Shown piece by piece: positions 1-64,000 of a DNA stretch of 64,000 nt (position 1 is its first letter; the number at the start of each line of letters is the position of its first letter). The notes beneath the pieces are model-generated. The model did no database searches and had not been told where the DNA came from. It saw nothing but the letters and a program-made list of their open reading frames with translations. The position numbers and the translations under genes were made by a program. This DNA is from Caminibacter pacificus. GTDB taxonomy: Bacteria > Campylobacterota > Campylobacteria > Campylobacterales > Nautiliaceae. The DNA is taken from assembly GCF_003752135.1 (NCBI RefSeq), contig NZ_RJVK01000001.1:1-64000 (forward strand), given 5' to 3'.

Positions 1-419
1 AGAAGGTTAATTGGAGACTAAATAAAATATAGACAGGTTTATCGTTATAGAATTATCAAGAATTTTCTACCTTCTTGGGTAGAAGGTTAATTGGAGACCT
101 TCCTTTACCAAAGAAGCACCTTGAAGATATAACTTTCCTCATTTTCTACCTTCTTGGGTAGAAGGTTAATTGGAGACACTAAAAGTTATAGATAGCATCA
201 TTGCCATAGTAAAATAAGATTTTCTACTTTCTTGGGTAGAGGGTTAATTGGAGACGCTACCAGGACTACTGCCATATAAACAGCTGTAACAATCCCCGCA
301 GATTTTCTACCTTCTTGGGTAGAAGGTTAATTGGAGACGGGAAACCAAGTTCTTCTGCCAGGATTTTTCTATATTTGTTTATATTTTCTACTTTCTTTGG
401 TAGGAGCTAAATTGAGATT
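1..419. CRISPR. CRISPR array, partial at the left edge
   Basis: Four full 37-base repeats start at 62, 141, 219 and 302. A repeat tail lies at 1-18 and a decayed repeat at 383-419. Repeats open with ATTTTCTAC and close with TTGGAGAC. The five spacers are 43, 42, 41, 46 and 44 bases and all differ. The repeat can fold two ways: TTCTACC with GGTAGAA, or ACCTTCT with AGAAGGT. The copy at 219 differs at two positions, and both changes keep pairing as G-U wobbles. Decay at the right end suggests that this is the trailer and that the leader lies left of the window. No cas gene is visible, so the type cannot be assigned. Confidence 0.95.
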
Positions 420-444
420 TGTGATTTACCATTGATGTTTTTTT

Positions 445-477
445 GTTTTCTATTTTGATTAGTAATTACATTGAAAC
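445..477. repeat. Possible very diverged CRISPR repeat remnant
   Basis: This 33-base stretch starts GTTTTCTA and ends ATTGAAAC, which are the same edge motifs as the array repeats (ATTTTCTA and TTGGAGAC), but the centre is different and shorter. It lies 25 bases after the decayed repeat at 383-419, a shorter gap than the 41-46 base spacers. It could be a decayed trailer repeat or chance similarity in AT-rich DNA. Confidence 0.35.
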
Positions 478-566
478 TAAAAAAACAGTTTTGTATTTTC
501 AAGAATTTCTCCCGTCATTGGAAATGATTGGCTTAGTTGATGAAAGATTTAATTTATTTTTGTGAG

Positions 567-1613
567 TTAAGGAGAAACTTTTTTTAGAGGAATAGATTTT
601 ATTTCATTAAGGATAGATTGTCTTGGATTTTTGGGGTCTATGTTTTTTGGGCGGTATTTTTTATCCCAAAGGTTGTGGGCTTTTATCCACTCCTCGCAGC
701 AGTTTAGATTAAGTATGCTGAATGTTTTTAGAGGGTATTTTAGCGCAAGTGCGAAAAGGAATCTATTGGTAACTGTTTTAGGGCATTTTTTTATTTTGAT
801 TTCTTTTTTTAATCTGTTGGGAAGGTTTAAGGCCGAGATTACTTTTTCGTGGTTTAGGTGTTTGTAGTAGATGAGGTGATATAAAAAAAAGCTCTCAAGA
901 GGATTGTTTTTATAAAGTTTTGCGAGGTGAAAAAACTCTTTTTTGCTAAATTCTAAATTCAGAAGTTTTTTTGCTATTCCAAGAACTATAAAATAATAAA
1001 ACCCGTAATAAAGATACTTGCTTTTAAACATTTTTTCAAATTCCATATAAATTCTCTCACGGCTCAAATCGCTTAAGTCTATGCTTTGGCAAAGTTTTAT
1101 AGTTTCGGGGGCTACTTTGAATTTTAGTCTGCTTGCAAACTGCATAGCTCTAAGTACTCTAAGAGAGTCTTCAACAAAAGTATTATCGTCGATATGTCGG
1201 ATGATTTTGCTTTGAATATCTTTAATACCTCCCCAAAAATCGAGTATTTCACCCGTGAAGATATTTTTCATTAAAGCGTTCATTGTAAAATCGCGTCTTT
1301 TTGAAGCCGTTTTTTCGTCCTGTGTGAGTGATACCTCAAAGCCCCTGTGGCCTTTTGCCACTTTCGTTTCAACTCGGGGCAAGGCGATGTCGAAATTTTT
1401 CCATTTATACACAAAAAAGCTTTTGCCAACCCCTTTAGCGCCAAGTTTTGCCATTAACGAATCGAATTTTTCAGGGTCTATGTCATATACTTCTATATCG
1501 TACTCTTTTGGTGTAATGCCTAAAATTTCGTCTCTTACGCAACCCCCGACGAAATAGACTCTTTTAGAATAAGGTGCAAAAAATTTTTTTAGAAATTCGA
1601 TATCTTTTTGCAA
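567..1613 (-). CDS. cca: CCA tRNA nucleotidyltransferase / poly(A) polymerase family protein
   Basis: This class II nucleotidyltransferase should add or repair the 3' CCA (or its terminal A) of tRNAs in the cytoplasm. The N-terminal polymerase-beta fold shows GGCVRD (residues 23-28), the metal-binding EYDIEVYDID (37-46) and RRDFTMNAL (about 106-114). The ATP/CTP-selecting helix region DSLRVLRAMQFASRL follows at 149-163. The C-terminal helical part is Lys/Leu-rich. The start is TTG at 1613, with AAGG about 8 bases upstream and only 8 bases after the preceding gene's stop, so it is probably the last gene of the leuD-leuB transcript. The same neighbours flank cca in Campylobacter. CCA-adding and A-adding activity cannot be told apart by reading. 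Confidence 0.9.
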   Translation of the reverse strand: MQKDIEFLKKFFAPYSKRVYFVGGCVRDEILGITPKEYDIEVYDIDPEKFDSLMAKLGAKGVGKSFFVYKWKNFDIALPRVETKVAKGHRGFEVSLTQDEKTASKRRDFTMNALMKNIFTGEILDFWGGIKDIQSKIIRHIDDNTFVEDSLRVLRAMQFASRLKFKVAPETIKLCQSIDLSDLSRERIYMEFEKMFKSKYLYYGFYYFIVLGIAKKLLNLEFSKKEFFHLAKLYKNNPLESFFLYHLIYYKHLNHEKVISALNLPNRLKKEIKIKKCPKTVTNRFLFALALKYPLKTFSILNLNCCEEWIKAHNLWDKKYRPKNIDPKNPRQSILNEIKSIPLKKVSP

Positions 1614-1621
1614 TTTTTGCC

Positions 1622-1867
1622 TTATTCGTTAATTTTTTCTTCAAGCCTTGCAAGCAGGTATTCAAGAAAGTTTAAAGTTACGTCAAGTTTGACATCTAAA
1701 TTTTGAGTGTTCGGAGATTGGAGTCCGTCAAAAAGTACGAGAAGTCTTTCTCTTAGGTGTTTTAAAAATTCTTTGTCGCACTCTTGTTTTTCTTCTTCGA
1801 TATGTTCGAAGATTTCCTCTTCTTCTATTTCTTGGAGTGTTTCGAGTATTGTTTCTTTGATATCCAT
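1622..1867 (-). CDS. Small acidic helical protein, possible CiaD-like domain
   Basis: This 81-residue, very Glu-rich protein has no signal peptide or membrane segment and looks wholly helical. A conserved-looking core, RERLLVLFDGLQSP, lies near residues 39-52. From memory, Campylobacter has a small gene at the same place next to cca (Cj0788, CiaD) with a related core, so a CiaD-like family assignment is likely but rests on position and one motif. The start ATG abuts the stop of the upstream TPR-like gene (1867), indicating translational coupling. The function is unknown. Confidence 0.75.
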   Translation of the reverse strand: MDIKETILETLQEIEEEEIFEHIEEEKQECDKEFLKHLRERLLVLFDGLQSPNTQNLDVKLDVTLNFLEYLLARLEEKINE

Positions 1868-2106
1868 TATAACTCACTTAGCCATTTTTCAAAATCATAG
1901 CGGTTTTTTTGATTGATATTTTCGAATTCTTTGAGTTTCAAAACGTTCACCCCTTTAAATTTTCTTCTTTTTTCGAGTCTTTTGATTGCCTCGATTAACT
2001 CTTTATCTTCAGGGTATTTTTTTAACAGCTTGCGGTAAATATCCAGGGCTTCACTTTTAAAGCCCTGGGATTCGAGTATTTTTGCGTATGTTTTAGTTAG
2101 CGGCAT
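1867..2106 (-). CDS. Short TPR-like protein
   Basis: This is a 79-residue soluble protein. Residues about 4-35 read as one tetratricopeptide helix pair ([20 protein letters not shown], then [20 protein letters not shown]). The rest is charged and ends KWLSEL. The gene overlaps the 3' end of leuB by 14 bases and abuts the next gene, so all are likely co-transcribed. It corresponds in position to a small gene near cca in Campylobacter. A single TPR unit suggests a protein-interaction adaptor, but no partner is known. Confidence 0.75.
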
Positions 2107-3157
2107 GTTCTGCTATCAAGCTTCCCATTTCTGTTGTCGTTACCACTTCTTTTGCGTCGAAACTTGCAAGGTCTTTTGTTCTGTAGCCTTTTGCAAGTAC
2201 TTGTTTTATTGCGTCTCTGATTTTATCACCCGCGGCTTTTTCACCTAAATAATCAAGCATCATAGCAGCACTTAAAATAGTAGCGATAGGGTTTGCTATA
2301 CCTTGTCCCGCTATATCCGGAGCACTTCCGTGAATAGGTTCGAAAAGTCCGACTTTTCCTCCGATACTCGCACTCGGAAGAAGACCGATACTTCCTACAA
2401 TCATACTCGCTTCATCGCTTAAAATATCACCGAAAATATTACCCGTTAGGATAACGTCGAATTGTTTCGGGTTTCTTACAAGCTGCATTGCGGCGTTATC
2501 TACGTACATATGTTCAAGTTCTACTTCAGGATAGTTTTTTGCAACTTCTTCTACAACTTCTCTCCAAAGCTCGCTTACTTCAAGTACGTTTGCTTTATCT
2601 ACAGAAGTTACTTTTTTGTTTCTTCTCATAGCTTCTTCAAAAGCGACTTTTGCGATTCTCTCAATTTCGTCTCTTGTATAAATCATAGTATTGTAAGCTT
2701 TGTTGTCGTCTTTGTATCTCGGCTCTCCGAAATAAATACCGCCTGTGAGTTCTCTTACTACCGTTAAATCAACGCCTTTTATTACTTCCGGTTTTAGTGT
2801 TGAAGCGTTTACGAGTTCGTCAAAAATTATCGCAGGTCTTATATTTGCAAAAAGTCCTAATGATTTTCTAAGTTTCAAAAGACCGCTTTCAGGTCTTTTT
2901 TGTTTTTCTACGTTGTCCCATTTAGGACCTCCGATTGCTCCGAAAAGTACGGCGTCGGAATTTAGACAACCTTTTATAGTTTCGTCCGGACACGGGTTGT
3001 CGAATACGTCGATTGCGCTTCCGCCGATAAGATATTCGTTATACTCTAAATTAAACCCTTCTTTGCTTGCAACCGCGTCAAGAACTTTTATAGCTTCATC
3101 TACGATTTCGGGACCGATTCCGTCCCCTTTTAGTACCGCGATTTTATAATTTTTCAT
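2093..3157 (-). CDS. leuB: 3-isopropylmalate dehydrogenase
   Basis: LeuB oxidatively decarboxylates 3-isopropylmalate to 2-oxoisocaproate with NAD+ in leucine biosynthesis. The 354 residues are the usual length. Visible motifs are the N-terminal KGDGIGPEI, the substrate-binding [17 protein letters not shown] region, [14 protein letters not shown], the metal-binding [13 protein letters not shown], and [18 protein letters not shown]. The start ATG is preceded by AAAGGA and overlaps the end of leuD by 14 bases, so the two are coupled. leuA and leuC are not in the window. Confidence 0.97.
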
Positions 3158-3653
3158 TGTTTTCCTTTAAAATCTCTTTTGCGTAGTTAATAAGTCCGCC
3201 GGCTGCAATCAGCTCTTGCATAAACGGAGGAATAGGAGCGAATTTGTACTCTTTTCCGGTATCGATATTATGAACGATACCTTTATCAAGGTCGATTTTT
3301 ACCAAATCTCCTTCGTTAATTTCGTCCGCTTCAAGAAGTTCGAAAATAGGAAGTCCCATATTGAAGCTGTTTCTATAAAAAATTCTTGCAAAACTCTTTG
3401 CGATTACCGCAGCAACTCCGGCCGCTTTTAGAGCGATAGGAGCGTGTTCTCTACTACTTCCGCTACCGAAGTTTTTACCTGCGACTATAATATCTCCCGG
3501 TCTTACTTTTTTAGGAAACTCAGGGTCAGCGTCTTCCATAACGTGTTTTGCGAGTTCGTGAGGGTCGGATGTATTAAGATATCTTGCGGGGATGATCAAA
3601 TCCGTATCGATATTATCGCCGAATTTCCACACTCTTCCTGTAATAACGTTCAT
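3144..3653 (-). CDS. leuD: 3-isopropylmalate dehydratase small subunit
   Basis: LeuD is the swivelling small subunit that joins LeuC (the 4Fe-4S subunit) to isomerise 2- to 3-isopropylmalate. The 169-residue protein is of the short archaeal/epsilonproteobacterial type. It shows [19 protein letters not shown] at the N-terminus, then [14 protein letters not shown], and [19 protein letters not shown]. It is the first gene of the minus-strand leuD-leuB-cca run. Its partner leuC is elsewhere. Confidence 0.96.
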
Positions 3654-3674
3654 AAATTTCCTTTTTTGGTTTGA

Positions 3675-3680
3675 ATTTTA
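3675..3680 (-). promoter_or_regulatory. Candidate -10 element for leuD
   Basis: On the minus strand GATAAAATTC gives a TAAAAT hexamer upstream of the leuD ribosome site (AAAAAAGGAAATTT). No clear -35 box is seen, which is common for housekeeping promoters in Campylobacterota. Confidence 0.4.
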
Positions 3681-3710
3681 TCAAATTTGGTTTTAAAAAT
3701 AAACTTGTTA

Positions 3711-3716
3711 TATAAT
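3711..3716 (+). promoter_or_regulatory. -10 element for the EI24-family gene
   Basis: An exact TATAAT lies 18 bases before the start codon at 3735, followed by the ribosome site AAAGGAGAGG. The only -35-like sequence is a poor TTGGTT 18 bases upstream. The promoter diverges from that of leuD. Confidence 0.6.
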
Positions 3717-3734
3717 AGCACAAAAGGAGAGGAT

Positions 3735-4679
3735 ATGAAAATCAGTAGCTGTTTTGTGAAATCTTTTAGGGATTTGTTTAATGTTGACGTTTTGAAAGTG
3801 GTGCTTATTAGCGCGTTGCCGCTTTTTTTGTTGATTTTCGGTTTTTTGTATGCGTTTTGGGACCAGATTATTTCGGTTAGTTCTTTTTTAATCTCATGGG
3901 TGCCTTTTAGCGTTTTGAAATTAAACGGAGCGTTTTTTATTCTGTTTTTCGTTTGGTTTATTTTGGTTCTTGTCTCTTTTGCGGTTGTGACGGCGATTTT
4001 TTCGCCTATTTTTCTTAATAAGTTAAAAGAGAGAGGTTATTATCTCTATTCGATAATTACGATAGGCTTTTTTTCGCTTCTTTATGCGGTACTTTTGATT
4101 AAAAATTGGGATTATGTTTTTGAGGAAGTAAAAAGACTTCTTACTATTCTGCCTTTCGATACGGTTTCAAAAGGTGTTAGTGCTATTGTTGCGGTTTATA
4201 TTTTTTATAACTTTTTTATTTTAAGTCTGTTTTTTGTGATTTTTATTTTTTCAAAGCCGTTTTTGGAAGCGATAAGAGAGCTTGAATATCCGGAGCTTGA
4301 GATAAATGTCGAGGATAAATTTAAGTATAAAAGAGCGATTTTAAAAGATATTTTGATATTTATCGCTCTTTTTGCGGTGCTATTTCCTCTATTTTTCATT
4401 CCGGTGATAAATGTAGGCGTTCAGTTGTTTTTGTGGACTAAACTTTATAGGGATTCGTTTTTGTATTTCGTTTGCAACGAATACTGCTCAAAAGATGAGT
4501 TTGAAAAATTAAGCTCTCAAAGTTTTAAAACTTCTTTTGTAGCGTTTTTGGCGGCGCTTTTTAATCTGTTGCCTATTATTAACTTTTTCGCTCCGTTTTT
4601 TGCCGTGATTATGTTTTTCCATTGTGTTATGGAGCTAAAACTTGCGAATAAAAATATAAGCGTAAAAGAAGAAAACTAA
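3735..4679 (+). CDS. EI24 domain membrane protein (CysZ-like)
   Basis: This is a 314-residue integral membrane protein with about six hydrophobic segments and a long charged stretch in the middle (ELEYPELEINVEDKFKYKRA). The pattern, including the FKSFRDLFN-type amphipathic start and the C-terminal pair of helices around NLLPIINFFAPFFAVIMFFH, fits the EI24/CysZ family, some members of which carry sulfate. The substrate cannot be read here. The start is ATG 3735, 4 bases after AAAGGAGAGG; an in-frame upstream start at 3687 would lie before the -10 box and is rejected. It stands alone between leuD and flgG. Confidence 0.8.
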   Translation: MKISSCFVKSFRDLFNVDVLKVVLISALPLFLLIFGFLYAFWDQIISVSSFLISWVPFSVLKLNGAFFILFFVWFILVLVSFAVVTAIFSPIFLNKLKERGYYLYSIITIGFFSLLYAVLLIKNWDYVFEEVKRLLTILPFDTVSKGVSAIVAVYIFYNFFILSLFFVIFIFSKPFLEAIRELEYPELEINVEDKFKYKRAILKDILIFIALFAVLFPLFFIPVINVGVQLFLWTKLYRDSFLYFVCNEYCSKDEFEKLSSQSFKTSFVAFLAALFNLLPIINFFAPFFAVIMFFHCVMELKLANKNISVKEEN

Positions 4680-4709
4680 CTTTCTTCTTTTTTTCGTTAT
4701 TACTAATTT

Positions 4710-4736
4710 CACAAACTTACAAATTCACTATCTCAA
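4710..4736. repeat. 8-base-periodic CAC repeat, copy 1
   Basis: CAC-like triplets recur at exact 8-base steps: CAC 4710, TAC 4718, CAC 4726, CAA 4734, with A/T-rich linkers. It is the most degenerate of four such sites in the window and lies between the EI24 gene and flgG. Confidence 0.6.
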
Positions 4737-4911
4737 CATATTCATCCAAAGATTAACCACCCTCAACAAGAGAGCAAATTTCGACCATTACAAAAAAGCT
4801 AAAAAGCCCGGACCTTTTCAAGCTTACGTGCTTTTTTTAACGCTTTTTTTTCATTGAAATTCGCAATCGTCTCGGGCTACTTAATTTTACATTTAATCAA
4901 ATCTTCAATTT

Positions 4912-4930
4912 CACAAACTCACTATTTCAC
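4912..4930. repeat. 8-base-periodic CAC repeat, copy 2
   Basis: CAC occurs at 4912, 4920 and 4928, exactly 8 bases apart (CACAAACT, CACTATTT, CAC). It lies just after the flgG stop, in the same orientation as copies 1 and 3. Confidence 0.65.
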
Positions 4931-4940
4931 TATTCCCTAA

Positions 4941-5729
4941 CTACCTCTTCAAATTATTAACAGTTTGAAGCATTTCATCACTTGTCATAATAGCTTTACT
5001 TGCCGCGTCATATGCTCTTTGACCGGTAATCAAGTCCGTCATCTCTTCTACAAGCTGTACGTTGCTCATTTCAAGAAAGCCTTGTCTTACTTCTCCTATT
5101 CCGTCGGTACCCGGTGTCGCAACTATCGGGTCACCTGAAGCTGAAGTATTGATATAGAGATTGCTACCAAGAGAGTGCAAACCTGCGGGGTTAATGAATT
5201 TTGCAAGTTGGATTTGACCGATTTGTTGCATTTGTGTTTGTCCGGCTTCAAGAATACTTACCGTTCCGTCGGTTCCTATAGAAACTTGTACGGTTGTCGG
5301 AGGTAGAGTGATTTCTGGGATTAATTTATATCCGTCGCTTGTTACTACGTTGCCGTCGGCATCAAGCTTAAAAGCTCCGTCTCTCGTATAAGCTATACGG
5401 CCGTCGGGTAATTGTACTTGAAAAAATCCGTCGCCTTGTATTGCCAAATCGAGATTGTTATTCGTTTGTTTTAGGTTTCCTTGAGTAAAAATTTTAGTAA
5501 CGGCGGTAGGTCTAACTCCAAGCCCGACATTAATACCCGTAGGTGAAATAGTTGTTGTAGATGTCGCCGTACCGGCGTATTCCATAGTCTGATAAAACAA
5601 ATCAGCAAATTCCGCTCTTTGTTTTTTATAACCTATCGTATTTACGTTTGAGATGTTATTCGAGACGACATCTATTTGCATTTGTTGAGCCATCATACCT
5701 GTGGCTGCCGTATAAAGACTTCTGACCAT
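4941..5729 (-). CDS. flgG: Flagellar distal rod protein FlgG
   Basis: FlgG forms the distal rod of the flagellum and is exported by the flagellar type III system. The 262 residues start with the family signature RSLYTAATGM, followed by VVSNNISNVNTIGYK (rod/hook N-terminal motif). The C-terminus MSNVQLVEEMTDLITGQRAYDAASKAI is the matching coiled coil. The start is the second of two ATGs (5729): the first, at 5735, touches the AAAGGA ribosome site, while the second is 6 bases from it. It is downstream of flgF, but 109 bases separate them, with its own sigma-54 site at 5761-5774. Confidence 0.97.
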   Translation of the reverse strand: MVRSLYTAATGMMAQQMQIDVVSNNISNVNTIGYKKQRAEFADLFYQTMEYAGTATSTTTISPTGINVGLGVRPTAVTKIFTQGNLKQTNNNLDLAIQGDGFFQVQLPDGRIAYTRDGAFKLDADGNVVTSDGYKLIPEITLPPTTVQVSIGTDGTVSILEAGQTQMQQIGQIQLAKFINPAGLHSLGSNLYINTSASGDPIVATPGTDGIGEVRQGFLEMSNVQLVEEMTDLITGQRAYDAASKAIMTSDEMLQTVNNLKR

Positions 5730-5760
5730 TTTCATTCCTTTATAGGATTTTTAATTCGTA

Positions 5761-5774
5761 GCAAATTTCGTTCC
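5761..5774 (-). promoter_or_regulatory. Sigma-54 promoter for flgG
   Basis: On the minus strand GGAACGAAATTTGC gives GG, ten bases, GC, matching the Campylobacter RpoN pattern (GGAAC, four bases, TTTGC). It ends about 32 bases before the flgG start. Confidence 0.85.
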
Positions 5775-5798
5775 GTTTTTTAACTAACATATAAGTTT

Positions 5799-5825
5799 CA
5801 CAAACTCACAATTTCACTATTTCAC
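5799..5825. repeat. 8-base-periodic CAC repeat, copy 3
   Basis: CAC occurs at 5799, 5807, 5815 and 5823 in exact 8-base steps with A/T linkers (AAACT, AATTT, TATTT). It fills the flgF-flgG spacer upstream of the flgG sigma-54 site. Confidence 0.7.
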
Positions 5826-5838
5826 CACTTTTCTCCCA

Positions 5839-6627
5839 TTACGCCCTAACGCTCCCGAGTTTCTCAATAGCGTCTTTTTGCAAGTCGTCCATAAATGTTG
5901 TCATGGCTTTTTGATATCTTTCTACAAGCCTGTTTGTTTCTATCAAATCCGTCATTTCACGAATAGGGTTTACGTTTGATTTTTCTAAAAAACCTTGAAG
6001 AGTTGAGTTTTTCGTATTTATGCTTTCGCTACCGGGTACGAATTCCCACATTTTATCACCGACTTTTTTTAAAGTTTTAGGGTTGTCTATGCTTACGATT
6101 TTTAACGTTGCTATTTTTTGATTGTTTACGTAAACGTTTGCGTCGCTGTCGATTACTAGATTTTTTGCATTAAGAGGGATTTTTATCGGTTCGTTTTTGG
6201 TGTTTAGGACTTTAAACCCTTCTTTTGTTACCAAATATCCTTTGTCGTCAAGTTCGAAATTCCCGGCTCTTGTGATTCTTTCGCCGTCTTGGGCCGAAAT
6301 TATGAAAAAGAGATTTTTTCTTTTTAGTGCGATATCAAGAGGATTTGAGGTTCTTTGCATATCGCCGAGTGAAAAGTTCGTATATTCCTCCACGATTTGA
6401 GGTACTTTATTGAGGTTGTGGTTTATCCATTTTGCGGCTTCTTTTGTATTGTTTTCAAGAGGAAGTTCGCTTCTTTTTTCGCTAAAGAGCCTTTCGAAAT
6501 CGCCGATAATAATATCGTCTTGTTTGAAGCCGGGCGTATTTACGTTGGCTAAGTTGTTTGAAATTACGTTTAATCTGTTGAATTGGGTTACCATTGCACC
6601 GGTTACGTCATAGTATCCGTTAATCAT
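5839..6627 (-). CDS. flgF: Flagellar rod protein FlgF (FlgG2-like)
   Basis: This is a proximal-rod protein of the flagellar axial family. The 262 residues show the N-terminal VISNNLANVNTPGFKQDD motif and the C-terminal SNVNPIREMTDLIETNRLVERYQKAM helix. The middle is more divergent than in FlgG. In Campylobacter the equivalent gene (flgG2/flgF) also precedes flgG. The start ATG follows AAGG by 7 bases, and a sigma-54 site lies at 6655-6668, so it belongs to the hook-basal-body class of flagellar genes. Confidence 0.93.
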   Translation of the reverse strand: MINGYYDVTGAMVTQFNRLNVISNNLANVNTPGFKQDDIIIGDFERLFSEKRSELPLENNTKEAAKWINHNLNKVPQIVEEYTNFSLGDMQRTSNPLDIALKRKNLFFIISAQDGERITRAGNFELDDKGYLVTKEGFKVLNTKNEPIKIPLNAKNLVIDSDANVYVNNQKIATLKIVSIDNPKTLKKVGDKMWEFVPGSESINTKNSTLQGFLEKSNVNPIREMTDLIETNRLVERYQKAMTTFMDDLQKDAIEKLGSVRA

Positions 6628-6654
6628 TAATTAACCTTTTTTTTGTAGAATAAA

Positions 6655-6668
6655 GCAAATTGCGTTCC
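6655..6668 (-). promoter_or_regulatory. Sigma-54 promoter for flgF
   Basis: The minus strand reads GGAACGCAATTTGC: GG, ten bases, GC, nearly identical to the flgG site. It sits 28 bases before the flgF start and close to the divergent rpoD promoter. Confidence 0.87.
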
Positions 6669-6680
6669 CAAAAAATATTG

Positions 6681-6686
6681 TATAAT
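6681..6686 (+). promoter_or_regulatory. -10 element for rpoD
   Basis: TTGTATAATTA contains a perfect TATAAT about 70 bases before the rpoD start. No good -35 is seen. The rpoD start has a strong AAGGAG ribosome site. Confidence 0.6.
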
Positions 6687-6758
6687 TACGTTTCGGGTTA
6701 AGAATTTAGAAATTTTTAAATTTTTAACTTCTTCACCCAAACTACACAAGGAGATTTA

Positions 6759-8573
6759 ATGGCACTTCCAAAAGAGCTTGTTAAACTATTCAAAGATAAC
6801 AAAAACGGTATCGTTACTTATGAAACTATTGTTAATTTTTTCGAAAAAGCCCCTACTAAAAAAGATGTAAAAGAGATTTTAGAACTTGCAAAAGAGAACA
6901 ACGTAAGACTTATGACCGCCGCTGAGGTGGCGAAACTTAAAAACTTAGAAGACGTAGTAAAAAACGAAGAAGAGAGAGAAAGAAAAAGAGAAGAGCTTGC
7001 CGAGGATATTTTAAAAGACAAAGAACTTCTCGAGTGGAGCCGCTCGGATAGTCCCGTTAGGATGTATTTAAGAGAAATGGGTCATATTCCGCTTCTTGAT
7101 AAAGACGAAGAGATTGAGATTTTCAGAAGAATTCAGCTTGGAGAAGAGATTATTCTTGATGCTATCACTTCAATTCCGTTTTTGATAGACCTTGTACTAA
7201 ATTACAAAGAACCTTTGTTAAACAGAGAAAGAAGAGTAAAAGAGTTGTTTAAAAACTTCGTAGATGAAGAGGAAGTCGAAGACGAATCAAGCAAAGAAGG
7301 CAAAAGAGCGAAAAAAATCTCTCTTAGAGAAAAAAGAATTAACGAGCTTTTCAAAAATCTTGAAAAAGCCAAAAAAGAGTGGGAAAAAGTTATCGACGAG
7401 TACGATAGAGTACTAAAAGACACTTCAATGCCCGAAGATGAGAGACTTCATAAAATTTTACAACTGACATTTAAAAAGAAAAAAGTAAAAGACGCACTAA
7501 ATGAGCTCGGATATACTTCAAAACTTATCAACGAAATCGTAAAAACCGTAGAAACGGCTCTAAAAGGTGATAAGGATTTCGAAAAAGAACTTAAGAAAAA
7601 AGAATACAGACTGCCGCTATTTAACGAGCAGTTAAGAAAACTTCATAAAGAGATTTTAAGCAAAATCACTGAGCTTAGCAAAGAAGATATCGCGGCAATG
7701 GTACCTGAGCATACTATGGTGAATATTTATATGGATATCAAAAAACTTGTCGAAGCTAAAAAAGCCAGCGAAAATATGTTCGGAATGGACCCTAAAAAGC
7801 TTGAAGTGATTTTAGAACAACTAAAACGCGGTAAAAAAATCGTAACCGAAGCAAAAGAGAAAATGGCGCGCGCAAACTTAAGACTTGTCGTTAGTATCGC
7901 GAAAAAATATACCAATAGAGGACTTCCGTTTCTTGATTTGATTCAAGAAGGAAATATCGGGCTTATGAAAGCGATTGACAAGTTCGAATTCGAAAAAGGA
8001 TACAAATTTTCAACTTACGCGACTTGGTGGATTAGACAAGCGATAAGTAGAGCAATTGCAGACCAAGCAAGAACGGTTAGAATTCCTATTCATATGATTG
8101 AAAACATCAATCAAATCAATAAAATTATCAGAAAACACGTCCAAGAAGAAGGAAAAGAGCCGACTCTGGAAGTTATCGCAAAAGAGATGAAAATGCCTAT
8201 AGAAAAAGTAAAACAGATTCTAAAAATCTCAAAAGAGCCGATTTCTCTTGAAGCGCCTGTTGGTGAAGAAGAAGATGGAAAATTCGGAGATTTTATCGAA
8301 GATAAAAGCTTTAGTAACCCTTATGAAGAAGTGGTTCAAGAAGATTTGAGAAAACATATCGAAGAGATACTCGAAAATCTAAACGAAAGAGAAAAAGCGG
8401 TAATCAAAATGAGATTCGGTCTTATGCCTGATAAGAGCGAAAGAACGCTTGAAGAGATTGGAAAAGCTCTAAATGTAACGCGTGAGAGAGTGAGACAAAT
8501 CGAAAGCAGCGCTATTAAAAAACTCAGACATCCGAATATCGGAAAACTTCTTAAAAACTATCTTGAGGGGTGA
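6759..8573 (+). CDS. rpoD: Primary sigma factor RpoD (sigma-70)
   Basis: This is the housekeeping sigma factor that directs RNA polymerase to -10 TATAAT promoters such as those seen throughout the window. The 604 residues show an acidic/Lys-rich region 1.1, region 1.2 [16 protein letters not shown] at about 99-114, a long charged non-conserved insert, region 2 ([50 protein letters not shown]), region 3, and region 4 with the helix-turn-helix [20 protein letters not shown]. It starts at ATG after AAGGAGATTTA. It heads a compact run of genes to 14831. Confidence 0.98.
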
Positions 8574-8575
8574 TT

Positions 8576-9367
8576 TTGAAAAAGTGGGAGCTTATCGAAG
8601 CGTTTTTGATTCGCTTCATTAAAGAAGAGATTACTAAAACGGGACTGAAAAAAGGGATTTGCGGCTTAAGTGGGGGTATCGATTCGGCCGTTGTGGCCGT
8701 TTTGGCTAAAAAAGCTCTTGGTGAAAATTTCAAGGCTTTTATGCTTCCGAGTCAATATTCGAGCAAATCAAGCATTGAGGATGCAAAAGAGCTTTGTGAA
8801 AAATTCGATATCGATTACGAAATAATCTCCATAGCTCCTCTTTTGGAAGCTTACCCAATTGATGATAAAGTTAGATTCGGAAATTTTTCGGCTCGTATGA
8901 GAATGGCTATTCTTTATGATAAGAGTGCCGAGCTTGGAGCTCTTGTAATCGGTACGAGCAACAAAAGCGAACTTATGCTCGGATACGGAACGCTTTTTGG
9001 GGATTTGGCAAGTGCTTTAAATCCGATAGGCGATTTGTATAAAACCGAAATTTTCGAATTTGCCGAGTATCTCGGAGTGCCGGATAGTATAATCAACAAA
9101 CCTCCGAGTGCCGATTTGTGGCAGGGACAAAGCGATGAAAAAGAGCTCGGGTACGCATACAGCCAAATAGACCCGGTGCTTGAGGATTTCGTAGACAATA
9201 GAGCTACAAAAGAAGAGCTTTTGAAAAAGTACGATAAAGATTTGGTCGAATTCGTTATTAAAAAAGTTTATCAAAACCAATTCAAAAGAAAACCGCCTAT
9301 AATCGCAAAATTAAAAAGCAGAACGGTAGGTCACGACTTTTTGTACGAAAGAGATATTAGGCTTTAA
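8576..9367 (+). CDS. nadE: NH3-dependent NAD+ synthetase
   Basis: NadE makes NAD+ from deamido-NAD+ using ATP and ammonia. The 263-residue protein has the PP-loop SGGIDS (about 32-37), NKSELMLGYGTLFGD and KPPSADLWQGQSDE. It lacks the glutaminase domain of the longer enzymes, so free ammonia is expected to be the nitrogen donor. TTG 8576 is preferred because GAGGGG sits 5 bases upstream; the GTG at 8570 would overlap both that site and the rpoD stop. It is packed directly behind rpoD. Confidence 0.93.
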   Translation: MKKWELIEAFLIRFIKEEITKTGLKKGICGLSGGIDSAVVAVLAKKALGENFKAFMLPSQYSSKSSIEDAKELCEKFDIDYEIISIAPLLEAYPIDDKVRFGNFSARMRMAILYDKSAELGALVIGTSNKSELMLGYGTLFGDLASALNPIGDLYKTEIFEFAEYLGVPDSIINKPPSADLWQGQSDEKELGYAYSQIDPVLEDFVDNRATKEELLKKYDKDLVEFVIKKVYQNQFKRKPPIIAKLKSRTVGHDFLYERDIRL

Positions 9368-9380
9368 ATTGAAATGAAAA

Positions 9381-10286
9381 ATGCAAATGAAAAACAGAAT
9401 TTATAATTTTTTTGAGGAGATGCTTTTTTATCCTAAATGGTATCATTGGCCGCTGATTATCGCTCTTTTACCTTTTTCTTTTATTTATATGACGATAGCT
9501 CATTTTAAATTTCCTAAAAAATTCGAAAATTTAGGCATTCCTATAGTTTCTATAGGGAATATAATAATCGGCGGTAGCGGTAAGACTCCTTTAAGTATCG
9601 CAATAGCTAAGCATTTCGAAAAATATAAACCGGCGGTAGTGTTAAGAGGATACGGCAGAAAAAGCAGAGGACTTTATGTGATAAGTCGTGAGGGCGAGAT
9701 ATTGGAGGATGTCGAGGTTAGCGGCGATGAGGCTATGGAGATAGCATTAAAGACAAAAGCATCGGTGATTGTCAGTGAAAATAGAAAAGAGGGAGTTTTA
9801 AAGGCAAAAGAGCTTGGTTGCGGGTTTGTTATTTTGGATGACGGATTTGATAAACCTTTTGAAAAGCTCAATATCGTAATAGATACGAAAATAAAAAATC
9901 CTTTTACTTTGCCAGCCGGAGGGTATAGATATCCACGACTTGCTCTTAGGTTTGCCGATATGGTTTTGGAAGAGGGTAGGGATTTTAAGAGAAAAATCGA
10001 TTGTCCTAAAGGGGATATTTTAATATCAGCCATTTCAAAACCGAAAAGACTGCTAAAATATTGCAAAATGCCTTATAAATTTTTTCCGGATCATTACGAA
10101 TATGAATTTGAAGATATAAAAGAATTCAAAGATAAAAAGATAGTCACAACCTTCAAAGATTACGTAAAACTTAAAAAATTTCCTCTAAACCTACAAGTAA
10201 TCGACTTGCAAATAGAGCTTAAAAAAGAAGTTTTGGAAAAAATCGAAAATTATTTGATAAAATTACAACAAAAAGGCGATATATGA
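9381..10286 (+). CDS. lpxK: Tetraacyldisaccharide 4'-kinase LpxK
   Basis: LpxK phosphorylates the 4' position of the lipid A disaccharide at the inner membrane. The 301 residues have one N-terminal hydrophobic anchor (WPLIIALLPFSFIYMTI), then VSIGNIIIGGSGKTPL with the P-loop GGSGKT. VVLRGYGRKS follows, then ILDDGFDKP, close to the usual LDDGFQH; the final His is replaced. The start region holds several close ATGs with no strong ribosome site, so the exact start is uncertain by a few residues. It overlaps the next gene by ATGA. Confidence 0.93.
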   Translation: MQMKNRIYNFFEEMLFYPKWYHWPLIIALLPFSFIYMTIAHFKFPKKFENLGIPIVSIGNIIIGGSGKTPLSIAIAKHFEKYKPAVVLRGYGRKSRGLYVISREGEILEDVEVSGDEAMEIALKTKASVIVSENRKEGVLKAKELGCGFVILDDGFDKPFEKLNIVIDTKIKNPFTLPAGGYRYPRLALRFADMVLEEGRDFKRKIDCPKGDILISAISKPKRLLKYCKMPYKFFPDHYEYEFEDIKEFKDKKIVTTFKDYVKLKKFPLNLQVIDLQIELKKEVLEKIENYLIKLQQKGDI

Positions 10287-10831
10287 GTATTAAAGAAGAG
10301 TTAAAACAAGATGAAGAATTATTGGTAAAAGTTTTTCAGCTTGAAAAGTTCATAAAAAAATATAAAAAACCGATAATCGCAACACTCGTATTAACAGCGG
10401 CAATTTTGTTGGGACTTAGTATTTATAATTACATTCAAACAAAAACCGCAATCGAAGCTAATAACGCACTAAGCGCACTTATGCAAAATCCTAACGATAA
10501 AAAAGCTTTGGAAGTTTTAAAAAGCGACAGAAAACTTTACGATTTATATCTGCTTCAAAAAGGTGATTATGAAAAAATAAAAACAAAATCTCTTGAAGAG
10601 ATAAAAGCGTATGAAATCGCAATGCATAAAGGTACTATCGAAGCTCTTGAATCATATCTTAACAATCCGAAATACAAAATCTTAAAAAATCCCGTAAGAG
10701 TGGCGCTTATAAGACTTTATTTGCAAAAAGGAAACAGAAAAAAAGCTCTTGAACTTGCAAATCAAATCGATGTTACTTCAAAATATAAAGAAATCGCAAC
10801 TTATTTAATCCACTACGGGATTGCAAAATGA
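10283..10831 (+). CDS. YfgM-like membrane-anchored TPR protein
   Basis: The 182 residues have a short basic/acidic cytoplasmic N-terminus, one membrane helix (IIATLVLTAAILLGLSIY, about 36-53) and a periplasmic helical part with LIRLYLQKGNRKKALELANQ resembling a TPR hairpin. This architecture matches YfgM, an inner-membrane ancillary chaperone at the Sec translocon. In E. coli yfgM sits directly before bamB, and here the next gene encodes a BamB-like lipoprotein, joined by ATGA overlaps on both sides. Family assignment is by architecture and context. Confidence 0.6.
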   Translation: MSIKEELKQDEELLVKVFQLEKFIKKYKKPIIATLVLTAAILLGLSIYNYIQTKTAIEANNALSALMQNPNDKKALEVLKSDRKLYDLYLLQKGDYEKIKTKSLEEIKAYEIAMHKGTIEALESYLNNPKYKILKNPVRVALIRLYLQKGNRKKALELANQIDVTSKYKEIATYLIHYGIAK

Positions 10832-11829
10832 GAAAATTTTTAATAATCCCGGCACTTCTTTTTTTGGGGTGTAGCACCAAAGACGTTTTTATCCCTAAAA
10901 ACACTCAAACCAAAAAATTACAACAACAAACCCAAGCAAAAGAGCTGTATGACTACACTAAAAAAACATTAACTTTCAGAGAGCTTGATTTGGTGTATAA
11001 AAAACCAAAATCCTTTATTGACGACGGCGCTTGGGGAGAATACGAATACTATACCAAAGACGGACTGAAGCTTGGAAAATTCAAGCTTATAAACGATGAT
11101 TTGGCGGCAAACGGTTATAAACTTTTACTTATAAAAGAGAAAAAAGTCATTATTCTTCCATATTTGATTTTAAATGCTACGAAAAACGGAGATAACATCG
11201 CAATAGTATTTGAAAATAACGCAATGGGTGTTTATAATTTAAATAAAGGTCTTATTTTTTATCAACCGAGCGACGAGGTTTTGAGTGTGAAGTATCTTGG
11301 TGAATCTCCGCTTTTTTATCAAGATTTGGTACTTTTCCCGCTTCTAAACGGAAATGTGGGAATTTATGACCTAAGAGCTCACAAATACTTAAATACTTTG
11401 GCAATTAGCGAAGGTGCCGTAAATAATAATATCATTTTTCTAAAAATCGTAAACAATCAGCTGTTTATGGCGACACCGAGCAAATTGGTGCTCTTTAATC
11501 CGAACTTTTTAATAGACTATAAAGCCGATATCAAACACATCGTAACTGACGGCAAGTATTTGTATCTATTCTTGGTAAACGGAAAGATAGTCAAACTAAA
11601 TAGCAACCTAAAAAAAGAAAAAGAAATTAATTTGAAATTCGCCGATTATTTCGCTCCTACGATTTGCAAAGGAGATATTTATACCGTAACGAAAAGAGGG
11701 TATCTTTTAAAAATTACTCCTGATTTGAACGTAACGGTTTATACGGGTAATAATTTCGATACGAATTCGCCTTTGAGACTCAAAGGATGTAAAATCTACA
11801 ACGACGATAAGGTGTATTTTATTGAGTAG
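10828..11829 (+). CDS. BamB-like outer-membrane lipoprotein
   Basis: The 333-residue protein has a lipoprotein signal (LLFLGC, Cys at 15). The rest is rich in short beta repeats (IAIVFENNAMGVYNLNKGLI, VGIYDLRAHKYLNTL, ADIKHIVTDGKYLYLF) that read like PQQ/WD-type propeller blades. This fits BamB, the beta-propeller lipoprotein of the outer-membrane protein assembly machine. The upstream neighbour is YfgM-like, as in gammaproteobacteria. Blade motifs are weak, so BamB is a reasoned guess. Confidence 0.55.
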   Translation: MRKFLIIPALLFLGCSTKDVFIPKNTQTKKLQQQTQAKELYDYTKKTLTFRELDLVYKKPKSFIDDGAWGEYEYYTKDGLKLGKFKLINDDLAANGYKLLLIKEKKVIILPYLILNATKNGDNIAIVFENNAMGVYNLNKGLIFYQPSDEVLSVKYLGESPLFYQDLVLFPLLNGNVGIYDLRAHKYLNTLAISEGAVNNNIIFLKIVNNQLFMATPSKLVLFNPNFLIDYKADIKHIVTDGKYLYLFLVNGKIVKLNSNLKKEKEINLKFADYFAPTICKGDIYTVTKRGYLLKITPDLNVTVYTGNNFDTNSPLRLKGCKIYNDDKVYFIE

Positions 11830-12652
11830 ATATCTTGAAGCGTTTTTGGAATACCTTTTGGTAAATAAAGGTGTTAGCAAAAATACGTATGAAGCTTATA
11901 AGAGAGATTTGATTCAGTTTGAGGAATTTATCGGAAAACCAATCATTCAAGCCGATACGAGCGATGTTATTAGGTTTTTGTCTCAAATAGAAAACAAACG
12001 CTCCCTAAATAGAAAATTAAGCTCCATAAACTCCTTTTTCGACTTTGCTTATAAAAGAAATATGGTCGATGAAAAACTAAAAATCAAACAAGCGAAAATT
12101 CCAAAATCTCTTCCTAAATTTTTAACAAAAGATGAAATTTTAAAAGCTGTCGATTGGATTAATTATCAGGAAAATAGTTGGTTTGAATTAAGAGATAAGG
12201 CTTTGATACTCTTTTTGTATGCAACGGGTCTGAGAATCAGCGAAGCACTTAATGTAAAAATCAGCGATATTGAAGACGGATGGGTAAAAGTGACTATGGC
12301 AAAAGGTGAAAAACAAAGAGTCGTGCCGATTGCCGATGTTGCATTAAAAGCGATTGAAGAGTATCTGCACAAAAGACCGTGTATGAGCGAGTGGCTATTT
12401 GTAAATAAAAACTGCGACAAACTCAGCAGAATCAGTGCTTTTAAAATAACAAAAAAATACCTAAACGTCTCCCCTCACGTATTAAGACATTCGTTTGCAA
12501 CGGCACTTGTTTTGGGAGGAGCGGATTTGAGAGTCGTTCAAGAGCTTTTGGGACACGCCTCTTTAAACACTACTCAAATATATACTCATATTCAAAAAGA
12601 AAACCTAAAAGATACCGTTTTAAAATATCATCCGTTAGAAGATTTGGAATGA
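11822..12652 (+). CDS. Tyrosine recombinase, XerC/XerD type
   Basis: The 276 residues contain an N-terminal SAM-like core-binding domain and a C-terminal catalytic domain. Visible catalytic parts are the Arg in LYATGLRISEAL, a Lys in TMAKGEKQRVVPI, HVLRHSFATALV (His and Arg), GHASLNTTQIYTH, and the Tyr in IYTH. It likely resolves chromosome dimers at a dif-like site together with the FtsK encoded at 45919. It is shorter than Campylobacter/Helicobacter XerH and looks closer to XerD. The start is TTG 11822, 8 bases after AAGG, overlapping the previous stop by 8 bases. Confidence 0.9.
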   Translation: MSRYLEAFLEYLLVNKGVSKNTYEAYKRDLIQFEEFIGKPIIQADTSDVIRFLSQIENKRSLNRKLSSINSFFDFAYKRNMVDEKLKIKQAKIPKSLPKFLTKDEILKAVDWINYQENSWFELRDKALILFLYATGLRISEALNVKISDIEDGWVKVTMAKGEKQRVVPIADVALKAIEEYLHKRPCMSEWLFVNKNCDKLSRISAFKITKKYLNVSPHVLRHSFATALVLGGADLRVVQELLGHASLNTTQIYTHIQKENLKDTVLKYHPLEDLE

Positions 12653-12948
12653 AAGAGTTGGTCGAGCTCTTAAGAAAAGAGGGGATAATCTGTAAAAAAT
12701 TAGAAGAGATAAAACTAAACACAAGAAAAAAAATAAAAGCCTTTTTGGGTGTGAATATAAAAAACGAATATTGTTTTATCGTGGTTTTTGAAAAAAAGAG
12801 CAGATTTTTAACAAAAGATATTCATACGCTTGAAGAGATAATGCCTCAAATAAATTTCAGATATAAAAAGAAAATTTTGATACTCAATTCTCCGATTTGC
12901 TCTAAAGCGAAAGAGAAACTGAAAGATTGGAGGATTCTTTGGTTTTAG
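12649..12948 (+). CDS. Conserved small protein, unknown function
   Basis: This is a 99-residue Lys-rich soluble protein with alternating hydrophobic strands (CFIVVFEKKSRFL, KKILILNSPICSKAKEKL). It overlaps the xer stop by ATGA and runs 10 bases into coaX, so it is translated as part of the same operon. I do not recognise a family. The compact alpha/beta pattern and three Cys residues are the only features seen. Confidence 0.75.
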   Translation: MKELVELLRKEGIICKKLEEIKLNTRKKIKAFLGVNIKNEYCFIVVFEKKSRFLTKDIHTLEEIMPQINFRYKKKILILNSPICSKAKEKLKDWRILWF

Positions 12949-13556
12949 TGGATATAGGGAATACGAATATTCATATTTGGGAAGAAGGAAAAATATACGA
13001 TATTAAAAATCCTATCGCTTTTGGAGAAGACGTTTTTTATATAAGTGTTAACGAAAACAAAGAAAAAGAGTTTTTAAAGCTAAACCCGAGTGCTTTAAAC
13101 CTCAAAAATGTCGTTAATTTCGACACTTCTTACATAGGGCTCGGAATAGATAGGATTATGGCTTGTAAAGCGGTGGATGACGGGCTTGTGGTGGATGCAG
13201 GCAGTGCCGTTACGATAGATATAATGCAAAACAAAGTGCATTTGGGCGGAGTGATAATGCCCGGAATTTCTTCTATCAAAAAAGCTTATGCTACAATTTC
13301 ACCAAAACTTGATATCGAATTTGGGGAGTTGAATTTAAAAAAACTTCCTCAAAACACACAAGAAGCCGTAACTTTCGGCGGTATCGGCGCAGTTGTGCTG
13401 ATGATTAACAGCCTAAAAAAAGATAAAAAAGTCTATTTGACAGGCGGAGACGGAAAATTTTTAAGTAGGTATATTGACGGAGTATATGTAAAAGATTTGG
13501 TGTTTAGAGGAATGCTAAAAACGATAAAAGAAGACCTAAGAGAAGGAAAAAAATGA
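12939..13556 (+). CDS. coaX: Type III pantothenate kinase
   Basis: CoaX phosphorylates pantothenate, the first step of CoA synthesis. The 205-residue protein of the ASKHA fold shows DIGNTN at 5-10, GIDRIMACKA, DAGSAVTID, GGVIMPGISS and GGIGAVVLM. The start is TTG 12939: GGAGG ends 5 bases before it and the product then begins like other CoaX proteins. The TTG at 12927 would sit on that ribosome site. It ends in an ATGA overlap with hisG. Confidence 0.92.
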   Translation: MVLVDIGNTNIHIWEEGKIYDIKNPIAFGEDVFYISVNENKEKEFLKLNPSALNLKNVVNFDTSYIGLGIDRIMACKAVDDGLVVDAGSAVTIDIMQNKVHLGGVIMPGISSIKKAYATISPKLDIEFGELNLKKLPQNTQEAVTFGGIGAVVLMINSLKKDKKVYLTGGDGKFLSRYIDGVYVKDLVFRGMLKTIKEDLREGKK

Positions 13557-14164
13557 CGATTGCATTACCAAAAGGAAGAATTGCCGAGGATGTTTTGGCT
13601 ATTTTTAAGAAAATATTTAATGAAGATTTTGAGTTTGAGAGTAGAAAACTTATTTTGAAAAAAGCGGGATTTACTTTTTTAAACGTTAGAAATTGGGATG
13701 TGGCTACGTATGTCGAAAAACAAGCCGCCGATATCGGTGTGGTGGGATACGACGTAATTACGGAGCTTAGAAGCGACGTGCTCGAGCTTATGGATTTGGG
13801 GCTTGGAAAATGTAGAGTGAGTGTCGGTGGGATAAAAGGCGATGATAGTTATAAAAACAAAAGCGAAATAGTAGTGGCGAGTAAACTTGCGAATATCGCA
13901 AAAGATTATTTTAGTAAGCAAGGAATTCCCGCTGAAGTTATAAAGCTAAACGGCTCGATAGAGCTCGCACCGCTTGTAGGGCTTAGCGACGTTATCGTAG
14001 ATATAGTGGAGACGGGGTCTACTCTTAGAGAAAACGGACTTGAGGAAAAAGAGGTTATTATGCACTCATCAGCAAGAATAATTGCAAATAAAAATTCATT
14101 TTTAACCAGGAAAAAAGAGATTTTAAGTTTAATCGAAAAAATAAAGGAAGTTAATGGCGCTTGA
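13553..14164 (+). CDS. hisG: ATP phosphoribosyltransferase, short form
   Basis: HisG starts histidine synthesis by joining ATP and PRPP. The 203 residues carry MTIALPKGRIAED, DIGVVGYDVI, DVIVDIVETGSTLRENGL and the short C-terminus. It lacks the about 80-residue ACT-like regulatory domain of long HisG, so by family knowledge it should need the HisZ subunit, which is not in the window. It sits in an operon of unrelated housekeeping genes with ATGA overlap at its start and overlaps the next gene. Confidence 0.95.
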   Translation: MTIALPKGRIAEDVLAIFKKIFNEDFEFESRKLILKKAGFTFLNVRNWDVATYVEKQAADIGVVGYDVITELRSDVLELMDLGLGKCRVSVGGIKGDDSYKNKSEIVVASKLANIAKDYFSKQGIPAEVIKLNGSIELAPLVGLSDVIVDIVETGSTLRENGLEEKEVIMHSSARIIANKNSFLTRKKEILSLIEKIKEVNGA

Positions 14165-14831
14165 TTTATACGCTCAAATCGAGGAGCTTTTTTTAGATAA
14201 AGAAGCGGCCCATATGCTTTGGGGCGAATTTATAGAAATTTTGAAAAGACTTGATGTGAAAAGCGTTCTTGATGTAGGATGCGGAAGCGGAGATTTTTGT
14301 ATTTGGGCCAAAAACGAGGGGTTTTTAATAGAAGGTGTCGATTTAAGCAAAGAGCAGGTAAAAAAAGCGAATGAAAAAGGGTGTGATTGCAAAGCTCTTG
14401 ACGTTTGTGAAGTTACGAAAAAATACGAAGCGGCCGTATCGATTTTCGATGTGGTGAATTATATGGATAAAAACGAGCTTAAGAAGTTTTTTTCTTGCGT
14501 GGAAAAGGTAATAGATAAATATTATATTTTCGATATCAACACCAAATATGCAATGGAAGATTTGGCGATAGGTACCTTAAAAGCCGAAGATAAAGATAGA
14601 TTTTCGGTGCTTTATAGTGAATTTGAAGATGATAAGTTAGTTACCGAGATTACTCTTTTTACTAAAAAAGATGAAAACTGTTATGAAAAAAAACAAAAAA
14701 GCATTATTCAATATTATCACTCTATCGAAGAGATTGAAAAACTTACGTCTTTAAAACTTGAAGAGATTATTCCTATTTCTTTATACGGAAGCGAAGAAGC
14801 GGAAAAGCTTATTTTAATTTTTAAAAAATGA
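14154..14831 (+). CDS. Class I SAM-dependent methyltransferase
   Basis: The 225-residue Rossmann-fold protein has the SAM-binding loop VLDVGCGSGDF (about 38-48), the acidic EGVDLS at the end of strand 2, and SIFDVVNYM as motif IV. The pattern resembles small-molecule methyltransferases of the UbiE/YcgJ type. The substrate is unknown. It overlaps hisG by 11 bases and is the last gene of the rpoD run, converging on nth with no space. Confidence 0.85.
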   Translation: MALDLYAQIEELFLDKEAAHMLWGEFIEILKRLDVKSVLDVGCGSGDFCIWAKNEGFLIEGVDLSKEQVKKANEKGCDCKALDVCEVTKKYEAAVSIFDVVNYMDKNELKKFFSCVEKVIDKYYIFDINTKYAMEDLAIGTLKAEDKDRFSVLYSEFEDDKLVTEITLFTKKDENCYEKKQKSIIQYYHSIEEIEKLTSLKLEEIIPISLYGSEEAEKLILIFKK

Positions 14832-15476
14832 TTATCTCGGTTTGAAATTGTCTTTGCTTATGCAAAATTCAGGTACGAAACATTTTTCGCATTTCGGATT
14901 TTTTGCCGTACAGATATAGCGTCCGAAAAGTACGAATCCTTGATGAAGTTCGTTGAGGTCCGTTTTGAAAGCTTCTATAAGGTCTTTTTCGGTCTCTTCG
15001 ACTGTTTTTGCATCGGTAATTCCTAAACGATGTACCACTCTAAAAACATGGGTATCCACCGCCATTCTGTTTGCGCCTTCAAGCTCTATTAAAAATACGT
15101 TTGCGGTTTTGTTTCCGACTCCGGGAAGTTTTATTAAATCTTTGTGCTCTCTTGGAATTTTTCCGCCGTGTTTTTCTTTTACCATTTTTGCCATTGCGAC
15201 TAAATTTTTTGCTTTGTTATTAAAAAAGTTGCACGATTTAATAAGTTCTTTTACATCTTCTACATCGGCACATGAGAGGCTTTCGATATCGGGATATTTT
15301 TTAAATAACGCCGGAGTTACCATATTTACGCGTTTGTCCGTACATTGTGCGCTAAGGATTATGGCTACTAAAAGTTCATAGTCGTTTTTGTAATTAAGCT
15401 CCGTTTTACTGCCTTTGTAGTGTTCTAAAAAACGTTTTTTTATCTCTTCCAACTCTTCAGGTTTTCTTAATACCAT
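14832..15476 (-). CDS. nth: Endonuclease III
   Basis: Nth is a DNA glycosylase/AP lyase that removes oxidised pyrimidines. The 214 residues have the helix-hairpin-helix LPGVGNKTANVFL with the catalytic Lys, the catalytic Asp in VDTHVFRV, and the 4Fe-4S ligands C-6-C-2-C-5-C at the C-terminus (CTAKNPKCEKCFVPEFC). The start is taken as ATG 15476, with AAGGCGG just upstream; the longer in-frame start at 15506 would precede that site. It lies near peb4 and fba, as in Campylobacter. Confidence 0.95.
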   Translation of the reverse strand: MVLRKPEELEEIKKRFLEHYKGSKTELNYKNDYELLVAIILSAQCTDKRVNMVTPALFKKYPDIESLSCADVEDVKELIKSCNFFNNKAKNLVAMAKMVKEKHGGKIPREHKDLIKLPGVGNKTANVFLIELEGANRMAVDTHVFRVVHRLGITDAKTVEETEKDLIEAFKTDLNELHQGFVLFGRYICTAKNPKCEKCFVPEFCISKDNFKPR

Positions 15477-15492
15477 AAACCGCCTTTTTTTG

Positions 15493-15498
15493 TATAAT
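15493..15498 (+). promoter_or_regulatory. Extended -10 for the DUF2157-like gene
   Basis: TGTATAAT is an extended -10 20 bases before the GTG start at 15518. The AAAAAGG ribosome site would lie at the very 5' end of the transcript. Confidence 0.5.
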
Positions 15499-15517
15499 TT
15501 TAACAAAAAGGTTTTAA

Positions 15518-16702
15518 GTGAAAAAATATTTAAAACAAGCGGTTCAAAAAGGTATTATAAATGAGTCTCAGGCTCTAAAATTGAATGAATTGATAACTCA
15601 AAACTCTCCTTTTAAAATATCGAATTTATTGATATATTTCGGAGGTTTAATCGCTCTTGGTAGCGTTACTTTTTTCATAACGCTCGGGTTTTTGTCTCAC
15701 GGGTATTTGAACGTTTTGATTTCTGTTTTGATTTTCAGCAGTGTTTTTTATTATGTACTCGAAAAGGTGGATGATAATATCGCAAAAGGAGTTTTGGGGC
15801 TTTATATCGTAGGGTTGGTACCGGTATTCGTATATGCTCTTATGGCGTACTTTGGATTTTGGGAAGTTAAAAATTACCCTCATTATTACAAATATATCGA
15901 TATGAGATATTTGATTTTGGAGATATCCACTATTATCGCTTCATTTTTGATGCTAAAAAAATTAAAACTTTCCATTTTAGTTTTACCTATAGCTTTTAGT
16001 CTTTGGTTTATGTCTATGGATATTGTAGATTTATTTTTTGGGAAAATAACATGGGATGAGAGAAGAGCGGTTTCGATAGTTTTCGGATTTTATACGATTA
16101 TTGCAGCGTACTTTATAGAAAAAAAATATAAAGATTACTCTTTTTGGTTGTATATTTTCGGTGTCGTGATGTTTTGGACGGGGCTTAGTTTGAGTTATGA
16201 TAGTAGTGAGTTTTCGAAATTTATCTATTTTTTAATCAATTTGATTTTATTGGTTGTGGGAATTAAATTAAAAAGAAAAGTATTTTTGGTTTTCGGAACT
16301 TTGGGTGTTATTTTGTATTTAGGACATTTGAGTTATAAATTTAAAGATAGTTTTTCTTTTGTCTATATCGTATCGTTTTTCGGATTGATGTTGGTGCTTT
16401 TCGGAATCAAATTTAAGAAATTCGAAGAAAAGATAGAAAGCTTCGGATTTTCTTTTAATAAAAAAATATTTTATCCGCTTTTAGTATTGCCTATCATTTT
16501 TTTTGGTACGTATATTTATAAATCTCAGAATAAAACAGCCTCTTTACCTGTTGTAGTTATATGCAAAAATACAAGATATTTTTTGAAAAAAGCCAAAGAG
16601 GTTAAAATTGAAAACGATAAAAAAATAAAAAAAGTATTTTATATTTATAAAAATCAGGTTTTTAACTCTCCGGAGGAATTTAAAAGAAAATATTGTAAGT
16701 AG
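15518..16702 (+). CDS. DUF2157-like multi-pass membrane protein
   Basis: The 394 residues have a soluble N-terminal segment (LKQAVQKGIINESQALKLNE) and then about ten hydrophobic helices (for example LLIYFGGLIALGSVTFFITL). A C-terminal lysine-rich domain after residue about 335 ends in FNSPEEFKRKYCK. An N-terminal helical module before a long membrane part is typical of the DUF2157 family, whose role is unknown. The start is GTG with AAGG 6 bases upstream. It is divergent from nth and has its own -10. Confidence 0.65.
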   Translation: MKKYLKQAVQKGIINESQALKLNELITQNSPFKISNLLIYFGGLIALGSVTFFITLGFLSHGYLNVLISVLIFSSVFYYVLEKVDDNIAKGVLGLYIVGLVPVFVYALMAYFGFWEVKNYPHYYKYIDMRYLILEISTIIASFLMLKKLKLSILVLPIAFSLWFMSMDIVDLFFGKITWDERRAVSIVFGFYTIIAAYFIEKKYKDYSFWLYIFGVVMFWTGLSLSYDSSEFSKFIYFLINLILLVVGIKLKRKVFLVFGTLGVILYLGHLSYKFKDSFSFVYIVSFFGLMLVLFGIKFKKFEEKIESFGFSFNKKIFYPLLVLPIIFFGTYIYKSQNKTASLPVVVICKNTRYFLKKAKEVKIENDKKIKKVFYIYKNQVFNSPEEFKRKYCK

Positions 16703-16723
16703 CGTTTTTGAGGCTCAAAATGA

Positions 16724-16729
16724 TATAAT
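16724..16729 (+). promoter_or_regulatory. -10 element for yebC
   Basis: TATAAT in TGATATAATAACG, 27 bases before the yebC start and its AAAAGGAG ribosome site. Confidence 0.55.
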
Positions 16730-16756
16730 AACGAATATTTTCACAAAAGGAGACTT

Positions 16757-17473
16757 ATGGCTGGACATAATAAGTGGTCTAAAGTAAAACATATAAAAGC
16801 AAAAGAGGACGCTAAAAAATCAAAAATTTTCACTAAACACGTTCGTGCTATTATGACCGCAGCAAGACAAGGCGGAGGAAACCCTGATAACAACCCGGCT
16901 TTAAGACTTGCGATAGAAAGAGCAAAAGCCGATTCTATGCCTATGAGTAATATCCAAAGAGCTATCGATAAAGCTACCGGAAATCTTGAAGGCGTGGTAC
17001 TTAGCGAAGTAACATACGAAGGATACGGTCCGGGCGGTGTTGCTATTATGGTTGAGTGTTTGACGGATAACAAAAACAGAACCGTAGCCGAAATCAGACA
17101 CGCGTTTAAAAAAGCCGGCGGAAGTTTGGGTACCAGCGGAAGCGTTGCTTGGATGTTCGAGAAAAAAGGTATTATCGTTGTAAATAGAAGTTATAAAGAC
17201 GAAGAGATTATGGAAAAAGCTATTGAAGCGGGTGCCGATGATATTAAAGAAATGGATGAAGTTTTGGTAATAGAGACGGCACCTGAGGATTTCAATGCAG
17301 TACTTGAAGCCGTAAACTCGATTGAGGGAATCGAAATTCTTGAGAGTAACGTTCAATTAACCGCAACAAACTTAAGCGAAGTTGATGACGAAACCGCTGA
17401 AAAAGTAGAAAGACTTATAGAAGTTTTGGAAGATATCGACGACGTGCAAAATGTTATCCATAATATGGCATAA
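16757..17473 (+). CDS. yebC: YebC/PmpR-family regulatory protein
   Basis: The 238 residues open with [20 protein letters not shown], the family signature, followed by [18 protein letters not shown] and [21 protein letters not shown]. YebC proteins were long called transcription regulators; recent work on the family links them to translation of proline-rich stretches. The length is normal. It is monocistronic by spacing: its own -10 lies upstream and a separate promoter candidate precedes the next gene. Confidence 0.95.
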
Positions 17474-17499
17474 TTAACATACGATTTATACTGAGTATA

Positions 17500-17505
17500 T
17501 ACAAT
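17500..17505 (+). promoter_or_regulatory. Candidate -10 for the PEB4-like gene and fba
   Basis: GTATATACAATT contains TACAAT 22 bases before the start at 17527, which has a strong AAGGAG. Confidence 0.35.
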
Positions 17506-17526
17506 TAAAAAAAACAAGGAGATAAA

Positions 17527-18405
17527 ATGAAAAAAATAATTTTAGGAAGTATGATAGCTGCCGGAGCGCTTTTTGCGTTTCCAGGTATGATGGGCGGAGC
17601 TATGAAAGGCAACGCCGCACTGACAGGAAAACCTCTGCCTGGACTTAAAGACAGTACTGTTTTAGCCGAACTAAACGGTAAAAAAATTACCGTAAAAGAC
17701 GTAAACGCTTATCTTCAAGGTATTACGGGAGATAACAGAATCAGACTTCAAGACTTACCTGCTCAACACGTTAAACAATTCGTTCAACAATATGTTGAAA
17801 TGCTTGAAATTTACAACTCAAAAGCAAAAGACATCACAAAAACACCTCAATATCAAGCAGCAGCTAAAAAACTTGCGGTTGATATGTGGCTGAAAAATCA
17901 ACTTCAAACAATTAAAATCAGCGATAAAGAAGCAAGAGCGTTTTATGAAAAAAATAAAGACATCTATTTCAAAACTACACCAAAAATCAAAGCGAGACAT
18001 ATCGTAGTAAAAGATGAAAAAACGGCTGAAAAAATTATTAACGAATTAAAAGGTCTTCACGGGAAAGCTTTAGAAGATAAATTTGCTGAACTTGCTAAAA
18101 AATATTCTATCGGACCGAGTAAAGTTCAAGGCGGAGAGCTTGGATATTTCGATCCTAAGCAAATGGTACCTGCATTCGCAAAAGCTTGTGAAGAGCTAAA
18201 ACCTGGACAAATGACACTAAAACCTGTAAAAACGAGATTCGGATACCATGTAATTTTGGTTGAAGATAAAAAAGACAACAATTACTTACCGTACGAACAA
18301 GTTAAAATGCAAATTATAGAATACCTAAAAAGAGTTAAACTTAAAGACGAGCTTCAAAAAATCAAAGATTCAAGCAAAGTTAAATATACGATTCCAAAAT
18401 CATAA
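17527..18405 (+). CDS. PEB4/SurA-like periplasmic peptidyl-prolyl isomerase
   Basis: The 292 residues have a signal peptide (KKIILGSMIAAGALFAFP), an N-terminal chaperone segment, and a parvulin domain at about 155-250: KARHIVVKDE, FAELAKKYSIGPSKVQGGEL, GYFDPKQMVPAF and TRFGYHVILVEDK. It likely chaperones outer-membrane proteins across the periplasm. The placement directly before fba and near nth matches PEB4 (Cj0596) in Campylobacter. It probably shares a transcript with fba, 11 bases on. Confidence 0.9.
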   Translation: MKKIILGSMIAAGALFAFPGMMGGAMKGNAALTGKPLPGLKDSTVLAELNGKKITVKDVNAYLQGITGDNRIRLQDLPAQHVKQFVQQYVEMLEIYNSKAKDITKTPQYQAAAKKLAVDMWLKNQLQTIKISDKEARAFYEKNKDIYFKTTPKIKARHIVVKDEKTAEKIINELKGLHGKALEDKFAELAKKYSIGPSKVQGGELGYFDPKQMVPAFAKACEELKPGQMTLKPVKTRFGYHVILVEDKKDNNYLPYEQVKMQIIEYLKRVKLKDELQKIKDSSKVKYTIPKS

Positions 18406-18416
18406 GGAGGGTGAAA

Positions 18417-19484
18417 ATGGGGATTATGGATTTAGTAAAACCTGGAGTTTTAACCGGAAGTGAAGCGGCAAAAGTACTTGATTACGCAAAAGAGCACGGG
18501 TTCGCTCTTCCTGCAATCAATATCGTAGGTACGAATTCTGCAAATGCAGTTATGGAAGCTGCGAGTTCTTTGAATCTTCCGGTTATTATTCAATTTAGTA
18601 ACGGAGGAGCTCACTTTTGGGCCGGAAAAGGTCTTGATAACGAAGGACAAAAAGCAGCTATTTTAGGTGCTATTGCGGGGGCTAAACATATTCATACATT
18701 GGCTGAAGCGTATGGAATTCCTGTAATTCTTCATACAGACCACGCAGCAAGAAAACTTTTGCCGTGGATTGACGGACTAATTGAAGCAAACGCAAAACAT
18801 AAAGAAAAATACGGAAGACCTCTATTTAGCTCTCATATGCTCGATTTAAGCGAAGAGCCTTTGGAGCAAAACGTACAAACTTGTAAAGAGTATCTGAAAA
18901 AACTAAGCGCACTTGATATTATGCTTGAAATCGAGCTTGGTGTAACAGGTGGTGAGGAAGACGGAGTTGACAATACGGGAATTGACAACTCAAAACTCTA
19001 CACTCAACCTGAAGACGTTGCGTATGCATATAAAGAGCTTAGTGAAGTAAGTGACTTATTTATGATTGCGGCATCATTCGGTAACGTGCACGGCGTTTAT
19101 AAACCGGGGAAAGTAAAACTTGAGCCGATTATTCTTAAAAACTCACAAGAATACGTAAGAGAAAAATTCGGACTAAAAGATGAAAAACCTATCAGATTCG
19201 TATTCCACGGAGGAAGCGGTAGCGAACTTAGCAAAATCCACGAAGCTATCGATTACGGTGTTGTAAAAATGAATATCGATACGGATACTCAGTGGGCGTT
19301 TTGGAGCGGCGTAAAATCATATATCGAAAAATATCACGATTATCTACAAAGCCAAATCGGTAACCCTGAGGGCGAAGATAAACCTAACAAAAAATATTAC
19401 GACCCGAGAAAATGGCTAAGAGAAGGCGAAAAATCAATGAAAGAAAGGGTAATTCAGGCTTACAAAGACCTAAGAGCTATTTAA
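18417..19484 (+). CDS. fba: Fructose-bisphosphate aldolase, class II
   Basis: Fba cleaves or makes fructose-1,6-bisphosphate with a zinc ion. In an autotroph it would act mainly in gluconeogenesis with the gapA product. The 355 residues carry ILHTDHAARK (zinc His and catalytic Asp), FGNVHGVYKPG, FHGGSGS and MNIDTDTQWAFW, typical of the E. coli FbaA subclass. The start is ATG 18417, 6 bases after AGGAGG; the GTG at 18411 abuts that site. The stop overlaps the next start in TAATG. Confidence 0.95.
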   Translation: MGIMDLVKPGVLTGSEAAKVLDYAKEHGFALPAINIVGTNSANAVMEAASSLNLPVIIQFSNGGAHFWAGKGLDNEGQKAAILGAIAGAKHIHTLAEAYGIPVILHTDHAARKLLPWIDGLIEANAKHKEKYGRPLFSSHMLDLSEEPLEQNVQTCKEYLKKLSALDIMLEIELGVTGGEEDGVDNTGIDNSKLYTQPEDVAYAYKELSEVSDLFMIAASFGNVHGVYKPGKVKLEPIILKNSQEYVREKFGLKDEKPIRFVFHGGSGSELSKIHEAIDYGVVKMNIDTDTQWAFWSGVKSYIEKYHDYLQSQIGNPEGEDKPNKKYYDPRKWLREGEKSMKERVIQAYKDLRAI

Positions 19485-20335
19485 TGCTCTCCTCTCCCAT
19501 TACCCCTTTTATCTTCAAAAATAACTTCTATCATATTAAAAGAGACGATTTATTAAAACCTTTTGAAGGAAATAAAGCAAGAAAGTTTTATTATTTTTAT
19601 AAAAACGAATTTCCTAACATAAAAAGAGTTATATCATTTGGTTCGAATCAATCGAATGCCATGTATTCTTTGAGTAAGCTTTGTAAATTAAAAGGTTGGG
19701 AATTTATATATTTTACGAATCATATTCCTTCATTACTAAAAAACAATCCTCACGGAAATTATTTAGGCGCTTTAAAAAACGGCGCGAAAATAATAGAAAT
19801 CGATTTAAAAGGTGATGAGCTGAGACATTACGTATTAAGTTTAAAAGATAAAAATTGCCTGATAATAGAAGAGGGCGGCAGAATCAAAGAGTCCGAATAC
19901 GGAATAAAATTATTAGCTCAAGAAATTAACGATTATTGTAAAAAAAATGATTTAAAGGTTTTTTTACCAAGCGGGACGGGAACTACCGCATATTTTTTGG
20001 CAAAACATCTGGAAGTTGAAGTTTTAACGGTTGCGTGTGTAGGGAATGAGGAGTATTTGAAAAGGCAATGGAGCTATTTAAGCGATAATCAAGAAATAAA
20101 AAATTTAACAATTTTACCACCGAGGAGAAAATATCATTTCGGTAAACTTTATAAAAACTTATATGATATATGGAAAGAACTAAAATTTGCGGGTATTGAA
20201 TTTGATTTGTTATATGACCCGATAGGTTGGGATACAATACTTTTTCACGACTTAAAAAACATACTCTATATCCATCAAGGCGGACTTCAAGGTAACTTTT
20301 CAATGCTTAAGCGTTATCAAAGAAAATATGATTAA
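19484..20335 (+). CDS. PLP-dependent ACC deaminase / D-cysteine desulfhydrase family protein
   Basis: The 283 residues match the tryptophan-synthase-beta-like PLP fold: HIKRDDLL near residue 18, FEGNKARKFYY with the likely PLP lysine in GNKARK, ISFGSNQSNAMYSLS (the catalytic loop SNQ) and LPSGTGTTAYFLA for phosphate binding. Members deaminate D-cysteine or related amino acids; the substrate cannot be told. The start is placed at the ATG that overlaps the fba stop (TAATG); an upstream in-frame start inside fba would add only residues encoded by the fba 3' end. Confidence 0.85.
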   Translation: MLSSPITPFIFKNNFYHIKRDDLLKPFEGNKARKFYYFYKNEFPNIKRVISFGSNQSNAMYSLSKLCKLKGWEFIYFTNHIPSLLKNNPHGNYLGALKNGAKIIEIDLKGDELRHYVLSLKDKNCLIIEEGGRIKESEYGIKLLAQEINDYCKKNDLKVFLPSGTGTTAYFLAKHLEVEVLTVACVGNEEYLKRQWSYLSDNQEIKNLTILPPRRKYHFGKLYKNLYDIWKELKFAGIEFDLLYDPIGWDTILFHDLKNILYIHQGGLQGNFSMLKRYQRKYD

Positions 20336-20447
20336 GTAAATATTAATATGTGTAATTTTGAAGCATGATTCATAAATTTTTCTTATATTAATTGTAAATG
20401 AATATTCATTTTGATATCATTTTAATATTAAGCAAAAGGAGAATAAA

Positions 20448-22298
20448 ATGGGAGGATTAGTCACTCTTAATATCGTCTTGCCATGGATAATTGCGTTAAT
20501 TATCTATTTGGCAAAAAAAGACGTCGTAACGAACACTCTTACTTTTTTAACGTTGCCAATCTTAATCGTAACTGCGTATTTTGCCTATATTCAGCCACAT
20601 CCGGCATTTATAGAGACGCCAAGCTGGGTGGATATGTTAATTACGCTTTATGATTTCGGATTGCTTGCATACTTCTTTTATCAAGGGGTTGTAAGAAAAA
20701 ATCACTTAATTACTATTTTGGCTACCATTCAAATCGTTTTTTTAGTGATTGTTATATTAATGATGCCTCATTCATCTACACCGAATATCTATGTAGACAA
20801 CATTACGCTAATGTTTTATTTAATCGTAGCGATTGTCGGTGTACCGATTGCGATTTTCGCTACTAAATATATGGATTATTCGGAAAAAGGAAAACACTCT
20901 TTTGTAGCGATTGTGATTTGGTTTTTGGGAGTTATGAATTTTGCCGTTAGTGTAAACAATATCGAATGGTTTTTTGCACTTTTTGAAACTACCACTCTTG
21001 CAAGTTATATTATGATCGGATTTAGAGGAGACAAAGAAGCGATAAACAACTCAAACCTCGCTCTTTGGATGAACCAAATCGGCGGTATTGCGATTTTGGT
21101 GGCTTTGATGATTTTTATTAAAGTAAACGGAGTTTATCACTTTACCGACCTTTTAAAACATCCTAATATCATATCAATGGCGGCTTTAGGATTTTTATCT
21201 CTATCCGCACTTGTAAAGGGAGCTCAAATGCCGTTTCATAAATGGCTTTTGGGTGCAATGGTCGCTCCGACTCCTGTTAGTGCGATTTTGCATTCGGCTA
21301 CAATGGTAAAAATCGCTCCGTATTTGATATTGAGAATCGCTCCCGTGATTAAAGGGACTCTTCTTGCCAAACTTTTAATTATTACCACCGGTTATGTATT
21401 TGTAGTTGCCGCAGTTATCGCATTAACACAAGACAATTTCAAAAAAATCCTTGCATATTCGACTATTTCTCTTTTAGGTCTTATGATGTTGGCCGCAGCA
21501 GTCGGTACTCCTATTGCGATTACCGCAAGTTTGGTGCTTATTATCTTCCATGCGTTCGCAAAAGGATTTTTATTTGTCGAAGCAGGAGTTTTGGAAAAAG
21601 CTTTTCATGTTAAATATATTAATCAAATGAGAAGACTTATCGAAAAAGCGCCTTTAACATTAATGTTTATATTCTTCGGATTTTTAAATATGACGTTTGT
21701 GCCTTTCGGTACTTTTATCGGTAAATGGATGATGATTGAGGAAGTTAGCAACTTCTTACAACACGGAAGCTATATTATTTTGATTCTTTATGTCGGTGCC
21801 GGAAGTGCGTTTTTGAGTATTTTGTATATGAAAGTACTTGGTATAAGCGTTAGAAAAGCACATGGAATTAGAGAAGTTAAATGGGTGAAACTTCCTAAAA
21901 CGTTCAATTTCGTATCCGTTTGGTATTATGCTTGGTTGCTTGCAATTACGGTATTTATTGCGCCTTTTATTGCGGATTTTATAGTTCCTATAGCAACAAC
22001 TATAGCCGGGAAAACACCTGATATCAGTGCAAGCGGGCTGACTCTTCATATGTATCACTCAACACTTTATTTCTGGCAAATTTTAGGTGCTTTGGTGCTT
22101 TTATTGTTAATTCACGCATTGCCGTATTTCGTAAGATTTAAAGCCGATACGGTACATCCTTATAACTGTGGTGAAGCGTTTCCAAGACATATGGAAACTT
22201 GGAATTTCGAATGTTTATCAAGATATGAAGGTTATTTTATAGCGTTCAGTGTGGCGCTGTTTATTATGGTTGTAGTTCTTGGAGGAGGTCTGTTATGA
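20448..22298 (+). CDS. echA: Ech hydrogenase subunit A, ion-translocating NuoL-like
   Basis: The 616 residues form about 15 membrane helices of the Mrp/NuoL/HyfB antiporter family. Key parts are WFFALFETTTLASYIMIG (Glu in helix 5), LVKGAQMPFHKWLLGAMVAPTPVSAILHSATMV (the central Lys/His motif, positions about 252-285) and TQDNFKKILAYSTIS. The C-terminus has NCGEAFPRHMETWNFEC. It should move H+ or Na+ driven by the attached NiFe module. It is first of six genes in echABCDEF order and overlaps echB by ATGA. It starts after AAAAGGAG. Confidence 0.92.
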   Translation: MGGLVTLNIVLPWIIALIIYLAKKDVVTNTLTFLTLPILIVTAYFAYIQPHPAFIETPSWVDMLITLYDFGLLAYFFYQGVVRKNHLITILATIQIVFLVIVILMMPHSSTPNIYVDNITLMFYLIVAIVGVPIAIFATKYMDYSEKGKHSFVAIVIWFLGVMNFAVSVNNIEWFFALFETTTLASYIMIGFRGDKEAINNSNLALWMNQIGGIAILVALMIFIKVNGVYHFTDLLKHPNIISMAALGFLSLSALVKGAQMPFHKWLLGAMVAPTPVSAILHSATMVKIAPYLILRIAPVIKGTLLAKLLIITTGYVFVVAAVIALTQDNFKKILAYSTISLLGLMMLAAAVGTPIAITASLVLIIFHAFAKGFLFVEAGVLEKAFHVKYINQMRRLIEKAPLTLMFIFFGFLNMTFVPFGTFIGKWMMIEEVSNFLQHGSYIILILYVGAGSAFLSILYMKVLGISVRKAHGIREVKWVKLPKTFNFVSVWYYAWLLAITVFIAPFIADFIVPIATTIAGKTPDISASGLTLHMYHSTLYFWQILGALVLLLLIHALPYFVRFKADTVHPYNCGEAFPRHMETWNFECLSRYEGYFIAFSVALFIMVVVLGGGLL

Positions 22299-23125
22299 TA
22301 AGTGCGATATTAACTATTTTGGCTCCGGTTTTCGGAGGTATTGTGTATGGGATTGAGAGAATAGTAAAAGCGAGAATGCAAAGAAGAGTCGGACCGCCTC
22401 TTCTTCAGCCTTTTTATGACTTTTTTAAATTAATGGATAAAAGACCGCTTATGATACATTCTCTTCATGCATTAATGGGAATTATGTATTTTGTTGCCGA
22501 GTGGTTTGCTTTGGCGGTACTTTTACTTGGAAACGATCTTTTAATTGCGGTATTTTTCCACGTTATAGCGGTACTTGCTTTAGTAATCGGTGCGAGCAGT
22601 GTAAGAAGCCCTTATTCGGTACTCGGTGCTTTAAGAGAGCTTATGCATATGATAAGTTACGAGCCTTTGATGGTATTGATGGTCGTTTCTTTTTATTTGG
22701 TTGTGGGAAGTTTTGATATCAGAGATATTTTGAGTTATCAAGGGTATCCTATTTTAGAAATTCCTCTTGTATTTGTGGCGTTTTTATTAACTATACCTAT
22801 GATGCTTCAAAAATCTCCTTTTGATATAGCAGAAGCGCACCAAGAAATTATCGGCGGTCCCGAAATAGAATACAGCGGACCTTTTTATGAAGCTTTATAT
22901 ACCGGAAAATGGATAGAGTACATTTATGTATTTACTTTTGTCTTTTTATTCGGCGGGAATCATTATTGGCTTGGTGCTCTTTTGGTGGTCGGAGTGTTTA
23001 TTTTAATAAACCTAATCGACAACTCCACGGCAAGACTTGATTTTAGAAAAATGGTGAAATTCGCATGGGGAATTTTAATTCCTATGGCTGCATTAAACGT
23101 TATTTTGTTAGCTTTATGGCAATAA
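22295..23125 (+). CDS. echB: Ech hydrogenase subunit B, NuoH-like
   Basis: The 276-residue membrane subunit has about eight helices and links the ion pump to the hydrogenase module. It shows KARMQRRVGPPLLQPFYD, the NuoH/HycD quinone-site-like motif, then MISYEPLMVLMV and KSPFDIAEAHQEIIGGPEIEYSGP, both characteristic. It starts in an ATGA overlap with echA and is followed 9 bases later by echC. Confidence 0.95.
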   Translation: MISAILTILAPVFGGIVYGIERIVKARMQRRVGPPLLQPFYDFFKLMDKRPLMIHSLHALMGIMYFVAEWFALAVLLLGNDLLIAVFFHVIAVLALVIGASSVRSPYSVLGALRELMHMISYEPLMVLMVVSFYLVVGSFDIRDILSYQGYPILEIPLVFVAFLLTIPMMLQKSPFDIAEAHQEIIGGPEIEYSGPFYEALYTGKWIEYIYVFTFVFLFGGNHYWLGALLVVGVFILINLIDNSTARLDFRKMVKFAWGILIPMAALNVILLALWQ

Positions 23126-23134
23126 GGAGAAGTT

Positions 23135-23626
23135 ATGGGAATTTTTAGCAAATTCAGAAAAAAATCGCCTTGGATTTTACACTACAACACGGGCGGATGT
23201 AACGGATGCGATATCGAGATTTTATCAGCTCTTGCGCCAAGATACGATATTGAGAGATTCGGGATGTTAAACAGAGGAAATCCTAAACAAGCCGATATTT
23301 TGCTTGTAACGGGACCCGTGACGAAAAATTGTAAAGACGTTTTAAGAAGACTCTATCTTGAAATGGCTGAGCCTAAAGTCGTTGTGGCAATGGGCGCTTG
23401 CGCTCACGGCGGCGGAATTTTTAGGGATTTTTATCATGTCGAAAACGGAGTAAATAGCATTATTCCGGTAGATGTTTGGATTCCGGGTTGTGCTCCGAGG
23501 GTTGAAGCGTTAATAGACGAAATGGTGGAAGCGATAGAGATTTGGCAGAAAAAATCTAAAGAAAAAGAGTATCTAAAAGACCACGAAAACGTAATTAATA
23601 AATTAGGAGTCGAAGATGATGATTAA
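23135..23626 (+). CDS. echC: Ech hydrogenase subunit C, small NiFe subunit (NuoB-like)
   Basis: The 163-residue subunit carries the proximal 4Fe-4S cluster. Ligands visible are NTGGCNGCDIE (two Cys), the Cys in MGACAHGGG, and VWIPGCAPRVEAL. It passes electrons between the NiFe centre in EchE and the EchF ferredoxin-like subunit. It has an AAGGAG ribosome site and its end overlaps echD by 11 bases. Confidence 0.96.
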   Translation: MGIFSKFRKKSPWILHYNTGGCNGCDIEILSALAPRYDIERFGMLNRGNPKQADILLVTGPVTKNCKDVLRRLYLEMAEPKVVVAMGACAHGGGIFRDFYHVENGVNSIIPVDVWIPGCAPRVEALIDEMVEAIEIWQKKSKEKEYLKDHENVINKLGVEDDD

Positions 23627-23996
23627 TCCGCAAATGACGATTGAAGAAGTTACCCTTGAAGAGATTGTCGATAAAATAAGAGATTTTTATGATGAAAACG
23701 TGTGGAATTATATCACCGTAAACGCTACGGACCTTGGAGATAAGCTTCAAATAGATTGGCTGTTTTCAAAATATAAAGAAAAAAACGTAATTCATATTTT
23801 TAGAGTTTTTTGTGATTACGACGCAAAAATACCTTCTATTGTCGAGGTGATTCCGAGTGCGTGGCTTAGCGAATGGGAGCTTGCGGACCTTTTCGGACTT
23901 GATGTCGAAAATGCGGCTACCGGAGTTTTTATTGCGCCGGACGGACCTAAAGCTCCACTTAGAGCATCTACTGAGTTTGGTAAATCAAGGAGTTAA
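23616..23996 (+). CDS. echD: Ech hydrogenase subunit D, NuoC-like
   Basis: The 126 residues match the NuoC/HycE-N type: DKLQIDWLFSKYKEKNVIHIFR, then PSIVEVIPSAWLSEWELADLFGLDVENA, where E-x-E-x-x-D-x-F-G is the family hallmark. It is a hydrophilic structural subunit contacting EchC and EchE. The start ATG is 6 bases after AGGAG. The stop overlaps the first of two ATGs at echE. Confidence 0.9.
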   Translation: MMINPQMTIEEVTLEEIVDKIRDFYDENVWNYITVNATDLGDKLQIDWLFSKYKEKNVIHIFRVFCDYDAKIPSIVEVIPSAWLSEWELADLFGLDVENAATGVFIAPDGPKAPLRASTEFGKSRS

Positions 23997-23998
23997 TG

Positions 23999-25081
23999 AT
24001 GGGAAAAATAGTAGTACCTTTCGGGTCGCAACACGTAGCGCTGCCTGAGCCTATAAGTTTTTTATTTGATACCGAAAACGAAATAATTACAAAAGTCGAA
24101 GCTCATATCGGATATGTTCACAGAGGTATAGAAAAAGCCGCAATTACGAGATTTGAGTATACTCAGCTTCCGTATTTAACTGCGAGAGTTTGCGGGCTTT
24201 GTTCCATTACTCACGCCGGTGCCGTGGTACACGGAATCGAAAAACTTATGGATATAGAAGTAAATAAAAGAATCGATTATTTAAGAATGCTTGTAGTCGA
24301 GCTTGATAGAATTCACTCTCATATGCTTGCAAACGGACACGTAGCCGAAGTAGTGGGTTATGAAAACCTGTTTATGCAAACGTTTAGAGCCAGAGAAGAC
24401 GTAATGGACGTACTTGAGAGAATTACGGGAAATAGAGTTCAATACGATTATCAAACTATAGGCGGAGTGGCAAGAGATATCGACCTTGAGACGGCGGAAT
24501 TTGCAAAGAAAAAGCTAAAAAAACTAAAAGATAACGTTTTAAAAGTAATGGAATTTCACGATAGCGATTATACTTTCGGGCTTAAAACAAAAGGTGTAGG
24601 CGTAATAAGTAAAGAAATGGCGGCGAAATACAATACGGCCGGACCTATCGCCAGAGCCAGCGGACTTGAAACGGATGTGAGAGCGGAATTCGACTATCTG
24701 CCGTTTGAAGAAGTCGGATACAAAATGCAATTAAGACATGAGGGTGATGTTTGGGCGAGAAATATGGTGAGATTCGATGAAGTGTTAAATTCAATCGAAA
24801 TGTGTGAGAATATTTTGGATAATTTGCCTGAGGGAGAACATCAAGTAAAAGTAAAAGGAAGACCAAAAGGCGAAACGGTAGTAAGAGTCGAAGCCCCAAG
24901 GGGAGAGTGTTTTTATTATCTTAAAGCCAGCGGTAAAAAGGTAATGGATAGGGTAAGAATCAGAGTACCGACATACGCAAATATTCCTATTTTAAAAGAA
25001 CTTTTCTTAGGAGCAAAATATTCGGACGCTCAGGCGATTGTGCTTAGTTTTGACCCGTGCATGAGCTGTACGGCGAGATAG
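23999..25081 (+). CDS. echE: Ech hydrogenase large subunit E, NiFe catalytic
   Basis: The 360-residue catalytic subunit binds the NiFe(CN)2CO centre. Motif L1 RVCGLCSITH lies at 63-72 and L2 DPCMSCTAR at the very C-terminus. The protein stops immediately after L2, so there is no C-terminal extension for an endopeptidase to remove, as known for Ech/CooH-type enzymes. All four Ni-ligand Cys are present, so it should be active. The second ATG (23999) is preferred because AAGGAG is 6 bases from it, 3 from the first. Confidence 0.96.
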   Translation: MGKIVVPFGSQHVALPEPISFLFDTENEIITKVEAHIGYVHRGIEKAAITRFEYTQLPYLTARVCGLCSITHAGAVVHGIEKLMDIEVNKRIDYLRMLVVELDRIHSHMLANGHVAEVVGYENLFMQTFRAREDVMDVLERITGNRVQYDYQTIGGVARDIDLETAEFAKKKLKKLKDNVLKVMEFHDSDYTFGLKTKGVGVISKEMAAKYNTAGPIARASGLETDVRAEFDYLPFEEVGYKMQLRHEGDVWARNMVRFDEVLNSIEMCENILDNLPEGEHQVKVKGRPKGETVVRVEAPRGECFYYLKASGKKVMDRVRIRVPTYANIPILKELFLGAKYSDAQAIVLSFDPCMSCTAR

Positions 25082-25088
25082 GGAGAAA

Positions 25089-25131
25089 GTGAATTAGTGA
25101 AATAGTGAGTTTGTGAAATTGTGAGTTTTTG
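25089..25131. repeat. 8-base-periodic GTG repeat, copy 4 (longest)
   Basis: GTG occurs at 25089, 25097, 25105, 25113 and 25121 and TTG at 25129, all exactly 8 bases apart. The linkers are AATTA, AAATA, AGTTT, AAATT and AGTTT. It is the reverse complement of copies 1-3. It occupies most of the 73-base echE-echF spacer. Confidence 0.85.
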
Positions 25132-25154
25132 AAAACGGAAAAAAAGGAGCGATA

Positions 25155-25661
25155 ATGCTTAAAATGTTTATAGAGAGTCTAAAAAACTTAGTAAGCGAGC
25201 CGGAGACGATAAAATATCCTTTTGCTCCTTCACCGGAGCCTAAAGGATATAGAGGAACGATACATTATAATGAAGAACTTTGTATTTTTTGTGACAAATG
25301 CGAAAATATATGTCCTCCGGGAGCTATTAAATTTGTAGTAGTCGATTACGAAACAGGCAAAAAAGAGTATAACTATAATCCGTATCTTTGTATCTATTGC
25401 GGTGCTTGTGTTAGAGAGTGCCCTAAAGCGGAAGAGGGATGTTTGGTGCAGGTTGAGACAAGAACTCCTCCTCTTGGAAGAAGCGTTCCGAAAGGAAAAG
25501 AGCTCGGGTATTTTATAAATAGAATCGAAGACCCTAAAGAAGTCGAGAGCAAGTGGAGAGAAATTGAAGAACTTAATATTAAAACGAAAGAAGAGTATAA
25601 AGCCTACAAAAAAGCGAAAAGAGCTCAAAAAGCCGCCGCAAAAGCCAAAAGCGAAGAGTAA
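25155..25661 (+). CDS. echF: Ech hydrogenase subunit F, 2x[4Fe-4S] ferredoxin-like
   Basis: The 168 residues contain two 4Fe-4S motifs: CIFCDKCENICP (about 37-48) and CIYCGACVRECP (about 79-90). It should connect soluble ferredoxin to the EchC cluster. The C-terminal 50 residues are a charged helix rich in Lys/Ala/Glu (KAYKKAKRAQKAAAKAKSEE), longer than a minimal EchF. Unlike the rest of the operon, it is separated from echE by 73 bases that hold the 8-base repeat, but it has its own strong AAAGGAG. Confidence 0.94.
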   Translation: MLKMFIESLKNLVSEPETIKYPFAPSPEPKGYRGTIHYNEELCIFCDKCENICPPGAIKFVVVDYETGKKEYNYNPYLCIYCGACVRECPKAEEGCLVQVETRTPPLGRSVPKGKELGYFINRIEDPKEVESKWREIEELNIKTKEEYKAYKKAKRAQKAAAKAKSEE

Positions 25662-25690
25662 TTGACATCCCCTCCCTTTAGAGTTATAAT
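25662..25690 (+). promoter_or_regulatory. Perfect-consensus sigma-70 promoter
   Basis: TTGACA (25662-25667), a 17-base spacer and TATAAT (25685-25690) match the consensus at all 12 positions. It starts on the base after the echF stop and drives the gene at 25718, whose AGGAGGGG ribosome site is also near ideal. Most other promoters in the window lack a -35. Confidence 0.88.
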
Positions 25691-25717
25691 AATGAATAAT
25701 AATTCAGGAGGGGAAAA

Positions 25718-26647
25718 ATGAAAATAGCGTTTTTCGAAGTAAAAGAAGAAGAGAAAGAATTTTTCGAAAAAAACCTAAAAAACGTCGATGCCGAAGTGTT
25801 CTTTTTCAAAGAAACGATAAACGAACATCAATTACCCGCCGATTATGACGTAATCTCAATTTTTATAAATTCGAAAATCACTTCCGAGATTCTTGATAAA
25901 CTACCGAGTCTTAAATACATTCAAACACGCTCCACAGGATATGATCATATCGATATTGTAGAGTGTTATAAAAGAAGGATAATTGTTAGTAATGTCAGAG
26001 GTTATGCTGGACCGGCTGTGGGGGAATTTGCTTACGGACTGCTTCTTGAAGCTATTAGAAAAATATATATTGCAATAAATAGGGTAAAAGAGGGCAATTT
26101 ATACTATAAAGACCTAAAAGGCATTGAAATAGAGGGTAAAACAATCGGTGTTTTGGGACTTGGTACGATAGGGTCTCAAATCGTTAAAATCGCTAAGGGA
26201 TTCGGAGCGAATACAATCGCGTATGTAAGACACAAAAAAGATATGGATGTAAAACAGACTCCCGTTTTAGAAGAAGTACTTGAAAACAGCGACTTTTTAT
26301 TTATCGCTTTGCCTTTAACTCCTGAAACTAAAAATTTAATAAACAAAGAAAATATTTCGCATTTTAGAGGTAAAGTAATCATTAATCCGGCAAGAGCAGA
26401 GATAATTCAAAAAGAAGTTTATGAAAATTTTGATGGAATAATAGCGGCGGACGTACTTCCTGAGAGGGATTTGGCAAAAAAAGAGAATATAATAGCAACG
26501 CCTCATATGGCTTATTACACCAAAGAAGCTCTTAGAAGAATAATGCAAATATCACTAAATAATTTATTGGATTTTCTAAGCGGAAGAAAACCGAGACACT
26601 GCTTAAAAGAAGAATGCGTTAAAAATTATCATAATTGCAAAGGATAA
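25718..26647 (+). CDS. D-isomer-specific 2-hydroxyacid dehydrogenase
   Basis: The 309 residues form the two-domain formate/glycerate-dehydrogenase fold. NAD binding is at GVLGLGTIGSQIVK (about 146-159). Catalytic residues look to be the Arg in INPARAEI, the Glu/Asp near ADVLPERDLA, and the His in ATPHMAYYT. TRSTGYDHID is the substrate loop. It likely interconverts a 2-keto acid and D-2-hydroxy acid such as D-lactate. It is driven by a consensus promoter and reaches into the next cytochrome gene with no gap. The physiological substrate is unknown. Confidence 0.88.
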   Translation: MKIAFFEVKEEEKEFFEKNLKNVDAEVFFFKETINEHQLPADYDVISIFINSKITSEILDKLPSLKYIQTRSTGYDHIDIVECYKRRIIVSNVRGYAGPAVGEFAYGLLLEAIRKIYIAINRVKEGNLYYKDLKGIEIEGKTIGVLGLGTIGSQIVKIAKGFGANTIAYVRHKKDMDVKQTPVLEEVLENSDFLFIALPLTPETKNLINKENISHFRGKVIINPARAEIIQKEVYENFDGIIAADVLPERDLAKKENIIATPHMAYYTKEALRRIMQISLNNLLDFLSGRKPRHCLKEECVKNYHNCKG

Positions 26648-26649
26648 AA

Positions 26650-26988
26650 GTGAAGAAATCAATTTTGTTTTTATTTATGGCGGTTGCATTCGGGTGTGAG
26701 AGCGATTGTATTACGTGTCATCCGAAACTAAAAGAGCTTTATAATCCCAAAAACAGATATTACAAACAACATGCTTTTTTAAGAGATTGTACCAAATGTC
26801 ATAAATCTCATCCCACAAAGGGTGAGGATAAATGCGGAGCGGATTGTTTTGATTGCCACAGCAGAGAAAAGCTTATAAACACTCCTATTCCAGATCACCA
26901 AAAACTAAAAACCTGTACTAAATGTCATACGAGTGAGAAACTTTATGAAGAACTAAAACCGGGAGGAAGTTGGTTGAAATTACAATGA
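26650..26988 (+). CDS. Small exported tetraheme cytochrome c
   Basis: The 112-residue protein has a signal peptide (KKSILFLFMAVAFG) and four CxxCH heme sites: CITCH, CTKCH, CFDCH and CTKCH, at about 20, 52, 72 and 94. Additional His residues between them could be distal ligands. It probably carries electrons in the periplasm. The start is GTG 26650, a few bases after AAAGGA; the longer reading from 26635 overlaps the dehydrogenase gene and hides the ribosome site. Co-transcription with the dehydrogenase suggests a functional link but does not prove one. Confidence 0.85.
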   Translation: MKKSILFLFMAVAFGCESDCITCHPKLKELYNPKNRYYKQHAFLRDCTKCHKSHPTKGEDKCGADCFDCHSREKLINTPIPDHQKLKTCTKCHTSEKLYEELKPGGSWLKLQ

Positions 26989-27016
26989 TTTTACATTCCC
27001 ATTTTTTCCTCCTTTT

Positions 27017-28432
27017 TTATTTTATATCGGTAAATTTTTTTATTATTTTAATAATTTCTTTTTTATTTATTTTATGGTTTGTACCTTTATAGATGTTTTC
27101 TTCGAGTTTTTGAAGAATCTCTTTTATTTCCGGAATGTCGCTATAAGGTATCAGCAAGTTAAATAGTTCTTTTTGGTCGGCTTTTTTTATTTTTGAGAAG
27201 ATATCGTCTTTTTTCTCTTTTGAGGTTATTTTAGAAATAAAATACCCAAGTCCGATTCCCAAAACGATTAAAATTAAATAAATAGCGTATTCGTAATAGT
27301 TTTTTTTGTTTTCGGTGTGTTGTTTTGTAGGTTTTGTTGATGTTTTCGTAACGGGCGGTTTTGGTGTTGTTATAGGTTTTGCACCTATGACTTTGACTTT
27401 TATAGGATTAGTCGAGATTACGTTTAGGGTGCCGTTATACTCTTTTAATTTGATTGGAGGAATGGTGTAGTCGTTATCGGCAATGATTGTGAATTTTTTG
27501 GTATACGTACCGCAAAGTTCGTTATCTACGATAGAGATGTTCGTATCCGCTTTTGATGCGTAAATAGTGGTATTCGGAATATCGAGTTTAAAATCGGGTA
27601 AGTCGTTAAAATCTCCGCAACCTTCTACTTTTAAGATAGCCGTATTGGGTTCGCCGGCATTTATTATATTTTTTGCTTTTAAAGAGATTTTAAAATCCCC
27701 GTAAACGCTGTCGTTAGGTATCGGATTTACTTTTACTTTTATTTGATTTGAGTATATTGTTTTATATTTTAAACTTGAGACGCTGAGGTTAAAAAACGGG
27801 TCGTTAAACGGATTTTCTTTTACTAAAATACCGATATTCGCCATTAACGGCCCTATTGTGAATTCTCCGGACTTTAGAGGTGTTATTAAAAATTTATATT
27901 CTGCTTCGGTATCGGTTGCCGTTTTTAAGATTTCTTGGACTAAAAAACCTTTTATTTGAGGTTTTTGAAGCTGAATGGATTCTACGGGCGGTTTATAATG
28001 TAATTTGACGTCAAGAATCGCACTTTGGCCTAAATAGAGATTTTTTTTGGATAGGTTGATATCAAGAGTATAGTCTCCTTTTGTCTGTTTCGGAGTTTTT
28101 ACTATAATATGAATCGGTTTTGTTGTATAAACTTTTCCGTCGATTATAACGCTAAAAGAAGGAATCGTTAAGTTTTTATCGGGTACGATAATGTAGCTTT
28201 TTGAGAGACTCTCGCTCATAGCTCCGTTTATTACTTCTATATTGCTTACAAGCGAAGTTCCGATAATGTTATATCCGTCTATGTTGTTTATTTGAGGAAA
28301 TTTGATATCTTTTCCGGTGGCGGTTATGGTTATTATAAGTTCTTCTCCTTTTGTCAGCTCTTTTTTATTTACTTTGACACTGACGTTTGCAAGTAGCAAT
28401 AAAGGGAGAAGAAAAAGTATCAGTTTTTTCAT
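27017..28432 (-). CDS. batD: BatD-family membrane protein
   Basis: The 471 residues have a signal peptide (KKLILFLLPLLLLANVSV), several beta-sandwich repeats in the periplasm (SVKVNKKELTKGEELIITITA at the start is the typical BatD opening), a Pro/Thr/Lys linker at about 350-375, one membrane helix (YAIYLILIVLGIGLGYFI) and a cytoplasmic helical tail. It is the last gene of the moxR-bat operon. Bat proteins were named for aerotolerance in Bacteroides; their molecular role is still open. Confidence 0.9.
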   Translation of the reverse strand: MKKLILFLLPLLLLANVSVKVNKKELTKGEELIITITATGKDIKFPQINNIDGYNIIGTSLVSNIEVINGAMSESLSKSYIIVPDKNLTIPSFSVIIDGKVYTTKPIHIIVKTPKQTKGDYTLDINLSKKNLYLGQSAILDVKLHYKPPVESIQLQKPQIKGFLVQEILKTATDTEAEYKFLITPLKSGEFTIGPLMANIGILVKENPFNDPFFNLSVSSLKYKTIYSNQIKVKVNPIPNDSVYGDFKISLKAKNIINAGEPNTAILKVEGCGDFNDLPDFKLDIPNTTIYASKADTNISIVDNELCGTYTKKFTIIADNDYTIPPIKLKEYNGTLNVISTNPIKVKVIGAKPITTPKPPVTKTSTKPTKQHTENKKNYYEYAIYLILIVLGIGLGYFISKITSKEKKDDIFSKIKKADQKELFNLLIPYSDIPEIKEILQKLEENIYKGTNHKINKKEIIKIIKKFTDIK

Positions 28433-29268
28433 TCTTGGCTCCTTAATGGAATGAGTAGGCTGTTAAATTGTAAATTTTTCAGCGCTTTTTCGTAAAATTT
28501 CATTCTTAAATCCGTCGTATTGGATTCTTTTACGCTTAATGTTTTTTGATTCGGCTTTTTATTTTCGTTTTTGAATTTTGAAATTTTTTGATTCACGGCG
28601 AACTTTTTATTTTGTTCTTTTTTTTCGTTGTTTTTGTTTTGTTTTTTTTGATTTTTATTTTGGTTTTGGTTATTTTTTTGCTGATTTTCTTTTTGTTTAT
28701 TGTTTTTATTTTTATTTGCGTCTGAATTTTTGTTTTGATTTTGTTTTTTATTGTTTTTTTGGTTTTGTTCGTTTTTATTTTGATTTTTTTTGTTTTGATT
28801 ATTATTTTGTTTTTTGTTTTCTTTGTTGTTTTTATTTTTATTATTTTTTTGTTTGTTGTTTTTTTGCTTTTGTTTTTGTTTAGGCGGTTTTTTCTTTAAT
28901 AATTTTTCTAAAAGTTTTAGATTATATTGTGCGTCTTTGTCTTTTTTGATTTTTAGCGCTTTTTTATAAAGCTCTATAGCTTTTTGAAACATACCGAGTT
29001 TTGCATATGCATTTGCCATATTATAGAGCTTGTCGAATTGTAACTTTTTATCATTAATTTTAGAGTAAATCTCAATAGCTTTTTTATAATCTCCGGCTTT
29101 ATAATAGCTGTTTGCCGCATCAAGAAGTGCTTTTTGAGAGTCTATTTTTAAATATTCTTTTGCCGCTTTTAAGTAATCTTTTTTTTGAAAAAACTCATCC
29201 GCTTTTTTTATCGTAAAATAGTCAAACGCAAAAAGCGGCACGAAAAGAAAAATTAAAAAATATCTCAT
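28429..29268 (-). CDS. BatC/BatE-like TPR protein with K/N/Q tract
   Basis: The 279 residues have a signal peptide or anchor (RYFLIFLFVPLFAFDYF) and about three TPR units between residues 22 and 122 (KADEFFQKKDYLKAAKEYL, AANSYYKAGDYKKAIEIY, YNMANAYAKLGMFQKAIELY). Residues about 125-222 (DNA 28603-28896) are almost only Lys, Asn and Gln. The tail ends with a short leucine-containing segment. This TPR position between BatB and BatD matches BatC/BatE. The tract is probably disordered and could vary in length between strains. Confidence 0.85.
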   Translation of the reverse strand: MRYFLIFLFVPLFAFDYFTIKKADEFFQKKDYLKAAKEYLKIDSQKALLDAANSYYKAGDYKKAIEIYSKINDKKLQFDKLYNMANAYAKLGMFQKAIELYKKALKIKKDKDAQYNLKLLEKLLKKKPPKQKQKQKNNKQKNNKNKNNKENKKQNNNQNKKNQNKNEQNQKNNKKQNQNKNSDANKNKNNKQKENQQKNNQNQNKNQKKQNKNNEKKEQNKKFAVNQKISKFKNENKKPNQKTLSVKESNTTDLRMKFYEKALKNLQFNSLLIPLRSQE

Positions 29269-30068
29269 TTTTTAATCCTTATTGAAAAACTTGCTATAAA
29301 AATCAAAAGAATAGCTATAAAAAGCGGATAATAAAAGAGCTCTTTTTGTTTTTTAATGGTAATTTCTTTTGATTTGCTGATTTTATTTATTTCGTTTGCT
29401 ATTTGTATAACGTCTTGGTCGGAGTAGCTAAAATGAACGCCCTCTTGTGAAGTTTTGAATAATTCTCCGTCGATTACGCATGTTTTGCTGCCGACGATAT
29501 AATTAATCGTATTTTGAAATTTCGGAGCTTTATAAGAGATTGTAAGAAATACTCTTGGCTTTTGAGCAATGTTTTTTGCGGTTTTGAACGCTTCTAAAAA
29601 GTTGCTATCACCTCTAAAGAGGTCTTTTTTGCTGACATGTGAGAGCAAATAAAGAATAGAAGAATAATCCGTCGTCAAAGGCGATAGCAAATAAGGATTT
29701 TCACCTACCAATATTAAAGCTACGTTTTGGTATTTTAGGTGTTTGAATAAAACTTTCAGTTTATTTACGGCGGCTTCGTATCTGTTTGGATATATGTCTT
29801 TGCATACCATACCTTTTGAGATATCCAATAAAATTACCAAATTAAGATTTGAAACTTTCACTTTTTGAGAAGAGTTTAAGATTACCGGTCTTGCAAGCGC
29901 TATAATCAAAAAAATATAAGCTAAAATAAAAACAGAAAATCTTCTTTTTTTGGTAAATTTGTTTTTTATAATTACTTTTTTGTTTATTTGTAATGTTTTT
30001 GACCTTATCGCAAAAAAAAGAGGAATAAAAATCAAAAGCAAAAAAGCCCAAAAGTTTAGAAATTCCAT
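29265..30068 (-). CDS. batB: BatB-like von Willebrand A protein
   Basis: The 267 residues have an N-terminal membrane helix, a second at 50-65, a VWA domain and a C-terminal helix (LFYYPLFIAILLIFIASF). The MIDAS metal site reads DISKG (in VILLDISKGMVCKD) instead of DxSxS, so the third ligand is Gly and metal binding may be weak. LLSPLTTDYSSILYLL and VFLTISYKAPKF follow. It overlaps batA by 13 bases and the TPR gene by 4. Confidence 0.88.
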   Translation of the reverse strand: MEFLNFWAFLLLIFIPLFFAIRSKTLQINKKVIIKNKFTKKRRFSVFILAYIFLIIALARPVILNSSQKVKVSNLNLVILLDISKGMVCKDIYPNRYEAAVNKLKVLFKHLKYQNVALILVGENPYLLSPLTTDYSSILYLLSHVSKKDLFRGDSNFLEAFKTAKNIAQKPRVFLTISYKAPKFQNTINYIVGSKTCVIDGELFKTSQEGVHFSYSDQDVIQIANEINKISKSKEITIKKQKELFYYPLFIAILLIFIASFSIRIKK

Positions 30069-30925
30069 ATTTTTCTCCTATAATCGAATAAAAAGAAGAT
30101 AAAAAGTATAATCCCGGCAATTAACGGATAGAAAAAGTAATACTCTTTTTGGATTATGATATTGCTTGCTACTTTTGATTTTTCGAGTTTGTTTATTTGT
30201 CTATATACTTCTTTTAGTTCGTTTGCGTTTGTGAGATAAAAAAATTTACCTCCCGTTGATTTGGCTATTTTTTCGAGTACCGCCGCATCGACATCCGGAC
30301 CTAAGCCTATAGTATAGACCTTTATGTGAGCTTTTTTTAATTTTTTTAGTGCTATATCAAGAGGCGTGATACTTGAGTTGTCTTTTCCGTCGGTGATGAG
30401 TATTGCTATTTTATTTTTGGCGTGGGAGTTTTTAAAAAGTGTTGTGGATAAAAATAGAGCGTCATAAATAGCAGTTCTACCACCGGCTATTCCGACATAA
30501 ATTCTTTTTAGTATTTCATTAAAACTTTTTTTATCGAATGTCAAAGGAGAAGCGATATAAGCGATATTTCCGAATACTACGAGTCCGATTCTGTCGTTTT
30601 TTCTTTTTGTGGCGAAATCCGAAATAATCGCTTTTGCATTTTCTATTTTTCCGTACTCTCCCATAGACCCGCTGGTATCTAAAATCGTTACGATATCGTA
30701 TCCTAAATTATTGTTTGTTTTTAATATTTTCGTTTTAACGGGCGAAGCCAATGCAATAGATAAAAGAGTGATAATCAAAATTTCAAAAAAAGATATTTTA
30801 TTTTTTATTTTGTCAAAATAGCTCGCATTCGGAAAAATAAGCGCTTCCGTTTTTGCCGGACATAAAATCTTGCAAACTATAAATAAAATCGGTATCAAAA
30901 GGAAAAAAGGATACTCAAGACTCAT
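30056..30925 (-). CDS. batA: BatA-like von Willebrand A protein
   Basis: The 289 residues have two N-terminal membrane helices, a VWA domain from about 78 and a C-terminal helix. The MIDAS is intact: DTSGSM in TILDTSGSMGEYGK, the Thr in GGRTAIYDALFLS, and the Asp in AILITDGKDNSS. It probably pairs with BatB in a membrane complex assembled by the MoxR ATPase. It overlaps the small gene upstream by 11 bases. Confidence 0.92.
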   Translation of the reverse strand: MSLEYPFFLLIPILFIVCKILCPAKTEALIFPNASYFDKIKNKISFFEILIITLLSIALASPVKTKILKTNNNLGYDIVTILDTSGSMGEYGKIENAKAIISDFATKRKNDRIGLVVFGNIAYIASPLTFDKKSFNEILKRIYVGIAGGRTAIYDALFLSTTLFKNSHAKNKIAILITDGKDNSSITPLDIALKKLKKAHIKVYTIGLGPDVDAAVLEKIAKSTGGKFFYLTNANELKEVYRQINKLEKSKVASNIIIQKEYYFFYPLIAGIILFIFFLFDYRRKIWNF

Positions 30926-31292
30926 CGCATAACCTTATAAACTCTTTAATCATCTCTTTTATTTTTTCATCTATAGGTGGGACGTTCGGTTTGTATTTGT
31001 ATTTTTGAAGTTCGTTTTCTATAAGCTCGAAAAGTTCTTTGTTGTTCTCATTGATTAAATTTTTAGCGATAGGAGCGAAATTATAAGCCACTTTTTTAGG
31101 ATTTGAGTAATCAAGCTCTTTTAGCTTTTTAATGAGTAGTTTTTTAGGATTTGGGGTTTTGAATTTTTTGTATAGTTTGTATCCCAAAAAAATCGATACC
31201 AAAACCACTATAAAAACAACGAAAAGAAAGATATAAAAGTTATAATCTATTATTTCGACGTTTGGTTTTATATCTTTTATAGGCACGTTCAT
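30915..31292 (-). CDS. Bat-operon small membrane protein (DUF4381-like)
   Basis: The 125 residues have one membrane helix (FYIFLFVVFIVVLVSIFLGY, about 22-41) and a cytoplasmic helical domain rich in Lys/Glu. Its place between the DUF58 gene and batA and its one-helix layout fit the DUF4381 family often found there. It overlaps both neighbours by a few bases. Assignment is by context and layout. Confidence 0.75.
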   Translation of the reverse strand: MNVPIKDIKPNVEIIDYNFYIFLFVVFIVVLVSIFLGYKLYKKFKTPNPKKLLIKKLKELDYSNPKKVAYNFAPIAKNLINENNKELFELIENELQKYKYKPNVPPIDEKIKEMIKEFIRLCDES

Positions 31293-32092
31293 CTCATAAG
31301 CTCCATAAGTTTCATAAAGCTATCTTCGTGAGTGTATATTTTTTTGTATTTTATTTTCTCTTTTAATAAAAACTCTTCGAACTTTTTATCGTTTTGTAAG
31401 ATATCTTTTTTGTATTTTTCTATTTGGGATTTGTTTAGGTTCGTTGTGACGTTTTTTAAGGTATGAGGGTCTAAAAGCTCTATTTCTCCAAGGGTGCTCG
31501 GATTTTCTTCGAATTTGTCTCTTACCCAAAGGACGTAAGTTTCGTGTTTTAGTTTGTGTAAAGGCGGATGTTTGTAAAAATCTCCTATTAAAAACAGAAG
31601 TGATTTTTGAAACTTATTAAGATAATCGATAAAGCTAAAATCGTACTCTTTTTTTAAATATTCGCATTCCAAAATTTTTTCAACGAAAATAGGGATGTTT
31701 TTTTGAGATTTTGTCGGTTTTAGGTGAGTTAGAGGTTTTTTTTCATATAACAAAAGACTGACTTTATCATCGAAAAGTACGGCGCTATAGCCTAAAATAG
31801 CGGCAATTTCGGCAATTGTTTCTGTTTTTAGCGTTTTGGTGCCGAAATATAAGCTTCCGTCCACTAAAATCGTGATAATTACGTTTAGTTCTCTCTCTTC
31901 TTCAAATTCTTTAATCAGAGGTTTTTGAAATTTAGCACTTCTTTTCCAATCTATTCTTTTGGCGTCCTCGTTGTATTGGTACTCTCTTAGTTCTTTAAAA
32001 TCAAGACCTATTCCTTTAAAAGGAGAGGTGTGTCGTCCGGCGAAATTACCGAATACTTTCTGTTTTGCTTTTAAAGTAACGGTTTTAATCAT
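31289..32092 (-). CDS. DUF58 domain protein
   Basis: The 267 residues contain the DUF58 signature DFKELREYQYNEDAKRIDWK (about 32-51), followed by SAKFQKPLIKEFEEERE and a degenerate VWA-like domain starting IITILVDGSLYF. These cytoplasmic proteins regularly follow moxR. It overlaps moxR by ATGA. The function is thought to be as an adaptor for the MoxR ATPase. Confidence 0.92.
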   Translation of the reverse strand: MIKTVTLKAKQKVFGNFAGRHTSPFKGIGLDFKELREYQYNEDAKRIDWKRSAKFQKPLIKEFEEERELNVIITILVDGSLYFGTKTLKTETIAEIAAILGYSAVLFDDKVSLLLYEKKPLTHLKPTKSQKNIPIFVEKILECEYLKKEYDFSFIDYLNKFQKSLLFLIGDFYKHPPLHKLKHETYVLWVRDKFEENPSTLGEIELLDPHTLKNVTTNLNKSQIEKYKKDILQNDKKFEEFLLKEKIKYKKIYTHEDSFMKLMELMR

Positions 32093-33015
32093 GGTATAGG
32101 GATGATTTCGAGTATTTTTTTGATAATTTCGTCGCTTGTCACTTCGTCGGCTTGGGCTTTATAATTTAAGATAATTCTGTGTCTTAACACTTCGGGCGCC
32201 ACTTCAATAATATCCATAGGCGTTACGTAATCTTTTTCTTTTAGCATTGCGTTTGCTTTGCTTGCGTTTACGAGTGAGATAGTGGCTCTCGGGCTTGCAC
32301 CAAGCTCGATATATTCTTTTATTTCGTTTAAAGGATGGCGGGTATAATCTACTATTCTTGCTATATATTTAATAAGCTCGTCGTCGATGTGGATGTTTTT
32401 GTGCATTTCTTGGAATTTGAAAATATCTTCTTTTGAGAGGATTTTATTTATTGCAGGAGGGTTTTGTAACATTTTTACGATTTTTACTTCATCGTCTAAT
32501 GAGTTATATCCGACTTTTACTTTTAACATAAATCTATCAAGTTGCGCTTCAGGCAGTGGGTAAGTACCTTCTTGTTCTATAGGGTTTTGGGTCGCAAGTA
32601 CCATAAACGGAGAAGGAAGTTTGAAGCTCTCTTCCGCAATAGTCACCTGACGCTCTTGCATAGCTTCAAGCAAAGCCGATTGAACTTTTGCGGGAGCTCT
32701 ATTTATTTCGTCGGCTAAGATTAAGTTTGCGAAAATAGGACCTTTTTTTATTTGAAATTCGTTTGTTTTAGGATTGTATATTTCTACTCCGGTTATGTCA
32801 CTTGGTAGAAGGTCGGGTGTGAATTGGATTCTTTTAAATGATAAATCGCAGACTATTCCCAAAGTTTTTACGGCTGTCGTTTTTGCGATTCCGGGTACGC
32901 CTTCTATTAATATATGTCCGTTTGTAATCAGACCTATTAACATAGAATTGATAAGCTTTTCGTGACCGATGATAGCTTTTTGAATTTCTTGTTTGGCAAG
33001 TAGTAGTTTTTCCAT
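32089..33015 (-). CDS. moxR: MoxR-family AAA+ ATPase
   Basis: The 308 residues show Walker A EGVPGIAKTTAVK (about 38-50), Walker B LILADEINRAPAKVQSALLE, sensor 1 LATQNPIEQEGTYPLPEAQLDRF, and the C-terminal lid GASPRATISLV. MoxR ATPases act as chaperones that load metals or assemble VWA proteins, here probably BatA/BatB. It is the first gene of the seven-gene operon, divergent from the tRNA cluster. Confidence 0.95.
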   Translation of the reverse strand: MEKLLLAKQEIQKAIIGHEKLINSMLIGLITNGHILIEGVPGIAKTTAVKTLGIVCDLSFKRIQFTPDLLPSDITGVEIYNPKTNEFQIKKGPIFANLILADEINRAPAKVQSALLEAMQERQVTIAEESFKLPSPFMVLATQNPIEQEGTYPLPEAQLDRFMLKVKVGYNSLDDEVKIVKMLQNPPAINKILSKEDIFKFQEMHKNIHIDDELIKYIARIVDYTRHPLNEIKEYIELGASPRATISLVNASKANAMLKEKDYVTPMDIIEVAPEVLRHRIILNYKAQADEVTSDEIIKKILEIIPIP

Positions 33016-33102
33016 ACAAATCCTTTTTTAAGTATGGGAAATTATAAGAGGTTATTGTTAATATATGATTAAAAGAAATTTTTGAAAATTTTTTCAAAAA
33101 AG

Positions 33103-33133
33103 TCTTGACTTAGGAAAAGTTTTTCCTTATAAT
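33103..33133 (+). promoter_or_regulatory. Promoter of the tRNA cluster
   Basis: TTGACT (33103) and TATAAT (about 33128-33133) lie 37 bases before tRNA-Lys. The spacer is 18-19 bases by my count, slightly long. It is one of the few promoters here with a recognisable -35. Confidence 0.65.
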
Positions 33134-33169
33134 TTCACCCACACAACGACAAGTTGTGAGAATAAAGAT

Positions 33170-33245
33170 GACCCGTTAGCTCAGTCGGTAGAGCATCTGC
33201 CTTTTAAGCAGAGGGCCGCTGGTTCGAATCCAGCACGGGTCACCA
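33170..33245 (+). tRNA. tRNA-Lys (UUU)
   Basis: A complete cloverleaf: acceptor GACCCGT pairs with ACGGGTC, the anticodon loop CTTTTAA holds TTT, the T loop is GGTTCGAATCC, and CCA is encoded. It is first of four tRNAs in tandem. Confidence 0.97.
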
Positions 33246-33248
33246 TCT

Positions 33249-33324
33249 GTCCCCATCGTCTAGTGGTCTAGGATACCGCCCTTTCACGGCGGCGACACGG
33301 GTTCGAATCCCGTTGGGGATGCCA
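33249..33324 (+). tRNA. tRNA-Glu (UUC)
   Basis: The acceptor GTCCCCA pairs with TGGGGAT (the first pair is a G-U). The anticodon loop CTTTCAC gives TTC. GGTTCGAATCC and an encoded CCA are present. Confidence 0.97.
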
Positions 33325-33330
33325 CTTTTC

Positions 33331-33406
33331 GGTCGCTTAGCTCAGCTGGGAGAGCACCAGCCTTACAAGCTGGGGGTCGCAGGTTCGAGCCCTGCAGCGA
33401 CCACCA
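33331..33406 (+). tRNA. tRNA-Val (UAC)
   Basis: The acceptor GGTCGCT pairs with AGCGACC. The anticodon loop CTTACAA gives TAC. The T loop GGTTCGAGCC and an encoded CCA are present. Confidence 0.97.
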
Positions 33407-33409
33407 TGC

Positions 33410-33486
<77 letters not shown>

Positions 33487-33594
33487 TCAAAATTCATTCA
33501 TCGTTTAAATCCTCAGACACTTTTTATAAAGTCCTTCTTCATAGTTTTGTATTCAATCGACCGGTTTAATCGATTCGAAAAAAGAAAAAGAGGC

Positions 33595-33909
33595 TTAATT
33601 ACAATCCGTAAACCTCATAAGTACGCTTTTTTGCTTTCCGATGTAAATAAATTCTATTTGATATCCCTCTTTTAGAAGTTTTTTGACTACCGGCTTTTGG
33701 CATAACTCTTTTTTTGCATTTTCGAATGTAGGTTTGATTCTGTCTATATTTATACCTTGTAGAGGTTGTGCGTATGTGAAGATTTTGTTTTGTTTATCTA
33801 TAAAACTTGCAAAAACTTTGTCGTTTTTTATTCTATTATCTACAACTAAATATATGTTTTGAGCAAATAGAGTCCCGATTGTTAGGGCGGTTAAAAGTAT
33901 CTTTTTCAT
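33595..33909 (-). CDS. Small exported protein, unknown function
   Basis: The 104 residues have a clear signal peptide (KKILLTALTIGTLFAQN) and a small soluble domain with two Cys (KKELCQKP and the C-terminal FTDCN) that could form a disulfide. The start ATG is preceded by AAAAGGAG. I recognise no family. It is divergent from the lipoprotein gene at 33970. Confidence 0.8.
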   Translation of the reverse strand: MKKILLTALTIGTLFAQNIYLVVDNRIKNDKVFASFIDKQNKIFTYAQPLQGINIDRIKPTFENAKKELCQKPVVKKLLKEGYQIEFIYIGKQKSVLMRFTDCN

Positions 33910-33969
33910 TTTTTCTCCTTTTTATTCAAATTATAACATTATGCTATAATTTTTCAAAAAAGGCGGAGT

Positions 33970-34407
33970 ATGAAAAAATTGATTCTTTTAGTAATGACGG
34001 GGATGATGTTTGTCTTTACCGGATGTACTCAAATGTATAATTCAAACGAAGTTGCGTTAAGTGACGTAAATACGGAGCTTACTTATCAAACCGGAGTGGT
34101 TACGGGTGTCAAAAACGTAGTGATAAAAGATAACGGAAGCGGTGTTTTTGTAGGAGCTTATACGGGAACGGTGCTTGGTAGTATGTTCGGAAGAGGTAAG
34201 GGCAATATATTATCGACTCTGCTTGGAGGATTAACGGGTGCTCTTGTAGGGTACGAAGCCGATAAGGCTAACGCGCAAGAGCTTTTTGTCAGACTTGATA
34301 ACGGCAAAAATGTCGTAGTAATTGTAAAAGGCGTAAATATTCACAAAGGCGATAGAATAAGAATCATAAAAAGAGGAAGTAAAATAGTTAGGGTTGAAAA
34401 AATATGA
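33970..34407 (+). CDS. Glycine-zipper outer-membrane lipoprotein (SlyB-like)
   Basis: The 145 residues have a lipoprotein signal (MFVFTGC, Cys at 19) and a Gly-rich two-helix zipper (GVFVGAYTGTVLGSMFG ... LLGGLTGALVGYEADK, about 56-98). A small beta part (ELFVRLDNGKNVVVIVKG) follows. This is the Rickettsia 17 kDa / SlyB architecture, which stabilises outer membranes. It overlaps the next gene by ATGA. Confidence 0.88.
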   Translation: MKKLILLVMTGMMFVFTGCTQMYNSNEVALSDVNTELTYQTGVVTGVKNVVIKDNGSGVFVGAYTGTVLGSMFGRGKGNILSTLLGGLTGALVGYEADKANAQELFVRLDNGKNVVVIVKGVNIHKGDRIRIIKRGSKIVRVEKI

Positions 34408-36563
34408 TATTAAAAGTCTTAACTACAAAACGACAAATCAGGGAATATATTAAAAGTTTTGACAATCAATTTATCCCCAAAGTCGTTTCAATCGGGGAGT
34501 TTTTACAAAAAGCGATTGTGGTTGATGGAAAAAAGTTTATTGATGAGGATTTAAAAAGAATCTATTTATACAAAGCCGTAAAAGATTTGGATATTGAAAA
34601 GTTAGGGCTAAATAAAAATTTTTTGGATTTTTTTAAAAACAGCGATTTGATTTTCGGATTTTTGAACGAAGTATATCTTGAGAGAGTGAATCTTGATGAA
34701 ATAGATTTGGCGGATACTTATCAAGAATATTCCGAGCATATTGCACTATTAAAAGAGATATATGTTAATTATAAAAAACTTCTTGATAGCGAGGGGTTTG
34801 TAGATAAAATTACTATTGAAGATTTTAGAATAAACGAAGGTTTTTTTGAAAATATAGAAAAAATTGAACTTGAAGTTTTGGGGTATCTTAGTAAATTCGA
34901 AAGAGAGATTTTAAATAAAATACCTATTAATATCGAAGTCTCTTTTGAGGTGACTAAGTTTAATAAAAATCTAATAAATAAAATGTTCGGAGATTTTAAA
35001 GAGGGCAGATATATTATCGATTATCATACTAAAAACGTGCTTTTTTATGAAGAAGTCGATAGAAAAATGGATGTTGAGGTTACTCATTTTTCAAAAAGAG
35101 CGGACCAGGCGAATTTCGTTTTCGCTTCGATCGAAGAATTCGTAAATGACGGAATAAAGCCCGAAAAAATAGCCGTAATTTTACCCGATGAAAATTTCAG
35201 TGAATATTTGAAACTATTTGATAACGCAAATGAGGGCAAAACGAATCTTAATTTTGCTATGGGAGATAGTTTTGTAAATTCAGAAATTTATAAAAAACTA
35301 AAAGCAATTTATGATTATATAAGTGAAAACGACGAAATTGCATATCTTAAATGCAAAGATTACTTAGAAGAGTTTCAAACGAGCGATATTTTCAAGTTTA
35401 TAGATAATAATACGAGTGAAAAAGAGAAGAAAATTTTAGACGAAGAGCTTTATAAGCTTAAAAAATTAAACGCTTATCTTCAAAATCACACAAAGCAAGA
35501 AGTTTTAAAATTTATCTTAGAAAGGCTTTCGGCTCTTAGTTTTGATGATGTAAAAGGTGGAAAAGTAACGGTTATGGGAGTTTTGGAGAGCAGGGGCGCG
35601 GATTTTGATGCGGTGGTGATCGTCGATTTTAATGAAGAATTCGTCCCGAACGTCAATGAAAAAGACTTCTTTTTAAATACTTCCATAAGAAGAAAAGTAA
35701 ATCTTCCGACTCGTGAAGATAAAGAAGCTTTGCAAAAAAATTACTATTACACTCTTTTTACATCCAAAAAAGTAAAACTCTCATTTGTAAAAAACGAAGA
35801 AAAATCTATAAGCCGTTTTGCCTATGAGCTTGGAATTGATGATGGAAAAAACGGAGATAGTTATTACGCAGAAGTTTTATATAAATTTTCACAACCCGAA
35901 AAAGTGGAGTATCAAGAAAAATTCGAATTACCTAAAGTATTATATCCGACTACACTTGATATTTTGCTTAGTTGTCCTAAAAGATATTATCTCTCAAATA
36001 TTCTCGGTATTTCAAACGAAATAGAAGAGGAAGAGTTTTTCGGAAGCAGATTTCACTCTATTATGGAAAATATAGATAAGCTTAAATTTTCGACATATCT
36101 TGAATATTATGATTATATAATTTCGAATCTTTTAAAAGACGTCAATAAAAGAGATTATTTTTATATAAAAAGCGTTTGGGATGATAGGATTTTGGAGTTT
36201 GCAAAAAAAGATTTCGAATTTTTAAGTGGAAATATTACAACGGAAGTTACTAAACAGCGACCTAAAAATGATTTTATATTAAAAGCCAGATACGATAGGA
36301 TTATCGATAATATGGCTTTTGATTATAAAACCTCTACTAAATCTCAAAATTATGAAGAGTCCACCCAAGCCGAATTTTATAAATACATATTGCCGAATCA
36401 TAAAATTTATTTTTGGGATATTTATAATGTGAAACTTGTTGAGGTTAATCCTGAGCTTAAAAACTTGGATGAAAAATTGTCTCAAATAAAAAATATATCG
36501 TTTAAAACGGAAGATGAAAAAAATTGCAAATATTGCGAATTTCAGTTTAGCTGTAATTTATAA
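34404..36563 (+). CDS. addB: AddB-like PD-(D/E)XK nuclease with Fe-S cluster
   Basis: The 719 residues resemble the epsilonproteobacterial AddB/RecB-like subunit of the AddAB helicase-nuclease that processes double-strand breaks. The middle is a degenerate helicase (GKVTVMGVLESRGADFDAVVI, FNEEFVPN). The C-terminal nuclease has H in GSRFHSIMENI, RYDRI and DYKTSTKSQ. Four Cys, one in LLSCPKRYY (about 522) and three in NCKYCEFQFSC (C-terminus), fit a 4Fe-4S staple. No intact Walker A is seen. addA, usually its direct neighbour, is absent; a RAYT transposase follows instead. Confidence 0.85.
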   Translation: MILKVLTTKRQIREYIKSFDNQFIPKVVSIGEFLQKAIVVDGKKFIDEDLKRIYLYKAVKDLDIEKLGLNKNFLDFFKNSDLIFGFLNEVYLERVNLDEIDLADTYQEYSEHIALLKEIYVNYKKLLDSEGFVDKITIEDFRINEGFFENIEKIELEVLGYLSKFEREILNKIPINIEVSFEVTKFNKNLINKMFGDFKEGRYIIDYHTKNVLFYEEVDRKMDVEVTHFSKRADQANFVFASIEEFVNDGIKPEKIAVILPDENFSEYLKLFDNANEGKTNLNFAMGDSFVNSEIYKKLKAIYDYISENDEIAYLKCKDYLEEFQTSDIFKFIDNNTSEKEKKILDEELYKLKKLNAYLQNHTKQEVLKFILERLSALSFDDVKGGKVTVMGVLESRGADFDAVVIVDFNEEFVPNVNEKDFFLNTSIRRKVNLPTREDKEALQKNYYYTLFTSKKVKLSFVKNEEKSISRFAYELGIDDGKNGDSYYAEVLYKFSQPEKVEYQEKFELPKVLYPTTLDILLSCPKRYYLSNILGISNEIEEEEFFGSRFHSIMENIDKLKFSTYLEYYDYIISNLLKDVNKRDYFYIKSVWDDRILEFAKKDFEFLSGNITTEVTKQRPKNDFILKARYDRIIDNMAFDYKTSTKSQNYEESTQAEFYKYILPNHKIYFWDIYNVKLVEVNPELKNLDEKLSQIKNISFKTEDEKNCKYCEFQFSCNL

Positions 36564-36568
36564 AAATA

Positions 36569-36603
36569 GGGAAAAGGGAGGGGGATTGGGATTTGGGATT
36601 GGG
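36569..36603 (+). repeat. Potential G-quadruplex motif
   Basis: G runs lie at 36569-36571, 36576-36578, 36580-36584, 36588-36590, 36595-36597 and 36601-36603, separated by 1-4 A/T-rich bases (largely ATT units). This satisfies the G3 with loops 1-7 rule with spare runs, in an otherwise AT-rich region. Confidence 0.8.
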
Positions 36604-36611
36604 TATGTCGG

Positions 36612-36643
36612 TTTTCGGTTGAAATCATTTTCGGTTGATTTCA
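36612..36643. repeat. Two tandem 16-base repeats forming a dyad
   Basis: TTTTCGGTTGAAATCA (36612-36627) is followed at once by TTTTCGGTTGATTTCA (36628-36643), 14 of 16 identical. The two changes make TGAAATCA and TGATTTCA inverted repeats with an 8-base loop. It may be a REP-like target of the downstream transposase. Confidence 0.7.
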
Positions 36644-36851
36644 TATACTAAATCGGTGTATAATAAAAAAACTTAACATTTTTTTCTAAAAATTTTGGAA
36701 ATTTTATAAAAAAACCGAGTTACAATAGAAAAATATTATCAATTAATATATTTTTCATCTATATTTGTAACTATTACATTAAGAGTTGCTATTTCAATAA
36801 ATAAAAATTTCAAGAATTTTGATAAACTCTTTGAAATTTGTGTAAAATTTG

Positions 36852-36865
36852 TGTAAAATTTTACA
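36852..36865. promoter_or_regulatory. 14-base palindrome before the RAYT gene
   Basis: TGTAAAATTTTACA is a perfect palindrome 27 bases before the transposase start. It is preceded by two direct copies of TTTGTGTAAAAT. It could be an operator for self-regulation or a cleavage-site hairpin. Confidence 0.55.
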
Positions 36866-36891
36866 TACAATATAGTGTCAAAGGAGAAGAT

Positions 36892-37635
36892 ATGGCAAGA
36901 AAACCGAGAGTGAACGATCCGGGGTTTTATCACATCGTTAACAGGGGGGTTAACGAAAGCGTAGTATTTAGTGAGAAAGAAGATTATTTTAAATTTATGG
37001 AACTTATGCTTAAAACAAAATATGATTATAAAGTAACTTTCCATGCATTTACTATACTTCCTACTCATTATCATATTTTAATAGAAACTCACCTGCCGAA
37101 TATTTCGGAAGCTATGAGATTTCTAAATAGTGCGTATGCTGCTTGGTATAACTATAAAACGGGAAGAATAGGACATTTGTGGAAAGGAAGATTCGAGAGC
37201 TATATGCTTTTTGATGAAGATCACTTCTGGAAAGTTGTAAAATACATCGAAAGAAACGCATTGGCTCTTGATTTGGTGGATGATATTACTAAGTATGAAT
37301 ATCAATCATTGGCTTTAAGACTCAAAAAGAATAAGTTTTTCGAGATTATCGACGATAGCAAAATTTTAAGCAAACCTCTTGAAGAGTATATCGAGTGGCT
37401 AAAAAAACCTCTTGAAAAACACGAACTTGACGAAATTTACAAAGAGCCAAAAATTATTAAAGACGAAGACGGAAACATTAGAGTTATTAGAAAAAAACTA
37501 CAAGATTTCTTCAATGAATATAAGGATAAAAAAGAAGCTATCAAAGCTGCAAAAGCAAACGGATACAAATATTCCGAAATTGCAAGATTTTTAGGAGTTT
37601 CCAACGCTTATGTAAGTAAATTGGCAAAAAGCTAA
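36892..37635 (+). CDS. REP-associated tyrosine transposase (RAYT, Y1/HUH family)
   Basis: This is a 247-residue single-strand DNA transposase. It shows DPGFYHIVNRGV at the start, the HUH metal motif HYH in LPTHYHILIE (about 59-61), and the catalytic tyrosine region AYAAWYNYKTGRIGHLWKGR (Tyr about 86). A C-terminal helix-turn-helix (YSEIARFLGVSNAYVSKLAK) probably reads DNA. The start is ATG 36892 after AAAGGAGA; the longer in-frame reading from 36838 covers the palindrome. It is intact, single copy in view, and ends inside a bidirectional terminator. Confidence 0.93.
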   Translation: MARKPRVNDPGFYHIVNRGVNESVVFSEKEDYFKFMELMLKTKYDYKVTFHAFTILPTHYHILIETHLPNISEAMRFLNSAYAAWYNYKTGRIGHLWKGRFESYMLFDEDHFWKVVKYIERNALALDLVDDITKYEYQSLALRLKKNKFFEIIDDSKILSKPLEEYIEWLKKPLEKHELDEIYKEPKIIKDEDGNIRVIRKKLQDFFNEYKDKKEAIKAAKANGYKYSEIARFLGVSNAYVSKLAKS

Positions 37636-37650
37636 AATTTAGCTTTTTGC
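37624..37650. terminator. Bidirectional terminator between RAYT and gapA
   Basis: GCAAAAAGCTAAA is followed after one A by its exact reverse complement: 13 bp with a T run on either strand. It contains the RAYT stop codon (37633-37635) and abuts the gapA stop, so it serves both genes. Confidence 0.85.
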
Positions 37651-38664
37651 TTATAGTTTGGAAGCTATCATATCTGTCAGTTCAAGTACTCTTCTTGCAT
37701 AACCGAATTCGTTGTCGTACCAAGTTAAGATTTTAGCTTTGTTTCCGTCAACTACAGATGTAGAAAGTGCGTCGATAGTACTTGAATGCGGATTGCTTAT
37801 CATATCCGTAGATACTACTTCTTCATATGTAATTCCTAAAATACCTTTCATTGCTCCGTTAGCGTATTTTTCAAATGTTTTGTTTAATTCTTCAGCAGTT
37901 GTTTCTTTTTTAAGAGTTACCGAAATATCAGTTACGGCAACATCAGGTACCGGCACTCTAAGAGCCATTGCGTGCATTTTTCCTTTTAGGTTAGGGATTA
38001 CTTCAATTGTGGCTTTTGCAGCTCCCGTTGTAGTAGGAATGATATTTACGGCAGCAGCTCTACCTCTTCTGTGTTTTCCAGGTTTTTTCTTATCGATAGT
38101 CACTTGGCTTGAAGTGTAAGCGTGAACTGTAGTTACAAGAGCGCTTTCCACACCGAATTCGTCTTCTAAAATTTTCATAACCGGTGCCAATGAGTTTGTA
38201 GTACAACTTGCATTTGATACTACATGATGATTTTCAGGGTCGTATTCGTTGTCGTTTACTCCCAAAACAAATGTTTTATCTACGTTTTTACCAGGTGCGG
38301 TGATAATTACTTTTTTAGCTCCCGCTTCAAGATGTTTTGCCGCGTCTTCTCTTTTTGTAAATTTACCCGTAGCTTCGATAACGATATCTATTCCCATCTC
38401 TTTCCAAGGAAGTTTTGCAGGGTCTCTTTCGCTTACGATTTTAATCTCTTTTCCGTCGATTATCAAAGAGTCGTCAGTATATTCCACACTCGCAGGAAAT
38501 CTTCCGTGAACCGAATCGAATTTAAGCATATAAGCTAAATCTTCAGGAGTTCCGCTTCCGCCGTTTGCTACAACGATTTCTACGTTTTTAGGTTTTGTTT
38601 CAACATAATGCCATAGAACCATTTTTCCGATTCTACCGAGTCCGTTAATTGCAACTTTTGCCAT
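37651..38664 (-). CDS. gapA: Glyceraldehyde-3-phosphate dehydrogenase
   Basis: The 337 residues carry the NAD(P) motif INGLGRIGKMV, the catalytic SNASCTTNSLAP (Cys about 153), the catalytic His in VTTVHAYTSSQ, and RRGRAAAVNIIPTTTGAAKA for phosphate binding. In this organism it likely serves gluconeogenesis together with Fba. It is a single gene by context. A TATGATAAAAT extended -10 (38693-38698, minus strand) and AAAGGAG precede it. Confidence 0.97.
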   Translation of the reverse strand: MAKVAINGLGRIGKMVLWHYVETKPKNVEIVVANGGSGTPEDLAYMLKFDSVHGRFPASVEYTDDSLIIDGKEIKIVSERDPAKLPWKEMGIDIVIEATGKFTKREDAAKHLEAGAKKVIITAPGKNVDKTFVLGVNDNEYDPENHHVVSNASCTTNSLAPVMKILEDEFGVESALVTTVHAYTSSQVTIDKKKPGKHRRGRAAAVNIIPTTTGAAKATIEVIPNLKGKMHAMALRVPVPDVAVTDISVTLKKETTAEELNKTFEKYANGAMKGILGITYEEVVSTDMISNPHSSTIDALSTSVVDGNKAKILTWYDNEFGYARRVLELTDMIASKL

Positions 38665-38692
38665 TATCTCTCCTTTTTATTCTATTTATGGA

Positions 38693-38698
38693 ATTTTA
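38693..38698 (-). promoter_or_regulatory. Extended -10 for gapA
   Basis: On the minus strand TATGATAAAAT contains TG-A-TAAAAT about 28 bases before the gapA start. Confidence 0.45.
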
Positions 38699-38791
38699 TC
38701 ATACTTTTTGTATTTAAAACCTTAAATAAGGCTTTGAGACGAATATAAAATGTATTAAAAAAATAGATTTGTAAAATTTTATAAAATATAG

Positions 38792-38797
38792 TATAAT
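38792..38797 (+). promoter_or_regulatory. -10 element for rpsF-ssb-rpsR
   Basis: AGTATAATTACG has a perfect TATAAT 70 bases before rpsF, leaving a leader of about 60 bases. Confidence 0.65.
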
Positions 38798-38820
38798 TAC
38801 GCCTCAAAAATTAAAAAAAC

Positions 38821-38854
38821 GCCTCCTTGCTCCTGAAGCGGGGGCTATAAAGCC
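38821..38854 (+). promoter_or_regulatory. GC-rich hairpin leader of rpsF, candidate S6:S18 autoregulatory element
   Basis: GCCTCC (38821-38826) pairs with GGGGGC (38840-38845) around an inner GCT/AGC stem with loop CCTGA. An alternative hairpin GGCT/AGCC (38843-38854) uses part of the same bases. S6-S18 leader motifs are known in many bacteria; the match here is by place and shape, not by covariance. Confidence 0.45.
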
Positions 38855-38867
38855 AAAAGGAGATTTA

Positions 38868-39206
38868 ATGAGCTTAAGACATTACGAAACGATGTTTATT
38901 ACGAAGCCGACACTTACTGACGAAGAAAAAGCGGCAATCGTAGAAAACGTTAAAAAAGTTATCACTGAAAGAGGTGGAGAAGTAGTAGCAGTTGACAATA
39001 TCGGTGTTAGAGAACTTGCATATCCTATTCAAAAATTCGAAAGAGGACATTATTATATAGTTTATTATAAAGCGCCTGCGGAAGCGGTTCTTGAACTTGA
39101 AAGACAAATGAGATATAACGAAGATTTATTAAGATTCATGACTGTTAAATACGAAACTAAAAAAGATATCAAACGCTGGGAAGAGATGGCTAAGAATGTT
39201 CAATAA
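38868..39206 (+). CDS. rpsF: 30S ribosomal protein S6
   Basis: The 112 residues fit S6: MSLRHYETMFITKPTLTDEE at the start, GVRELAYPIQKFERGHYYIVYY and MRYNEDLLRFMTVKYE. S6 binds 16S rRNA with S18. The standard bacterial order rpsF-ssb-rpsR is kept. It overlaps ssb by 11 bases and starts after AAAAGGAG. Confidence 0.97.
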   Translation: MSLRHYETMFITKPTLTDEEKAAIVENVKKVITERGGEVVAVDNIGVRELAYPIQKFERGHYYIVYYKAPAEAVLELERQMRYNEDLLRFMTVKYETKKDIKRWEEMAKNVQ

Positions 39207-39681
39207 AGTCATCCTCATCGGCAATCTCACAAGGGACGTAGAGCTTAGATATACCCCTAGTGGGACTGCTATTGCCAAATTCGGCCTTGCAACAAATAGA
39301 ACTTATAAAGACAGCGTTACTGGTGAAAACAAACAAGAAGTGATGTTTATCGATATTACAGTATTCGGTAGAAGTGCCGAAATTGCCAACCAGTACCTTG
39401 CAAAAGGCAGAAGGGTATTAATCGAAGGAAGACTTGTACTTGATACGTGGGTTGATAGTAACGGACAAAAAAGAAGTAAACATTCGATCGTAGCTGAGAG
39501 AGTGCAGTTTATGGATAGTAAAGCGAGTGCTGAAAATAGCGGTTATCAAAGCGGCGGATATTCAAATCAGGGATATAATAATCAGCCTCAGCAACAGCCT
39601 CAGATGCAACCACAACAAACACAACAAAACAATAACGAAATTCCGTCAATTGATATTGATGAAGACGAATTTCCATTCTAA
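39196..39681 (+). CDS. ssb: Single-stranded DNA-binding protein
   Basis: The 161 residues have the OB fold ([53 protein letters not shown]), a Gly/Gln/Asn-rich linker (about 115-148) and the acidic tip DIDEDEFPF that binds partner proteins. It binds single strands in replication and repair. It lies between the S6 and S18 genes as usual. Confidence 0.97.
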
Positions 39682-39692
39682 AAGGAGATATT

Positions 39693-39974
39693 ATGGCAGC
39701 TGATCCAAAGAAAAAATACGGTAAAAAAAGATGTAAATACTGCGAAATGAAAGTTGATTACATCGGATATAAAGATTTAGATTTAATCAAATATTCACTA
39801 TCTGAGAGATATAAAATTATGCCAAGAAGACTTACAGGTACATGTAAAAAACACCAAGATATGGTACAAAAAGCAATCAAAAGAGCAAGACAAGTCGCAC
39901 TTATTCCTTACGTAGTGGATAGAAAAAGAGTTATCGAAAATCCATTCGATCTTATCAAGCCACTTAAAGGGTAA
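39693..39974 (+). CDS. rpsR: 30S ribosomal protein S18
   Basis: The 93 residues, slightly longer than E. coli S18, show [17 protein letters not shown] with a CxxC near the N-terminus, [21 protein letters not shown], and [21 protein letters not shown]. The cysteines suggest a zinc-binding version. It partners with S6. Confidence 0.97.
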
Positions 39975-39980
39975 TCCCTT

Positions 39981-40952
39981 GTGGCTACTTTATACATAAA
40001 CAAACAAAACCTCTTTAAAAACCTCGACAAAATTTCTTCAAAAAATCCCAATATTTTAGCCGTTATCAAAGATAATGCATACGGACACGGAATTTTTACC
40101 ATTTCAAAACTTTTAAAAGAGTACGGAATAAAAAAAGTATGTGTAAGAAACAATCAAGAAGCCGAGCTCGTTAAGGATTTGTTTGAAGAGATTTTGATTT
40201 TCAATCCTACGACGGGTAGAAGTTTTAAAAACTTCTCATACGCTATTAATTCTCTTACTCAGCTCAAAAAAAACAGACATCCTAATATTCATCTTAAAAT
40301 AGATACCGGAATGCATAGAAACGGGATATTAATAAGCGAACTTGATGAAGCTCTTGAATTAATTAAAGAAAAAGAGTTTAATTTAATAGGTGTTTTTTCT
40401 CATTTTTGTTGTAGTGAAGAGGTAGGTTGCGATACTTTTATTCAGTATGACAAGTTTTTGGAGATTAAAAAAAGGGTTTTGAAATTTTGCAAACAAAATT
40501 CTTTAAATGAGCCTTATTTTCATATCGCCAATTCCACCGCTATTTTCAAACTCCCCGATACTTTGGATTATGTTAGACCCGGAATTGCAATTTACGGAGG
40601 AATAGAGGGGTTTGAGCCCGTTATGAGTTTGGTAGCAAAAGCCGTAAGCGTTAGAGAGCTTGATGCCAAAGAGGGTGTGGGATACAATAAAACTTTTATA
40701 AGTGATGAAAAGATAAAAATCACTACCGTAGATGTCGGATATGCGGACGGGATACCTTGGTTTAAAAACGGATGTAAATTAAAAAACACTCAAGCTATCG
40801 GTAAAATTTCTATGGATTATATGAGTGTTATCGGAGAGCATAAAGAGGTTGTTGTTTTTGATGATATAAAAGAATTCGTTAAAAACTTCGATACCATAAC
40901 ATACGAAATCCTTGTAAAAATGTCTCCGAGAATCAAAAGAGTAGTCAAATGA
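39981..40952 (+). CDS. alr: Alanine racemase
   Basis: Alr makes D-alanine for peptidoglycan with PLP. The 323 residues have the PLP lysine in LAVIKDNAYGHG (about 29), KIDTGMHRNGI, HIANSTAIF, YVRPGIAIYGG and the catalytic Tyr in EGVGYNKTF. It is shorter than most Alr (about 360). The start is GTG 39981, 6 bases after rpsR, with only a weak ribosome site, so translation may depend on coupling to rpsR. It overlaps xseA by ATGA. Confidence 0.93.
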   Translation: MATLYINKQNLFKNLDKISSKNPNILAVIKDNAYGHGIFTISKLLKEYGIKKVCVRNNQEAELVKDLFEEILIFNPTTGRSFKNFSYAINSLTQLKKNRHPNIHLKIDTGMHRNGILISELDEALELIKEKEFNLIGVFSHFCCSEEVGCDTFIQYDKFLEIKKRVLKFCKQNSLNEPYFHIANSTAIFKLPDTLDYVRPGIAIYGGIEGFEPVMSLVAKAVSVRELDAKEGVGYNKTFISDEKIKITTVDVGYADGIPWFKNGCKLKNTQAIGKISMDYMSVIGEHKEVVVFDDIKEFVKNFDTITYEILVKMSPRIKRVVK

Positions 40953-42343
40953 AACCTATAAGCGTAACTCAGCTAAACAATCAAATAAAATCGATTTTGG
41001 AATCTCACTTTGAGATAGTGTTGGTTGAGGGTGAAGTTAGTAAGGTGGTATATCACTCCTCGGGTCATCTCTATTTTACCCTAAAAGATGACAAATCTTC
41101 CATAAATTGCGCAATGTGGAGAAGCAATCTTGCTAAAATGAAATTCAGACTAAAAGAGGGTGAAAAAGTATTGGTTTACGGAGCTGTGAATCTTTATGTA
41201 CCAAGAGGGGAATATAAAATCATAGCCCAAAGTATCGAACCCAGCGGAATCGGAGCTTTACAGCTTGCATTCGAGCAGTTAAAAGAAGAACTCAAAAACT
41301 TAGGATATTTTGACGAAAGCAAAAAAAAGCCCCTGCCGAAGTTTCCTAAAAGAATAGCGATAGTTACTTCTTCTACGGCGGCAGCGCTTCAGGATATGCT
41401 AAGAATTGCCAAAAAGAGATGGCTTTTGAGTGAATTTTATCTTTTTAATACGCTCGTTCAAGGCGAGGGTGCTGCTGAGGATATAGCAAGAAACATAAAA
41501 AGAGCTGATGAGTATGTTTTTGAGGACGGCAGAGGTTTTGATTTGATAATTATAGGAAGAGGGGGAGGTAGCAAAGAGGATTTGTGGGCTTTTAACGAAA
41601 GAGTGGTGGCTGATGCCGTGTATCAGGCGAAAACTCCGATAATTTCTGCTGTTGGGCATGAGATTGATTATTTGATTAGTGATTTTGTTGCGGATAAAAG
41701 AGCCGCTACTCCGAGTAACGCTATGGAAATTGCCTTGCCTGATAAAAACGAAATATTGATGATGATAGATGAGATGATAAATTCGTTTTCTTATAAAACC
41801 TCTCATATTATCCAAAAAAAAGAGAAACTGCTTCACCATTTGATAGAGATTTTCGAAGCCAATTCTTTAAATAAAAAACTTGATATGAAATTAAATGAAA
41901 TTAACGTTTTAAAAGAGAGGTTTAGGTATTCGTTTAAATCTGTGCTTGATGATAAAAATTTAACTTTGGAATCTTTAAAATCTTCTTTTATAAGCTCTTC
42001 TCCGAAAAACAGACTATTAAAAACCGAAGAAGAGATAAAACTATTGAAAAAAAGTTTTGGTAATTTAATGGTTGAAATCATAAGAGTTAAAGAAAACTCC
42101 CTGCCTCTAAAAGAGGATTTTAATTCAAGAGCGTTGAATATTATTTTTGTAAAACAAAAAAGCCTAAACTCCCTAAAAGAAGCCTATAAACTCGCAAATC
42201 CTAAAAATAAAGAAAAAATTGGTTTTGCGGAAATAGTAAAAAACAATAAAAGAATTCCTCTTGAAAATCTACAAATTAACGACGAATTTAATCTACAAAA
42301 TACTTCGACGATAATCACCGCGAAAGTTTTAGACAAAAAATAA
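40949..42343 (+). CDS. xseA: Exodeoxyribonuclease VII large subunit
   Basis: The 464 residues have an N-terminal OB domain (PISVTQLNNQIKSILESHF, VEGEVSKVVYHSSGHLYFTL), then the catalytic domain KRIAIVTSSTAAALQDML, IIIGRGGGSKEDLWAFNE and ISAVGHEIDYLISDFVAD. A long coiled-coil C-terminus follows. It degrades single-stranded DNA together with XseB, which is not in the window. Confidence 0.95.
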   Translation: MKPISVTQLNNQIKSILESHFEIVLVEGEVSKVVYHSSGHLYFTLKDDKSSINCAMWRSNLAKMKFRLKEGEKVLVYGAVNLYVPRGEYKIIAQSIEPSGIGALQLAFEQLKEELKNLGYFDESKKKPLPKFPKRIAIVTSSTAAALQDMLRIAKKRWLLSEFYLFNTLVQGEGAAEDIARNIKRADEYVFEDGRGFDLIIIGRGGGSKEDLWAFNERVVADAVYQAKTPIISAVGHEIDYLISDFVADKRAATPSNAMEIALPDKNEILMMIDEMINSFSYKTSHIIQKKEKLLHHLIEIFEANSLNKKLDMKLNEINVLKERFRYSFKSVLDDKNLTLESLKSSFISSSPKNRLLKTEEEIKLLKKSFGNLMVEIIRVKENSLPLKEDFNSRALNIIFVKQKSLNSLKEAYKLANPKNKEKIGFAEIVKNNKRIPLENLQINDEFNLQNTSTIITAKVLDKK

Positions 42344-42397
42344 AAAAATTTTTTTTTCTGCCGATTTTGTTTTAACAAAAAACAAAAAGGACAGAGT

Positions 42398-43213
42398 ATG
42401 TTTTGCGGTAAGTACATCAAAGAAATTGAAAAACTCCAAACAAAAATAGAGTATTTGGAGGATAAAAAAAGGGAGCTTGAAAGAGAAAACGAAAGGCTCT
42501 CAAGTGAAAATCTTAATTTGAAAATGCAACTTGACGCTCTTGAAAGACAAGCCGGAATGAAACCGAATGTAAATACCTCACAACCGAACGCAATTCAGTG
42601 TGAAGTAAATGAAGTTAAAGAACTGGCGGAAGAGAGTGAAGAGAGAGTTGAAGAATTAAAAGCTCTTGAAAAAATGAAAGAGAGTGTTCAGACTTTAATC
42701 AAAGATTTAAGAGATACGTTTAATTTACTAAACCTTGAAATCGATAAAATAGTCGGTTTTACCGATACTACAAAAGAGAGTTTCAATCAATTGGGCTCTT
42801 CAATCGAAGAAATTAACAATGTTATTCAATTAATTAAAGATATCTCCGAACAAACTAACCTCTTAGCTCTTAACGCCGCAATCGAAGCCGCAAGAGCAGG
42901 AGAGCACGGAAGAGGATTTGCGGTAGTTGCCGATGAAGTTAGAAAACTTGCCGAGAGAACTCAAGATGCTACGAAAGAAGTTGAAATTACTATCAATACT
43001 CTAAAACAAAGCAGCGGAAATATTACGAGCGAGAGTGAAACTCTTGTAAATATTACAAGTAAAATGTATGAACTTATGAGCGAATTCAAATCGATTTTCG
43101 AAGAACTTTATGAAGTAGATATCAATTCCGTAGAAGAATTTAAAGAAGTATTGAAAAAAGTTGAAGATCTAAATAGAAAATTGCAACTTTTAGCAAAAGA
43201 GGTAAAAAGATAG
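42398..43213 (+). CDS. Soluble methyl-accepting chemotaxis protein
   Basis: The 271-residue cytoplasmic receptor has no membrane helix. It opens with a coiled coil ([19 protein letters not shown], about 10-50), then a linker, then the signalling hairpin with [20 protein letters not shown] and [13 protein letters not shown] at about 150-190. No PAS, Cache or other sensor domain is seen, so what it senses is unclear. It ends with an extra helical segment. It lies directly before flgL and shares flagellar context. Confidence 0.9.
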
Positions 43214-43226
43214 GAATACTTTTTGC
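43213..43226 (+). promoter_or_regulatory. Sigma-54 promoter for flgL
   Basis: GGAATACTTTTTGC: GG, ten bases, GC, followed by TT. This fits the Campylobacter RpoN pattern and lies 24 bases before the flgL start. It begins inside the last codons of the chemoreceptor gene. Confidence 0.85.
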
Positions 43227-43249
43227 TTCTTTTTTAAAAAAGGGTTGAT

Positions 43250-45895
43250 ATGAGAGTTACACAATTTACTTTTTATAACAACTTCGTAACCGACCAACAA
43301 AGAACTTTAAGCGAACTTACAAAAGTCCAAACTCAAATCGCAACGGGCAAAAAAATAGAAAATATGTATGACGACCCTACCGTATATACTAAATTTTTGA
43401 AACTTGACGAAGAGATAAATTCCTTTACTCAAATATCTTCATCCGCAAAATTCGCAAAAACATTCGCACAAGAGAGTGATACGACTCTAAATGATATCGT
43501 ATCAACCCTGAGTAGTTTTAAAAGCAAGCTTTTAACCGCAGCAAACGATACCAACAATACGACGAGTAGAGAAGCTATCGTAAGTGAGCTAAAAAGCGAA
43601 CTCGAACATCTAAAAAACTTAGCAAATACATCCCTTGACGGAAAATATCTTTTTAGCGGAAGCGCTTTTGATAAAAAACCGATAGAAGACGATTATTCTT
43701 ATCAAGGAAACGATAAGAGCGTAAAAGCGTTTTTGGGTGCAGGAGTAGAAAGAGAATATAATATTCCCGGAAGCGAGCTTTTCTTAGGTAGAGATAACGA
43801 CTATAAAAAACATATGACTCTAAATGTTATACAATATGACAAAATGAAAGCAAATCCTCAATTTGTCGTAAGAGGTGCCGATGGGAATCTGTATATCGAC
43901 AAACATCAACAATTAAACGGCACTCATCCTGATAGTGACAATCCTCCTATAAACGAAACGATAACTATCGATTCTCAAATAAGAATGCTTACGGGAGTTG
44001 AGGATAAATATGTTGGTGATGGGAAATATGAAGACGGAATCAGTTATTTTTATATCAAAGGTAGAAAACCAAACGGCGAGAGTATCAATACGAAATTTTC
44101 TTTATCGAACTCTCAAAGCGTAAAAGATTTGCTTGATAAAATCGGCGCAGCATACGGAAATACCGCAACCAACAAAGTAGTTGACGTAACTCTTAACGAT
44201 ATGGGTGAAATTCAAATCAAAGACGTAAATAGCGGAAAAATGATGAGTGATTTTTATATGGTGGCAAGCGATAGCGATGAGGCCGATATTTCGGATTTGG
44301 TAAAAAACGGGGATTATATCGTCGAATTTCAAAAAAGTAACTTCAAAGGAATAAGAGATTTATCTCAAGCTACCGCGAATAATAGCGGTTTTGACAATAG
44401 AGTATTTAATTTCGGATTGAAGTTTATAAACGGAAATAGAGATGCGATTCCTCAGGATTTGGCAAAAGACGTTTTTGGAAGCGAAGCTATAAAAGAGGGT
44501 AGCGATACGATAAAAGAGAGTGTCGATTTTGTTAGATTTACAGGTACCGACACAAGTGGGAATGCAGTGGATGTAAATATCAAAATCACCGATACTACCA
44601 CTATGCAAGATGTGTTGGATACTATTAAAAATAGTTTCGGGGATGTTAACGTATCTCTTGAAAACGGCAAAATAGTAGTTACGGATAATTCTCTTTCTTC
44701 CCCGAGTGACGATTCGAAACTATCAATTACAATGCAAACATATAGTGACAGCGATAATGACGGAGTTTTTCATACTCATGACGATATGGTTAAGGCATTA
44801 AGAAGAGATGACGTAGCTAATTTTGATAAGTTGTATATGGATAAAAACGGCAACGAAATAAAAGGAAACGTTTCGAATATTCAAAAAGATTATATTACGT
44901 ATTTTAAAGACGGACAAAAAATTGTAGAAAAAAATCCTAATGCTCAAACTTACGTAACTAATGATACCACTCTTGCGGATAGTATCGGAATTGATGATAT
45001 AGACGGTAAAGAGTTCGAAGTGACGTTTAAAAAACAAGACGGAAAGTTTCAAAAAGCAATCATTACTTTAAGAAATACTCCCGATGCTGACGGACATTTA
45101 TCTACTTTTTGGATAGATGAGAACAACGACGGAGTTAGAGACCTCAATGAGGTGTTTGATATATATGACGCAAACGGAAACAAAACGCCGGCAAATACGT
45201 TTATTAAAACAACTACCGAAATGGATCCTACTACATGCGAACTTTGCACAAAAGAAAACGTTCAAAAAGGTTTGACTTACAGACAGTTGGGAGATGTGGT
45301 TTCTATGCTTGTAAGCGGTAATATCCCTGCCGATAATACACCTCAGGCATATGAGAGTGCTCTTGCAAACGCAAAAAACAGCGTTGAGAGCGGTGTGGAT
45401 GAAAAAGGTAGATTTTACGTAAAAGACAAACAAAACGCAAATACGAATATAGAACTTGCAATAGACGATAAAAATTCAAACGATTTATATTTTCAAGCAA
45501 ACAATGCAATTACAATAGACGAACCTCAAACCGACTTTTTTGCGACATTGAATCAAGCGATAGAAGCGGTCGAAAACGGAAATAATTTTGCCGATGCTTC
45601 TTCAAAAGACGCAAGAAACTTCGGAATTCAAGGGGCTATTGAAGCGATTGATCACGTAATGGATAGAGTTAGACGCTCTCATGCAAAAATCGGAGCTGTC
45701 AGCAACGAATTCGATATGACGATACAAAGAGTCGATATGTTAAAAATAAACGTACAAACATTGCAATCCGAAAATATAGATACCGATATCGGTGAAGCTA
45801 CAATGAGACTGAATTCTCTAAATACGTCGTATCAAGGGCTACTTGCGAGTATTGCAAAGGTAAATAATTTGACGCTTCTTAACTATTTAAGATAA
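43250..45895 (+). CDS. flgL: Hook-filament junction protein FlgL
   Basis: The 881-residue flagellin-fold protein is far longer than enterobacterial FlgL (about 317), as is usual in Campylobacterota. The conserved ends are intact: VTQFTFYNNFVTDQQRTLSELTKVQTQIATGK at the start and FDMTIQRVDMLKINVQTLQSE, MRLNSLNTSYQGLLASIAKV at the end. The 600-residue centre is a surface-exposed insert rich in Asp/Asn/Gly with SDSDNDGVFHTHDD and DENNDGVRDLNEVFDIYDANG, which resemble calcium-binding DxDxDG loops. It has its own sigma-54 promoter. Confidence 0.93.
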   Translation: MRVTQFTFYNNFVTDQQRTLSELTKVQTQIATGKKIENMYDDPTVYTKFLKLDEEINSFTQISSSAKFAKTFAQESDTTLNDIVSTLSSFKSKLLTAANDTNNTTSREAIVSELKSELEHLKNLANTSLDGKYLFSGSAFDKKPIEDDYSYQGNDKSVKAFLGAGVEREYNIPGSELFLGRDNDYKKHMTLNVIQYDKMKANPQFVVRGADGNLYIDKHQQLNGTHPDSDNPPINETITIDSQIRMLTGVEDKYVGDGKYEDGISYFYIKGRKPNGESINTKFSLSNSQSVKDLLDKIGAAYGNTATNKVVDVTLNDMGEIQIKDVNSGKMMSDFYMVASDSDEADISDLVKNGDYIVEFQKSNFKGIRDLSQATANNSGFDNRVFNFGLKFINGNRDAIPQDLAKDVFGSEAIKEGSDTIKESVDFVRFTGTDTSGNAVDVNIKITDTTTMQDVLDTIKNSFGDVNVSLENGKIVVTDNSLSSPSDDSKLSITMQTYSDSDNDGVFHTHDDMVKALRRDDVANFDKLYMDKNGNEIKGNVSNIQKDYITYFKDGQKIVEKNPNAQTYVTNDTTLADSIGIDDIDGKEFEVTFKKQDGKFQKAIITLRNTPDADGHLSTFWIDENNDGVRDLNEVFDIYDANGNKTPANTFIKTTTEMDPTTCELCTKENVQKGLTYRQLGDVVSMLVSGNIPADNTPQAYESALANAKNSVESGVDEKGRFYVKDKQNANTNIELAIDDKNSNDLYFQANNAITIDEPQTDFFATLNQAIEAVENGNNFADASSKDARNFGIQGAIEAIDHVMDRVRRSHAKIGAVSNEFDMTIQRVDMLKINVQTLQSENIDTDIGEATMRLNSLNTSYQGLLASIAKVNNLTLLNYLR

Positions 45896-45918
45896 AATTT
45901 CAATAAAAAAAAGGATAA

Positions 45919-48132
45919 GTGATTTTAAGAAAAGCGTTTTTTGTCTTTTTGGGTGCCCTTTTAATCTATTTTGCTATTTCTACATTTTTACCTTCGGCTT
46001 CCGTAGTCGGTAAATTCGGAAAATTTCTGGGTGATAGTAATTTATTATTATTCGGATTTTTGGCATATCTTGATATTTTATTTTTTGCGTGGATACTTTA
46101 TTTGTGGTTTTTTAACAAATTCAACACTCAAAACTCACTTAGAGCACTCGGTATTATCTTCTTATTTTTGGGCTTTTTAATATTTCAGGCTCTTATTTTT
46201 CAAAAAGGTGTTATCGGAAACGTAATAGCCGTAGCGCTTAAAAAATATATCGGAATTTTGGGAGTCGCTCTTTTAGGTTTCGTAATTTTGGCATGGGGCG
46301 GATTTTTGATTTTTGAAGAGAAAATTTTCGAATACATACATAAAAAAAGAGCTAAAAAAGAAGAAAATGATGTTTCTATAAATGAGAATGCAAACATAGA
46401 ATCAAAAGAGAGTTTAGAATTTGAAGAAGACGATTTTGAAGAAGAAAATATTCAAGTTTTCGAGCAAAAAGAGGATTTTGTAGAAAATATTGATGAAAAA
46501 GTTACGAAAAGTGACAATGACGAAGATGTTTTGGAAACTTTAAAAGAGTCATTGGATGAAGAAGATTTAAAACCTGCCGCTAAAAAAGCTGAGACAAAAA
46601 AGAAAAAAGAGACAAAAGATAATTTTGAAGATATAGCACAAAAAATAGAAGATAAAAACGAACACAAAGTAACTCAAGTCCAAGAGCTTGAAGATACTAA
46701 AAAATTATTATCAGAAATAGAAATAGGAGAGCGTGAAAAACCGAGAGATTGGAAGTTTCCTCCTCTTGATATATTGCAAAAACCGCCTAAGAAAAAAAGA
46801 GAAATAAACGAAGCCGAAATAGATAAAAAAATAAAAATTTTGCTTGAAAAATTAAAGCAGTTTAAGGTGGAAGGCGATGTAGTCAGATATTACGTAGGGC
46901 CGGTCGTTACTACTTTTGAATTTAAGCCTTTACCGCATATTAAGGTTAGCAAAATTTTATCTTTACAAGACGACCTTGCAATGGCTTTGAAAGCTAAATC
47001 TATAAGAATACAAGCCCCGATTCCCGGAAAAGACGTAGTAGGTATAGAAATTCCGAATGATAAAATGGAGACTATTTATTTAAGAGAAATACTTGAAAGC
47101 GATATTTTCAAAAAATCGAAATCTCCTTTGACTTTGGCTCTTGGAAAAGATATAGTCGGAGCTCCTTTTGTTACGGATTTGGCAAAACTTCCTCATCTTT
47201 TGATTGCCGGGACTACGGGAAGCGGTAAAAGTGTGGGAATTAATGCAATGATTCTTTCATTACTTTATAAAAATTCTCCGGATGAGCTTAAATTCGTAAT
47301 GATAGACCCTAAAATGCTTGAGTTTTCGATTTACGAAGATATTCCTCATCTCTTAACTCCCGTAATTACAGAGTCTAAAAAGGCTATCGTAGCACTTAAC
47401 GCTATGGTAAAAGAGATGGAGAGACGTTATAAACTTATGGCCAAAAAAAGAGTTAAAAATATAGAAGGCTATAATAAAAAAGTCGATAAAAACGAAAAGT
47501 TGCCTTATATCGTGATTATAATCGACGAGCTTGCCGATTTGATGATGACAAGCGGAAAAGACGTCGAGTATGCAATCGCCAGACTTGCGCAAATGGCAAG
47601 AGCCAGCGGCATTCACTTGATAGTCGCTACTCAAAGACCGAGTGTTGATGTTGTAACAGGGCTTATTAAAGCGAATTTGCCAAGCAGGATTTCTTTTAAG
47701 GTGGGGCAAAAAGTGGATAGTAAGGTAATTTTAGACCAATACGGAGCCGAGAGTCTTTTGGGGCGAGGTGATATGCTATTTACGCCTCCTGGAATTGCCG
47801 GGCTTCTTAGACTGCACGCTCCGTTTACAACCGAAGAAGAGATTGAAAAAGTTGTCGAGTATTTGAAATCACAACGTCAAGCAGATTATGACAATACCAT
47901 AATCAATACAATCGAAAGCGAAGCGCAAGAGCTTGAAGAAGTCGAAGATTTGGACGAATTATTTGAAGAAGCGAAAAAAATTATTCTAAAAGAGAGAAGA
48001 ACGAGTATAAGTTACCTTCAAAGACGTCTTCAAATTGGGTATAATAGAGCAGCCAATATTATTGAGCAGATGGAGAGAATGGGAATTTTATCGCCGCCTA
48101 ATGCAAAAGGGCAAAGAGAAATCTTAATTTAG
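45919..48132 (+). CDS. ftsK: DNA translocase FtsK
   Basis: The 737 residues have four N-terminal membrane helices (to about 135), an acidic/Lys linker (about 140-280) and the RecA-like motor with Walker A AGTTGSGKSVGIN (about 430) and Walker B YIVIIIDELADLMM. The C-terminal gamma winged helix begins around RRTSISYLQRRLQIGYNRA. It pumps DNA at the septum and would activate the Xer recombinase at 11822. The start is GTG 45919, rather close to AAGG; no better start is visible. Confidence 0.96.
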   Translation: MILRKAFFVFLGALLIYFAISTFLPSASVVGKFGKFLGDSNLLLFGFLAYLDILFFAWILYLWFFNKFNTQNSLRALGIIFLFLGFLIFQALIFQKGVIGNVIAVALKKYIGILGVALLGFVILAWGGFLIFEEKIFEYIHKKRAKKEENDVSINENANIESKESLEFEEDDFEEENIQVFEQKEDFVENIDEKVTKSDNDEDVLETLKESLDEEDLKPAAKKAETKKKKETKDNFEDIAQKIEDKNEHKVTQVQELEDTKKLLSEIEIGEREKPRDWKFPPLDILQKPPKKKREINEAEIDKKIKILLEKLKQFKVEGDVVRYYVGPVVTTFEFKPLPHIKVSKILSLQDDLAMALKAKSIRIQAPIPGKDVVGIEIPNDKMETIYLREILESDIFKKSKSPLTLALGKDIVGAPFVTDLAKLPHLLIAGTTGSGKSVGINAMILSLLYKNSPDELKFVMIDPKMLEFSIYEDIPHLLTPVITESKKAIVALNAMVKEMERRYKLMAKKRVKNIEGYNKKVDKNEKLPYIVIIIDELADLMMTSGKDVEYAIARLAQMARASGIHLIVATQRPSVDVVTGLIKANLPSRISFKVGQKVDSKVILDQYGAESLLGRGDMLFTPPGIAGLLRLHAPFTTEEEIEKVVEYLKSQRQADYDNTIINTIESEAQELEEVEDLDELFEEAKKIILKERRTSISYLQRRLQIGYNRAANIIEQMERMGILSPPNAKGQREILI

Positions 48133-48141
48133 GAGAAAAAA

Positions 48142-48771
48142 ATGAAAAAAATGCTTTTTTTAGCAAGCGGAGCATTACTTTTTTTGGTGGGATGTGCTGA
48201 AAAACCTATGGCGAATAACGTAGTGGAACTTGCTGGTAATCAGACGATTGTAGGTTGGAAAGATTATAATAATACGACTCAAAAACAAGTAACAGAAGAA
48301 CAATGCAAACCGGAAGTTAAATATATAGTACCAAAAGATTCTGACGGAGACGGAGTGCCAGACATTAAAGACAAATGTCCTAATACGCCTAAAAACTTAA
48401 CTGTAGATCACAATGGATGTCCTGTACTTGCGAGACTTTATATAAATTTTGATTTTAATAAAGCGTATGTGAAAAAAATCTATTATCCTGAAATTAAAAA
48501 AGTGGCTGAAATTTTAAAAGCTAATCCTAAACTGAAAATCGAAGTTGCCGGATATACCGATAATATAGGAAGTGCTGAATACAATCAAAAACTCTCATAT
48601 AAAAGAGCACTTGCCGTTAGAAATTTATTGGTATTAAAATATGGAATTGATGCAAATAGAATCGTAGTAAAAGGTTATGGAGAAAAATATCCGCTTGTAC
48701 CGAATACTACAGCAACAAACAGAGCGTTAAACAGAAGAGTGGAGATTGTAGCTATCAGCGGACTTAAATAA
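48142..48771 (+). CDS. OmpA-family lipoprotein with calcium-loop motif
   Basis: The 209 residues have a lipoprotein signal (LFLVGC, Cys at 18), a thrombospondin-type-3 motif DSDGDGVPDIKDKCPNTP (about 73-90) and a C-terminal OmpA peptidoglycan-binding domain (YINFDFNKAYVKK, VAGYTDNIGSAEYNQKLSYKRA, NRIVVKGYGEKYP, NRALNRRVEI). No beta-barrel is present, so it resembles Pal in layout. It lies 9 bases after ftsK, suggesting co-transcription. Confidence 0.93.
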   Translation: MKKMLFLASGALLFLVGCAEKPMANNVVELAGNQTIVGWKDYNNTTQKQVTEEQCKPEVKYIVPKDSDGDGVPDIKDKCPNTPKNLTVDHNGCPVLARLYINFDFNKAYVKKIYYPEIKKVAEILKANPKLKIEVAGYTDNIGSAEYNQKLSYKRALAVRNLLVLKYGIDANRIVVKGYGEKYPLVPNTTATNRALNRRVEIVAISGLK

Positions 48772-49984
48772 TCTCCTCTCCGTTTATGTACATTTTTTCG
48801 ACTTCATTTGTGTGAAGGATTATTTGTAGAGGTAAAAGCTCTAAATTTTTAACTTTGTTAGGAAGCTTGAATGCAATGATATCGGCATCTTTTCCTTCTT
48901 CCAAACTTCCGTTGTTTAAATTTAAAGATTTTGCGGCATTGATAGTTACCGATTTTAATAAATCTTTTGCAAGAATTTTCGGATGTAAGTCGGTATGCAT
49001 TAAAAGTGCGGCTCTTATTTCTTTGAATAAATTTAAAGAATAATTCGAACTCATCCCGTCCGTTGCTACGGAGTAGTCTATTGAAAAATTTTTTACTCTC
49101 TCAAGATTCAAAATACCTACGTTAAGAAGTCTGTTTGATACGGGACAATGCGCTATTGAGGCGTTTAATTCGCTGATTTTTTGTAACTCTTCGTCGTTTG
49201 CGTAAACGCAGTGAATAAAGGTCGTGTGTGTGTTTTTGAATTTTTCTAAAAATTCGAGAGGTTTGATTAAAGGTTTTGCGTTTTTGAAATGTTTTTCAAA
49301 GAATAGCTTAAATTCTCCTTCACCTTTATCAAGCCAGCTTCTTTCAGCTTTGCTTTCCATAAAATGCGCTTGAATAGGCAAATTTTTTTCTCTTGCGATA
49401 GATATTACTTTTTCCATTAAAATAGGATGAACGGAATAAGGAGAGTGAATTGAGATTCCTACTTTAAATTTTTCGTTTCTTTTTTCTATTTCGAAAGATT
49501 CGTGAAGTCTTGCTTGAAAATCTTGATAGAGCATATCCACAGCCCCCGGAGTCGTTCCGATTATCTCGTTAAAATAGACTACTTTTAGGGGTGAATGTTT
49601 TATATATTTAAGGTCATCTCCCGTGGAGCTTATTTCTCCAAAAGCGCAAACACCGCTTTTTTTCATCTCTTCGATAGCTTTTTTAAAACACTCTCCCTTA
49701 CATTCGACGAATAACGTTTCTCTGTGCTCTATTACGGAATTTAGCCAACCTATAAAATCTCCGTATTCAAGTAAAGTTTTGTTGGAGCTGAATTCAAGAT
49801 GAGTATGAGTATTGATAAGTGCCGGCATTACAACGGAGTTTTTGCCTAAATATATCTCTTTATCGACTTTCGGTAAATTTTTTCCTATTTTTTTTATCTC
49901 TTTATCAAAAATAACTTCGGCATTTTCCAAAATAGTGTAATTTTTATCCATACAAACGACATAATCGGCCTTTAACTTAACCAA
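48764..49984 (-). CDS. mqnF: Amidohydrolase, probable aminodeoxyfutalosine deaminase
   Basis: The 406-residue metal-dependent hydrolase has HTHLEFS (metal HxH), HSPYSVHP, QAHFMESKAE, IHCVYANDEEL, HCPVSNRLL and VATDGMSSNY. In Campylobacterota the gene of this type deaminates aminodeoxyfutalosine in menaquinone synthesis by the futalosine route. The start is TTG 49984, 6 bases after AAGGA; the longer reading from 50035 crosses that site. The 3' end overlaps the OmpA gene by 8 bases on the other strand. The specific substrate is inferred from taxon and motif. Confidence 0.85.
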   Translation of the reverse strand: MVKLKADYVVCMDKNYTILENAEVIFDKEIKKIGKNLPKVDKEIYLGKNSVVMPALINTHTHLEFSSNKTLLEYGDFIGWLNSVIEHRETLFVECKGECFKKAIEEMKKSGVCAFGEISSTGDDLKYIKHSPLKVVYFNEIIGTTPGAVDMLYQDFQARLHESFEIEKRNEKFKVGISIHSPYSVHPILMEKVISIAREKNLPIQAHFMESKAERSWLDKGEGEFKLFFEKHFKNAKPLIKPLEFLEKFKNTHTTFIHCVYANDEELQKISELNASIAHCPVSNRLLNVGILNLERVKNFSIDYSVATDGMSSNYSLNLFKEIRAALLMHTDLHPKILAKDLLKSVTINAAKSLNLNNGSLEEGKDADIIAFKLPNKVKNLELLPLQIILHTNEVEKMYINGEEII

Positions 49985-50049
49985 ACCATTTCCTTTTTTA
50001 AATGATTTTAGCAAAATTTTAGTAAAATAACACAAAAAAAGGAGAATTT

Positions 50050-50529
50050 ATGAAAATCAAAGTAATTCACGGACCGAATTTGAATATGTTAGGTGTAAGA
50101 GAGGTACAACTTTACGGACCGATGAAGCTTGAAGATATTAATAAAAATATGGAAATGGCTGCAAAACAAAACGGATTTGATATCGAATTTTATCAATCCA
50201 ATCACGAAGGTGATATCGTAGACGCTATTCAAGAGTGTCTCACAGACGGAACCGACGGACTTATTATTAATCCTGCGGCTTTAACTCACTACTCTATCGC
50301 AGTTAGAGACGCTATTGCAGCACTTAGAAGTAACGGAATGCCTGTTGTTGAAGTGCATATGACAAATACTGCGGCAAGAGAAGAATTCAGACATAAATCG
50401 ATGATTTCGCCTGTCGTAATCGGAACTATTACGGGATTTGGGCCATTTAGTTATCATTTGGGACTTGTTGCCATTATGCAAGTTTTAAATGAAATTAAAA
50501 TGGCAAAAGAGCAAAAACAAGGACAATAA
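50050..50529 (+). CDS. aroQ: 3-dehydroquinate dehydratase, type II
   Basis: This 159-residue shikimate-pathway enzyme shows [14 protein letters not shown], the catalytic Tyr in [42 protein letters not shown] and [15 protein letters not shown]. It is the first of a head-to-tail run aroQ-pepP-folK-flhF-flhG-fliA-fliM-fliY, the same order as in Campylobacter (in part). It starts after AAAGGAG. Confidence 0.97.
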
Positions 50530-51542
50530 TGGATTATATCCTTAACGGAGAAAACGAAATTTATTACGAATGCGGGTGGTCGAGCGATAACGCTATATTT
50601 TTATCGCTCTCACACGCTCGCTATGTAATTACGGACGGAAGATATACGCTTGACGCAAAAGAAAAAGCAAACGCCGAAGTAATAGAAGCTAAAGATTTGT
50701 TAAAAAAAGCAAAAGAGCTTATTTTAAAGCATAAAATCAAAAAATTAAAAATCGACCCGACAAAATGGAATTATAAAGATTACACTTCTTTGCAAAAAGT
50801 CGTTAATTTACAAAACGAACCTAATATGTCTCATAAAAAAAGAATGATAAAAAGAGATGACGAGCTTGAGATAATAAAAGAAGCGGTTAGACTTGGGGCT
50901 CTTGCTTTTGAAGAGTTTAAAAACGAAATTGAAGAAGGATTTGACGAATATGAGCTTTCTTATAGATTTAAAGAAAAACTGACTTTAAGAGGTAGAAGAG
51001 CTCTTAGTTTCGAACCTATTGTGGCTATCAACGAAAACGCCGCAAAACCTCACGCCGAAGTTAGTGAAAAGCGTCTTAAAAAAGGCGATTTGCTGCTTTT
51101 GGACGCCGGAATAAAATATAAAAGATACTGCTCGGATAGGACTCGTACTATTTTTGTGGGCGATAATATCAGTATGTCTAAAAATCAAAAATTTTCGAAT
51201 AAGGAAATTCAAAAAGTATACGATATCGTGAGAAAAGCGCAAGAAAAAGCCCTAAAAGCCGTAAAAGTCGGAATAAAAGCAAAAGAGCTCGATAAAATCG
51301 CAAGAGAAGTTATAGAAAAAGAAGGATACGGAAAATATTTCGTTCATTCTTTAGGTCACGGTGTAGGGCTTGATATTCACGAGTGGCCTTATATCAATTC
51401 GAGAAACGAAACGACAATAAAAAACGGAATGGTGTTTACAATAGAGCCGGGAATTTATATTCCGGGGGCTTTTGGAGTGAGAATTGAAGATATGGTAATG
51501 ATAAAAGATGAAAAACCAATCATTCTTAGCGAGGAGATATGA
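50529..51542 (+). CDS. pepP: M24-family Xaa-Pro aminopeptidase
   Basis: The 337 residues have an N-terminal creatinase-like domain and a pita-bread metallopeptidase. Metal ligands are visible in LLLDAGIKYKRYCSDRTRT (two Asp), HSLGHGVGLDIHE (His), FTIEPGIYIPG (Glu) and GVRIEDMVMI (Glu). It removes residues before proline from peptides. The start shares a base with the aroQ stop, so it is coupled. Confidence 0.9.
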   Translation: MDYILNGENEIYYECGWSSDNAIFLSLSHARYVITDGRYTLDAKEKANAEVIEAKDLLKKAKELILKHKIKKLKIDPTKWNYKDYTSLQKVVNLQNEPNMSHKKRMIKRDDELEIIKEAVRLGALAFEEFKNEIEEGFDEYELSYRFKEKLTLRGRRALSFEPIVAINENAAKPHAEVSEKRLKKGDLLLLDAGIKYKRYCSDRTRTIFVGDNISMSKNQKFSNKEIQKVYDIVRKAQEKALKAVKVGIKAKELDKIAREVIEKEGYGKYFVHSLGHGVGLDIHEWPYINSRNETTIKNGMVFTIEPGIYIPGAFGVRIEDMVMIKDEKPIILSEEI

Positions 51543-51994
51543 GAAGAATCATAAAAACCACCTTTTTCCCCGCTCCTTATAAAAAAAGCACCAAAAAAAA
51601 CGTCGCTTTGATAGGTATAGGCTGTAATCTCGGAAATTGTATCAGGAGATTTAAAAAAGTATATAAAACTATCGATTCTCATCCTAAAATCGATATAATT
51701 CAAACCTCAATCATTTATCAAAATCCGCCTTTTGGGTATTTAGACCAGCCCGATTTTTATAATTCGATTTTGGTCGTAAAGACTTCATTTTCTCCTTTTG
51801 AGCTTTTGAGGTATCTTTTATGGATAGAAAAGAAATACGGAAGAAAGAGAAGCTTCAAAAACGCCCCGAGAACTTTGGATTTGGATATAATATTGTATAA
51901 TAATGTTAAAATTAATACAAAAAAACTCATTATACCGCATCCGCATTATAAAAAAAGAGATTCGGTTCTCGTACCATTAGCATTAAAGGATTGA
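51539..51994 (+). CDS. folK: HPPK, folate biosynthesis pyrophosphokinase
   Basis: The 151 residues include a basic 20-residue extension and then the HPPK core: VALIGIGCNLGN, SIIYQNPPFGYLDQPDF, LWIEKKYGRKRSFKNAPRT and LDLDIILYN. It transfers pyrophosphate from ATP to hydroxymethyl-dihydropterin. ATGA overlap with pepP; flhF starts 1 base after its stop. Confidence 0.93.
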   Translation: MRRIIKTTFFPAPYKKSTKKNVALIGIGCNLGNCIRRFKKVYKTIDSHPKIDIIQTSIIYQNPPFGYLDQPDFYNSILVVKTSFSPFELLRYLLWIEKKYGRKRSFKNAPRTLDLDIILYNNVKINTKKLIIPHPHYKKRDSVLVPLALKD

Positions 51995-51995
51995 G

Positions 51996-53243
51996 TTGAA
52001 ACTAAAAACATACACGGCGCCGACATATACTGAGGCTTTGAATAAGATAAAAGCCGAACTCGGAGATGACGTTGTTATCGTATCAAGTAAAGAGATTAAA
52101 AAAAAGACTCTCACAAGTCCCGGGCTTTACGAGATAGTGGTCGCTATTGAGGAAAAACACGAAAAAAGTGTCAATAATAAAAAAAGCGACGTTGATGACG
52201 TAATGCTTAGGCTCTCAAAAGCCGCAAAAGAGATAAATACCATCTCCACAAAACAAAACATAGAAAAAAGCGCTAATATTTTTCAATCTCAAAAAGAGCC
52301 TCAAAATACCAAAAACTTACAACCTTATAACGATGAAGAGATAAAAGCATTAAAAGACGAGCTTAGTAAACTTTCGGATACTCTAAAGTTTCTACAAGCC
52401 GCGGTTTGGGATATTTCTCACAAAGACGACCTTGATTTACCGCCGGAATTTAGCGAAATATATGCACTTTCACGTGCAAGTGGAATGAGTGCCAAACATC
52501 TTGACGAGATAATGAAACTCACTATCAAGTATATGCCTGTAAAAATGAGAAAAAACAGAGATACTATAAGACGCTATTTTCATACTCTTTTGAAAAAAAT
52601 GATTCCTATAAGAATCGAAAGAGAAATAAAGCCGCCTCACAAAAAAATAATGATGTTTGTCGGACCTACGGGTGTTGGAAAAACGACTACAATAGCAAAA
52701 CTTGCCGCAAGATATGCTTATAAACTCTCTCAAAGACATAAAGTAGGAATTATTACTCTTGATACCTATAGAATCGGTGCCGTCGAGCAGTTGATGACGT
52801 ATGCTAAAATGATGAGACTTCCGATTGAAACCGTAGTTGACCCTAACGATTTCGAAGAAGCCTTAAATACTCTAAGACATAACGATTATATCTTAATCGA
52901 CACCGTAGGTAGCTCTCAGCACGACAAAGAAAAAATAGAAAGACTCAATTCGTTTTTGAAAGTAAATACTTTTGCGGAAATAAACGTCTCTTTGGTACTC
53001 TCTGCTACGACTAAATATGAAGATTTGTGCGATATTTACAATAATTTTTCGATTCTTCCGATAGATACGTTTATTTTTACTAAACTTGACGAAACCAAAA
53101 CTTACGGAAATATCTTTTCTTTGCTTCTTGATACAAAAAAACCTATCAGTTATTTTTCTATAGGTCAAGAAGTACCTGATGATTTAATGGTAGCCGATGC
53201 TGACTATTTATTAAAAGGTATTTTGAATAAGGAGCTTAGTTGA
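51996..53243 (+). CDS. flhF: Flagellar GTPase FlhF
   Basis: FlhF sets the place (usually the pole) of flagellum assembly and is needed for sigma-54 flagellar gene expression in Campylobacter. The 415 residues have a basic B domain at the start, a variable linker and an SRP-type GTPase with G1 FVGPTGVGKTTTIAKLAARYA region (about 221-240), ITLDTYRIGAVEQL, LIDTVGSS and FTKLDETKTYG. The start is TTG with AAGGA 5 bases upstream. It overlaps flhG by 4 bases. Confidence 0.96.
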   Translation: MKLKTYTAPTYTEALNKIKAELGDDVVIVSSKEIKKKTLTSPGLYEIVVAIEEKHEKSVNNKKSDVDDVMLRLSKAAKEINTISTKQNIEKSANIFQSQKEPQNTKNLQPYNDEEIKALKDELSKLSDTLKFLQAAVWDISHKDDLDLPPEFSEIYALSRASGMSAKHLDEIMKLTIKYMPVKMRKNRDTIRRYFHTLLKKMIPIRIEREIKPPHKKIMMFVGPTGVGKTTTIAKLAARYAYKLSQRHKVGIITLDTYRIGAVEQLMTYAKMMRLPIETVVDPNDFEEALNTLRHNDYILIDTVGSSQHDKEKIERLNSFLKVNTFAEINVSLVLSATTKYEDLCDIYNNFSILPIDTFIFTKLDETKTYGNIFSLLLDTKKPISYFSIGQEVPDDLMVADADYLLKGILNKELS

Positions 53244-54103
53244 AAACGCAAGCCGATAAACTGAAAAATTTGGTTCAAAACGAAAAACCAAAAGATTTAA
53301 AAACAAGAGTAATTGCTATTACAAGCGGAAAAGGCGGGGTTGGAAAAACTACGATTACCGCCAATTTAGGATACGCACTAAGCGCTCTTGGATTTAAAGT
53401 GGCACTTTTTGATGCCGATATCGGACTTGCGAATTTGGACGTAATGTTAAGAGTCAATCCTAAAAGAAACATTTTAAACGTCCTAAAAAACGAGTGTACT
53501 TTAAAAGATATCGTAATAGAAGTCGATAAAAACTTTTATTTAATTCCTGGTGAGAGCGGAGAAGAGATAATCAATTTTGCGGATGAGATGAGTTTGAGTA
53601 ACTTTTTATCTCAACTCGATTATTTTGAAGATTTCGATTTCTTTTTGATTGATACGAGTGCAGGAATCGATAAAAGAGTACAAACTTTTCTTGATGCGGC
53701 CGATGATGTTATAATTGTAACGGTACCGGAACCAGCAGCAATAACAGACGCTTATGCAATGGTGAAAGTAATAAGCGAAAAGAGAGATATCGCTTATATG
53801 ATATTAAATGAAGTACATTCTCCAAAAGAAGCGAACAATATTTTTGGTAAAATAATAAATGTGGCAAAAGTAAATTTAAGAAGCGATTTTAGATTATTGA
53901 TGCTCGGGTACATAAAAAACGATAAAAGCATCTATATTTCATCGACCAAAAGGCTTTTATTTACAAAAGAGTATCCTAATTCGTCGGTTAGCGAGCAGGT
54001 CTTTTCGATTGCGAGAAAAATAGCAAAAATTTCGGAACGAAAAGTGCTTGAAAAGGAAAAAGGACTTAGTAGCTTCTTTAAGAAGATTTTTTCAGGATTT
54101 TAA
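53240..54103 (+). CDS. flhG: Flagellar number regulator FlhG (MinD-like ATPase)
   Basis: The 287-residue ParA/MinD ATPase has the deviant Walker A ITSGKGGVGKTTITANLG (about 28-45), FDADIGLANLDVMLRV and LIDTSAGID. The C-terminal amphipathic tail LSSFFKKIFSGF probably binds the membrane. With FlhF it controls flagellar number. Confidence 0.95.
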   Translation: MKTQADKLKNLVQNEKPKDLKTRVIAITSGKGGVGKTTITANLGYALSALGFKVALFDADIGLANLDVMLRVNPKRNILNVLKNECTLKDIVIEVDKNFYLIPGESGEEIINFADEMSLSNFLSQLDYFEDFDFFLIDTSAGIDKRVQTFLDAADDVIIVTVPEPAAITDAYAMVKVISEKRDIAYMILNEVHSPKEANNIFGKIINVAKVNLRSDFRLLMLGYIKNDKSIYISSTKRLLFTKEYPNSSVSEQVFSIARKIAKISERKVLEKEKGLSSFFKKIFSGF

Positions 54104-54115
54104 AAAGGGTGGGCA

Positions 54116-54454
54116 ATGAGAGGAGAGAATTTCATATATTTCGCGACGGTCAGCGGATTTTTTATAGGGCTGATTTTCTCGGTTTTAAAGGATTTCGGGG
54201 TTGAAGAGCTTTTATTATATACTTTTCTAATCACTTTGATTTTTTATTTAGTGGCTCTTGCAAGCGTGGCTTTTTATGTAAAATATATAGATATTAAACA
54301 GATAGAATATTTAAATAAAAAAGAGATAGATTCGGTACTTGACGTGCAGATTAAAGAGCTTGAGAAAAAAGAAGACAGCATATTAAATAACTACGAATTT
54401 ATTAAAAAAGTCGAAGAAGAAGAGCTGGAAATCATCAGAAAGAATAAATCATGA
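54116..54454 (+). CDS. Small two-helix membrane protein of the flhG-fliA interval
   Basis: The 112 residues have two membrane helices (IYFATVSGFFIGLIFSVL and LLLYTFLITLIFYLVALAS) and a long charged C-terminal helix (about 65-112) ending at fliA. An unnamed gene sits at the same place in Campylobacter (Cj0062c). It overlaps fliA by ATGA. It likely has a flagellar or membrane-adaptor role; this is context only. Confidence 0.8.
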   Translation: MRGENFIYFATVSGFFIGLIFSVLKDFGVEELLLYTFLITLIFYLVALASVAFYVKYIDIKQIEYLNKKEIDSVLDVQIKELEKKEDSILNNYEFIKKVEEEELEIIRKNKS

Positions 54455-55137
54455 GTTCGCACAATCCGTATAACGACAACATAAAAGCTTATAGAGACCA
54501 TTTGGCTGTCGATTATATGCCGGCTGTAAAATCTATGGCCGCAAGACTAAAAGAGAGATTGCCAAGCAGTGTGGATTTTAACGATTTGGTTTCTATCGGA
54601 TTCGAAGAGCTCGTTAAGCTTGCAAAAAGATACGACCCGGCAATTAACGATAATTTTTGGGGATACGCGCAAACGAGAATTTACGGCGCAATGCTTGATT
54701 TTTTAAGAAGTTTGGATACTGTCAGTAGAGGTGATAGAAAACTTATTAAAGAGATTGAAAAAGTAATAGAAAAATATACTTCCAAATTCAATACCGAACC
54801 GAGCGATGAAGAGATAGCGGAAATTCTCGATGTTGATGTTGAAAAAGTAAGAAAAGCCAGAACCGCAAGCGATATTTATACGGTAATGCCTATTGAGGAC
54901 CAAATGAACTACTTCGACGACGTTTCGAAAAAAGTCGAAGAAGAGGAATTAATCGATAAAATAATGGAAGTTTTGGAAGAGTTCGGCGAAAAAGAACAGA
55001 TGATAATTCAACTTTACTATTTCGAAGAGCTTAGTCTAAAAGAAATAAGCGAGATTTTAGGTGTAACTGAGAGTAGGGTTTCGCAAATACATAAAAAAGT
55101 TATTAAAAAACTAAGGGAAAGATTAGCAGATGGCTGA
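54451..55137 (+). CDS. fliA: Flagellar sigma factor FliA (sigma-28)
   Basis: The 228 residues show region 2 (YMPAVKSMAARLKERLP, DFNDLVSIGFEELVKLAKRYDP, FWGYAQTRIYGAMLDFLRSLD), region 3 and region 4 (LSLKEISEILGVTESRVSQIHKKVIKKL). It directs late flagellar genes such as flagellin. No late flagellar gene is in this window. It overlaps fliM by 8 bases. Confidence 0.95.
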   Translation: MSSHNPYNDNIKAYRDHLAVDYMPAVKSMAARLKERLPSSVDFNDLVSIGFEELVKLAKRYDPAINDNFWGYAQTRIYGAMLDFLRSLDTVSRGDRKLIKEIEKVIEKYTSKFNTEPSDEEIAEILDVDVEKVRKARTASDIYTVMPIEDQMNYFDDVSKKVEEEELIDKIMEVLEEFGEKEQMIIQLYYFEELSLKEISEILGVTESRVSQIHKKVIKKLRERLADG

Positions 55138-56200
55138 TATTTTATCACAAGAAGAAATCGACGCGCTACTTGAGGTTGTCGAAGAGGAAGATATAGCTCC
55201 TGAGGAACTTGAGAAAGTTCCCGATATTTTAGAACAAAAACAGGTAACGCTATACGATTTCAAAAGACCCAACAGAGTCAGCAAAGAACAGTTACGTTCA
55301 ATTCGTGCCATTCATGATAAAATGGCGAGAAATTTGGCAAGTCACATCTCTTCTTTGATGAGAAGTATCGTAGAGATTCAGCTTCACTCCGTAGACCAAA
55401 TGACATACGGCGAATTTCTTATGTCTTTGCCAAGCCCTACGTCTTTTAACGTTTTTTCTTTAAAACCTCTTGACGGAAAAGGTGTAATAGAGCTAAATCC
55501 GAGTATCGTTTTTCCTATGATAGATAGACTCCTCGGTGGCCCGGGAATGCCTTTTGATGCCAATAGGGAATTTACGGATATAGAAATAAACCTTTTGGAT
55601 CAGATATTAAGAGTTATTACTCAAAATATGAGAGATATTTGGTCTCCGATTATGGATTTGTATCCTGTTATAGAAGCTAAAGAATCAAGTCCGAACGTCG
55701 TACAAATCGTTGCTCAAAACGAGATTGTCATAATGATAGTAATGGAGATTATCATCGGTCAAACAAGCGGTATGATGAATATATGCTATCCGGTGATTAC
55801 GATTGAGAGTTTGTTACCGAAACTTGCGAGTCGCGATTTGATGCTTAGCGAAACGAGTAGCAGAAAAAGTAGAAACAAAGAATTAAGAGCGCTTCTAAGA
55901 GGAGCAAAAATCGAGCTTGAAGCTGTGCTCGGATATGCCGAACTTACTATGAAAGAGATTTTGGAACTTCAAGAGGGCGATATCATAAAACTAAACCGCC
56001 CGGCGGATGATACTGTGGTAGTTAAGGTTGACGGAAGAGAAAAATTCATAGCCGAATTCGGTGTGAAAAGGTATAGAAGGTCGATAAAAATCAAAGAAAT
56101 CCTAAAAACTGAACACGACGAAATTAAACAAATCCTTGAAAAACTTGAACAAAAAAGAAAACAAAGACTTGAACAAATAACAGGAGAAGAGAGTGAATGA
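55130..56200 (+). CDS. fliM: Flagellar motor switch protein FliM
   Basis: The 356 residues begin with the CheY-P-binding peptide LSQEEIDALLEVV, then the CheC-like middle domain (VSKEQLRSIRAIHDKMARNLA, PSIVFPMIDRLLGGPG) and the C-terminal SpoA domain (LQEGDIIKLNRPADDTVVV). It forms the switch ring with FliG and FliY. It overlaps fliY by 8 bases. Confidence 0.96.
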   Translation: MADILSQEEIDALLEVVEEEDIAPEELEKVPDILEQKQVTLYDFKRPNRVSKEQLRSIRAIHDKMARNLASHISSLMRSIVEIQLHSVDQMTYGEFLMSLPSPTSFNVFSLKPLDGKGVIELNPSIVFPMIDRLLGGPGMPFDANREFTDIEINLLDQILRVITQNMRDIWSPIMDLYPVIEAKESSPNVVQIVAQNEIVIMIVMEIIIGQTSGMMNICYPVITIESLLPKLASRDLMLSETSSRKSRNKELRALLRGAKIELEAVLGYAELTMKEILELQEGDIIKLNRPADDTVVVKVDGREKFIAEFGVKRYRRSIKIKEILKTEHDEIKQILEKLEQKRKQRLEQITGEESE

Positions 56201-57008
56201 GTTTATTGAAATACTTCTTAACGAAATAAAATCCACAATTGAGGGATTAATAGGGATAACGCCGGAAATAAATCTTATTAATCACTCCAAAAATACCGGG
56301 ACGACTTCTCCTTCATACGTAAAAGTATCGGCAAAAGTAAAACCTAAAGGTGAGATAGTTTTTATTATTCCTCCCGAATTTGCGACGGCTGTTACCGATT
56401 TGATGTTGGGAGGCGAGGGAGAAGCCAAAAGCGAAGTTAACGAAGACGACCTTGATGCGGTAAAAGAGATTGTTTCTAATATTTTGGGAGCTCTTTCTAC
56501 AGCTCTTGAAGCCCAAAGCGATATGCCGGATTTGAAATTTGAAGTGGGCGAAGTTACTTTCGTAAGCGTCGAAGAGGATTTTGAGGATTTCGGATATGTG
56601 ATAAATATAGAATGCAAGGTAAACGATATATTAAAATCTTGTCAGGTATTTTTGGATAAAGCTCTTTATTCTTTGATAGCCAAAGAAGAAGTCCAAGAAG
56701 CTGCGCCAAAAGAAGCTCCAAGCGATATTGCAATACCTGAAGAAGCCAAAAACTTAGAGATGCTTCTTGATGTCAAGCTTCAGCTTAGAGTTAGAATCGG
56801 TAGTAAAGTTATGCTTTTAAAAGATGTTATTAATATGGATATCGGAAGTATTGTCGAGCTAAATCAACTTGCGAACGAGCCTCTTGATATTTTAATAGAA
56901 GATAAAAAAATAGGTGAGGGCGAAGTGGTGATAGTTGACGGAAACTTCGGTATTCAGATAACTTCTATCGGAAGTAAGGCTGATAGGTTAAAATCACTTA
57001 AAGGTTGA
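56193..57008 (+). CDS. fliY: Flagellar motor switch protein FliY/FliN
   Basis: The 271 residues combine a CheC-like N-terminal domain (about 1-165) and a FliN/SpoA C-terminal domain (LDVKLQLRVRIGSKVMLLKDV, MDIGSIVELNQLANEPLDIL). In the CheC-type phosphatase motif, E and N are three residues apart (EIVSN) instead of two, so phosphatase activity on CheY-P is doubtful. It is last in the flagellar cluster; a 45-base gap follows. Confidence 0.92.
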   Translation: MNEFIEILLNEIKSTIEGLIGITPEINLINHSKNTGTTSPSYVKVSAKVKPKGEIVFIIPPEFATAVTDLMLGGEGEAKSEVNEDDLDAVKEIVSNILGALSTALEAQSDMPDLKFEVGEVTFVSVEEDFEDFGYVINIECKVNDILKSCQVFLDKALYSLIAKEEVQEAAPKEAPSDIAIPEEAKNLEMLLDVKLQLRVRIGSKVMLLKDVINMDIGSIVELNQLANEPLDILIEDKKIGEGEVVIVDGNFGIQITSIGSKADRLKSLKG

Positions 57009-57053
57009 TTTTTTTTAAATTGTTTGATAAATTGCGATTCAAAAAGGCAGGGC

Positions 57054-58319
57054 GTGTTTAAGTTTAGCGAAATAAGCGATATGTGTATTAAATGCGGTAA
57101 ATGTATTCCGGGTTGTACCATTCATAGAGTAAATCCCGACGAAGCCACTTCTCCAAGAGGATTTTTGGATATCCTAAAAGGCGTCGAAGAGGGTGAAATC
57201 GAGATAGATAAAAATTTTAAAGATACTGTTGAGAGTTGTTTTTTGTGTAATCAATGTGTTGAGGTGTGTCCTAACTCTTTGCCTACCGATTTTATGATTG
57301 AAAACGCCAGAGCTAAAGTTGCCGAAAAATTCGGTATTGCATGGTATAAGAGAGCATTTTTCTTTTTACTGAAACACAGATGGGCTTATGATTTGGTAAG
57401 TAAGCTCGGATTTTATTTTCAAACGTGCGGATTTAAAATAGAAGAAGAAAAAAAAGCTATCAGAAGCCGTTTTTCACTCCCTATGCTTCACAAAGGAAGA
57501 CTTCTTCCGGCGTTTAGGAAAACGTCGTTTTTAAAAAAATATCCTGAAAAAATACCGGCGAAAAATCCTCAAAAAAGAGTTGCAATTTTTATAGGATGTA
57601 TGGCGAATTATAACTATACAGAAGTCGGGGACGCTCTTGTTAAGATTTTGAAATTTTTAGATATTGATATTTTTATTCCTAAAAAACAAGCTTGTTGCGG
57701 CGCGCCAGCATATTTTACAGGAGATTTTAAAACAACGGAAGAGCTTATAAAAAGAAATATCGAATACTTCGAAACTTTTATAGATGAAGTTGACGCTATT
57801 TTGGTTCCGGAAGCAACATGTACGGCTATGCTAAAAAAAGATTACGAAGAATACATAAAATATCATATGGATTATGAATGGCTAAAAAGACATGAAAAGG
57901 TAAAAGCGAAAATTTTCGGAACTACCGAGTGGCTTTATAAATATACGGACCTTGAAAAAAGACTAAACAAAAAGTTAAATTCAAGCGTTACATATCACGA
58001 CGCATGTCATTTCGGAAAAGTATTCAATATAAGAAAAGAGCCTCGTGCTTTAATATCTAAAGTCGTGGAAGTAAAAGAGATGGAAGATCCGAATGTTTGC
58101 TGCGGGTTCGGGGGTATTACAATGCAAACTGAAAAATTCGACCTCGCAAGAAAAGAAGGGCTAATCAAAGCCGAAATGATAAAAAAAGTAGATGCCGAAT
58201 ATGTAAGTGCGGAGTGTAGTGCTTGCCGTATGCAGATAACGGAACACCTTGATAAAGTAGGGGATAATAAAATATTCGTTCACCCTCTTGAAATAATCGC
58301 AAAAGCTATAGAGGATTAA
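57054..58319 (+). CDS. GlcF-like iron-sulfur oxidoreductase subunit (CCG domains)
   Basis: The 421 residues have two 4Fe-4S motifs near the N-terminus (CIKCGKCIPGCT, CFLCNQCVEVCP) and two cysteine-rich CCG domains (IGCMANYN ... ACCGAPAYFTG; HDACHFGK ... VCCGFGGI ... ECSACRMQI), as in GlcF, LutA and heterodisulfide-reductase subunit HdrB/D proteins. It is a cytoplasmic or membrane-associated redox subunit; the partner flavoprotein is not adjacent. The start is GTG 57054, 6 bases after AAGG; the in-frame TTG at 57024 is upstream of that site. Confidence 0.88.
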   Translation: MFKFSEISDMCIKCGKCIPGCTIHRVNPDEATSPRGFLDILKGVEEGEIEIDKNFKDTVESCFLCNQCVEVCPNSLPTDFMIENARAKVAEKFGIAWYKRAFFFLLKHRWAYDLVSKLGFYFQTCGFKIEEEKKAIRSRFSLPMLHKGRLLPAFRKTSFLKKYPEKIPAKNPQKRVAIFIGCMANYNYTEVGDALVKILKFLDIDIFIPKKQACCGAPAYFTGDFKTTEELIKRNIEYFETFIDEVDAILVPEATCTAMLKKDYEEYIKYHMDYEWLKRHEKVKAKIFGTTEWLYKYTDLEKRLNKKLNSSVTYHDACHFGKVFNIRKEPRALISKVVEVKEMEDPNVCCGFGGITMQTEKFDLARKEGLIKAEMIKKVDAEYVSAECSACRMQITEHLDKVGDNKIFVHPLEIIAKAIED

Positions 58320-58525
58320 TTACATTTTTCCTTTATAGCTTGTTGTACCGATTGAAATATTTCGCCGTCTTTTGTGACGAATTCATCTGATTTTTTATTC
58401 AAAATCACAACTGTTTTATTGTCATCGCACTCTATTACGCTTTTTGAAGAGTTTTCAAATACTATTTTACCGCTTGCAAATACTGCACAGCTTAATATCA
58501 TAATAGATAAACTTTTTTTAATCAT
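58316..58525 (-). CDS. Small exported protein, unknown function
   Basis: The 69 residues have a signal peptide (KKSLSIMILSCAVFASG) and a mature part of about 50 residues with two Cys (IECDDN and the C-terminal KEKCN) that may form a disulfide. AGGAG precedes the ATG. It overlaps the preceding plus-strand gene by 4 bases. No family recognised. Confidence 0.7.
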   Translation of the reverse strand: MIKKSLSIMILSCAVFASGKIVFENSSKSVIECDDNKTVVILNKKSDEFVTKDGEIFQSVQQAIKEKCN

Positions 58526-58692
58526 TTTCTTCTCCTATAAATTTTTTATAAGCATTTTCGAAATTTTCATTCCAATTTAATTTTTGGTTTATTTTTCATT
58601 GACGCTGAATTTTAATCAATTATATATATTTCTACTAAAATAAATATTTTTTGAAGTTATAATTTTTTATGATAGCTTTTATGCTTTTTTGC

Positions 58693-58698
58693 TATAAT
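58693..58698 (+). promoter_or_regulatory. -10 element for lgt
   Basis: TGCTATAATTTT gives extended TG-C-TATAAT 27 bases before the GTG start. The 58526-58724 spacer shows no other structure. Confidence 0.6.
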
Positions 58699-58724
58699 TT
58701 TCCCAAACCCAAAAGGAAAACCAA

Positions 58725-59537
58725 GTGATAGAATACTGGCAGCATATTTATCAGCATTTTAATCCTATAGCTTTTACGATTTTCAGCTTCAAAGTCCACT
58801 GGTATGCTCTTATGTATATTACCGCTCTGGTAGTAGGATATTTTGCGGCAGTAAAATTCGGAGAAAAATTCGGTATCGACAAAAAAATAATCGATGAGTA
58901 CGTCGTATGGGCCGAGATAGGGATAATATTGGGAGCGAGGATTGGATTTTTTGTCTTTTATGTTCCGAATAATCACTACTATTTAACTCATCCGTGGGAG
59001 ATGTTTAATCCTTTTGTAAACGGACATTTGGTGGGAATACGAGGTATGAGTTATCACGGAGCGGTTATAGGTTTTATTATAGCTACGCTTTTATATTGGA
59101 AAATTAAAAAAGTAGATTTGTGGAAACTTATGGATGTGGTGGCACTATCCGTACCGCTTGGGTATGTATTCGGAAGAATAGGAAATTTTCTAAATCAAGA
59201 ACTTTACGGAAGAGCGACGGATGTCGCTTGGGGTATATACGTAAATGGAGTATTAAGACATCCGAGTCAATTATACGAAGCTTTTTTTGAAGGGGTATTC
59301 AGTTTTGCTATAATCTATTTGTGGTATAAAAGGTATTATAAGTGTAAAGGCGAACTTATCGGGCTTTATTTGATTACATACGGATTTTTTAGAAGCTTGT
59401 GTGAATTATGGAGGGCTCCGGACCCGCAGTTAGGGTTTATTTTCGATCATGTGACAATGGGGCAGATACTTAGTTCGTTTTTAATTGTCGGAGGAATTAT
59501 TATTTTTTATTTTAGGAGGAGAGCATGCAAAAATTAG
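58725..59537 (+). CDS. lgt: Prolipoprotein diacylglyceryl transferase
   Basis: Lgt adds diacylglycerol to lipoprotein cysteines, needed for the lipoproteins encoded at 10828, 33970 and 48142. The 270 residues have about seven membrane helices with the catalytic His/Arg region RGMSYHGAVIGFIIA and the Lgt signature GRIGNFLNQELYGRATD (about 148-164). The start is GTG. It overlaps hemG by 13 bases. Confidence 0.96.
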   Translation: MIEYWQHIYQHFNPIAFTIFSFKVHWYALMYITALVVGYFAAVKFGEKFGIDKKIIDEYVVWAEIGIILGARIGFFVFYVPNNHYYLTHPWEMFNPFVNGHLVGIRGMSYHGAVIGFIIATLLYWKIKKVDLWKLMDVVALSVPLGYVFGRIGNFLNQELYGRATDVAWGIYVNGVLRHPSQLYEAFFEGVFSFAIIYLWYKRYYKCKGELIGLYLITYGFFRSLCELWRAPDPQLGFIFDHVTMGQILSSFLIVGGIIIFYFRRRACKN

Positions 59538-60760
59538 CTATTGTAGGCGGAGGAATAAGCGGATTAACATTAGCTTATTATTTACAAAACGATTATGAAA
59601 TTACGGTCTTTGAAAAAGAGAAATGGGGCGGAAAAGCATATACTCAAAAAGTGGATAAATATTTATTGGAAGAGGGTGTAAACGGATTTTTGAGTAATTC
59701 TCCAAAAACGCTTGAGCTTTGCGAAGAAATAGGAATTAATCCTATAAAAGCCAATGAAAATTCCAAAATCAGATATATTTACGATGATAAACTTTATCAA
59801 ATTCCGTTAAAACCTATTGAGTTTTTAAAAAGCGATATTTTAAGTTTTTTTGGAAAACTTAGAGTTGCTATGGAGTTTTTTGTAGAGCCGATTTGTGATA
59901 GGGAAGAGACGGTTGCCGAATTTGCGACAAGACGTCTTGGAAAAGAGTTTAATAGACGTATGATGACACCTATGCTTGCGGGAATATATGCTTCCACTCC
60001 CGAAAAAACATCAATGAACGCGGCATTTCCTAAACTTAAAAAAATAGAGTGTGAGTACGGGAGTCTTTTTAAAGGGATGATAAAACTAAAAAGAGGCGGA
60101 CAGCCAAGCGGAGAGCTTCATTCGTTTGAATGGGGAATGAGTGAGTTTATCGAAAAACTTATATCAAAGACAAAAGCTAATTTCGTTGAAAAAGAGATTA
60201 TTGATATTGATGAGCTTGATGAATTTGATAAAGTGGTAATAGCGACTCCTTCGTACAATGCTGCGGAAATATTGGCAAAATATGAAAATTTAAGCGGATT
60301 ACTTAAAAAAATAGAATATAATCCCGTAGCGATTGTCGGATTTGATTATGAAGAAATTAAACCGGTTTGTTTCGGGATTTTGACGGTAAAAGATAAATCG
60401 CTTGGAATTTTGATGGATAAATATATTTTTCCGAATAGAAACGCTATTAGAGTAATGGTCGGGGGTGCGAGATATCCGGAGATTAAAAATATGAGTGAAG
60501 AGGAGATTATAAAAATCGCTGAAAATGACGTGGCGAAAATTACGGGAGCTCAAAAACCGAGTTTTAAATGGATAAAAATACATAAAAACGCAATACCGAA
60601 TTACTCTTTGGGACATCAAAAATTGGTTGATGAGATTATGAAAGAAGCGGAAAAAATAGGAATTTATTTAACCGGAAACGCTTATAAGGGAGTTAGCTTT
60701 AACGATTGTATTAAAAATTCGTATGAGTTAGCTCAAAAATTAAAGGAGTCAAATGTTTGA
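59525..60760 (+). CDS. hemG: Protoporphyrinogen oxidase HemG/HemY-type
   Basis: The 411-residue FAD enzyme has the dinucleotide motif AIVGGGISGLTLAYYL (about 5-20), an FEKEKWGGKAYT loop, VVIATPSYNAAEIL and a C-terminal LTGNAYKGVSFNDCIKNSYELA that closes the FAD site. It should oxidise protoporphyrinogen IX in heme synthesis, fitting the many c-type cytochromes around it. Other amine-oxidase-like enzymes share this fold. It overlaps ccdA by 8 bases. Confidence 0.85.
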   Translation: MQKLAIVGGGISGLTLAYYLQNDYEITVFEKEKWGGKAYTQKVDKYLLEEGVNGFLSNSPKTLELCEEIGINPIKANENSKIRYIYDDKLYQIPLKPIEFLKSDILSFFGKLRVAMEFFVEPICDREETVAEFATRRLGKEFNRRMMTPMLAGIYASTPEKTSMNAAFPKLKKIECEYGSLFKGMIKLKRGGQPSGELHSFEWGMSEFIEKLISKTKANFVEKEIIDIDELDEFDKVVIATPSYNAAEILAKYENLSGLLKKIEYNPVAIVGFDYEEIKPVCFGILTVKDKSLGILMDKYIFPNRNAIRVMVGGARYPEIKNMSEEEIIKIAENDVAKITGAQKPSFKWIKIHKNAIPNYSLGHQKLVDEIMKEAEKIGIYLTGNAYKGVSFNDCIKNSYELAQKLKESNV

Positions 60761-61448
60761 AAATTTAAGTTATTCGCTTTTTGATTATTTTGATAAGATG
60801 CCTTTTGTTGTCAGTTATATTGCCGGGCTTTTGAGTTTTTTATCCCCTTGCGTATTACCATTGGTGCCTATTTATTTTTTTTATATAACCGGGATAAGTG
60901 CCAAAGAGCTGCAAGAAAGAGAACTTAACAAAAAGGAAAAAATAAAAATTTTTTTAAATTCTATGCTTTTTATTGCGGGATTCGGGGTGGTATTTATTTT
61001 ATTGGGTGCGGCTGCTGCGAATTTGATAGGTAATATTTTTGCAAATAAATGGGTTAATATAATAGCCGGGATAGTAATCGTACTTTTCGGATTGAATGTC
61101 GGAGGGTTTATTAAGTTCAAGTTTTTACAATTTGAAAAAAGAGCCAATTTTCAAAATGCCGGAAGTTTTCTTTTAGGAGTCTCTTTTGCTCTTGGGTGGA
61201 CGCCTTGTATCGGACCAATATTCGGAACGATTGTAGGAATTGCCGCTACAGAGCCAGCAAAATCGGTATTTATGATGATTTTATATACTTTAGGACTTGC
61301 AACTCCTTTTATTTTAATGGCATTTTTTACTGTTGCAAGTTTAAAACTTATAGAAAAAACTAAAAAATATATGGGGATAATAGAAAAAATAAGCGGACTT
61401 TTATTGATTGCCGTTGGAATTTATATTTTTTATAAAGGTATATCATGA
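60753..61448 (+). CDS. ccdA: Cytochrome c biogenesis thiol transporter CcdA
   Basis: CcdA carries reducing equivalents across the membrane to keep heme-binding cysteines reduced. The 231 residues have six helices with the two functional Cys in FLSPCVLPLVPIYF (about 30) and LGWTPCIGPIFGTI (about 152). It sits between hemG and two cytochrome c genes, a coherent heme/cytochrome block. It overlaps the next gene by ATGA. Confidence 0.94.
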   Translation: MFENLSYSLFDYFDKMPFVVSYIAGLLSFLSPCVLPLVPIYFFYITGISAKELQERELNKKEKIKIFLNSMLFIAGFGVVFILLGAAAANLIGNIFANKWVNIIAGIVIVLFGLNVGGFIKFKFLQFEKRANFQNAGSFLLGVSFALGWTPCIGPIFGTIVGIAATEPAKSVFMMILYTLGLATPFILMAFFTVASLKLIEKTKKYMGIIEKISGLLLIAVGIYIFYKGIS

Positions 61449-61675
61449 AAAAAGTCGTTATTTTTTTAGGAGTTATGCTTTTTGCAAAAGATTTTGTCTT
61501 TTGCACGTCTTGTCATAACGGAAGAAAAGAGATAAAACTTTCGACTCTTACAAAGCAGGAAATAGTAAAAAAACTACATGAATTTAAAAGTTCAGAAAAA
61601 GGTACGATGAGCTATATTGCAAAAGGTTTAAGCGAAAAAGATATAAAAAAAGTCGCCGAAAAATACGGTAAGTAG
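61445..61675 (+). CDS. Single-heme mini-cytochrome c, copy 1
   Basis: The 76 residues have a signal peptide (KKVVIFLGVMLFAKD), heme site CTSCH and a possible axial Met in GTMSYIAKG. The pattern CHNG ... EFK ... IAKGLSEKDIKKVAEKYGK is that of small c553-type class I cytochromes. It is translationally coupled to ccdA and is paralogous to the gene at 61755. Confidence 0.88.
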   Translation: MKKVVIFLGVMLFAKDFVFCTSCHNGRKEIKLSTLTKQEIVKKLHEFKSSEKGTMSYIAKGLSEKDIKKVAEKYGK

Positions 61676-61715
61676 ATATAAGTAAAAGTTATAATTTTGA
61701 AATTTTGAGGAAATT

Positions 61716-61731
61716 GAGTATAATCATACTC
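61716..61731. promoter_or_regulatory. Dyad over the -10 of the second mini-cytochrome
   Basis: GAGTAT-AATC-ATACTC is a perfect 6-base inverted repeat. It contains the -10 TATAAT (61719-61724). A repressor bound here would block the promoter; a small stem in the DNA or RNA is an alternative. Confidence 0.5.
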
Positions 61732-61754
61732 GAAAATTTCTAAAAGGAGATTAA

Positions 61755-61991
61755 ATGAAAAAATTACTTGTAATTGCAGCGGTAGCTGGTATGGCTTTTG
61801 CATATACTGATTGTGCTATGTGTCATAACGGTGGTATGGCTCAAAAACTTGACAAATTAACTCCAGCTCAAATCGTAAAAATGATGAAAGAATTCAAAGC
61901 TGGAAAAGGTAACCAAACAATGGTTGGAATCGCTCAAGGAATGAGTGATAAAGAAATTCAAGAAGCAGCTAAAAAATACGGGAAAAAATAA
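61755..61991 (+). CDS. Single-heme mini-cytochrome c, copy 2
   Basis: The 78 residues have a signal peptide (KKLLVIAAVAGMAFAYT), heme site CAMCH, and the same tail pattern as copy 1 (MMKEFKAGKGNQTMVGIAQGMSDKEIQEAAKKYGKK). It has its own promoter and a strong AAAAGGAG, so it may be expressed separately from copy 1, and probably more strongly. It probably shuttles electrons in the periplasm. Confidence 0.93.
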   Translation: MKKLLVIAAVAGMAFAYTDCAMCHNGGMAQKLDKLTPAQIVKMMKEFKAGKGNQTMVGIAQGMSDKEIQEAAKKYGKK

Positions 61992-62083
61992 TTTCCCAAT
62001 TTTTTCTTTTTTCTTTTCAATAAGTGACTGACGCTAATAGTTCAATTGTGCTCTCTTATCTCTCGTAAGATTTTCAATTTATT

Positions 62084-62102
62084 AAAAAAGCCCGAAAAGG
62101 GC
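62084..62102 (-). terminator. Terminator of the frameshifted HAO gene
   Basis: On the minus strand GCCC-TTTTC-GGGC is followed by six T. It lies 8 bases after the stop at 62110. A near copy follows the second HAO gene. Confidence 0.85.
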
Positions 62103-62109
62103 AAAAAAA

Positions 62110-63637
62110 TTACTCGTGAGTTACAACCGGCATAGGCGGTTCATTTTTAAGTACTTTTTTAGCATTATGGTATTTTTTGTACATTTTCATTCTGTAATTA
62201 TAGATGTCGTTCATTTCTCTGATATCTTGCATTACTTGGAAAACTCCGTGCCAATGAGCATAATCCGGACTACCCATTGCGGCTGCATGTCTGAATCTCG
62301 TACCTTCATAATGCCATAAATAATAGTACAATTTAAAAAACGGATCACTCCATAAATCTTCTTTAATTAGACCTTTTGATGCTAATGTTTTAAACATTTT
62401 TGAAGCAGAAGCTTCATATTGATTAAATACTTTTACAGCAGCGTCGCTTCTTTGGAAAAAGTTGTTTGTAAACGTTACTTGGTGACAAGCTAAACAAACT
62501 TTTTTCATATCGGCTCGGACCTTTAGGATTTCCTGTTTTTACATTTCCTCTAATTACGGTTTTTCCCGGTATGATTTTTCCTCCGCCTTGCCAATAAGCC
62601 CAACCTGCCGTTTCGTTTCCTCCGGTTCTTTCAAAACTTGAAGGCGCCCATAAATTCCATTTTAGTCTTAACGAAACATTATGAGTTGATTTTAATCCGT
62701 TTATATTACTCATATGACAAACAAAACATGTTGCGGCTCTAACTGTTTTACCTGGGATGATTTTTTTTGAGTTAAAGTCGTAATTTTTTTTATTGGTTTC
62801 AAAAATATGTCCGTGTACGCTTGAATGAAAAATTTCTTTGTCAGGATGATCTGGGCCTAAATGACAATTGCTACAGCTTGCGGGATTTCTGGCTTCTGCT
62901 GCGCTAAATTTATGTCGTGTATGACAAGCGAGACAATTTCCAACACCTCCGTCAGGATAAAGTGCCGCTATTCCGTCACTAGGCCATGTATCAGGAGATG
63001 GTACGCCGTTTTTATCGAGTTTGATTGCCGTACCGTGGCATTGTACGCATAAATTTGCAACGTTTAAATCTGCAAGTTTAGGATTGTTTTGGTTCGCTCT
63101 ATAAACAGATAAGTCGTTTCTGATTCCCTTAACCATTTCTTTTCCGCTTATTCCATAAGAGGGATTGTTTCCTTTTAAACTTTCGTAATGATAAGCGATT
63201 TTGGTCATCAAAATCCCATTGCCTGATTTGTTATATGCAATCCATTGCGCTCCGGCTCTTGAATGTCCGGAATTTAGATATTCTGTTACTTCTTTGGCGT
63301 GACATTTAGCACATGTAACAGAAGATACGGTAATTTGTACCGTCCAATTTTTACCTTGGAAAGGATGAGATTTGAAAGAGGTCGGATAGTCTTTTGGAAC
63401 TACGTGACATTGAACGCATCCGATTCCGGCTTTTGCATGTTTTGAATGTTGCCAATCTGCGACGATTCCAGGGTCCATTACTTTGTGACAAATTAAGCAT
63501 TGGTTGGTTTTTACTGCAGGATTTGGTTTAAAGTTTTTTAACTTTATGTAATTTGGATTAGAAGTTAGAGAATTTGCAGCCAAAGATACGGTTGTGAGTG
63601 TTGCTACACTTAGTCCGGTTGAAATTATTTTTTTCAT
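62110..63637 (-). pseudogene. Octaheme hydroxylamine oxidoreductase-like gene with frameshift
   Basis: This is an epsilon-type HAO. From ATG 63637 (7 bases after AAGGA) it encodes a signal peptide and seven CxxCH sites at about 47, 74, 109, 197, 235, 255 and 304. The frame breaks at an A6 run (62500-62505). The other frame then continues VCLACHQ, the eighth heme site, to the true C-terminus [10 protein letters not shown] at 62110. Removing one A gives an uninterrupted 508-residue protein. In Nautilia, such enzymes are proposed to reduce nitrite to hydroxylamine. Whether the shift is a real mutation, a phase-variable tract or a sequencing error cannot be told. A paralogue follows on the same strand upstream. 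Confidence 0.85.
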
Positions 63638-63798
63638 GATTAATCCTTTAATCATCCCACAAAACGAGTATATGCCTTCCAAGTGCTTCTAGAGTGCTAT
63701 ATGAAAGTTTTAGAGGTCAGTTAAGTTTTTGTAATATTTAATATAAGAAGGAGTTATCTATTAGTAGTGTCTGTGAGTTTTATTTTATAATAAAAAAA

Positions 63799-63810
63799 GC
63801 CCGAAAGGGC
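63799..63810 (-). terminator. Terminator of the second HAO gene
   Basis: On the minus strand GCCC-TTTC-GGGC is followed by seven T, 8 bases after the stop at 63819. It separates the two HAO genes, so the downstream copy should need its own promoter or read-through. Confidence 0.85.
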
Positions 63811-63818
63811 CAAAAAGA

Positions 63819-64000
63819 TTATTCGTGAGTAACAACCGGCATTGGAGGTTCGTTTTCAAGAACTTTTTTAGCGCTTCCGTATTTTTTAAGCATTTTCATT
63901 CTATAGTTGTAGATATCGTTCATTTCTCTGATATCTTGCATTACTTGGAATACACCATGCCAGTGTGCATAGTCAGGTGATCCCATGGCAGCACCTTGTC
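63819..64000 (-). CDS. Second octaheme HAO paralogue, C-terminal part (partial)
   Basis: The last 60 codons are in the window; the rest lies beyond 64000. It reads [18 protein letters not shown], then [20 protein letters not shown] and [11 protein letters not shown], about 90 percent identical to the C-terminus of the gene at 62110. No frameshift is seen in this part. It may provide the working enzyme if the other copy is broken. Confidence 0.93.

Follow-up and report, generated by a model that had tools for sequence, protein, structure and literature searches.

Is the run of GTG triplets that separates two hydrogenase-like genes of Caminibacter pacificus a signal, or is it a repeat that was copied into the gap? 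In the window, i.e., the whole stretch of 64,000 nucleotides analyzed here, GTG occurs with an exact period of 8 bases at each of the four sites first noted (25089-25131, 5799-5825, 4912-4930 and 4709-4736). The first array (25089..25132, + strand) begins 7 bp past the stop codon of a hydrogenase/NuoD-like large subunit gene (23996..25081, + strand; best NCBIfam matches to NuoD models, all below cut-offs) and is followed by the gene of a NuoI-like ferredoxin subunit (25155..25661, + strand; best NCBIfam matches to NuoI and to hydrogenase iron-sulfur models, likewise under the cut-offs); the original prediction had called these genes echE and echF. Read from the sequence, the units are, in order, GTGAATTA GTGAAATA GTGAGTTT GTGAAATT GTGAGTTT, then TTGAAAAC. 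Four GTG units are found at 5798..5825 (- strand), 13 bp past the stop codon of a flgF-like flagellar rod gene (5839..6627, - strand; TIGR02490 just under and TIGR03506 over cut-off) and ahead of flgG (4941..5735, - strand; TIGR02488 over cut-off). A three-unit array (4911..4930, - strand) lies 10 bp past the flgG stop codon and adjoins a MITE-like element, on the far side of which a degenerate array is located in the same orientation (4709..4736, - strand; four units, of which two are degenerate: TTGAGATA GTGAATTT GTAAGTTT GTGA). Since the arrays at 4709 and 4911 lie on either side of a single inserted element of 150 bp, the four sites are not all independent.

The pattern proved to be far more common than in shuffled DNA, which holds about none of it. 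The exact three-unit GTG period-8 pattern gave 6 matches in the window vs. 0.06 expected from shuffles, and the octamer consensus with one mismatch gave 8 vs. 0.00, the largest shuffle count being 0. No run of at least three GTG or CAC units was found anywhere in the window at periods of 4 to 15 other than 8. The search was then extended to the complete genome of 1.86 Mb in 8 contigs, and the stretches around the matches were read for annotation. This yielded 27 exact, overlapping four-unit matches, and the three-unit pattern with two mismatches (GTGADDTD twice, then GTGA) matched 123 times vs. 12 for the reversed pattern, a control that partly depends on the arrays themselves. Chance as the origin of the arrays is ruled out by the shuffle and reversed-pattern counts. 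In total, 40 arrays were annotated, so that the family is not confined to the four sites; 39 of them are intergenic, with 32 scorable spacers, intergenic status and spacer lengths resting on simple ORF calls.

The original description as GTG plus a variable A/T linker holds insofar as this is a spaced pattern with a period of 8. The unit, GTGAnnTn, is mostly GTGA followed by [A/G][A/T]T[A/T/G] and not by a random A/T linker. An ordered core, GTGAAATTGTGAGTTTGTGAAATTG, is common to about 25 sites; it spans ∼27 bp, GTGAAAT[A/T]GTGAGTTTGTGAAATTG, i.e., GTGAAAT(A/T) GTGAGTTT GTGAAATT G, and is extended on its 5' side by variable GTGA octamers, giving from 3 to about 8 units per array. The transition order of the units is non-random (p ∼ 0.013). 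The G strand contains 1.1% C, and the GTG strand carries stops in all three frames, as had been predicted, in 30 of the 30 arrays tested. An Rfam scan of the window returned four tRNAs and no other RNA family, and the RNA of the echE/echF spacer (25082-25154) showed no structure or hairpin above shuffles.

Spacer lengths were compared with those of relatives at nine spacers. The echE/echF junction measures 73 bp here vs. only a short stop-Shine-Dalgarno-start gap in seven relatives (G001, G002, G003, G007, G010, G011, and G012), all of which lack the array DNA. For example, the gap reads GATAGGAGGTAGATATG in G001, while here GATAGGGAG is followed by the array and then by AAAGGAGCGATAATG, so that the Shine-Dalgarno sequence is retained despite the array. 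By this comparison, the extra DNA occupies 25083..25142 (+ strand; end points approximate) with GGAG on both sides. Seven further spacers are likewise longer here. Four of them, within an 18-kb stretch of contig 2, measure 319, 185, 422, and 113 bp (ORF calls) vs. an unaligned gap of ∼0-18 bp in the closest relative, and the DNA between two of these spacers is colinear with that relative to within 50 bp (7,639 vs. 7,592 bp); some other relatives have longer gaps at the contig 2 spacers, filled with unrelated sequence. Three more array spacers measure 69, 302, and 107 bp vs. 7, below 0, and 14 bp in G001. The flgF/flgG spacer is 103 bp long here vs. 34-41 bp in three same-genus relatives, and the array there therefore fills part of an already existing gap. 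Judged from these alignments, the arrays are insertions at the compared spacers, at flgF/flgG only partly. Here, 60-330 bp separate genes that overlap or directly adjoin each other in relatives, which is compatible with the earlier suggestion of a translation-uncoupling spacer; the uncoupling looks more like a consequence of the arrays than like their purpose.

Any four-unit match occurred in 24 of 120 relatives, while exact four-unit arrays were found in 0 of 6 same-genus genomes (two of them incomplete; the search covered exact matches, with degenerate arrays outside it). More distant relatives carry octamers of their own, such as GTGGATGG and GTGRGAAG. Each genome thus has its unit pool: GTGAnnTn here (G000), GTGRGAAG in G023, GTGGATGR in G008 and G018, and GTGTATTG in G012, the last with GTG at period 8 and no TGA. 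Among the matches listed in a five-unit pattern scan of genome contigs, GTG-period-8 repeats occurred in many phyla, and 21 of the at least 140 arrays listed lay inside ORFs.

How the arrays multiplied can be judged from the units, as an array grown by slippage should hold units that resemble one another more than they resemble those of other sites. Within-site similarity in this genome was 0.604 vs. 0.643 when permuted, and a positive control with genomes pooled gave z = 20. The within-site value did not exceed the between-site value in G000, G023, or G018, and each genome therefore has one unit pool common to all its sites, different from the pools of other genomes. Slight local homogenization was seen in G008 (p = 0.0175), so slippage acts too. 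The ordered core, together with the outcome of the pooled-unit test, rules out local slippage as the sole origin. Simple-sequence slippage occurring independently at every site, in the manner of ordinary bacterial SSRs and possibly with phase variation, would fit the range of 3 to about 8 units and the slight homogeneity in G008; the recurrence of one ordered core at many sites and the pooled units of three genomes make it distinctly unlikely, and phase variation in coding sequence is further disfavored by the stops in all frames and the intergenic location.

We therefore favor, with a probability of roughly 0.6, a single dispersed, species-specific octamer family whose arrays are tolerated insertions spread by copying and not a regulatory signal. 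The ∼27-bp core with its variable 5' GTGA octamers would have spread by copying to tens of very small gaps between the genes of this genome, perhaps by array-to-array recombination or conversion or by transposition of an array-MITE composite, with later gain and loss of octamers at some arrays. Copies would persist where they do least harm, in the stretch from a stop codon to the Shine-Dalgarno sequence that follows and in the orientation that gives a C-less transcript. Among the roles first proposed, the mobile miniature repeat is the best supported, on the grounds of the dispersed core, the short spacers in relatives, and the lack of exact arrays in the six same-genus genomes (two of them incomplete). 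Neither an enzyme nor an excision or insertion signature was found for the solo arrays.

The MITE-like element itself (150 bp, 4745..4895, - strand) has imperfect inverted ends and an internal hairpin (AAAAAGCAC...GTGCTTTTT), with octamer arrays on both sides. It has 17 matches in this genome (L344-L360), and many others occur across the family (L361-L378 in relatives), the relatives' copies ending in ACTGACTAAATA...TATTTAGTCAGT. Octamer arrays, in part degenerate, adjoin all ten copies of one subfamily in this genome, and several of these copies have flanks in common beyond the element; we read this as probable joint copying of array and element. The remaining 6-7 copies stand without an array. 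Repeated insertion and excision of such elements with 8-bp duplications could in principle leave tandem octamers as footprints. Apparent 8-bp target duplications, read by eye, do flank two relatives' copies of the neighboring element family (L361, CAAATTAA; L365, TAAGTTTG), the ten array-abutting copies would fit, and excision has likewise been proposed for TAACTGA repeats (PMC4679880). Such duplications would copy local targets, yet the units come from one genome-wide pool; moreover, most array spacers hold no such element and the 6-7 other copies have no array, which renders this origin highly improbable.

The arrays are strongly oriented with respect to transcription. Counting each spacer once, codirectional spacers of up to 200 bp held 15 sense and 0 antisense arrays (p = 6e-5), i.e., the C-free strand is the mRNA, while all four antisense arrays of codirectional spacers lie in spacers of over 250 bp. 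The antisense transcript would be G-free and unstructured with regularly spaced C, and the reverse strand of 25082-25154 indeed folds to 0 kcal/mol. Published rut sites are C-rich, G-poor, and unstructured with C at regular spacing, and RhoTermPredict seeks C at intervals of 11-13 nt over a length of 78 nt (PMC6407284); the antisense octamer transcript fits this description of a Rho loading site except for the 11-13 nt spacing over 78 nt. Rho is encoded in the genome, and the opposite orientation would place a rut-like, G-free untranslated RNA inside an operon and might be selected against. Avoidance of Rho loading is, on these features, a tentative and rather doubtful specific reason for the strand bias; G023 and G008 do have short spacers with antisense arrays, and Rho is therefore a less convincing general explanation. 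A second rule concerns position. The 5' end of the G strand is nearer the gene neighbor in 26 of 32 spacers of this genome and in 48 of 58 over four genomes (G000, G008, G018, and G023), and arrays lie nearer this 5' neighbor, mostly a stop codon, rather than near start codons. The polarity holds even with an antisense neighbor (14 of 18 spacers), and there the tolerated-insertion account does not explain it. Directional genome-wide copying, possibly RNA-templated, that writes species-specific octamers into gene gaps is a far-fetched candidate; if it were true, the polarity common to these octamers and the Xanthomonas/Nostoc heptamers discussed below could mean one hitherto undescribed, enzyme-driven mechanism across phyla.

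Could the arrays nevertheless serve a function? In a regulatory array, each GTGA octamer would be a site for an RNA- or DNA-binding protein of the S1, Csp, or Csr type, and the arrays together would form a regulon. The regular spacing and the sense strand bias are what such a role would predict, and the same type of proposal was made for TAACTGA repeats (PMC4679880). However, the arrays are placed near stop and not start codons, relatives have the same genes with no array beside them, related genomes differ in the unit, the neighboring genes, where identified, are of mixed function, and the RNA at the echE/echF site has no special fold that would point to a binding-protein array. We consider such a role unlikely, and a dedicated regulatory role is unnecessary for the explanation. 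Another conceivable function is that of a three-frame stop cassette, kept by selection for its TGA codons in all frames, which would stop readthrough and uncouple the neighbors' translation. The three-frame stops of all 30 arrays and the sense placement just past stop codons agree with this, but antisense arrays occur and relatives lack arrays at the same genes, which makes it very unlikely; as a general reason, the cassette is ruled out by the TGA-free variant GTGTATTG of G012, which keeps GTG at period 8.

Repeats of comparable form exist elsewhere. The short tandemly repeated repetitive sequences (STRR) and long simple-sequence repeats (LSSR) of cyanobacteria, reportedly described by Mazel and by Mrazek and cited in PMC4679880, are said to have units of 5-11 nt, tandem at the heptamer scale and dispersed between genes. 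The arrays here show the features of this kind (units 5-11 nt), namely an above-chance period, many intergenic sites, and patchiness, and differ in the invariant GTG anchor with a genome-specific linker. The Nostoc small dispersed repeats (SDR), reportedly described by Elhai and colleagues in 2008, are said to be dispersed cores of 21-27 nt that occur inside minitransposons and short tandem repeats, and a hairpin is predicted for some SDR families. The array-MITE nesting seen here looks similar, although the core of this family is almost C-less on its G strand and has no evident hairpin. SDR are named in PMC3116915. Mobility through an RNA intermediate would mark a Nostoc-type SDR; what comparing the sequences reveals here is dispersal. 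Of the features expected of a REP/REPIN or MITE (inverted ends or a hairpin, with target duplication), the array alone showed no inverted ends and, at 25082-25154, no hairpin above shuffles, a possible GGAG repeat at echE/echF being the sole trace, and a REP-like identity was rejected for want of a hairpin.

The view that no described family has this form was not quite right, since intergenic 7-mer families of like form have been published, GGGNATC with the same position and strand rule (PMC4692102). These heptamers of Xanthomonas and Nostoc (GGGNATC/GGGGA(C/T)T; Rehm et al., 2015) lie nearer the 5' neighboring ORF in any orientation, have a 7-bp unit, form G-quadruplexes, and prefer four units (PMC4692102). 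Both families are dispersed, intergenic, and G-rich, with few units per site and neighbors of mixed function, and the octamers here are likewise nearer the 5' ORF and on the coding strand after stops. In contrast, the octamers have no GGG tract and hence no four G-tracts, so that identity with a quadruplex repeat was rejected, and while heptamer arrays are kept between the same genes, the octamer arrays are missing from the relatives in the genus. The TAACTGA direct repeats found in marine Beggiatoaceae, Cyanobacteria, and Bacteroidetes (MacGregor, 2015) have a fixed 7-bp unit, mostly just upstream of start codons in place of the Shine-Dalgarno sequence (PMC4679880). They share with the octamers a short tandem period, intergenic location, orientation bias, forward-strand stops, patchiness across phyla and, in some cases, close relatives with shorter repeat-free spacers. 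The octamer unit, however, is 8 bp, variable, and near stop codons, with the Shine-Dalgarno sequence kept at echE/echF; identity with TAACTGA was rejected for the wrong unit and the wrong side of the gene. A search for literature on octamer repeats in this bacterial group returned nothing relevant. The arrays thus represent a new octamer family within a known class of intergenic short-period repeats (STRR, LSSR, TAACTGA, GGGNATC). Such repeats are widespread in bacteria, but how they arise and spread is unexplained. In this case, the relatives' spacers without repeats indicate that the arrays were inserted in this lineage, the test of pooled units speaks against local slippage, the usual explanation, and the strand and polarity rules match a heptamer family of other phyla, which makes repeat origin testable in a small genome.

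Other short repeats occur nearby. Array spacers at L305, L308, L300, and L292 also hold GA-rich low-complexity stretches, e.g., GATGAGGAATA twice in tandem, which are possibly decayed arrays or other repeat families. Runs of the heptamers ATTGGTC/CATTGGT or TTAGGTG lie beside octamer arrays in G023 (L229, L232, L238), G075 (L033), and G116 (L040), and these runs in octamer-carrying genomes resemble cyanobacterial STRRs. The window itself contains a different, period-7 run (GGGATTG/GGGATTT) at 36564-36610, immediately past a stop codon.
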